From the NCBI GenBank assembly GCA_016281775.1, contig JAEEJH010000044.1, positions 1 to 32,772 of the forward strand: a DNA stretch of 32,772 nucleotides. Reading direction: 5' to 3'. Under the pieces are notes generated by a model. That model was not told where the DNA came from. It was given only the letters and a program-made list of their open reading frames with translations, and searched no databases. A program made the position numbers and the translations under genes. The DNA is from Clostridiales bacterium (GTDB taxonomy: Bacteria > Bacillota > Clostridia > Oscillospirales > CAG-272). Shown here in pieces: positions 1 through 32,772 of this stretch. How positions within the stretch are numbered: position 1 is the first letter of the stretch; each line of letters opens with the position of its first letter.

Positions 1-1
1 C

Positions 2-580
2 GAAAACGAGCACGGAACGTTTCAGTTTTCGATCCACGATATTTATTATATACCCGAAACGAAACAGCTTCAGGTAACGGTCAGATACAACGTCGCGGTG
101 CTGAAAGACCTTAAAAACGAATACGGGCTTTTGAGCGTGCCGGAAGAAGACGTTTTCGACTATTCCCTTCTTCTCGACAGCGGAACAAGGCTTACGTCAT
201 ATCAGTGCGCGTCGACGTCCACATCGCGCTACCGCTTCAAATATATCGTTTTCGATAACGTCGATCTCGAAGACTTCACGCTTCAAAAATACGAACCGGG
301 CGACGCCGCGATAACGAATTCCGAAGGCAGAATAGTCGCTCACGAGACCGATCAGTACGGCAGGACGATACTTTACGAGACCGATGAGAACGGTATGGCG
401 AAGGTGTATACGAACCTTTACGTTTCGATAGAGATATACTATGAAAACGACGTCAACTACGACGCTCTGCCTCTCGCCTCGATGATAGTGTTCAACAGAA
501 CGTACAGCTACGATAAAGTGAACAATTACAAAGATCTTATCGACTACGACGGCAAGCTGCCGATAGTAAGAGAAAGGTGA
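2..580 (+). CDS. Hypothetical protein, C-terminal part (5' end outside the window)
   Basis: The frame of ORF 98..580 is open to the window edge (ENEHGTFQFSIHDIYYIPETKQLQVTVRYNVAVLKD...). The GTG at 98 is probably not the real start. No family recognised. Confidence 0.75.
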   Translation, partial: ENEHGTFQFSIHDIYYIPETKQLQVTVRYNVAVLKDLKNEYGLLSVPEEDVFDYSLLLDSGTRLTSYQCASTSTSRYRFKYIVFDNVDLEDFTLQKYEPGDAAITNSEGRIVAHETDQYGRTILYETDENGMAKVYTNLYVSIEIYYENDVNYDALPLASMIVFNRTYSYDKVNNYKDLIDYDGKLPIVRER

Positions 581-655
581 TATTAAAGTAACTATTACGG
601 GCGCGCCGCCAAGCATCCGGCTTGCGACGCCCCCCCTTTTTTTATTGCAAAACGC

Positions 656-691
656 GGGGGGAGGGGGTACGGGGGATATGGGGGGCGGGGG
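656..691 (+). other. G-quadruplex-type motif in a convergent intergenic region
   Basis: Five G-runs with 1-4 nt loops: GGGGGG-A-GGGGG-TAC-GGGGG-ATAT-GGGGGG-C-GGGGG. Confidence 0.7.
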
Positions 692-768
692 ATCCCCCGG
701 AAACGAACGGTCAGAAAGACGCCTTGATAAAAGAACCAAAGCGTTCGCGGTTAAGACCCCGACGCTTT

Positions 769-2577
769 TTATTCTTCCGCTTCGACGAGCTTATAGACGG
801 CGCACCATTTGTCCAGCTTGTAGACGAGTTCGTATTCGTCGTTGTTTTTATACTCTTTTTCCGCTTCGCGTTCGGACGAATACCGCAGGTCGATAACGAC
901 GTAATCGGTCTTTCTGCCCTTCTTCTCATATTTGAGATCGTAAAGTTCTTTATGATGCGAAAGCGAGGCGACGAGGAACGTGGACGCTTTTACAGACGCT
1001 TCTTCGGGTATCTCGCTGAGCGCGATCCTCACGGCGTCGTGATTCTCTTTATTGGCAAGGTAGTTTTTGAGATAGTTTCTCGTGTACGTCGTCTGCGTGT
1101 TGACCATAATCGACGCGCCTATCGCGAATACCGCGAGCGTGCGTTTTGTCTTTACGCTCATATCCGCGTAGTTGAGAAGCGACGCGTACATCAGAAACGC
1201 GATGACGCCGTAGGTGTACTGGAAGAACACGCTGTACTGATAGACGTAATCGGTCATAAGATTGACGAGTATCATCGGGCAGATCAGTATATAGCGCGAG
1301 AATTTTTTCGTTATGAACGGCATACATCCGAGCGGCAGAAGCATCTGCAGCATGAATATCAGTTTAGAGCTGCCGTTCGAGTCGATATCCGCTTCGAACA
1401 CCTGCTTTATTACGTACGCCGGGTTCTTTATCACGTTTTTGACGACAGATATAAGCCCTGCGTCTTCACCGAACATAAAGTTGTTATACCGGTAAGTCAT
1501 TACGCCCTGCCCGTATTTTTCGAGCAGCCACAAAACCGTTACGAAATAAGCCATAGATACGCAGAGCGCGACGACGCCCTTGAGCGGCGACTTTTTCGAA
1601 ATTATCAGATAAAGCGCGACGAAAACGATATAGATCGGCGCGTCTTCTTTTACAAGGCACACAAGCAGCGAAAAACCGATAAGACCGAACCAGTTGTTTT
1701 TCTCGATGAAGTAAAACAGCCACAGAAGAAGCGGCGCGAGGAATTTATTCTCGTGCAGATCGTAATAACAGCCGCCCGAGAGCGCCGGGAACAGACAGTA
1801 TATCGCCGCGAAAGCGACCGTCGCCTTGCCGGAAAGCCCGACGTGCTTCGCTATCAGAACGAGCGGTATCACGCCGGACGCGAGCAGTACGCCCTGACAG
1901 ATCATGAGCGTTACGGGCGAGGGGAAGATCGCGTAAAACGGCAAAAACAGATAGTATATCGGCGAAACGTGCACCGCGAAATGCGACAAAAGCATATCGC
2001 GTTCGCAGGTGACGAGCGGCTGAAGCGTCGTCTTCATGTAATAGAACATCTGCGAGAAAATGCCGAAATCGTAATTCGGCGTCGACTGGGTCAGATATCT
2101 GCAAACGGTCTGCACCGATATAAAAGACGCCGTGTACAGACCCGCCGCGATGATAAGCGATACCGTGACCGGCTTCGGCATATTGAACGATAAAGGATCG
2201 CTTTTTTCGTCGCCGAAGACGTAGAAGCATATAAGAAGCAGTATCAGGCACGCGCCGAGACAGAACCATATATCGTCGGTCTGCGAGGTGCACTGTACGG
2301 CGTAAACGGTATACGAAAGCAGCAGAATGAGCTTTTCGATCTTAGGCGCTTCGACTAACGAAAACAGCGTGAACAGTACGGCGAACACGCCGAGGCAGAC
2401 AAGCATGAACACCGTAAGGCTCGTATTCAAAAAATAATCCTTTGACGTGAAATCGAATTTCGCGTTTACCGTCATGAATATCGCGCAGGTTATGAACAGC
2501 GCGGAAAACAGTCTTACGGCGACTTTTTCGCCGGTTATTTTCTTTTTCAGTATGACTTTTAATTCTTCAGAATTCAT
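769..2577 (-). CDS. DUF2079-family polytopic membrane protein
   Basis: 602 aa, many hydrophobic segments; NYDFGIFSQMFYYMKTTLQPLVTCERDMLLSHFAVHVSPIYYLFLPFYAIFPSP resembles DUF2079 signatures. Confidence 0.8.
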   Translation of the reverse strand: MNSEELKVILKKKITGEKVAVRLFSALFITCAIFMTVNAKFDFTSKDYFLNTSLTVFMLVCLGVFAVLFTLFSLVEAPKIEKLILLLSYTVYAVQCTSQTDDIWFCLGACLILLLICFYVFGDEKSDPLSFNMPKPVTVSLIIAAGLYTASFISVQTVCRYLTQSTPNYDFGIFSQMFYYMKTTLQPLVTCERDMLLSHFAVHVSPIYYLFLPFYAIFPSPVTLMICQGVLLASGVIPLVLIAKHVGLSGKATVAFAAIYCLFPALSGGCYYDLHENKFLAPLLLWLFYFIEKNNWFGLIGFSLLVCLVKEDAPIYIVFVALYLIISKKSPLKGVVALCVSMAYFVTVLWLLEKYGQGVMTYRYNNFMFGEDAGLISVVKNVIKNPAYVIKQVFEADIDSNGSSKLIFMLQMLLPLGCMPFITKKFSRYILICPMILVNLMTDYVYQYSVFFQYTYGVIAFLMYASLLNYADMSVKTKRTLAVFAIGASIMVNTQTTYTRNYLKNYLANKENHDAVRIALSEIPEEASVKASTFLVASLSHHKELYDLKYEKKGRKTDYVVIDLRYSSEREAEKEYKNNDEYELVYKLDKWCAVYKLVEAEE

Positions 2578-3542
2578 TTTCTCACCACAGTATAGCCTTC
2601 GTTTGATAACAGCGCGACGATGCCGTCGTTGCAGAGCATATGCGCGCAGCCGACGACGACGAACGTCTTTTTGCCTTCGGCAAGGAACTGCTTGACCGTA
2701 TCCGCCATAAGTCTGTTTCTGTCGGAATACATCTTTTTATCGTAATCTTTCATCGCCTCGTTCAGCTCGCCGTCATCGTATTCAATGACGCGGCTCGAAG
2801 AGATGAGCTTTTCCATGGTGGTCATATTGCCCCTTTTGTACGCGTTCATCAATAAAGTCGTGCCGAGGCTCGAGCCGAACAACGAGCCTGCGCTTTGCAC
2901 CGACGACAGTATGAACATATCGTAAGCTTTATCGCTTACGGCGTTGAGCATATCGATCTGCGACTGTTCGCTTTCGATGCTGACGACTTTTTTACCTTCC
3001 GCGTAAGCCTTGTTGGCGAAATATATGTCGACGCCGTTATCGGAAACTTCACCCTGCTCATCCGTCATTATGTTTTCGATCAGCATATACCAGTAAGCGG
3101 CGTTGAACAGATCGAGCTCTTCGGAATAGATCTCTTTTTTCTTGAAGAATTCAACGGCTTTGTCATACGTTTCTTCGGAGATATGGTCTTTTATCGTCGT
3201 ACCGTCTTTATACATGAATATACCGGCGTAATATTCGGCGTACTCCCGTTCCGACATACCTTCGCGCGACTTGTCGGCTTCGATCATATCGTATTCGAGC
3301 GCGAGCTGATCGCAGCTCTTATACGCGTCTTCGATAATATCGGCAAACGGGAACATCGAATCGTCCTTGCCTACGTGGACCGAGCCGAACAGATAGCATA
3401 CGTGCCCTTCACCGTCTTCGACCATCCACATGGCGGGTCCCTTTCTGTATCCCGAATCGTAAAACAGCCCGCAGCCGCAGAAAGTCGCGCCGAACGTGAC
3501 GATAAGCGCGGACAGAATCAACACCGATATCGCTCTTTTCAT
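2574..3542 (-). CDS. TraB/GumN-family lipoprotein
   Basis: Start reassigned to internal ATG at 3542 (MKRAISVLILSALIVTFGATFCGCG, lipoprotein-type signal; GGAGAGG upstream). Motifs LFGSVHVGK and VVGCAHMLCNDGIVALLSNEGYTV. Stop overlaps the next start (ATGA). Confidence 0.82.
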   Translation of the reverse strand: MKRAISVLILSALIVTFGATFCGCGLFYDSGYRKGPAMWMVEDGEGHVCYLFGSVHVGKDDSMFPFADIIEDAYKSCDQLALEYDMIEADKSREGMSEREYAEYYAGIFMYKDGTTIKDHISEETYDKAVEFFKKKEIYSEELDLFNAAYWYMLIENIMTDEQGEVSDNGVDIYFANKAYAEGKKVVSIESEQSQIDMLNAVSDKAYDMFILSSVQSAGSLFGSSLGTTLLMNAYKRGNMTTMEKLISSSRVIEYDDGELNEAMKDYDKKMYSDRNRLMADTVKQFLAEGKKTFVVVGCAHMLCNDGIVALLSNEGYTVVRK

Positions 3543-3739
3543 TTCTCCACCTCTCCGCCGTATCGCTACGGCAACTGATTTTTTCACAGTTACTATGATA
3601 CAACTATTTTATTTATATTAAGAGGGTTCTTTGTAAACAAAACGTAAAAAGGCGGAAATTTAGCATTTTTCGACCCCGTTCCGTGCAAATCTTATAAACT
3701 TTTTAATAAAATATTCAACTAATTTTGTTAGTTATAATA

Positions 3740-3768
3740 TTGCTTTTTGCATTCTGTTGCGATATAAT
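3740..3768 (+). promoter_or_regulatory. Putative sigma-A promoter for the LCP-glyQS transcript
   Basis: TTGCTT (3740-3745), 17-nt spacer, TATAAT (3763-3768). Confidence 0.5.
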
Positions 3769-3815
3769 TAAAATACCTTTATTATAAGCACGATCCGAAT
3801 GAAAGGAAATCATAT

Positions 3816-4943
3816 ATGTTATCAACTGTAAAAAGTTTTGTGATAGCGTTCGTAGTCGCGCTGCTCGTGTTCGGAGTACTCGGCTACTACGCGTATCCGT
3901 ACGTCAAAAGCGTATCGGAAGATTTTCTGCGTCCGGGCGCATCTGAAGATACGCGCCCCGCGGACGATACCGGCCATTCCGGCGCCGACACGCTCGAAAC
4001 GGTGGATCCCGGCGACATAACCGATCCGGGCGACGATTTTGAAGGGCAGAAGAGTTTTACCATGCTTCTGTTCGGCTCTAACTATCAGCCCGACGTTTTC
4101 TCCGATTACAGAGTTACCGTCGCCACCTCGTCGGATATCGATCTTCTCGCGCAGCATCAGCGCCACTACACCGCCGACGTTATAATGCTCGTCAGATACT
4201 CCGCCGAGCTCGGCACGGTCATCTTCTCCGCGATACCTTCGAATATGATCGTCACCGCCGGAGGCATAAATATGTACCTCGGCGAAGTTCTCGAGAAGAA
4301 AAACGTAACGTATTTCGTCGGCGCGGTCGAATCGGTGACCGGTCTTCCCGTCGACTATTACGTTTACTGTCAGATAGCGCTCTTCAAAGACGTGATCGAT
4401 ATGCTCGGCGGCGTCAAATTCGACGTACCGGTCGATATGAACTACACCGATCCCGAGGAACGTATCGTGGAACCCGGCGCGTCGAGAGAACCGATCATAA
4501 CGTATGACAAAGACGGCAATATAAAAGACGTGATACTCCCCGGCAAGGCCTTCAAGATCGATCTCAAAAAAGGCATACAGACGCTGAACGGCGAAAAAGC
4601 GTCGTGGGTACTGCGCTATAACGCGTACAGCGCCGGCAAGCCCGATTACACGAGATACAGAGAAACTCAGGTGAATTTCTTCAAAGTGCTGTTTGAACAG
4701 GTGATGAGAGAAGAATTCCGCGCGAGGATATCGATGGTCGTATCCGAGATCAACAAGCGCGGTTCCACGAACCTGACCCCGCAGGAATTCGAAGACATAG
4801 CCGACACGCTGCTCAATTACTCGGCGTATGAAAAAGCGACCGTTCCCTACCCCGGCACCAACCTGACCGCGGGCGGCGTGCAGACGTTTTCGTCTTCGAG
4901 ATCGGAAGCTTACAAAACATATGAAAAATACAAAATCAAATAA
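3816..4943 (+). CDS. LCP (LytR-CpsA-Psr) family cell-wall protein
   Basis: N-terminal TM helix; ADVIMLVRYSAELGTVIFSAIPSNMIV, VDYYVYCQIALFKDVIDMLGGVKFDVP, LNGEKASWVLRYN...DYTRYRETQ match the LCP fold layout. Confidence 0.85.
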   Translation: MLSTVKSFVIAFVVALLVFGVLGYYAYPYVKSVSEDFLRPGASEDTRPADDTGHSGADTLETVDPGDITDPGDDFEGQKSFTMLLFGSNYQPDVFSDYRVTVATSSDIDLLAQHQRHYTADVIMLVRYSAELGTVIFSAIPSNMIVTAGGINMYLGEVLEKKNVTYFVGAVESVTGLPVDYYVYCQIALFKDVIDMLGGVKFDVPVDMNYTDPEERIVEPGASREPIITYDKDGNIKDVILPGKAFKIDLKKGIQTLNGEKASWVLRYNAYSAGKPDYTRYRETQVNFFKVLFEQVMREEFRARISMVVSEINKRGSTNLTPQEFEDIADTLLNYSAYEKATVPYPGTNLTAGGVQTFSSSRSEAYKTYEKYKIK

Positions 4944-4955
4944 GAGGATGCAAAG

Positions 4956-6353
4956 ATGAAAAACACCGAAAAAACAATGGACAAGATCGTCGCGCTGTGC
5001 AAAAACCGCGGATTCGTATACGCCGGCTCCGAAATATACGGCGGTCTCGCGAACACCTGGGATTACGGGCCGCTCGGCGTCGAGCTCAAAAACAACATCA
5101 AAAAAGCGTGGTGGCGTAAATTCGTCACCGAATCGAAATATAACGTAGGTCTTGACGCGGCGATACTCATGAACCCGCAGACGTGGGTCGCGTCCGGTCA
5201 TCTCGCGGGCTTCTCTGATCCTTTGATGGACTGCAGAGAGTGTCACGAGAGATTCAGAGCGGACAAACTCATAGAAGACTGGTGCGGCGAAAACGGCGTC
5301 GTTTTGCCGAAACCGATCGACGCGTTCTCTCAGTCGGAAATGAAGCAGTTCGTTGAAGACAACAATATCCCCTGCCCCACCTGCGGCAAGCACAATTTCA
5401 CCGATATACGCCAGTTCAACCTGATGTTCAAAACCTTTCAGGGCGTTACGGAAGACGCGAAAAACACGGTATACCTGCGTCCGGAGACGGCTCAGGGTAT
5501 ATTCACAAACTTCGTAAACGTTCAGAGAACGACGAGAAGAAAAGTTCCGTTCGGTATCGGGCAGATCGGTAAATCGTTCCGCAACGAGATAACTCCCGGC
5601 AACTTCATATTCAGAGTACGCGAATTCGAACAGATGGAACTCGAATTCTTCTGCAAACCCGGCACGGACTTGCAATGGTTCGAATACTGGCGCGCTTACT
5701 GCAGAGACTGGCTCCTGTCGCTCGGCATCAAACCGGAAAACCTCCGTCTGCGCGACCACGATCCGGAAGAACTCTGCTTCTATTCGAAAGCCACGACCGA
5801 CTTTGAATTCCTCTTCCCGTTCGGCTGGGGCGAGCTCTGGGGCGTAGCCGACAGGACCGATTACGACCTCGGAAGACATCAGGAAGTATCCGGCAAAGAC
5901 CTTTCTTATTTCGATCCGGAAACGAACGAGAGATATTTGCCTTACGTCATCGAGCCTTCGCTCGGCGTTGAGCGCAGCGTTCTTGCCGTTCTCTGCGACG
6001 CATACGACGAAGAGGTTATCAACGAAAACGACACGAGAGTCGTTTTGCATCTGCATCCCGTTCTCGCGCCGTTCAAAGCCGCCGTTCTGCCGCTCTCAAA
6101 GAAGCTGAACGCCGAAGCGGAAGAGATATACGGCGAGCTTTGCAAGCACTTCCCCGTCGATTACGACGACACCGGTTCAATCGGCAAGCGTTACAGACGC
6201 GAAGACGAGATCGGCACGCCGTTCTGCATAACGTACGATTTTGAATCGAAAGAAGACGGCTGCGTAACCGTACGCGATCGCGACACGATGGAACAGATAA
6301 GGATACCGATCGCAGAGCTCGTAAGCTATATCGAGTCTAAGCTCGTCTTCTGA
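4956..6353 (+). CDS. glyQS: Glycyl-tRNA synthetase, single-chain class II type
   Basis: [60 protein letters not shown] (motif 2), [18 protein letters not shown] (motif 3), two Cys pairs. Confidence 0.97.
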
Positions 6354-6354
6354 T

Positions 6355-6696
6355 ATGGGCGACGGGATATTCTACCGCTTTATCAAAGCGAAAAACGTAA
6401 AGTCGCTGAGATATAAAAAGGAACTTGCAGGCAAGATCTGCTCGCACAGCATCAAATACGCCACGGTCTCGCTCGGAGATCAGGGCGACAAGGTCGTCGG
6501 CCGCGACTGCGTATGCGGTTTTGACGACGTGTATTTCAGCATATCGGAAGGCGGCAGGCTGATATTCAAATCGCCGATGAAAGACGTGAAGCTGTTCGAA
6601 CTGATGTCGCTCGACGGAGCGGTCATCTCCGGCAACGATGAAACTCAGAACGGCGAATACAGGGAAATAACGGTCCATTATTCATATTACAGATAA
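6355..6696 (+). CDS. Hypothetical protein (113 aa)
   Basis: Same strand, starts 1 nt after the glyQS stop; composition consistent with coding. No family recognised. Confidence 0.65.
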   Translation: MGDGIFYRFIKAKNVKSLRYKKELAGKICSHSIKYATVSLGDQGDKVVGRDCVCGFDDVYFSISEGGRLIFKSPMKDVKLFELMSLDGAVISGNDETQNGEYREITVHYSYYR

Positions 6697-6708
6697 AGGA
6701 GAAATAAC

Positions 6709-7533
6709 ATGAAAAAAATCATAGCAGCATTACTTATCGCGGTCTTCGTATTCGCGGCCGTTTCATGCGCGGAAAACGCAGGCCCCGCGGAAGATACCTC
6801 GGCAAAGACTGCGCAGGCGACGGAAAAAGCGACCGACGCTCCCGCGACCGCCGCCCCGACCGAGAAAGCGACTGACGCGCCGGCTACGGAAGCGCCGACC
6901 GAGAAAGTCACCGAAGCGGTCGTGACAGAAGCACCGACGGAACCGGCTACCGACGCCCCGACGGAACCCGTCACCGAGACTCCCACGGAACCCGCGACCG
7001 AAGCTCCGACCGAGCCGGCCACGGAAGCGCCGACCGAGAAAGTCACCGAAGCGCCCGTTACCGAACCGCCTACGGAAAAAGTTACCGAAGCGCCCGTGAC
7101 CGAAGCGCCGAAGGAAATACCCGATAACGCGTATTTCTACGACCGCATCTATATAGTTCCGCCGGATTTCTACACGATGCAGGAATTTGCCGGTCTGCCC
7201 TCCGGTCTGCGTAATGACTACGATCCCGGTCTTTGCTTCTTCAACTTCTCCACTGCAGCCGCAACGCCTCTGCAGGGTGAGGAAGCTATGGTCGCTTTAG
7301 CTCAGACCGCGCAGCCGGGCTGTTCGATACTGGGTTACAGAAGTTTCAAAGTCGACGGAGTCGACGTCGAACAGATCGACTACGTATGGGCGAGTCAGCC
7401 GATACTCCAGTCTATGGTCACCGTACACCTTGAAGATAAAAACGTTATAATACTCTTCGCCGCTCTGACGAGCATCGAAAACGCGCTTGAAGAATACACA
7501 GCCATAATCGATACTCTCGGAATAGTCGATTAA
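6709..7533 (+). CDS. Lipoprotein with Thr/Pro/Glu/Ala-rich repeat linker
   Basis: Signal with lipobox MKKIIAALLIAVFVFAAVSC; tandem TEKATDAPATEAPTEKVTEAPVTE... then a globular C-terminal domain. Confidence 0.82.
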   Translation: MKKIIAALLIAVFVFAAVSCAENAGPAEDTSAKTAQATEKATDAPATAAPTEKATDAPATEAPTEKVTEAVVTEAPTEPATDAPTEPVTETPTEPATEAPTEPATEAPTEKVTEAPVTEPPTEKVTEAPVTEAPKEIPDNAYFYDRIYIVPPDFYTMQEFAGLPSGLRNDYDPGLCFFNFSTAAATPLQGEEAMVALAQTAQPGCSILGYRSFKVDGVDVEQIDYVWASQPILQSMVTVHLEDKNVIILFAALTSIENALEEYTAIIDTLGIVD

Positions 7534-7551
7534 ATTACACAAAAACGCACG

Positions 7552-7586
7552 CCGCCGCAAAAATAATTTGCGGCGGTCCTTTTTAT
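7552..7586 (+). terminator. Intrinsic terminator
   Basis: ccgccgcaaa-ataat-tttgcggcgg hairpin followed by tcctttttat. Confidence 0.85.
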
Positions 7587-7598
7587 CGTCGAAAACCG

Positions 7599-7627
7599 TT
7601 GACATAATATAGGTTGTAATTTATAAT
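7599..7627 (+). promoter_or_regulatory. Consensus sigma-A promoter for the 3423-aa gene
   Basis: TTGACA (7599-7604), 17-nt spacer, TATAAT (7622-7627); GGAGA RBS near 7646; ATG at 7658. Confidence 0.8.
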
Positions 7628-7657
7628 ATATGTACTACCACTTATGGAGATAACGTT

Positions 7658-10600
7658 ATGCGCGGATTTTCTATAAAATTATTGAGTGTAATTTTGATAT
7701 CGTCTATGCTTGCCGGTTTTATACCCGGCGCGGCGTCGGCTTTTGCTTTCGGCGTTCAAGATTATGAAAAGGCAGAAAGTGTCGTAAAAGACAATGCTGA
7801 TCTTGACGCCGGAATACAAACCCGCGCTGAAAAATTAAGCGAGCGGATACCGGTCTTGCCGGGTCAGCAGATACCCGGCAACTGTACCGTGATCGACGAT
7901 CCTGTTTACGGTCACGTCGTCGGCTATGAATTAAAAAAGGGACATACCCTCTGTATAAGTGACGACAGTTATGAAGCGCTTGATTTTCTGCGGTACTGGG
8001 ATGAAAAAACGAGCCTTAAAAACAAAACGCTTTCTGTTCTCGGCGACAGTATCAGTACGTTTGCCGGTTACGTGCCGACGGCTGACGGGTACAATCTCGA
8101 GCATCTTTCAAGATATCCGCAGGACAATCTTCTGACAGACGTAAATGAGACGTGGTGGATGCAGCTTGTCGACCGCCTCGGCGCGAGGCTCGGCATAAAC
8201 GACAGCTGGAGAGGCGCAACCGTAAGCGGCGCGCATCCGGTTACGACCGGAGCGACCGGCGAAGACGCCGCGATGTTCAATTTACAGCGAATAAAGAATC
8301 TCGGCGCGAACGGCACGCCGGATGTGATCGTTTTATTCGGCGGATCGAACGATTACGCGCACGTGTCGAAACTCGGCTCGTTCGACGCCGCTTCGGCTCC
8401 GACAGAACCGGACTTTTCGGCTGTCAAATACGATAATCTTGCAGACGGTTACGTTGAGACGCTTCTGCGGTTCAGATATTTCTATCCCGACGCTCTCGTT
8501 ATCTCCGTTTTGCCGGGCGTGACGAAAAGTTATTATTCAAACGATAAGCTGGCCGCGGGCAACACTTTACTGAAACGTATATGCGATCATTACGGCGTGC
8601 CTTACGTCGATCTGTACGAAAGCGATCTTACGGTCGGCATGCTGCCCGACGGCATTCATCCGAACGTCGAGGGAATGGACGTTATTACGGACGTTCTGAT
8701 CGATCTGATCCGCACGATACCGGTAAAACCCGGTGAAAACACCGTTTATCCCGTTTCTCATACGCTTACAAACGCCAAAGCGTCTTTGAGCTACTATAAA
8801 GGCGTGACGGAAGGCGCGGCGTTCGCCGAAACCGTCACGGGTAAGGACCTGAGCGTTACGGTCATGATGGGCGGCAAAGATATAACCGCAAACTGTTACG
8901 CAGACGGCGTTATAAATATACCCGCCGTCACGGGAGAAATACAGATAACCGTGACCGGCACAAACGATATTTTTGAAGGTCACCTCTCCGCTCTGCCGGA
9001 AAATATCTGTGCGGGGGTAAACCTCTGGAGTATTCTGCCGCACGATCCGAAATATTACTCGCCGAATCAGGGCTGGGGTTACACGACCGTACCGGCTCCG
9101 TCCGTCACGTTTGAAATACAGCCGGGCGAGAAGATATACGCTTCTTCGTTCGGCAAGATCGGAGAAAACGGCAGCGACAAGCACAGCGGTATCCGCGTGA
9201 CGTTTTTCAGCGATAACGGAGTTCTCGTCAGTCTCGATCCCGGCGCGATCTATTCTGAATTTGAGCAGAACGGCTTTATCACCGCACCGGATGGCGCGAA
9301 ATACGTCAACGTTCCCATGTGGGGCGACAATGCGGAATGGGAGCTTTATCTGCCCGGCAGAGGCCACGATTTCGGCGGCGAAGCGCACGGAGTCTGCAGT
9401 ATCTGCGGCAAAGGTCTGTTAGAAATGCTGTACGACGACAGGCTCGACGTGTCGGATAAAGAAGTTTCGATAATCGACGCGGGAACTCCGACGTCTTATA
9501 AGGCCGGCTCCGGCGGCAGTACGCCGGATGACGCGGTCATATGTCTTGACAGCGGAAAGCTGATCGCCTGCGGCATCGGTACAGCGACGGTTTCGATAGA
9601 CGGAACGGTATATACGGTCAATGTTACGGCGGCGCCGATCTCGCTGTTTATGATAACCGGGCACAGCATCGGCGCGGGGGTCAAAGGCGACGCGTCGCTG
9701 TCCGCGCTCTGCCCCGACGGTCAGGTATACAGCTCGTTCGGGACAAACAATCTGCCCGCCGCTGTTTCCGGGCTCGGCATCGGATTTGCCGCGGAAAACA
9801 AACCTCCGAAGATATACGCTCTAAATAAGGGCGGAGGCGGAACGGTCGGCGAAGGCGGCGGCCTCGGTCTGTACTGGAACAGGCTGACCGGAGAAAAAGT
9901 CTGGATAATCAACGTTGCCGTGGGCGGAACGTGCCTCAAAAACTGGCTGCCCGAAACGACGGCTTACGCTAACGCCGTAAGTCAGTATAAGCGAGCCGCG
10001 CAGATACTCAATAACGAGATCGCGGCGGGTCATTATACGCTTTCACACACAGGAGTGATATATCACAGCGCGGCGAATTACTCATATCAGAACGTGGAGT
10101 TTACGGACGAGGATCTTCAAACGTGGTTCTCCGAGTTCTGGGGCGGCTTGAAATCCGAGCTTGACGCCGATATAAACGGCGACGGAAAAGGCGACGCACC
10201 GGAATTCTGCGCTTTCGTACCGATCTGGACTAAAAGCGCAATGTATACTTACAATACCGACAAACCGGCGACGTATTATATGTCGGCGTCGGCGGAATAT
10301 CCCGATATGTTCACCGCTTCCGTCTGCTGCCGCGACTGGCTCACGGACGGCGGCGTTGCAGATAGCTTTCCGACGCCGGACTATACGATGCAGAACGGGA
10401 CGGAGCCCGACCGTCCACTGACGTTTTCGGAAGTCTTCGCGTCGGACAGAGTCCATCTGCAACAGATCAGCTATAACGCTCTCGGCGAAGATATAGCCGC
10501 TGATATATACCGCCGTATTTACGGAAGCAACGGTTTGACTTCATTTTCGCTTATGCATACGGACGGCGTGACCGGGGTCTCCGACTCGGTAAGTTTTGCC

Positions 10601-13600
10601 TGCGGTGAAAGCCTTACGCTCGTTCCGGTTACTGAGCCCGTAACGGTATCGTCTCTGCGGTTCGAAGCTTCCGGCACTGTCGAAATAGTTTATCCTCTTA
10701 CGGTGATCCCTAAGCATAACGGAAGCGGAATGCTGAACGTTTATGACGGAGATACTCTGATCCGCAGCGTGCAGTTCGTCTGCACCGGTTTTGACGACCG
10801 TATCGATATGAGATACGACGACAGATACGACGTATCCGGTAAAGAAGTTACGATCATCGGCGCGGGAACCCCGACGTCTTACAAAGTAGGTTACGGAGTG
10901 ACGGAAAATACGCCGGACGAGGCTGTCGTGCGGCTTGAAAACAGCAAACTCATCGCCTGTGGTATCGGCGAGGCGACGGTTTCAATAGACGGAGTTGTAT
11001 ATACCGTCAACGTCAAATCGGCGCCGATCTCGCTTCTGCTTTTGATCGGTCAGAGCAATATGCGCGGCTCGGAAGGCAACGCGGATCAGTCGATAGTCTG
11101 CCCCGAAGGGCAGGTCTACGCGACTTACGGCGACGACCGCGGCGCTTCAAATACCGAATTCACGGTTTCTACGGCGCGTTATTTCGCGGCAAGCGCGCTC
11201 GCCGGCGAATACAGCAGCGTAAACGTTGAAGGCACGGCGGAGTGCCTTTCCGGCTATCCGCTTTACACGCTTTGCGAAGAAGGCGCCGGCAAAATGGGAC
11301 CCGACAGCGGATTCGCTTACGAATGGGTAAAAGCGACCGGAGAAAAGGTCTGGGTAGTCAACGCCGCGCACGGCGGCACGGCGATCAGCGCGTGGCAGAA
11401 AGGCGGCAAGGAATATAACGAAGCTCTGCTTCTGTTCACCGCCTGCCGCGAAACGCTTCAGAAAGAGATCGCCGCCGGACACTATACCCTCTCGCATATG
11501 GGTTATTTCTGGTGCCAGGGCTGCAGCGATGCGTCTCAGACGGCTGAATGGTATATCAACAAATTCACGGCGATGCATCAAAATCTCAAAGCCGACAATA
11601 CGTTCGATCACGATCTCGATCCGTCTACGCCGGATATAACGTTTGAATTCGCCGGTATCATACCGATACTGCACGGGCTGAATTCGTACAGAGCCGGCGT
11701 GTATAACGATCCGCTTGTAGGCGCTCATTACGAATCTTACAGGACGCTCACGTTCAACGGGCCGCGCGCGGCGCAGTATTTCATGTGCTCCGACCCGGAT
11801 ATGCCTGACGTTTATATGGTATGCGATATCGGCGCCGGCTGGATGCGTATGCCCGACGGCTCTGACGGAGTTGCCGCGTACTTTGAATCGCATTACGAAA
11901 ACGGCACGGTCAACTATCAGACGCAGGTGCCGCAGTCTGCTTCGTGGTATAAGCCGACGACTCCCGCCGCGGTACACGATACGATACACTACAATCAGAT
12001 CGGTTACAACGAAGTCGGTATAGAGTCGGCGAGAAACATGCTCATTCTGCTCGGCGTACTGCCCGATACCGAAGAAGAAACGACTGTAAAATTCGTAAAC
12101 TGGACCGGTTACGAGGAAGTTTCGGAGATCACGGCGAGAAAGAGCGCTTCATCGGAAACGCTGATCGTCCCGATTGTTTCTCCGTGTTACCGTTCCAAAC
12201 AGGTCACTTATACGGTAAGCGAAGGATTGAATTATTCTTACTACGATCTTACCGCTTCGTCATCCGACGTTACCGGTACGCTTACGGCGCACGGAGCCGA
12301 AGGTTTCGTTTCGGTCGTACCGCGCGAATACAAAACTTTCCGCTTTGAAACGGATAACGGAAGTTTTATAAGCGTCGGCGAGACGGAAAACAAAACGTCT
12401 TTCGTGTCGGGCGGTATGGATTCCGGCGTGTTCACTAACGCGCGGATCGCGCTTTACGAAAGTGTAATGCTCGATCACGACCAAAGTTGGGCGCTCGAAA
12501 TAAAGATGACCGGTCCGTGGTATTCCGACAGTATGCCGAAGCTCAAAAAACTGCTTAGCGCTGACGGCGCGGCTTCTACGGTCGGAGCGTATAACCTGAT
12601 AGTAGGCGGAAATAACAGCAGGATATGGCTCGGTTATTATAACGGCACGACTCACGTCGGCTGCGGCATCAACCTCGCCGAATACGGAATAAGCATGTCC
12701 GACACTCATATTTACCGGCTGTATAATCAGGTAAACGAAGACGGTACGAATCAGATACTGCTTTACGTGGACGGGCAGTTCGTCGCTCCGATGACGCGCT
12801 ATATAACCGGCGACAACGGAGACACAGGCACGGAATCGCAGATGCTCTGCGGCGTCGATCTTCACTTCGGATATCTCGGTGCGGTCAACTATCCGCTCGA
12901 CAACGGTTCGATAGAATATCTGCATATAATCGAATCCGGCGCGGATGAAAACACGCATATCCATGATTTCGGCACGTGGCAGACCGTTACGCTTCCGTCC
13001 GCCGAAGGACCGGGGACCGACAGACGCGAATGCTCGCTTTGCGGACTTGAACAGACCCGCGCCGTTGACGGCGTATGGCAGAAATACGCTCTGTCGGATC
13101 ATTTGCAGCAAATGCCCGAATACGTCTGCCGCGATCTAAACCTCTGGGCTGTTCTGCCTCACGACACGTACTATTTTGCAAGCGGCAGAGCGTGGGGAAC
13201 GCATTCTTCGGGCACCGTACATTCGGTAACGATACCGATCATCCCGGGTGAGCGTATATACGCTTCGTCGTTCGGCAAAGCCGCAGAAAACGGTCACCCG
13301 ACGTCAAACGGCATACGCACCACGTTTTTCGATATTTACGGTATACTCAAGACCTACGAACCGTCGCAGGTCTATGCTGAATTCAGCAGCAACGGCGGTT
13401 ACATTACTGCGCCCGAAGGAGCCGCGTATATAAATATCGCGATGTGGACGGATACCGACGAATGGGAGATATATCTGCTTGACCGCGACCACACGTATTT
13501 TACGACCGTTACCGAACCGACCTGTACGGAAGGCGGCTTCACCTCCCACATCTGCGGTTCATGCGGTCAGGGAGATAAATACGATTATACCGAAGCGACG

Positions 13601-16600
13601 GGGCATACCGTCGTTAACGATCTCAGGATCATGCCCACGAACGCTAAGAACGGATTTACCGAAGGCAGTCACTGCTCTGTTTGCGGCGAAGTATTCGAGG
13701 CTCAGCAGATCATACCGGCTAAGGGTTACGACTGGATGACCGAAGACGGGAAGTTCAAGGTTATGTTCATCGGCGGAAGCTATTCCGAAGACGCGACGAA
13801 TTCCGGTCAGGGAATGACGACGAGCCTCCTGCTCGACGCGCTTCAGGCTCTGCTCGGCGACGATATAGAAATAACGGTAGGTCTTTGCTATGCCGGTGGC
13901 AAAGCGATAGCGTGGCACGCCACGCAGGCCGAAAGAGACACGAAGATATATTCTCTGCGCATAATAACGACGGGCGGTACGTGGAATAACGTCGGCAAGT
14001 ATACCTCCGCCGAGGCTCTTTCCTGGACCGATTGGGACGCCGTGGTACTTCAGCCCTCTCAGGCGGAGGCGAGAAACGGCGTAGACAGCAACCGCAACGG
14101 CGACAGCGAAGACGAAAAGTTCTACGACTACGACGCGTCGGTACCTTATATGCTCGATCACATCTCCGCATATGCTCCGCAAGCGGAAATATACTACTAT
14201 GAGCTATGGGCGACAAATAAGAACACGGAGATAAATACGGGTCTTTCGGCGTACAACATGATCGCTTCGGTCACGCTCGACGCCATGCATTATATTGGTA
14301 CGAATAATTCATACGTTTTCTCCGACGCGGTACCGGTAGGCGCGGCGATACAGACGGCGCGCACTACGTATCTGACGCTGCTTAACTATAATCAGGATGA
14401 AACGATAACCTTGGAGACCGACCCGCAGTTCGGCCTGCAGCGAGACGTAAGCCATCTGAGCTTCAACATCGGACGCTATATCGCGGCTATGACGTTTGCC
14501 GAAACGCTCATACCGGAAGAACTTCGCGTCGAAGGGTATTCTCTGCCCCCGACCAGAGTGACCGAATCGGTAGGCGTTTTGCCGCGTGAATACGGGGAAA
14601 TCGCCCGGGAGGCGATCCGCCGCGCTGTGAGCCGCTGGCACGGTGCTGAACAAACGCTGACCGTACTGCCGATAGAAGGATACGAGACCGACCCGACGCC
14701 GGGCACGGCCGAGGCTTTGTCGGGATACGTCTATACGGTATGCCGTACAGATTCTTCGGAAAAACTGCTTACGTTTATAAAACATGTCGTAGGCGAAAAA
14801 TTACCGGAAGATTATCACGTTGAAAAAGTTGAGATCGAATACAGCCCGATACCGGAAGCCGATCCGCTGTACAAAGTGACGATACGTTACGGATATACGT
14901 TCGCCTCATTTTACGCATCGGTGATCGTCGCCGATCATTCTTATGAAACGGAGATAACGCTTCCGACCTGTACGGAACAAGGCTTCACTACGTATACGTG
15001 TACGCATTGCGGTTTCACTTACGTCGGTTCGTATACCGGCCCGCTCGGGCATGATTACACGTCGGCAGTTACCGCTCCGACCTGCACAGAGCAAGGCTAC
15101 ACAACATATACCTGCTCGCGCTGCGGAGACAGTTATGCGGATAATTATACAGATGCGCTTGGGCACAACTTTGAAAACGGTATTTGTACTGTTTGCTCCG
15201 TCGCACAGTGGGATACCGACGGCGACGGCGTGCTGGAAATTCTGGCTATCGGCAACAGTTTTTCAGAGAATGCGTTGAGAGTCGCGTATCAGATAGCCCG
15301 CGGTCTTGGTATTAAAAATATCGTCATCGGTCATCTTTACATCGCCGGCTCTTCGCTGAATACACATGCCACGAACGCTGTAGGCGATCTGGCAAAGTAC
15401 ACATACTACTATAACGACAACGGTTCCTGGGTCCAGACCGACAACTATAAGATAAGCACCGCTCTGGAATCACGCAGCTGGGACTACGTTTCCATGCAGC
15501 AGGTCAGCAAGTTAAGCGGTGTGGAAAGCACCTACAATGAAGATCTGACCGATTTGATCGCTTACGTAAAGGCCCGCTCCGATGCAAAGCTGGTTTGGCA
15601 TATGACATGGGCATATCAGCAGGATCCCACCCTTTATGGATTTGCGACCTATAATAAAGACCAGATGACCATGTACAACGCCATCGTTTCCGCAACTCTG
15701 AACAAGATCGTCACCAACAGCGACTTTGATTTGATCGTTCCCAACGGTACTGCGGTGCAGAATGCCCGCACCTCCCTTTTGGGTGACAATATCACTCAGG
15801 ACGGTTATCATATGAGTAACGACTACGGCTGTTATCTGACCGGTCTGATGTTCATAAGGACAGTCACCGGCTTGCCCGTGGATAATATCACCTATATTCC
15901 TTCAAATATGGATGAGCTGAAGATGGCGATCGCCATCGAATCCGTTAACAACGCCTATATAAACCCATTTGACGTGACGAATTCCATATACGTACATACC
16001 CACAGCTACACATCGACCGTCACCGACCCCACCTGCACCGAACAGGGATATACCACCTATACGTGCGCTTGCGGGGACAGTTATATTGACGATTACGTTG
16101 ACGCGCTCGGGCACGATTACGTTTCGACCGTGACGGAGCCGACGTGTACCGAAGCGGGATATACGACATACGTCTGCTCAAGGTGTGAAGACACTTACAT
16201 TGACGAGCATACCGACGCGCTCGGTCACGATTTCGGCGCGTGGTTACAGATTTACGCTCCGACGTGCGCGGCGGAAGGCAAAGACGAAAGAGAATGCGCC
16301 GTATGCGGTGAAAAAGAATACCGCGATACGAGAGCGGCGGGGACGGATGCTCTGATACAGGTATCCTCTTCTCTGCCGGACGGATATTTCACGGGCAAGA
16401 AGATCGTCTGCATCGGCGACAGTATAACCGCCGGAAGCGGCGCGACGGTCGGCATAAACGATTACGTGACCGTGCTCGGTCAGCTTCTGGGCGCGGATAT
16501 GACGCGGCTCGGGCTTGCCGGTTCCGTTATGTGCACCGGAGGTCATAAACCGTGCAACTACGAAAAGCTCGGAAAAATACCGGCTTACGCCGATATCGTC

Positions 16601-17929
16601 ACGGTATATATGGGCGTCAACGACTGGGATCACGCAAGATCCGGTGAGAACGGATATTACGGTTTGGGCGAACCGGGGACGGACGACACGACGACGTTTT
16701 ACGGAGCGCTCAAAATGTGGTGCGACAAGGTCGCCGAGCTCAAAGCTCTGCCGGAATACGAAAACACCGTATTCATATTCTGCACGCCGACGATAACGTC
16801 GTGGAACGTTCAGGTCACAAGCGAAAAGGACTGGGATCCGTTAAAGCAGAATCAGTGCGGATATACGCTGCGCGACTATTGCGTTGCGATCATGCAAGTC
16901 TGCGCGTCGTACGGCATACCGGTACTCGATCTCAACGTTTACAGCGGTCTGTATTACAACAGTTCAGACGACAACAACGCCGTTTCGCTCTATACCGACG
17001 GCATACACCCGAATCCTCAGGGTCACGCGATGATAGCGGCTGCAATATCAGAATTCCTCTATGATAATTATTCGTATGAAGCGCGCGAAACCGGCAATAT
17101 ACACACGTTCATAGCTGAAGATTTCGCGCCGACATGCACGGAACAGGGATTCAGATTTTACGTATGCTCAGACTGTCACTACTCTTACAAAGCCGAATAC
17201 ACCGACGCGCTCGGTCACGATTACGTTTCGGCCGTGACGGAGCCGACGTGTACCGAAGCGGGATATACGACTCACGTCTGTTCAAGGTGTGAAGATACTT
17301 ACGTTGACGAGCATACCGACGCGCTCGGGCACGATCTGATACGTCACGACGGCAAGCCGGCGAGTTGTACCGAACACGGTTGGAGCGATTATGACACCTG
17401 CTCGCGCTGCGATTTCTCCACTTACGAAGAGATACCTCCGGCGGGTCACTCGTACGGTCGCCCCGTATTCGTCTGGTCTGTCGATATGAGCTCGGCAAAA
17501 GCCGTATTTACGTGCGGCGTATGCGGCGATGAAACGGAGACAGAAGCCGAGATCAGCTCGCGTACGGTCGTGACCGAAGAACGCGAAAACGTAACGGTAT
17601 TCACCGCTTCCGTACAGTTCGGCGGCGTGACGTATACCGACGAAAAGCAGCGCGTCAATTTCGTCTACGGCGACGTTGACGGAGACGGAAAAACGGACGG
17701 AAAGGACCTTATAAGGCTCCGCAGATACCTCGCAACGTACGACGACGGCACCGGAAATTCTCCGACAGAGATATCGGACGGCGCCGACGTCAACGGCGAC
17801 GGCAGAGTCGACGGGCGCGACCTGATACGCCTGCGTAAATACCTTATGCAGATCGACTGTACCGGTTCCGCGTCTATACTGACAATCGCGATACCGCAAG
17901 CCGCGATCGGCTTGAAAAAAGAGCGATAA
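7658..17929 (+). CDS. Secreted giant multidomain protein with GDSL/SGNH, SASA-like, DUF4886-like, LamG-like and Cys-rich modules and a C-terminal type I dockerin
   Basis: N-terminal signal peptide; GDSIST...GGSND...DGIHPN; GQSNMRG; GNSFSENA; GDSITAG...GVNDW...DGIHPN; repeated PTCTEQGYTTYTCSRCGDSY units; GDVDGDGKTDGKDLIRLRRYLA / ADVNGDGRVDGRDLIRLRKYLM. Confidence 0.93.
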   Translation: MRGFSIKLLSVILISSMLAGFIPGAASAFAFGVQDYEKAESVVKDNADLDAGIQTRAEKLSERIPVLPGQQIPGNCTVIDDPVYGHVVGYELKKGHTLCISDDSYEALDFLRYWDEKTSLKNKTLSVLGDSISTFAGYVPTADGYNLEHLSRYPQDNLLTDVNETWWMQLVDRLGARLGINDSWRGATVSGAHPVTTGATGEDAAMFNLQRIKNLGANGTPDVIVLFGGSNDYAHVSKLGSFDAASAPTEPDFSAVKYDNLADGYVETLLRFRYFYPDALVISVLPGVTKSYYSNDKLAAGNTLLKRICDHYGVPYVDLYESDLTVGMLPDGIHPNVEGMDVITDVLIDLIRTIPVKPGENTVYPVSHTLTNAKASLSYYKGVTEGAAFAETVTGKDLSVTVMMGGKDITANCYADGVINIPAVTGEIQITVTGTNDIFEGHLSALPENICAGVNLWSILPHDPKYYSPNQGWGYTTVPAPSVTFEIQPGEKIYASSFGKIGENGSDKHSGIRVTFFSDNGVLVSLDPGAIYSEFEQNGFITAPDGAKYVNVPMWGDNAEWELYLPGRGHDFGGEAHGVCSICGKGLLEMLYDDRLDVSDKEVSIIDAGTPTSYKAGSGGSTPDDAVICLDSGKLIACGIGTATVSIDGTVYTVNVTAAPISLFMITGHSIGAGVKGDASLSALCPDGQVYSSFGTNNLPAAVSGLGIGFAAENKPPKIYALNKGGGGTVGEGGGLGLYWNRLTGEKVWIINVAVGGTCLKNWLPETTAYANAVSQYKRAAQILNNEIAAGHYTLSHTGVIYHSAANYSYQNVEFTDEDLQTWFSEFWGGLKSELDADINGDGKGDAPEFCAFVPIWTKSAMYTYNTDKPATYYMSASAEYPDMFTASVCCRDWLTDGGVADSFPTPDYTMQNGTEPDRPLTFSEVFASDRVHLQQISYNALGEDIAADIYRRIYGSNGLTSFSLMHTDGVTGVSDSVSFACGESLTLVPVTEPVTVSSLRFEASGTVEIVYPLTVIPKHNGSGMLNVYDGDTLIRSVQFVCTGFDDRIDMRYDDRYDVSGKEVTIIGAGTPTSYKVGYGVTENTPDEAVVRLENSKLIACGIGEATVSIDGVVYTVNVKSAPISLLLLIGQSNMRGSEGNADQSIVCPEGQVYATYGDDRGASNTEFTVSTARYFAASALAGEYSSVNVEGTAECLSGYPLYTLCEEGAGKMGPDSGFAYEWVKATGEKVWVVNAAHGGTAISAWQKGGKEYNEALLLFTACRETLQKEIAAGHYTLSHMGYFWCQGCSDASQTAEWYINKFTAMHQNLKADNTFDHDLDPSTPDITFEFAGIIPILHGLNSYRAGVYNDPLVGAHYESYRTLTFNGPRAAQYFMCSDPDMPDVYMVCDIGAGWMRMPDGSDGVAAYFESHYENGTVNYQTQVPQSASWYKPTTPAAVHDTIHYNQIGYNEVGIESARNMLILLGVLPDTEEETTVKFVNWTGYEEVSEITARKSASSETLIVPIVSPCYRSKQVTYTVSEGLNYSYYDLTASSSDVTGTLTAHGAEGFVSVVPREYKTFRFETDNGSFISVGETENKTSFVSGGMDSGVFTNARIALYESVMLDHDQSWALEIKMTGPWYSDSMPKLKKLLSADGAASTVGAYNLIVGGNNSRIWLGYYNGTTHVGCGINLAEYGISMSDTHIYRLYNQVNEDGTNQILLYVDGQFVAPMTRYITGDNGDTGTESQMLCGVDLHFGYLGAVNYPLDNGSIEYLHIIESGADENTHIHDFGTWQTVTLPSAEGPGTDRRECSLCGLEQTRAVDGVWQKYALSDHLQQMPEYVCRDLNLWAVLPHDTYYFASGRAWGTHSSGTVHSVTIPIIPGERIYASSFGKAAENGHPTSNGIRTTFFDIYGILKTYEPSQVYAEFSSNGGYITAPEGAAYINIAMWTDTDEWEIYLLDRDHTYFTTVTEPTCTEGGFTSHICGSCGQGDKYDYTEATGHTVVNDLRIMPTNAKNGFTEGSHCSVCGEVFEAQQIIPAKGYDWMTEDGKFKVMFIGGSYSEDATNSGQGMTTSLLLDALQALLGDDIEITVGLCYAGGKAIAWHATQAERDTKIYSLRIITTGGTWNNVGKYTSAEALSWTDWDAVVLQPSQAEARNGVDSNRNGDSEDEKFYDYDASVPYMLDHISAYAPQAEIYYYELWATNKNTEINTGLSAYNMIASVTLDAMHYIGTNNSYVFSDAVPVGAAIQTARTTYLTLLNYNQDETITLETDPQFGLQRDVSHLSFNIGRYIAAMTFAETLIPEELRVEGYSLPPTRVTESVGVLPREYGEIAREAIRRAVSRWHGAEQTLTVLPIEGYETDPTPGTAEALSGYVYTVCRTDSSEKLLTFIKHVVGEKLPEDYHVEKVEIEYSPIPEADPLYKVTIRYGYTFASFYASVIVADHSYETEITLPTCTEQGFTTYTCTHCGFTYVGSYTGPLGHDYTSAVTAPTCTEQGYTTYTCSRCGDSYADNYTDALGHNFENGICTVCSVAQWDTDGDGVLEILAIGNSFSENALRVAYQIARGLGIKNIVIGHLYIAGSSLNTHATNAVGDLAKYTYYYNDNGSWVQTDNYKISTALESRSWDYVSMQQVSKLSGVESTYNEDLTDLIAYVKARSDAKLVWHMTWAYQQDPTLYGFATYNKDQMTMYNAIVSATLNKIVTNSDFDLIVPNGTAVQNARTSLLGDNITQDGYHMSNDYGCYLTGLMFIRTVTGLPVDNITYIPSNMDELKMAIAIESVNNAYINPFDVTNSIYVHTHSYTSTVTDPTCTEQGYTTYTCACGDSYIDDYVDALGHDYVSTVTEPTCTEAGYTTYVCSRCEDTYIDEHTDALGHDFGAWLQIYAPTCAAEGKDERECAVCGEKEYRDTRAAGTDALIQVSSSLPDGYFTGKKIVCIGDSITAGSGATVGINDYVTVLGQLLGADMTRLGLAGSVMCTGGHKPCNYEKLGKIPAYADIVTVYMGVNDWDHARSGENGYYGLGEPGTDDTTTFYGALKMWCDKVAELKALPEYENTVFIFCTPTITSWNVQVTSEKDWDPLKQNQCGYTLRDYCVAIMQVCASYGIPVLDLNVYSGLYYNSSDDNNAVSLYTDGIHPNPQGHAMIAAAISEFLYDNYSYEARETGNIHTFIAEDFAPTCTEQGFRFYVCSDCHYSYKAEYTDALGHDYVSAVTEPTCTEAGYTTHVCSRCEDTYVDEHTDALGHDLIRHDGKPASCTEHGWSDYDTCSRCDFSTYEEIPPAGHSYGRPVFVWSVDMSSAKAVFTCGVCGDETETEAEISSRTVVTEERENVTVFTASVQFGGVTYTDEKQRVNFVYGDVDGDGKTDGKDLIRLRRYLATYDDGTGNSPTEISDGADVNGDGRVDGRDLIRLRKYLMQIDCTGSASILTIAIPQAAIGLKKER
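16100..16231 (+). repeat. 132-bp intragenic direct repeat, copy A
   Basis: Manual alignment to 17204-17335 gives about 8 mismatches in 132 bp. Confidence 0.85.
17204..17335 (+). repeat. 132-bp intragenic direct repeat, copy B
   Basis: Manual alignment to 16100-16231 gives about 8 mismatches in 132 bp. Confidence 0.85.
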
Positions 17930-17932
17930 AAT

Positions 17933-17966
17933 AAAAAAAGCGTCTGCAGATCGCAGACGCTTTTTT
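17933..17966. terminator. Bidirectional intrinsic terminator between convergent genes
   Basis: A-run, gcgtctgc-agatc-gcagacgc hairpin, T-run. Confidence 0.9.
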
Positions 17967-17970
17967 ACGT

Positions 17971-18555
17971 TTATTCAGATTTTGCGTAAAGCGTTGACGA
18001 CACCGACAGATCTGTTCCGAGCATCGCGACGCTTTTAATTCCGAGCCCGTATATGACTTTCGCCCATCTTTCTTTCATATCCGTATCGTGATCGACCGGC
18101 AGAAAACCCGCCGTAACATAGCTCTTGATCGCGCTTTGCCGGAATTCGTCGGTAGTGAGAAACGTATATTTTACTCCGTTCTGCCGAAGTTTACACAGCG
18201 CGGCCGAGAGCAGATAACGGCACAGACCTTTGCCTCTGTGGTCGGCGCGAATGCCGACCATGTGCAGATCCCCTGCGCCGTCCGCTCTGACAAACGCCGT
18301 CGCGGTGCCTATTATCTCGCCGCGGTATTTGAGAAAGAAAACGTCTGAATACGGATCTATCTCCGCTATAGCGGTTATCGATGCGTCAAACGCTTTGACG
18401 CCTATACTCTCGTCGATAAGCCTGCCGCCGCGGCAGCATTCGACCCAAGCGGCCTTATCCTCTTCACCGGAATATCTGCAGATCGAATATCCGTCGGGCA
18501 GATCGTATCTGTCGACCGATCCGGACATTATACGGCACATTTTGAGTTGTTTCAT
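17971..18555 (-). CDS. GNAT-family N-acetyltransferase
   Basis: DLHMVGIRADHRGKGLCRYLLSAALCKLRQNGVKYTFLTTDEFRQSAIKSYVTAGFLPV: acetyl-CoA-binding motif RxxGxG/A region. Confidence 0.88.
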   Translation of the reverse strand: MKQLKMCRIMSGSVDRYDLPDGYSICRYSGEEDKAAWVECCRGGRLIDESIGVKAFDASITAIAEIDPYSDVFFLKYRGEIIGTATAFVRADGAGDLHMVGIRADHRGKGLCRYLLSAALCKLRQNGVKYTFLTTDEFRQSAIKSYVTAGFLPVDHDTDMKERWAKVIYGLGIKSVAMLGTDLSVSSTLYAKSE

Positions 18556-18585
18556 ATTATCTCCGTCAAAAGTGTTATTACGGTA

Positions 18586-18614
18586 AGTATAATATATAAA
18601 TCGAAAATTGTCAA
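18586..18614 (-). promoter_or_regulatory. Putative sigma-A promoter for the GNAT gene
   Basis: On the minus strand TTGACA, 17-nt spacer, TATACT. Confidence 0.7.
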
Positions 18615-18667
18615 GCGCAAGCGGAAAAAGCGAAAGTGAAAAGTGAAGAATGAATAGTGAAAAAGGA

Positions 18668-18691
18668 AAAATCCTGCTTGCGCAGGATTTT
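18668..18691 (-). terminator. Intrinsic terminator of the tRNA gene
   Basis: Minus strand AAAATCCTGC-GCAA-GCAGGATTTTT directly after the encoded CCA. Confidence 0.8.
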
Positions 18692-18766
18692 TGGTGACCC
18701 GTAGGAGATTCGAACTCCTGAAGCCGCCGTGAGAGGGCGGAGTCTTAACCACTTGACCAACGGGCC
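18692..18766 (-). tRNA. tRNA-Glu (anticodon CTC), CCA encoded
   Basis: Minus strand GGCCCGTTGGTCAAGTGGTTAAGACTCCGCCCTCTCACGGCGGCTTCAGGAGTTCGAATCTCCTACGGGTCACCA; acceptor stem pairs, 7-nt anticodon loop CTCTCAC, T-arm GTTCGAATC. Confidence 0.95.
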
Positions 18767-18778
18767 GATTGTTTATTT

Positions 18779-18807
18779 AATATACCACATCAAACCGAAA
18801 AAATCAA
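18779..18807 (-). promoter_or_regulatory. Putative tRNA-Glu promoter
   Basis: Minus strand TTGATT, 17-nt spacer, TATATT, 12 nt before the tRNA 5' end. Confidence 0.6.
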
Positions 18808-18826
18808 GGGGTTTTGCAAAAAAAAT

Positions 18827-20401
18827 TTATGTTTTTACAGTTTTATTTGCTTTGTTTTTCTTTTTTCTTCTGAAAATCGACAGAAACCATTTTTCATCCT
18901 CAGCGGTCACGCACGAAAACAGACGCAGAAACGAATAATAAAGCGTGACGCAGATCACCGCTCCGGTGAGCATGGCGGTCAGCTGCATAATGTACAGTCC
19001 GTTCAGAAGCCCGAACAGCAGCCGCGTCAAACAGGCGGCGCCCGTCATACAGATCGCGGGCAGGATCAGCGTGTTAATAAAGCAGCCTTTTACCTTAACG
19101 CATGAAAAGAGCTTTCTGACGCTGAGCGCGGCGTTCAGTATTTCGCTTACGTAGATCACGACAACGTAGCCTTTTATGCCGAACGGAGGCAAAAGAAAGA
19201 ACACTAAAACGACCGATACGAACGCGTCGATAATATTATATCTCATAGACGCTACCTGTTCTCCGAGTCCTTTGAGTATCGCGTCGGTAGTGTTGTCGAT
19301 ATACATCACCGGTATCAGCACGGCGAAAACGCGTATATACTTCCCTGCTTCGGCGCTGTCATATAACAGCATACCGAGCGTTTGAGAATAATAGGCGAAA
19401 AGTCCGGCGACGCCGACTGAGAATATGACCGTTATTTTCATTATTCTCGAGGTGACGTATTCAATGGATCGCCGGCTGTCCGTTTCTTTATATCTTGTAA
19501 CCTCTGGCACGAGGAGCCCGGTAAAAGCGGTCAGAAACGCCATGGGAAAGAAAATGACGGGAAAGACCATGCCCGATATGACGCCGTATGACGAGAGCGC
19601 CTCTTCGCTCGACGCGCCGTTCTTAACAAGTCCTTTCGGTATGAGGATATGTTCTATCGTGAGCAGTGCGCTTCTAATGTACGAGCTGACCGCTATCGGC
19701 ACCGCCATTCTGATAAGTCTGCCCGATATGCCCGACGACGGCGGCGCCGTCATGTTTTTTACTTTTCTTATGTCGAACAGATAAAGTATCAGCGATACGG
19801 CGAACGCGAGAAATTCCGATATCAGCGTACCCGTCACGATGGCGACAGTTGCCGCCTCTATGCCTCCGCCCGATACGCAGACGAGCAGTGTTGCGGTGAG
19901 AAAGATACGTATGAACTGCTCGAGTATGTTCGTTACCGCGTTTTTCACCACTCTTCTGACAGCCGAAAAATAACCCGACAAAGCGTTTGACACGGCGAGC
20001 GGCGGCAAACTCAGCGCGAGAATGCGAAGCGACCGGAGCGCTCTTATATCGCCGAGCCATGACGAGGCGATATGCCCGGAGAAAACGAGCAGCAGTATCA
20101 TCGCCGCGGCGCCGAAGATCAGCGCGTACAAGATACAGCTTCTCATGGCGCGTTTCACCCCCGCGCCGGAGTTTTTGACGATCTGCTGAGAAACGAGCCT
20201 TGTCGCCGACAGATATATACCGGACGTGGCGAACGTGACTGCGAACGTATATACGCTCATTATAAGCGAAAAAAGTCCGACGCCCGCCGCGCCGATCTTA
20301 TCGGTGATATACACGTTGAATACGACCGTGAGCAGTCTCATCGTCACGCTCGTCACTGTCAGTATGACGCCGTTTATCAGAAATTGTCTTACAAGTTTCA
20401 A
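18827..20401 (-). CDS. SpoVB/MurJ-like oligosaccharide flippase (MATE/MOP superfamily)
   Basis: About 12-14 hydrophobic segments; DKIGAAGVGLFSLIMSVYTFAVTFATSGIYLSATRLVSQQ and FPMAFLTAFTGLLVPEVTRYKE typical of SpoVB-like proteins. Confidence 0.85.
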   Translation of the reverse strand: MKLVRQFLINGVILTVTSVTMRLLTVVFNVYITDKIGAAGVGLFSLIMSVYTFAVTFATSGIYLSATRLVSQQIVKNSGAGVKRAMRSCILYALIFGAAAMILLLVFSGHIASSWLGDIRALRSLRILALSLPPLAVSNALSGYFSAVRRVVKNAVTNILEQFIRIFLTATLLVCVSGGGIEAATVAIVTGTLISEFLAFAVSLILYLFDIRKVKNMTAPPSSGISGRLIRMAVPIAVSSYIRSALLTIEHILIPKGLVKNGASSEEALSSYGVISGMVFPVIFFPMAFLTAFTGLLVPEVTRYKETDSRRSIEYVTSRIMKITVIFSVGVAGLFAYYSQTLGMLLYDSAEAGKYIRVFAVLIPVMYIDNTTDAILKGLGEQVASMRYNIIDAFVSVVLVFFLLPPFGIKGYVVVIYVSEILNAALSVRKLFSCVKVKGCFINTLILPAICMTGAACLTRLLFGLLNGLYIMQLTAMLTGAVICVTLYYSFLRLFSCVTAEDEKWFLSIFRRKKKNKANKTVKT

Positions 20402-20442
20402 AATACCACTCCGATATTTTTTATATTGTTCAAAAAATTATA

Positions 20443-20471
20443 TTGTATTTCAGTTTTCTATATGATAAAAT
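20443..20471 (+). promoter_or_regulatory. Possible promoter for the foldase operon
   Basis: TTGTAT, 17-nt spacer, TAAAAT; weak -35 in an AT-rich region. Confidence 0.35.
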
Positions 20472-20508
20472 ATAATAAATTGCGTAAATATGCCGAAAGG
20501 ATATCGAT

Positions 20509-21981
20509 ATGAAAAAACTCTTTCTCATTCTGATCTGCCTGATAATTGCGGCGTCTGTCGTGTCGTGCAACGTCATCATCAATAAGCCCGGAGATACCGC
20601 CGATTCACAGACTGAAGCGGTAACGCAATACGAGCACGAGCATATGGAGCTTGCCGATCTTGACGCGATAATTGCAACGACCGAACACCAGAATATCCCC
20701 GTTTCGACTCTGCGTTATTTCGTGATGGATCAGTATTCGTCGTTTTTGAATAACTATTACTACTATCTGTCGTATTTCGGGCTGGATCCGAACGCGCCTC
20801 TGCACGATCAGATCTACGACAAAGAAAAAGGTACGACGTGGTACGAATATTTTCTTTCTCTCGGCAAGAAGGCTCTCGAACAGTACGCTAAATTTGCCGA
20901 AATGGCGATAAAAGAAAACATCGCGCTCGATCAGTCTGACATTGACAGTATCGATGAATACATTAAGAATATCGAAGACGCCGCCGAACAAAACAGCCTT
21001 TCGTTCGAGGGATATATGTCCGAGTACATGGGCGACGGAATGACGAAAGAACGTTTGAGAGCCGCAGTTGAGCTTTCACGCCTCGGCTACAAGTATTACC
21101 TCAAAGTATACGACGGCATCGAGGTGACCGCTGAACAGATCGAAGCTGATTTCCTGGAGAATATAAAGAATTACGGTCTCGTAGATTACAGCGAAGCGTA
21201 CGTAAAAGCCGAGTACGACGAGACGAACACCGACGAAGAGATCGAAGCGGCGAAGGTCGCTGCAGCCGACAAAGCCGCGGCGTTCAAAGCGCTGGTCGAA
21301 GGCGGCAAGAGCTTCGTCGAAGCGTATAACGAAACGTTCCCGCCCGCAGAAGGCGAGGCTCCGCTTGAAGAGTCCGACCTGCTCGTCACAGGCGCGGCAA
21401 ACGCTTCTTCACTTGAAAAACTTGCGTTTATGTTCGAAGAAGGCGCAAAAGCGGGCGATATAAACGTATATACCGATGAAAACGGCAACGTATACGTCGT
21501 ACAGTGCGCCGCCGTTCCCTATAAAAACACGCAGAAGACCGTGAACGTGCGCCACATACTGCTCGACTCGAGCGCCTATTCCACCGAAGAAGCCGCAGAA
21601 GCGAAAGCCAAGGAACTTGTTGAGGAGATCAAAGCCGCTTCTGATCCGAAGGCGAAATTCATTGAGCTTGTAGATCAGCACAGTACCGATCCCGGTTCGA
21701 TCGCAACGGGGGGACTTTACGAAAACGTATGCCCCGGAGATATGGTGACCGAATTCAACGACTGGTGCTTCGATCCCGCAAGGCAGGAAGGCGACGTCGG
21801 TTACGTTCTGACTGACTACGGCTTTCACGTGATGTATTTCGACAGTTTCGGCGACGAGATATGGAGAGTCGACTGCGAAAGCGCACTGCGCGATACGTCT
21901 TTTGAAAAGATCGCGGACGACGTTTACGCTTCGGTCGCGTTAACCTATAACGAAGAACTTACCGACCGTATCACGAGATAA
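20509..21981 (+). CDS. PpiC/PrsA-type peptidyl-prolyl isomerase lipoprotein
   Basis: Lipobox SVVSC; parvulin segment VNVRHILLDSS...ELVDQHSTDPGSIATGGLYENVCPGDMVTEFNDWCFDPARQEGDVGYVLTDYGFHVMYF. Confidence 0.88.
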   Translation: MKKLFLILICLIIAASVVSCNVIINKPGDTADSQTEAVTQYEHEHMELADLDAIIATTEHQNIPVSTLRYFVMDQYSSFLNNYYYYLSYFGLDPNAPLHDQIYDKEKGTTWYEYFLSLGKKALEQYAKFAEMAIKENIALDQSDIDSIDEYIKNIEDAAEQNSLSFEGYMSEYMGDGMTKERLRAAVELSRLGYKYYLKVYDGIEVTAEQIEADFLENIKNYGLVDYSEAYVKAEYDETNTDEEIEAAKVAAADKAAAFKALVEGGKSFVEAYNETFPPAEGEAPLEESDLLVTGAANASSLEKLAFMFEEGAKAGDINVYTDENGNVYVVQCAAVPYKNTQKTVNVRHILLDSSAYSTEEAAEAKAKELVEEIKAASDPKAKFIELVDQHSTDPGSIATGGLYENVCPGDMVTEFNDWCFDPARQEGDVGYVLTDYGFHVMYFDSFGDEIWRVDCESALRDTSFEKIADDVYASVALTYNEELTDRITR

Positions 21982-21994
21982 ACGGAGATAAATA

Positions 21995-22858
21995 ATGCAA
22001 ACGATCAAGATAATCAATCCCGCCGCAGGCAAAGGCAAGGCGCTCGGCGAAAAAACCGAAGATGAACGCTGTTACGTTACGCAGTCTGTCGGAGACGCGG
22101 AGAATTTCATTTACGAAACGTGCCTGACCGAACCGGAGACGCATTTCATAATCTGCGGCGGCGACGGCACTCTCAACGAAGCCGTGAACGGTATAATGAG
22201 AGCCGGTGCCGGCGATAAGGCTCTTTTGTCGGTAATGCCTCTCGGCACGGGCAACGATTTTCTCCGTTATGAGCCGAAGACCGGTTCTCCGGTAAGATGC
22301 GACGTTATTCGCTACGGCGACCGTTATTTTGTAAACGTACTGAATATCGGTTTTGACTGCGACGTTGTGAAGAAAGTCGATTCATACAGAAATAATCCGC
22401 TTATCAACGGCAGTTTCGCGTATATTTGCGGCGTTGCGAGCACGTTTTTACATAAATTCGGCTGCAGGATGAAAGTAGATACGGTAAACGCGGACGGTAC
22501 GGAAGATCATTTTGACGATGAATATATGCTCTGCGTAGTGTCGAACGCTCAGTTTTACGGCGGCGGGTTCAGGCCTACGCCGCTCGCCGAACTGACCGAC
22601 GGTCTTGCCGATCTGCTGATCGTCAAAAAGATGCCGCGCACGCGATTCATCTCTATCATCGGTTCGTACAAAAAGGGCGAGCATTTCGACCCCGAAAAAG
22701 GCGACGTGCTCGACAAATACAAAGATATAATGACGTACCGCAAATGTAAAAGCATAAAGATCTCCGGCATAAGGTGCCTTTGCGCCGACGGAGAAATAGA
22801 AAATGCCGAAGAAACGGAAATAAGCGTCGTTCCGACGGCGATAAACATAATTATTTGA
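21995..22858 (+). CDS. Diacylglycerol kinase family lipid kinase (YegS/DagK-like)
   Basis: INPAAGKGKA, ICGGDGTLNEAVNGIM, PLGTGNDFLR, NIGFDCDVV. Confidence 0.92.
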   Translation: MQTIKIINPAAGKGKALGEKTEDERCYVTQSVGDAENFIYETCLTEPETHFIICGGDGTLNEAVNGIMRAGAGDKALLSVMPLGTGNDFLRYEPKTGSPVRCDVIRYGDRYFVNVLNIGFDCDVVKKVDSYRNNPLINGSFAYICGVASTFLHKFGCRMKVDTVNADGTEDHFDDEYMLCVVSNAQFYGGGFRPTPLAELTDGLADLLIVKKMPRTRFISIIGSYKKGEHFDPEKGDVLDKYKDIMTYRKCKSIKISGIRCLCADGEIENAEETEISVVPTAINIII

Positions 22859-22874
22859 TAACCGGAGGAATTCC

Positions 22875-23762
22875 ATGGCTTCTTACTGTCTCACATGCTG
22901 TTCTACTGCCGACCTGACGAAAGAACGTCTCGACGCGCGGGGAATTAAATACGTTTGTTTTCACTTCTCTATCGACGGTGTTGAATATGACGACGATCTC
23001 TGGCAGACGATGCGTCCGCAGGATCTTTTCTACGCAATGTCTAACGGCGCCGATACGAAAACTTCTCAGGTCTCCGTCGGCGAATATATAGATATGTTCG
23101 ATCCGATACTTGCGGAGGGAAAAGATATACTTCACGTCACACTCTCTTCCGGAATATCCGGCACTTACAATTCCGCAAAGATCGCAGTCGATGAAATGCG
23201 CGAAAAATATCCCGAGCGCAAGATCTACCTTGTAGATTCTCTCGGCGCGTCGAGCGGTTACGGGCTTATAATGGAAACGCTCGCCGACTTTCGCGACAGG
23301 GGCGCCGACATAGATTCACTGTACGAGTGGATCACAAAGCACCGCCTCAATATGCACCACTGGTTCTTCTCTACCGATCTTACGTTCTATATCAAAGGCG
23401 GCAGAATTTCAAAGACTTCGGGCTTTTTAGGTAATATGCTCGGCATATGCCCCCTGCTCAATATGGATAATCAGGGCAAGCTGATACCGAGAGAAAAGAT
23501 CATCGGCAAAAAGAGAGTCATAAAGCGGACGGTCGAAAAAATGGCGGAATACGCTAAAGACGGCTGCGACTACGACGGTAAGGTATTCATCTGCCAGTCC
23601 GAATGTTTGGACGACGCGAGAACGCTTGCAAACCTCGTAAAAGAAAAGTTCCCGCTTATGAACGGCGAACCCGAGATCTTCTCCATCGGCGCCGTTATCG
23701 GCAGTCACACCGGTCCCGGCACGGTATCGCTGTTTTTCTGGGGTAAGAAGAGAAACGGTTGA
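22875..23762 (+). CDS. DegV family fatty-acid-binding protein
   Basis: TSQVSVGEYIDMFDPILAEGKDILHVTLSSGISGTYNSA, YLVDSLGASSGYGLI, IKGGRISKTSGFLGNMLGICPLLNMDNQGKLIP, VIGSHTGPGTV. Confidence 0.93.
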   Translation: MASYCLTCCSTADLTKERLDARGIKYVCFHFSIDGVEYDDDLWQTMRPQDLFYAMSNGADTKTSQVSVGEYIDMFDPILAEGKDILHVTLSSGISGTYNSAKIAVDEMREKYPERKIYLVDSLGASSGYGLIMETLADFRDRGADIDSLYEWITKHRLNMHHWFFSTDLTFYIKGGRISKTSGFLGNMLGICPLLNMDNQGKLIPREKIIGKKRVIKRTVEKMAEYAKDGCDYDGKVFICQSECLDDARTLANLVKEKFPLMNGEPEIFSIGAVIGSHTGPGTVSLFFWGKKRNG

Positions 23763-23765
23763 ATT

Positions 23766-24461
23766 ATGAAAAAAAGAATTCTTGCTTTCTCCTCTCTGAT
23801 TCTGCTTCTCTGCACCGTATTCATTCAGGCGTCGGCTTTCGGGTACGTTCACGACCCGAGAAAAAATCCATACGCCATGAAGGATATCGTTGAAGACGAA
23901 AACGCCGTATACGGCTTTCGTCCGAGCGAGACGGGCAGTCTCAAATCCTACGCTTCGGCAGACTGGTCGGATCCCGCCGTGGTCGAAGCCGGCAGGCAGG
24001 ACCGTATAGCGTATCACAACAGCATAAATTCTATGTACGATATGCTTAAAGAGTACGAAGAGGCGGGCAAAAGCATCGAAGAGATCGCGCGGGCGTTGAG
24101 CACAAGGCGCAACGAGATACGCCTTGAAGCGTATAAAGACGATCCGGAAGGTCTTGCCTCCGTCAAAGCGCGCAATCTTGAGAAGTACGGTCATGAGGAA
24201 GGACCCTTGCCCGACGAGCTCTACGCTCAGTACGGCTCGTGGGAAACGGTGCTTGAGAAGGCGTTCAGCGCAAACGTCGGTATGGACGTCTGTCTCGGCC
24301 TTTACGACGATTATTATTTCCTTTACGTCGCGTTAGGTCAAGCGGAGGAAGAAACGCCCGAGACCGGCGATACGGCGCCGATCGTCATATGTGCGCTTGC
24401 GATGACCGCTTCTCTGTTTGCTTGCTGCGCCGTTTACGGCAAAAAGCGATATTACCGATAA
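23766..24461 (+). CDS. Secreted protein with a C-terminal wall/membrane anchor-like signal
   Basis: N-terminal signal peptide; C-terminus EETPETGDTAPIVICALAMTASLFACCAVYGKKRYYR (TG motif, TM helix, basic tail). Confidence 0.75.
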   Translation: MKKRILAFSSLILLLCTVFIQASAFGYVHDPRKNPYAMKDIVEDENAVYGFRPSETGSLKSYASADWSDPAVVEAGRQDRIAYHNSINSMYDMLKEYEEAGKSIEEIARALSTRRNEIRLEAYKDDPEGLASVKARNLEKYGHEEGPLPDELYAQYGSWETVLEKAFSANVGMDVCLGLYDDYYFLYVALGQAEEETPETGDTAPIVICALAMTASLFACCAVYGKKRYYR

Positions 24462-24544
24462 AGGAAAACGACGGCAAAACGCACCGCCTTCAAAATAAAA
24501 AGGTTTAAGATATTATTTTCTTAGTAAGTCTTACGTAAAAAATA

Positions 24545-24576
24545 AGCAGACTGATTTTGATTTCAGTCTGCTTTTT
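24545..24576. terminator. Intrinsic terminator (likely bidirectional)
   Basis: agcagactga-ttttgatt-tcagtctgct followed by ttttt; A-rich on the other side. Confidence 0.88.
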
Positions 24577-24598
24577 GTTATTTAATTCTCTTTACTGA

Positions 24599-26665
24599 TT
24601 ACTGCTCGTCTTTCTTAGCGGCGAGAGCTTCTTTTGCTATCTTGTCAGCGTTTGCGGCGGGTACTTCTTCATAGCGGATGAATTCTATGGTGTACTTGCC
24701 TCTGCCCTGCGTCATGGCGCGGAGAACGGTCGGATAATCGGCTACTTCGGAGAACGGTACTTCGGCTTCAACTACCTGATAGCCCTTCTTCGCCGCCTGG
24801 TTGATACCCATGACTCTGCCGCGCTTCTTGGTGATCGTACCCATTACGTCGCCTATATAGTCTCCGGGAACGGTAACTTTCATATCGCCGATCGGTTCGA
24901 GTATGATCGGGCCGGCTTTGACCATACCTTCTTTATAGGCAAGTCTTGCGGCGAGTTTGAACGACATTTCGGACGAGTCGACTTCGTGGTAAGAACCGTC
25001 GTACAGATCGGCTTTGAGGCCAACCATCGGGAATCCGGCGAGAACGCCTTCCTGCATGGCTTCTTCAAGACCTTTGATAACTGCGGGATGGAAGTTCTTC
25101 GGAACGGAACCGCCTACGCAGGATTCGGTAAATTCAAGACCGTTGTCGCCGGGAGCGAATCTGATCTTGACGTCGCCGTACTGACCGTGACCGCCGGACT
25201 GTTTCTTATGTTTGCCCTGTACGTCGGATCTGCCCTTGATGGCTTCTTTGTAAGCGATCTTCGGAGCGGACGTATCGACGGATACGCCGTATCTCGTTTT
25301 GAGTTTGGAGAGCGTTACGTCTGCGTGTATATCGCCTGCGGCGGTGAGAACGAACTGCTTCGTATCGGGGTTGTTCTCGAAGCGGAGCGTGAGGTCTTCT
25401 TCGCAGAGTCTCTGAATGCCCTGGGAGATCTTTTCTTCATCGCCCTTTGCTTTCGGTGCGACCGCTATTCTCATACAAGGCTCGTCCGTGACGATCTTCA
25501 CATACGGCAGAGCCGCGGGAGCGGCTGAAAGCGTATCGTTCGTATTGACGTTTGCGAGCTTCGTTGTAACGCCGATATCGCCGAATTCGATCTCTTCGAC
25601 TTCTTTCATATCTTTACCGCAGATGGTGAAGATATGACCGAATTTCTCAGTCGTGCCCTTTTCGGGATTTTTGAGAGAAGTATCGCGTTTGAGCGAGCCG
25701 CTCATTACGCGGAAGAACGACATTTTACCAACGAACGGGTCGGCTATGGTCTTGAATACGAATACCGAGGTCGGATCCGACTCGGAGAGAGTGACCGTTT
25801 TAACCTCTTCGCCGTCGATGACCTTCGCTTTGTTCGCGACTTCGGGCGACGGGAAATAATCGGATATCTGATCGAGCAGAACGTCGACGCAGTTGAGCGT
25901 TGCCGCCGCGCCGCAGATAACGGGAACGATATCACCGCTGTTGAAGCCGATGTGTATCGCTTCGACCGCTTCTTCTCTCGTAACTTCTTCTTCCATAAGT
26001 ACCTTTTCCATAAGCTCTTCGCTCGTGACGGCTATGGATTCAAGCAGTTCGTTTCTGTATTTCTTCGCCGTTTCGACAAAGCTTGCGGGGATTTCGGCTT
26101 CCTGATGCTTGCCGTCTTTGTCGTAAACGTATTCGCGCATATCGATAAGATCGAGGAATCCGACGACCTTGCCGCCGTCGATCATCGGTATGACTATCGG
26201 GCAGACGGTGGAACCGAATTTTTCACGCAGATCGTCGAAAACTCTCTCGAATTTTGCTTCGGGATCGTCGAATCTGTTTATAAAGAACGCCTTCGGAATG
26301 CCTCTTTCGGAAGCGCGCTCCCATGCAAGCTCGGTACCGACGTCGGCGCCGGATTTACCGTCGACAACGATGACCGCGCTGTCGGCTACGCTGACGCCTT
26401 CGGCGACTTCGCCGTAGAAATCAAGATAACCGGGAGTGTCGATGAAATTGATCTTGGTGTTTTTCCAAGTAATGGGTGCGACCGCAAGCGAGATCGAAAA
26501 ACCGCGCTTTATCTCCTCCTTATCGTAATCAAGAACTGTGTTTCCGTCGGAGATCTTTCCGAAACGGGAGGTCGCTTTCGTCATAAAAAGCATAGCCTCG
26601 GCAAGCGTTGTTTTACCGTGGCCGCTGTGGCCGACGAGGCAGACATTGCGGATGTTTTTTCCCAT
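24599..26665 (-). CDS. EF-G-like translation GTPase paralogue
   Basis: 688 aa; GHSGHGKTT, RGFSISLAVAPITW, DTPGYLDFYGEV, NRFDD; domain IV/V segments SGGHGQYGDVKIRF and MGTITKKRGRVMGI. Confidence 0.9.
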   Translation of the reverse strand: MGKNIRNVCLVGHSGHGKTTLAEAMLFMTKATSRFGKISDGNTVLDYDKEEIKRGFSISLAVAPITWKNTKINFIDTPGYLDFYGEVAEGVSVADSAVIVVDGKSGADVGTELAWERASERGIPKAFFINRFDDPEAKFERVFDDLREKFGSTVCPIVIPMIDGGKVVGFLDLIDMREYVYDKDGKHQEAEIPASFVETAKKYRNELLESIAVTSEELMEKVLMEEEVTREEAVEAIHIGFNSGDIVPVICGAAATLNCVDVLLDQISDYFPSPEVANKAKVIDGEEVKTVTLSESDPTSVFVFKTIADPFVGKMSFFRVMSGSLKRDTSLKNPEKGTTEKFGHIFTICGKDMKEVEEIEFGDIGVTTKLANVNTNDTLSAAPAALPYVKIVTDEPCMRIAVAPKAKGDEEKISQGIQRLCEEDLTLRFENNPDTKQFVLTAAGDIHADVTLSKLKTRYGVSVDTSAPKIAYKEAIKGRSDVQGKHKKQSGGHGQYGDVKIRFAPGDNGLEFTESCVGGSVPKNFHPAVIKGLEEAMQEGVLAGFPMVGLKADLYDGSYHEVDSSEMSFKLAARLAYKEGMVKAGPIILEPIGDMKVTVPGDYIGDVMGTITKKRGRVMGINQAAKKGYQVVEAEVPFSEVADYPTVLRAMTQGRGKYTIEFIRYEEVPAANADKIAKEALAAKKDEQ

Positions 26666-26738
26666 AATTTACTCCTTTTTATTGTTATCGGTATATAAAC
26701 CGTAATATTTAATGGCATATCGCGCCACACTAAACTAT

Positions 26739-26767
26739 ATTATACACTAAATATTTAATTTAATCAA
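26739..26767 (-). promoter_or_regulatory. Putative promoter of the EF-G-like gene
   Basis: Minus strand TTGATT, 17-nt spacer, TATAAT. Confidence 0.65.
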
Positions 26768-26819
26768 GACTTTTTTTCATTTTCCGCTTGGTGCAAATGT
26801 AAATTTTCGGCTCTGATTT

Positions 26820-26836
26820 TTGTGCATATTGCACAA
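26820..26836. promoter_or_regulatory. Perfect 17-bp inverted repeat, possible operator
   Basis: TTGTGCA-TAT-TGCACAA. Confidence 0.45.
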
Positions 26837-26839
26837 GCG

Positions 26840-27955
26840 TCATTGCGGCGCTTCCTCTTCGGTTTCCGGAAAACCGTAAACGGATCTTTTGAGCCCGAGC
26901 ATATTTCCGATATCCGCTCCGGGCGCCGAAACGCCTTCACCGTTTACGATACCGTACGTTCCCGACGCCATTTTCGAAACGAGTTCTCTGTACTCGCCGG
27001 CGTTGAAGCCGGTGAACCGGTCGAAAGCGTTTCCGTTTGAATCGCTGTTCACTTTCGTCGGAAGTCCCGTTCCGCCGTTATCCTTGCCGTAAGCGGTGAC
27101 TTTCCCGCCGTATTCGGAAAATCTGTTTTCAAAATACGCCGTCACTATCCGGTTTACGACGTATTCATAGTTTTTGACCGCAGACGTTATCACCCTCTCG
27201 GAGTAATACCTTTTATCCGTATAAGAACCGACGAGCCTGCCGTTTTTTTCTTTTGCGGCGTCGGATACCGGTTTAAGCGTTCCGTCGCCTTCGGTGAGTA
27301 TGACGTCGACTCCGTCCGTATACATTTCTTCCGCTTTTGTTTTTATACTTTCCGCGCTGTCGTAATCCTTGACGAAATACGCTTCGTAATTAACGTCGAG
27401 ATCGCGTTCAGCCGCGGCTTTATCGGCGCCCTGAATAAATCCCGCAAAACAGTTTTCTCCGCTCCCGATGAAGCCTAACGCGGTTATACCGTCCGCGACG
27501 AGAGCGTATCCGGCGGCAAAGCCCGCGTCTTTTTCGTTGAATACGGCGCAAGCCGTGTTCGAAGCTATATAAGTCACCGTACCCGATTCGTCACGGCTCT
27601 GTCCGTCAAGCAAAACGAAGCAAACGTCCGGATATTCCTTCTGAGCTTTATTGCAGACCGTTTCAAACATCTTTCCCGATAATACGACTATTTCGGCGCC
27701 GCCCGAAACGGCTTTTGCGACGGAATCGAACAGTACCGACGCGTCCTCCTTAGACGGCTTATAATAAGCGCACGATACGTTATGCTTTTCCGCGTACGCC
27801 GCCGCGCCTTCCCACGCGTAGCGGCTGACCGTGTTGCCGTCAATTTCGGAAACGTCGGTTATTACCGCTATTCTGTATTTCTGCCCCGAGCAGGAAACGG
27901 TCGAAAAAACGACGCAAAGCAAAACGATCGCGGCAATTATTCTTCCGAATTTCAT
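26840..27955 (-). CDS. BMP/PnrA-family substrate-binding lipoprotein
   Basis: Start set at 27955 (MKFGRIIAAIVLLCVVFSTVSCSGQK, lipobox), not the ORF-track 28249. Periplasmic-binding features: VITDVSEIDGNTVSRYAWEGA, GFIGSGENCFAGFIQGADKAA, DVILTEGDGTLKPVSDAAKEKN. Confidence 0.85.
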   Translation of the reverse strand: MKFGRIIAAIVLLCVVFSTVSCSGQKYRIAVITDVSEIDGNTVSRYAWEGAAAYAEKHNVSCAYYKPSKEDASVLFDSVAKAVSGGAEIVVLSGKMFETVCNKAQKEYPDVCFVLLDGQSRDESGTVTYIASNTACAVFNEKDAGFAAGYALVADGITALGFIGSGENCFAGFIQGADKAAAERDLDVNYEAYFVKDYDSAESIKTKAEEMYTDGVDVILTEGDGTLKPVSDAAKEKNGRLVGSYTDKRYYSERVITSAVKNYEYVVNRIVTAYFENRFSEYGGKVTAYGKDNGGTGLPTKVNSDSNGNAFDRFTGFNAGEYRELVSKMASGTYGIVNGEGVSAPGADIGNMLGLKRSVYGFPETEEEAPQ

Positions 27956-30678
27956 TTTTTCCTCCTTATCAGCCGACCGAGTCTGACCGTGACGGTACAT
28001 ACCGCCGGCGCGATCAGCGACAAAAGAATTCCCCAAAACGCCGTGCTGCCCGTCATAAACGAATCGAAGAAGGAATCGAATACGGCGGAAAGAGCAAGAT
28101 ATTCGGCGACGGCAAGGACCAGTATCACGAAAAGACCCGTCAGACCGGCTTTGAAACCGAAATCGCCGCGCGTGATCTGTCTGCAAAGCGCGAGCTGTGT
28201 GAGCATCAGCGCCGCAAAGCATACGACTCCCGTCTGCGCCGGAGTGCATCCGATAAGCAGCGCCGGAAGAGCCGACGCAAAGACCGACACAGAAGCGGCG
28301 GCGAAATACGTCAGCGCGGTCAATACGGGGCGTAAAGGCTTCTTTTCGGCTTTTTTCATCAGGTCCGCCGAAACAGACATTTCTCTGTTATCGGATAAAA
28401 ATACGGAGATTACGGCGAAAAGATCGAGTACCATTCCGGAAAAAAGCATCTGCGCGGGAGTCATAACGAAAAGTCCCGAAAATACAGCCACGGACGATAA
28501 AATGAAGCGAACGGCGTTCGATACCGCAAGGTAGACCGTTGCGTTATATATGTTGTTGCACGCTTTCCGCGACATCAGCACGGCTTTCAGAACGGCGTTT
28601 ATGCCGCCTTTGCCTTTCTTATCGGCGGGAGCTATCAGAACGTCCGAGGCGCGTTTGAGAGCCTCGCTCGTTTCCGGGACGTAATACCCGTTTTCATCTA
28701 TTTTCGGTTTTTCCTCGTGAATATTCGTCACGGCAAACGCCGTAGTGCTTTCGTCGTTCATAAGCGAGATATCGTACAGATGCCTGCCGACAACGCCGAG
28801 CTTTTCACCGTTTTCAACGAAAACGTCGTTCACGTATTTTTTCTGCGCGTTGCCGAGTCCGCAGAACAGTCTGTAAGAAAGCATTTTCAGCCCGAGGATA
28901 TTTATGTTGGAGGTCGCAAATTCGGGAGCGGTGAGCTTCTGAGTTTCGTCTCTGCAAATACCGATCTTTTCGGCGAGATTGACGCTCTGCCTCGTCATAT
29001 CGTCGCAGAACATGACCGTTTTCACGCCCATTGACGATAACGTCGCGACGGCGTCCGCCGTCGACGCCGGATAAGGCTCGCGCATTACGAAAAATCCTTC
29101 GAAGCAAAGATCGTTTTCACAGTAATCCGAGCTGTCGAGATTGTTGTATCTCGATATCTTCGAGGCTATCGCGGTAACGCGGTACGCGTTTCTTTCATAC
29201 GCCTCGGCACGGGCGATGAGATCTTTTCTGCTCTCGTCGGAAATACGCACGGGCGAACCGTTCGATAACTTCGACGTGCATCTGCTGACGATCTGCACCG
29301 CGTTGCCGCGCAGGCAGATCATATACTGCTCCTTATAAAGCACGAGCGATTCGTCGAATAATCTTTCGCCGTTTCCGCGGCGAAGCTCGAGCGGTATCAT
29401 CGAGGATTCGATTTCGGAAAGCCCGATGCCGAGCTTTTCGGCGGTCTCCGTAAAGGCGTCCTGCTCGGTCGTCTGCGCCGTTTGCTTTTTGGCGTGGCGT
29501 TCTTTGCCGCCGAGCGTTGAAACGCCGATATATACGGTACGGCGCAGTTTCTCCGCGTTTTCGGGGTCTATGTAAAGCTCGCGTTCGTTGGTGAAAACGA
29601 GCTCCGTCTCGATCTTACTGCGGCATATACCCGGGTTTTTAGGTATGAACAGGCAGGTCATATTTCTCATTCTTTCCACGGCGGAAAGATTCTTTACGAC
29701 AACGCCGGATTTATTCTTTTTGTTCTCCTCCGGATAAACGCCGAGCACGACGGCTATATACGATAATGCGGCGATAAGCTCGCAAAACGACGATACGGCG
29801 ATCGAAAGCGAAAGCATGAACGCCGAAAACACTGCGGAATTATCGTTTTTGATAAACGAAAGCATCGTTATGACGAAGACCGCGACGGTACAGCACACGG
29901 AATAGATCCGCGAAAATCTTCCGGCTTTGCTGAAAAGCGCGAGATCGCTGCTTTTGGCTTTTTTGGATTTTATGCCCCGGCGCTTGCAGAGCGTGAAATC
30001 GCCCACGTCGCAGGCGATGATCCTGCAGCTTCCCGCGGACACAGCCGAGCCGGCGAAAACCATATTCAACTGCCTCGACGCTTCAAGGCCGATGGTTTTA
30101 TCGGTAAAATCCGCGTCCTTTCTGCCCGTTCCGCCGGATATGTTCTTTTCGAGCACGAAAAGTCCGTTTTCATATACTATCCTGCCGTCGCAGGGTACGA
30201 TATCGCCTTCGGATATCAGCACGACGTCGCCCTGAACGATATCGCGCTGACTCACTCTTGAAGCGATACCGCTGCGTATCACCGTGACCTTCGGTATCGA
30301 ATACTCTTCAAGCGTCGCCGCCGCTTTCAGCGCAAGCGCAAGTATCAGAAAGACGGCGGAATATCCTAACACCGTAAGCGCGAGCGAAAACCACGACGTC
30401 GAATCCTTCAAAACGAATCCGGATATTATAAGCAGTACGGATAAAAGCCCCGCAAGTATCGGCCATACCGTTTTCGGAGCGTTGCCGCGCGAATCGGGAT
30501 CGTCTTCGAAAATGTCGTTTTTCGGGCTTGTGATCATTTTTTCCGAAAGAGTCTTTTCGTCGAGTCCGTTATCTTTATCGGTATTCAGTTTTTTACAGAG
30601 CCTGTCTGTTTCGTATCTGTACCAGTCGGTCTCTTTGACGTAGTCGTTGGACCGTACGCTTTCGAATTTTGTTTTCAA
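27952..30678 (-). CDS. P-type ATPase-like membrane protein with degenerate catalytic motifs (predicted pseudoenzyme)
   Basis: 908 aa intact ORF; Ca2+-ATPase-like layout including VVVKNLSAVERMRNMTCLFIPKNPGICRSK aligned to LVRKLPAVETLGxxTxICSDKTGTLTQNK; actuator-like, N- and P-domain-like regions and about 10 predicted TM helices. Confidence 0.85.
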   Translation of the reverse strand: MKTKFESVRSNDYVKETDWYRYETDRLCKKLNTDKDNGLDEKTLSEKMITSPKNDIFEDDPDSRGNAPKTVWPILAGLLSVLLIISGFVLKDSTSWFSLALTVLGYSAVFLILALALKAAATLEEYSIPKVTVIRSGIASRVSQRDIVQGDVVLISEGDIVPCDGRIVYENGLFVLEKNISGGTGRKDADFTDKTIGLEASRQLNMVFAGSAVSAGSCRIIACDVGDFTLCKRRGIKSKKAKSSDLALFSKAGRFSRIYSVCCTVAVFVITMLSFIKNDNSAVFSAFMLSLSIAVSSFCELIAALSYIAVVLGVYPEENKKNKSGVVVKNLSAVERMRNMTCLFIPKNPGICRSKIETELVFTNERELYIDPENAEKLRRTVYIGVSTLGGKERHAKKQTAQTTEQDAFTETAEKLGIGLSEIESSMIPLELRRGNGERLFDESLVLYKEQYMICLRGNAVQIVSRCTSKLSNGSPVRISDESRKDLIARAEAYERNAYRVTAIASKISRYNNLDSSDYCENDLCFEGFFVMREPYPASTADAVATLSSMGVKTVMFCDDMTRQSVNLAEKIGICRDETQKLTAPEFATSNINILGLKMLSYRLFCGLGNAQKKYVNDVFVENGEKLGVVGRHLYDISLMNDESTTAFAVTNIHEEKPKIDENGYYVPETSEALKRASDVLIAPADKKGKGGINAVLKAVLMSRKACNNIYNATVYLAVSNAVRFILSSVAVFSGLFVMTPAQMLFSGMVLDLFAVISVFLSDNREMSVSADLMKKAEKKPLRPVLTALTYFAAASVSVFASALPALLIGCTPAQTGVVCFAALMLTQLALCRQITRGDFGFKAGLTGLFVILVLAVAEYLALSAVFDSFFDSFMTGSTAFWGILLSLIAPAVCTVTVRLGRLIRRKK

Positions 30679-32772
30679 GACTCACCTTTTATTATTATTT
30701 CGGAATTTTCGATATCCGCCGTGATCTTTCCGGGCATTTTACCTAAGGAATCGATCAGAAGCTCGGCTACCTTGTCTTCAACGTTCTTTTCTATGAATCT
30801 TCTCATATTACGCGCTCCGAATTTCTTCGAATACGATTTTTCGACTATATAGTCGCACAGGGCGTCCGTATATACGAATTTTGTATTCTTCTCGGCAAGA
30901 GCCGCTGAAAGATCGGAAAGCATAATGCGAACTATGCGTCTGAAATCGTCGCTCGAAAGCGAGTTGAACGTTATCACCTCGTCTATGCGGTTGATGAATT
31001 CGGGACGTAAGAATTCGGTGAGTGCTTTTTCGGTCTTGGTCTCGTCGACTCTCTTTTCGTCCGTTCCGAAGCCGGCGGGGGCCGTTGTGAAGTTGGAGCC
31101 GGCGTTTGTCGTCATGACTATGACCGTATTTTCGAAATTGACTTCTCTGCCCTGCGCGTCGGTTATCCTTCCGTCGTCAAGGATCTGCAGAAGGATGTTC
31201 AGCACGTCGGGATGAGCTTTTTCTATCTCGTCGAACAGTACGACCGAATACGGCTTTCTTCTGATCTTTTCGGTAAGCTGACCCGCTTCGTCGTAACCGA
31301 CGTAACCGGGAGGCGAACCGATTATCTTCGATACGGAGTGCTTTTCCATATATTCCGACATATCGAGTCTGAAAAGCGCTTCCGGCGAGTCGAAAAGCTG
31401 AGAAGCAAGCTGTTTTACGAGCTCGGTCTTGCCGACGCCGGTAGGACCTGCGAAGATGAACGAAACGGGTTTTCTCTTGACCGACACGCCGGCGTATTTG
31501 CGTTTTATCGCGGCGACGACGGCGGAGATTGCCTCGTCCTGCCCGATGATGCGGCGGCGAAGCCCCTCGTCAAGCTTTTTGATGCGCTCGAACTCGTCCT
31601 CGGTTATATTGCCGGTAGGTATGCCGGTCCATATTTCGATAACTCTCGCCAGATCCCCGACGGTCAGACGCACGCTGTTTCTCTGCTCTTTCATTGAATC
31701 GAGATCCGCCTGATAACGCATCTCGTCGCTTTTGAGCGTTGCGAGCTGTTCGTAACGCTGACGGCGTTTATCCTCTTCTTCGGGCTCAGGTAAGGCTTCG
31801 AGCGCCTCGCGCGCTTTTTTCGCTTTTTCGAGCAGATCGCTCTTTTCCGCGTACTTGTCGACCACCGGTGTGTTCACGGCGACGTAAGAAGCCGCCTCGT
31901 CTATAAGATCGATCGCTTTGTCGGGCAAAAATCTGTCCGTTATATAGCGCTCCGAAAGACGTACCGCTTTTTCGGCTATCTCTTCGGTGATGATCACGCC
32001 GTGATATTTTTCGTAATACTCTTTTATTCCGCAGATGATCTTGACCGTTTCGTCTATCGACGGCTCGTTGATCACTATCGGCTGGAAGCGGCGTTCGAGC
32101 GCGGAATCCTTTTCGATATATTTGCGGTATTCGCCGAGCGTGGTCGCGCCTATAACCTGAATCTCGCCGCGTGAAAGAGCCGGCTTCAGGATATTCGCGG
32201 CGTTCATACTGCCCTCGGCGTCGCCCGCGCCTACTATGGAGTGCACCTCGTCGATAACGAGGATTATATTGCCTTCTTTCTTGATCTCTTCGATAAGCCC
32301 CTTCATTCTGCCCTCGAACTGTCCGCGGAACTGCGTACCGGCGACGAGAGCGGTAAGGTCGAGCACGAACACCTCTTTATCCTGAAGCTTATACGGGACC
32401 TCTTTTTTGACGATGAGCTGTGCGAGCGCGTCTGCAAGCGCGGTTTTACCGACGCCCGGCTCGCCTATAAGGCAGGGGTTGTTCTTCTGGCGGCGCATAA
32501 GGATCTGTATCATCCTCCGCAGCTCTCTTTCTCTGCCGATTATCTTATCGAGCCTGCCTTCGCGGGCGGCGGCGGTGAGATCCTTGCAGTAATCGTTCAG
32601 GAATTTGCGTTTGGTCACTTTTTTATCCTTCTGATCCTGGACGCCTGCGTTTTGCTGCTGTTTGCCTTTGGCGCCGTTGAGCTCAGCCGAGATCTTGCCG
32701 AAAAGCGATTTGAAATCTATCGCGGGAGCGTTGTTTTCCTCGTCGCCGCCCATGGAGGGCTCGTCGTTATCG
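30675..32772 (-). CDS. ClpC-like AAA+ unfoldase (5' end probably outside the window)
   Basis: Two AAA+ modules: [80 protein letters not shown]. Frame is open upstream of the ATG at 32753 ([11 protein letters not shown]...). Confidence 0.92.

Follow-up and report, generated by a model that had tools for sequence, protein, structure and literature searches.

The window examined here, a stretch of 32,772 nucleotides that makes up an entire contig of an assembly of 183 contigs, carries a gene for a P-type ATPase homologue that has lost its catalytic residues, and the best explanation of our results is an ancient family of dead P2-type ATPases, kept under purifying selection in one bacterial family (f1, that of the window) and occurring sporadically in two others of the same order (f20 and f17). 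The encoded protein is almost certainly a selected pseudoenzyme and not a pump, as the sequence-only reading had proposed: the substitutions are lineage-wide, dN/dS lies well below 1 and the fold is kept. The ClpE partner, the operon and the charge triad described below formed no part of that reading. Our analysis suggests that a former pump has become a membrane partner of protein quality control in a family of gut bacteria. The features of the window on which the argument draws are:

27952..30678, minus strand: pseudo-P-type ATPase of 908 amino acids with a TTG start; A, P and N domains and about ten membrane helices kept, catalytic residues lost
29641..29643, minus strand: codon of Pro346, aligned with the phosphorylated Asp (SERCA D351)
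29779..29781, minus strand: codon of Glu300, the retained Glu of M4 (PEGL) by alignment and first member of a charge triad
28507..28509, minus strand: codon of Arg724, the M5 residue that aligns with SERCA E771; Arg or Lys in 76 of 77 distinct f1 sequences
28423..28425, minus strand: codon of Asp752, the M6 residue that aligns with SERCA D800; 76 of the 77 distinct f1 sequences have Asp here
30675..32771, minus strand: ClpE-like double-AAA+ unfoldase, cut by the contig edge, with the first ~72 codons lying beyond it
26840..27954, minus strand: Bmp/PnrA-like substrate-binding lipoprotein, whose ATG (TAAGGAGGAAAAAATG) overlaps the pseudo-ATPase stop
24599..26665, minus strand: elongation factor G-like gene, a downstream neighbour within the genus only

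The open reading frame of the pseudo-ATPase is uninterrupted, as had been claimed. Its TTG start is preceded by AAAGGTGAG and shares the four bases TTGA with the TGA stop of the clpE-like gene, and the two genes are probably co-transcribed. Recognisable relatives of the Bmp/PnrA-like lipoprotein were found only inside the genus.

When the protein was aligned by MAFFT with the intact P2 pump of its own genome, Pro346-Lys347 fell on the Asp-Lys of DKTGT. The register first read by eye, PKNPG on DKTGT, was thus reproduced, and it was also obtained with phmmer against the Listeria Ca2+-ATPase (6zhh). Alignment likewise bore out the replacement of TGES by SGG, of KGAPE by RGNAV and of GDGVND by GRHLYD, as well as the loss of the acidic ion-binding position in M5, where Arg724 lies on SERCA E771. 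The reading of PEGL as FCEL has to be corrected, its register being one residue off; C299-E300-L301-I302 sits on PEGL, and the ion-binding Glu of M4 (SERCA E309) is therefore retained. The statement that every catalytic site is lost is consequently correct as regards the nucleophile, the Glu that serves dephosphorylation and the first Asp of GDGxND; it does not extend to the membrane site, which is remodelled and not erased. A misplaced motif does not account for the loss, as no DKTG string occurs anywhere in the 908 residues. In profile searches the Pfam E1-E2_ATPase domain (PF00122) was recognised with E = 1.2e-20 while the Hydrolase domain gave nothing, and the NCBIfam P2 models align to residues 20-637 with scores far below their cut-offs.

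Residues were counted in 88 distinct dead sequences (95% clusters; 77 from f1, 10 from f20 and one from f17) and in 25 intact pumps. At the position of the phosphorylated Asp, all 25 intact pumps have Asp, whereas only one of the 88 dead sequences does, within a degenerate DREGA motif. It is the loss that is conserved across the homologues and not the Pro itself, which is found in 51 of the 77 f1 sequences, the others having S, E, R, N or further residues. The Glu of TGES (G183 in the window) is kept in 8/77 and the first Asp of GDGxND (D703) in 4/77 f1 sequences, and Thr353 is mostly lost in the family. Most members have Asp or Glu at the second Asp of GDGxND (SERCA D707; D636 in the window), and TGD often keeps its Asp (D627 in the window). 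With the Pfam match at E = 1.2e-20 and a catalytic loss shared by 88 distinct homologues, the observation is far beyond chance. With the phosphorylated Asp, the TGES Glu and the first GDGxND Asp all gone, a normal phosphorylation cycle is ruled out as far as the residues tell, and ATP-driven transport by the window protein appears highly improbable.

The membrane core of the f1 proteins follows another pattern. The Glu of M4 (E300 in the window) is present in 72/77 distinct f1 sequences; the acidic M5 ligand (R724 in the window) is replaced by Arg in 70 of them and by Lys in six; the Asp of M6 (D752 in the window) is nearly invariant; and N796 is replaced by Gly in 74/77. All three members of the triad, M4 Glu, M5 Arg or Lys and M6 Asp, occur together in 72 of the 77. 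Judged by alignment, the cation site of f1 has thus been replaced by a charge triad spanning M4, M5 and M6, and from the SERCA positions the Arg or Lys would be expected to pair with the Glu and the Asp. The H,K-ATPase and P3 proton pumps are known examples of a Lys or Arg built into M5. The few remaining catalytic residues, set against the near-fixed triad, indicate that in f1 catalysis decayed freely while the membrane-core triad was fixed, a natural experiment on what the fold still requires once ATP is no longer turned over. The triad is not present in the f17 and f20 members; f20 proteins mostly have Asp in M4, Asn in M6 (D800), a hydrophobic residue in M5 (E771) and, again, Gly for N796.

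The P2-type layout and fold, which the sequence-only reading had considered kept, were recovered by structure prediction. The AlphaFold2 model of the window protein (pLDDT 84.4, pTM 0.85) matches P2 ATPases over its full length, and the best 50 Foldseek hits include Ca2+, Na+/K+, H+/K+ and Mg2+ pumps. In overall shape the model comes closest to E1 states, namely SPCA1 in CaE1 (TM 0.76/0.77), LMCA1 in E1-Ca (0.74/0.78) and SERCA with phospholamban (0.76/0.71). The 52 sequences of the underlying alignment were the window protein and loci taken from the scan of public genomes; most were intact pumps, which bias the model towards a pump fold, so that the model speaks for compatibility with the P2 fold and not for a measured state.

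The dead pump is under selection. Nei-Gojobori dN/dS values were 0.08-0.15 for most close pairs, and the two halves compared with a near-identical genome gave 0.14 and 0.26; in three genome pairs in which both comparisons could be made, the intact P2 pump gave 0.03-0.05 and ClpE 0.00-0.08. The dead pump thus has two to four times the dN/dS of the intact P2 paralogue from the same genome pairs and is still far below 1, i.e., it evolves faster than the intact pump yet is clearly constrained. A tree of 43 rows (IQ-TREE quick, LG+C20) separates 28 dead from 15 intact sequences by a single branch with an SH-aLRT of 100, although the inner order is unsure, since f17 and part of f1 have very long branches.

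Two other explanations can be weighed against these results. A pseudogene, or a pump caught in recent decay, would fit the missing catalytic motifs, the fast divergence of M7-M10 and of the N domain, and extreme lengths such as the 689 residues of L235, in which much of the N domain is gone, or the 1160 residues of L232, which has inserts. We nevertheless regard it as practically excluded: the frame is open in practically all members, the dN/dS range expected of a selected gene was found (0.08-0.26), the triad is conserved, and the catalytic loss is common to more than 70 genomes; dN/dS and the breadth of the family rule out a recent pseudogene. Homologues at this locus, where intact DKTGT motifs would have pointed to recent decay, all lack one. 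An active P-type ATPase using another nucleophile is scarcely more credible. The acidic residues often kept at D627 and D707 could be cited in its favour, but the loop after the first P-domain strand, where Pro predominates, offers no conserved Asp or Glu, and the TGES Glu, Thr353 and D703 are mostly lost too.

All 12 genomes of the window's genus carry the gene, and about 88 of the 196 genomes of its family have a match at E <= 1e-33. The matches near 1e-33 that were fetched were all dead, except for intact pumps in two genomes (G069, 2e-33; G120, 3e-32). In f20, nine further members were found by search and one more by inspecting the gene behind clpE, where the single f17 member was also located. 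Some of the sampled f20 and f17 genomes, and two f1 genomes of one genus, are without the dead pump and have unrelated genes after clpE. The named members are all metagenome-assembled genomes (RGIG10334, AS04akNAM_119, RUG13077, SIG672 and Lapin-013 bin19). The order, to which Flavonifractor and Pseudoflavonifractor belong, is Oscillospirales in GTDB terms, and f1 is probably Acutalibacteraceae. When the scan was widened beyond the order to 292 genomes of the class, the best matches inspected were all intact pumps, a result that very diverged members could escape.

What links these genes is their neighbour. A ClpE-like gene lies directly upstream on the same strand at 70/70 evaluable dead-pump loci (including two fragments at contig ends and one split by a frameshift) and at none of 18 intact P-type loci, and in the genomes searched the dead pump was not seen apart from ClpE. 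This fixed place provides a testable lead to the function of the dead pump. The partner is ClpE-like by its domain make-up, as read from sequence: full-length orthologues have an N-terminal four-Cys zinc domain (CSRC...CxxC), two AAA domains and a ClpP loop with xGF, and both Walker motifs and the ClpP-docking loop are kept. The window copy is without the zinc-domain part owing to the contig edge, and the missing part is found on contig C131. Among solved structures the best matches were ClpC (9e-195) and ClpB, with ClpE (29hb) at 5e-184. ClpP was present in 10/10 genomes tested. Nearly every genome of the order has a ClpE orthologue; only part of them have the dead pump. The gene order truA-DUF5711-cvpA-(pgsA)-clpE, with pgsA missing from the cluster in most of f1, is conserved whether the dead pump is present or absent. 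This is an old operon, and the linkage of dead pump and clpE is therefore partly inherited; the pump was either added at the 3' end of the cluster or repeatedly lost. A search for ClpE residues specific to dead-pump genomes produced candidates, but these track phylogeny.

On balance we favour a functional partnership with ClpE. It would provide a membrane partner for a protease so far seen working alone. Several points count against it: adjacency to clpE may simply be inherited, and the true partner might be CvpA, or no product of the operon at all; many genomes have ClpE without a dead pump; and the Enterococcus ClpE is active in the absence of an adaptor (PMC13125188). That the partnership takes the form of an adaptor or receptor is a more tentative proposal. 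The general picture of an ancient pseudo-pump, locked in an E1-like shape and serving as a membrane receptor or adaptor for ClpE-ClpP, has in our estimation slightly less than an even chance. Spelled out, the triad of Glu, Arg or Lys, and Asp would join in a salt bridge inside the protein, serve as its own counter-ion and hold it in one E1-like shape; the dead pump would then be a membrane platform that recruits or regulates ClpE, possibly together with ClpP, and presents membrane or envelope proteins for unfolding and degradation, the ATP being spent by ClpE and not by the P-type fold. The complete version, a pump-derived receptor of ClpE-ClpP that is frozen by a Glu-Arg-Asp salt bridge and hands membrane proteins to the unfoldase, is rather doubtful. 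The absence of the triad from f17 and f20 also counts against the general picture. If the receptor reading were true, it would amount to a membrane-protein extraction system built from a pseudo-pump.

Partnership with ClpE competes with two readings in which the unfoldase plays no part. The dead pump could be a passenger of the operon, i.e., a selected membrane protein with a role unrelated to ClpE, such as a scaffold for CvpA or phospholipid functions, which adjoins ClpE only through the age of the operon. This we consider unlikely. The conservation of the truA-to-clpE order in genomes without the dead pump is what one would expect of a passenger; that the dead pump never occurs apart from ClpE in the searched genomes, and that the two frames overlap in the window, is not. 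Less likely still is a cation sensor or passive channel that binds or leaks a cation through the acidic residues of M4 and M6 and that, with no involvement of ClpE, reports to or supports the operon's envelope functions (CvpA, PgsA). Retention of the M4 Glu and the M6 Asp while the ATP site decays would suit such a role, as would the presence of cvpA and pgsA in the same operon, but the Arg or Lys in M5 (76/77 f1) and the change of N796 to Gly should neutralise and deform the site, and in f20 D800 is replaced by Asn and E771 by hydrophobic residues.

With the P2-type ATPases SERCA, SPCA/PMR1, LMCA1 and MgtA, the window protein shares domain layout, fold, M4 Glu and M6 Asp, and LMCA1 is its best PDB sequence match (6zhh, E 6e-26); it differs from them in lacking the DKTGT Asp, the TGES Glu and the first Asp of GDGxND and in having Arg or Lys in place of the acidic M5 ligand and Gly for N796. 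To our knowledge, every described P-type subfamily is defined by the phosphorylated Asp. A lineage-wide, free-standing family in which the catalytic cycle has been discarded and the fold selected means that the P-type architecture has another use. The nearest precedent that we found is the degenerate P4-ATPase-like domain of the Plasmodium guanylate cyclase PfGC-beta, which likewise has a P-type fold in which the majority of the signature residues are gone, and which is linked to a second enzyme that is active (PMC6592433). That domain is eukaryotic, of the P4 type and fused to the cyclase, whereas the window protein is bacterial, of the P2 type, free-standing and paired with an AAA+ unfoldase. 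In the searchable open-access literature we found no account of a free-standing bacterial family of P-type pseudo-pumps; the P-type families that came up include the uncharacterised FUPA families. Searches of open-access papers for P-type ATPases as pseudoenzymes, inactive P-type ATPases, ClpE together with a P-type ATPase, and loss of DKTGT retrieved nothing alike.

ClpE of Enterococcus shares with the partner found here the four-Cys zinc domain, two AAA domains, the middle domain and the GF docking loop (PMC13125188). This 2026 study describes clpE genes as typically monocistronic and finds that ClpE-ClpP of Enterococcus is adaptor-independent towards quality-control substrates, although adaptors for special substrates are still possible (PMC13125188). 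In the genomes studied here, clpE comes late in a conserved operon and has the dead pump behind it; being monocistronic is typical of clpE and not defining (PMC13125188). A precedent for an adaptor gene beside that of a Clp ATPase is provided by mcsA and mcsB, which adjoin clpC (PMC13125188). The ClpC adaptors McsA/McsB and MecA are soluble proteins of unrelated folds, whereas the window protein is a ten-helix membrane protein, proposed as an adaptor by gene linkage only.

Two minor observations concern individual members and the source genome. Members of 1.2-1.3 kaa contain about 300 extra residues in which no Pfam domain was found. The source genome appeared to hold a duplicated gene pair, the copy on contig C123 being 70% identical, yet on contigs C75 and C123 clpE is cut off at an identical point, and just one contig with the missing clpE start (C131) was found, so that the two copies look like the product of two co-binned strains and not of a duplication.

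The gene order truA-DUF5711-cvpA-pgsA-clpE is conserved in many families of the order (loci L283-L302) and, in contrast to the description of clpE as monocistronic (PMC13125188), the clpE gene of the order sits within a conserved array. On the other side of the pseudo-pump, the window carries the following gene, in place of which other genes are found outside the genus:

26840-27954, minus strand, gene for a Bmp/PnrA-like lipoprotein, overlapping the stop of the pseudo-pump gene

Behind clpE, the pseudo-pump itself can diverge very far. The proteins encoded at loci L235 (689 aa, lacking a large part of the nucleotide domain) and L232 (1160 aa, with numerous inserts) have retained the position after clpE, with sequences that are nearly beyond recognition. 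The pseudo-pumps at L183, L187, L189 and L058 form one group and are extended at the C-terminus by about 300 aa, a region for which Pfam gave no match in the two group members scanned. In f20, another family of the same order (with L151, L156 and L162 among its members), KGAPE-like nucleotide-site residues are retained in some members and the P-domain residue Lys684 is replaced by Trp in all ten, and judging from these residues the f20 proteins appear to have decayed by another route.

The assembly of the window's genome forks within clpE, where the single upstream contig C131 leads to two downstream versions, C75 (the window) and C123 (carrying the second pseudo-pump copy, L006). The two versions share 70% identity in the pseudo-pump, 93% in ClpE and 96% in the elongation factor G-like protein, and they probably stem from two strains binned together.

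The window also contains a giant open reading frame:

7658-17929, plus strand, multi-esterase of 3423 aa

It combines GDSL lipases, one sialic-acid-esterase-like domain and DUF4886 with a type I dockerin at the C-terminus, and is probably a giant cellulosome-type component.
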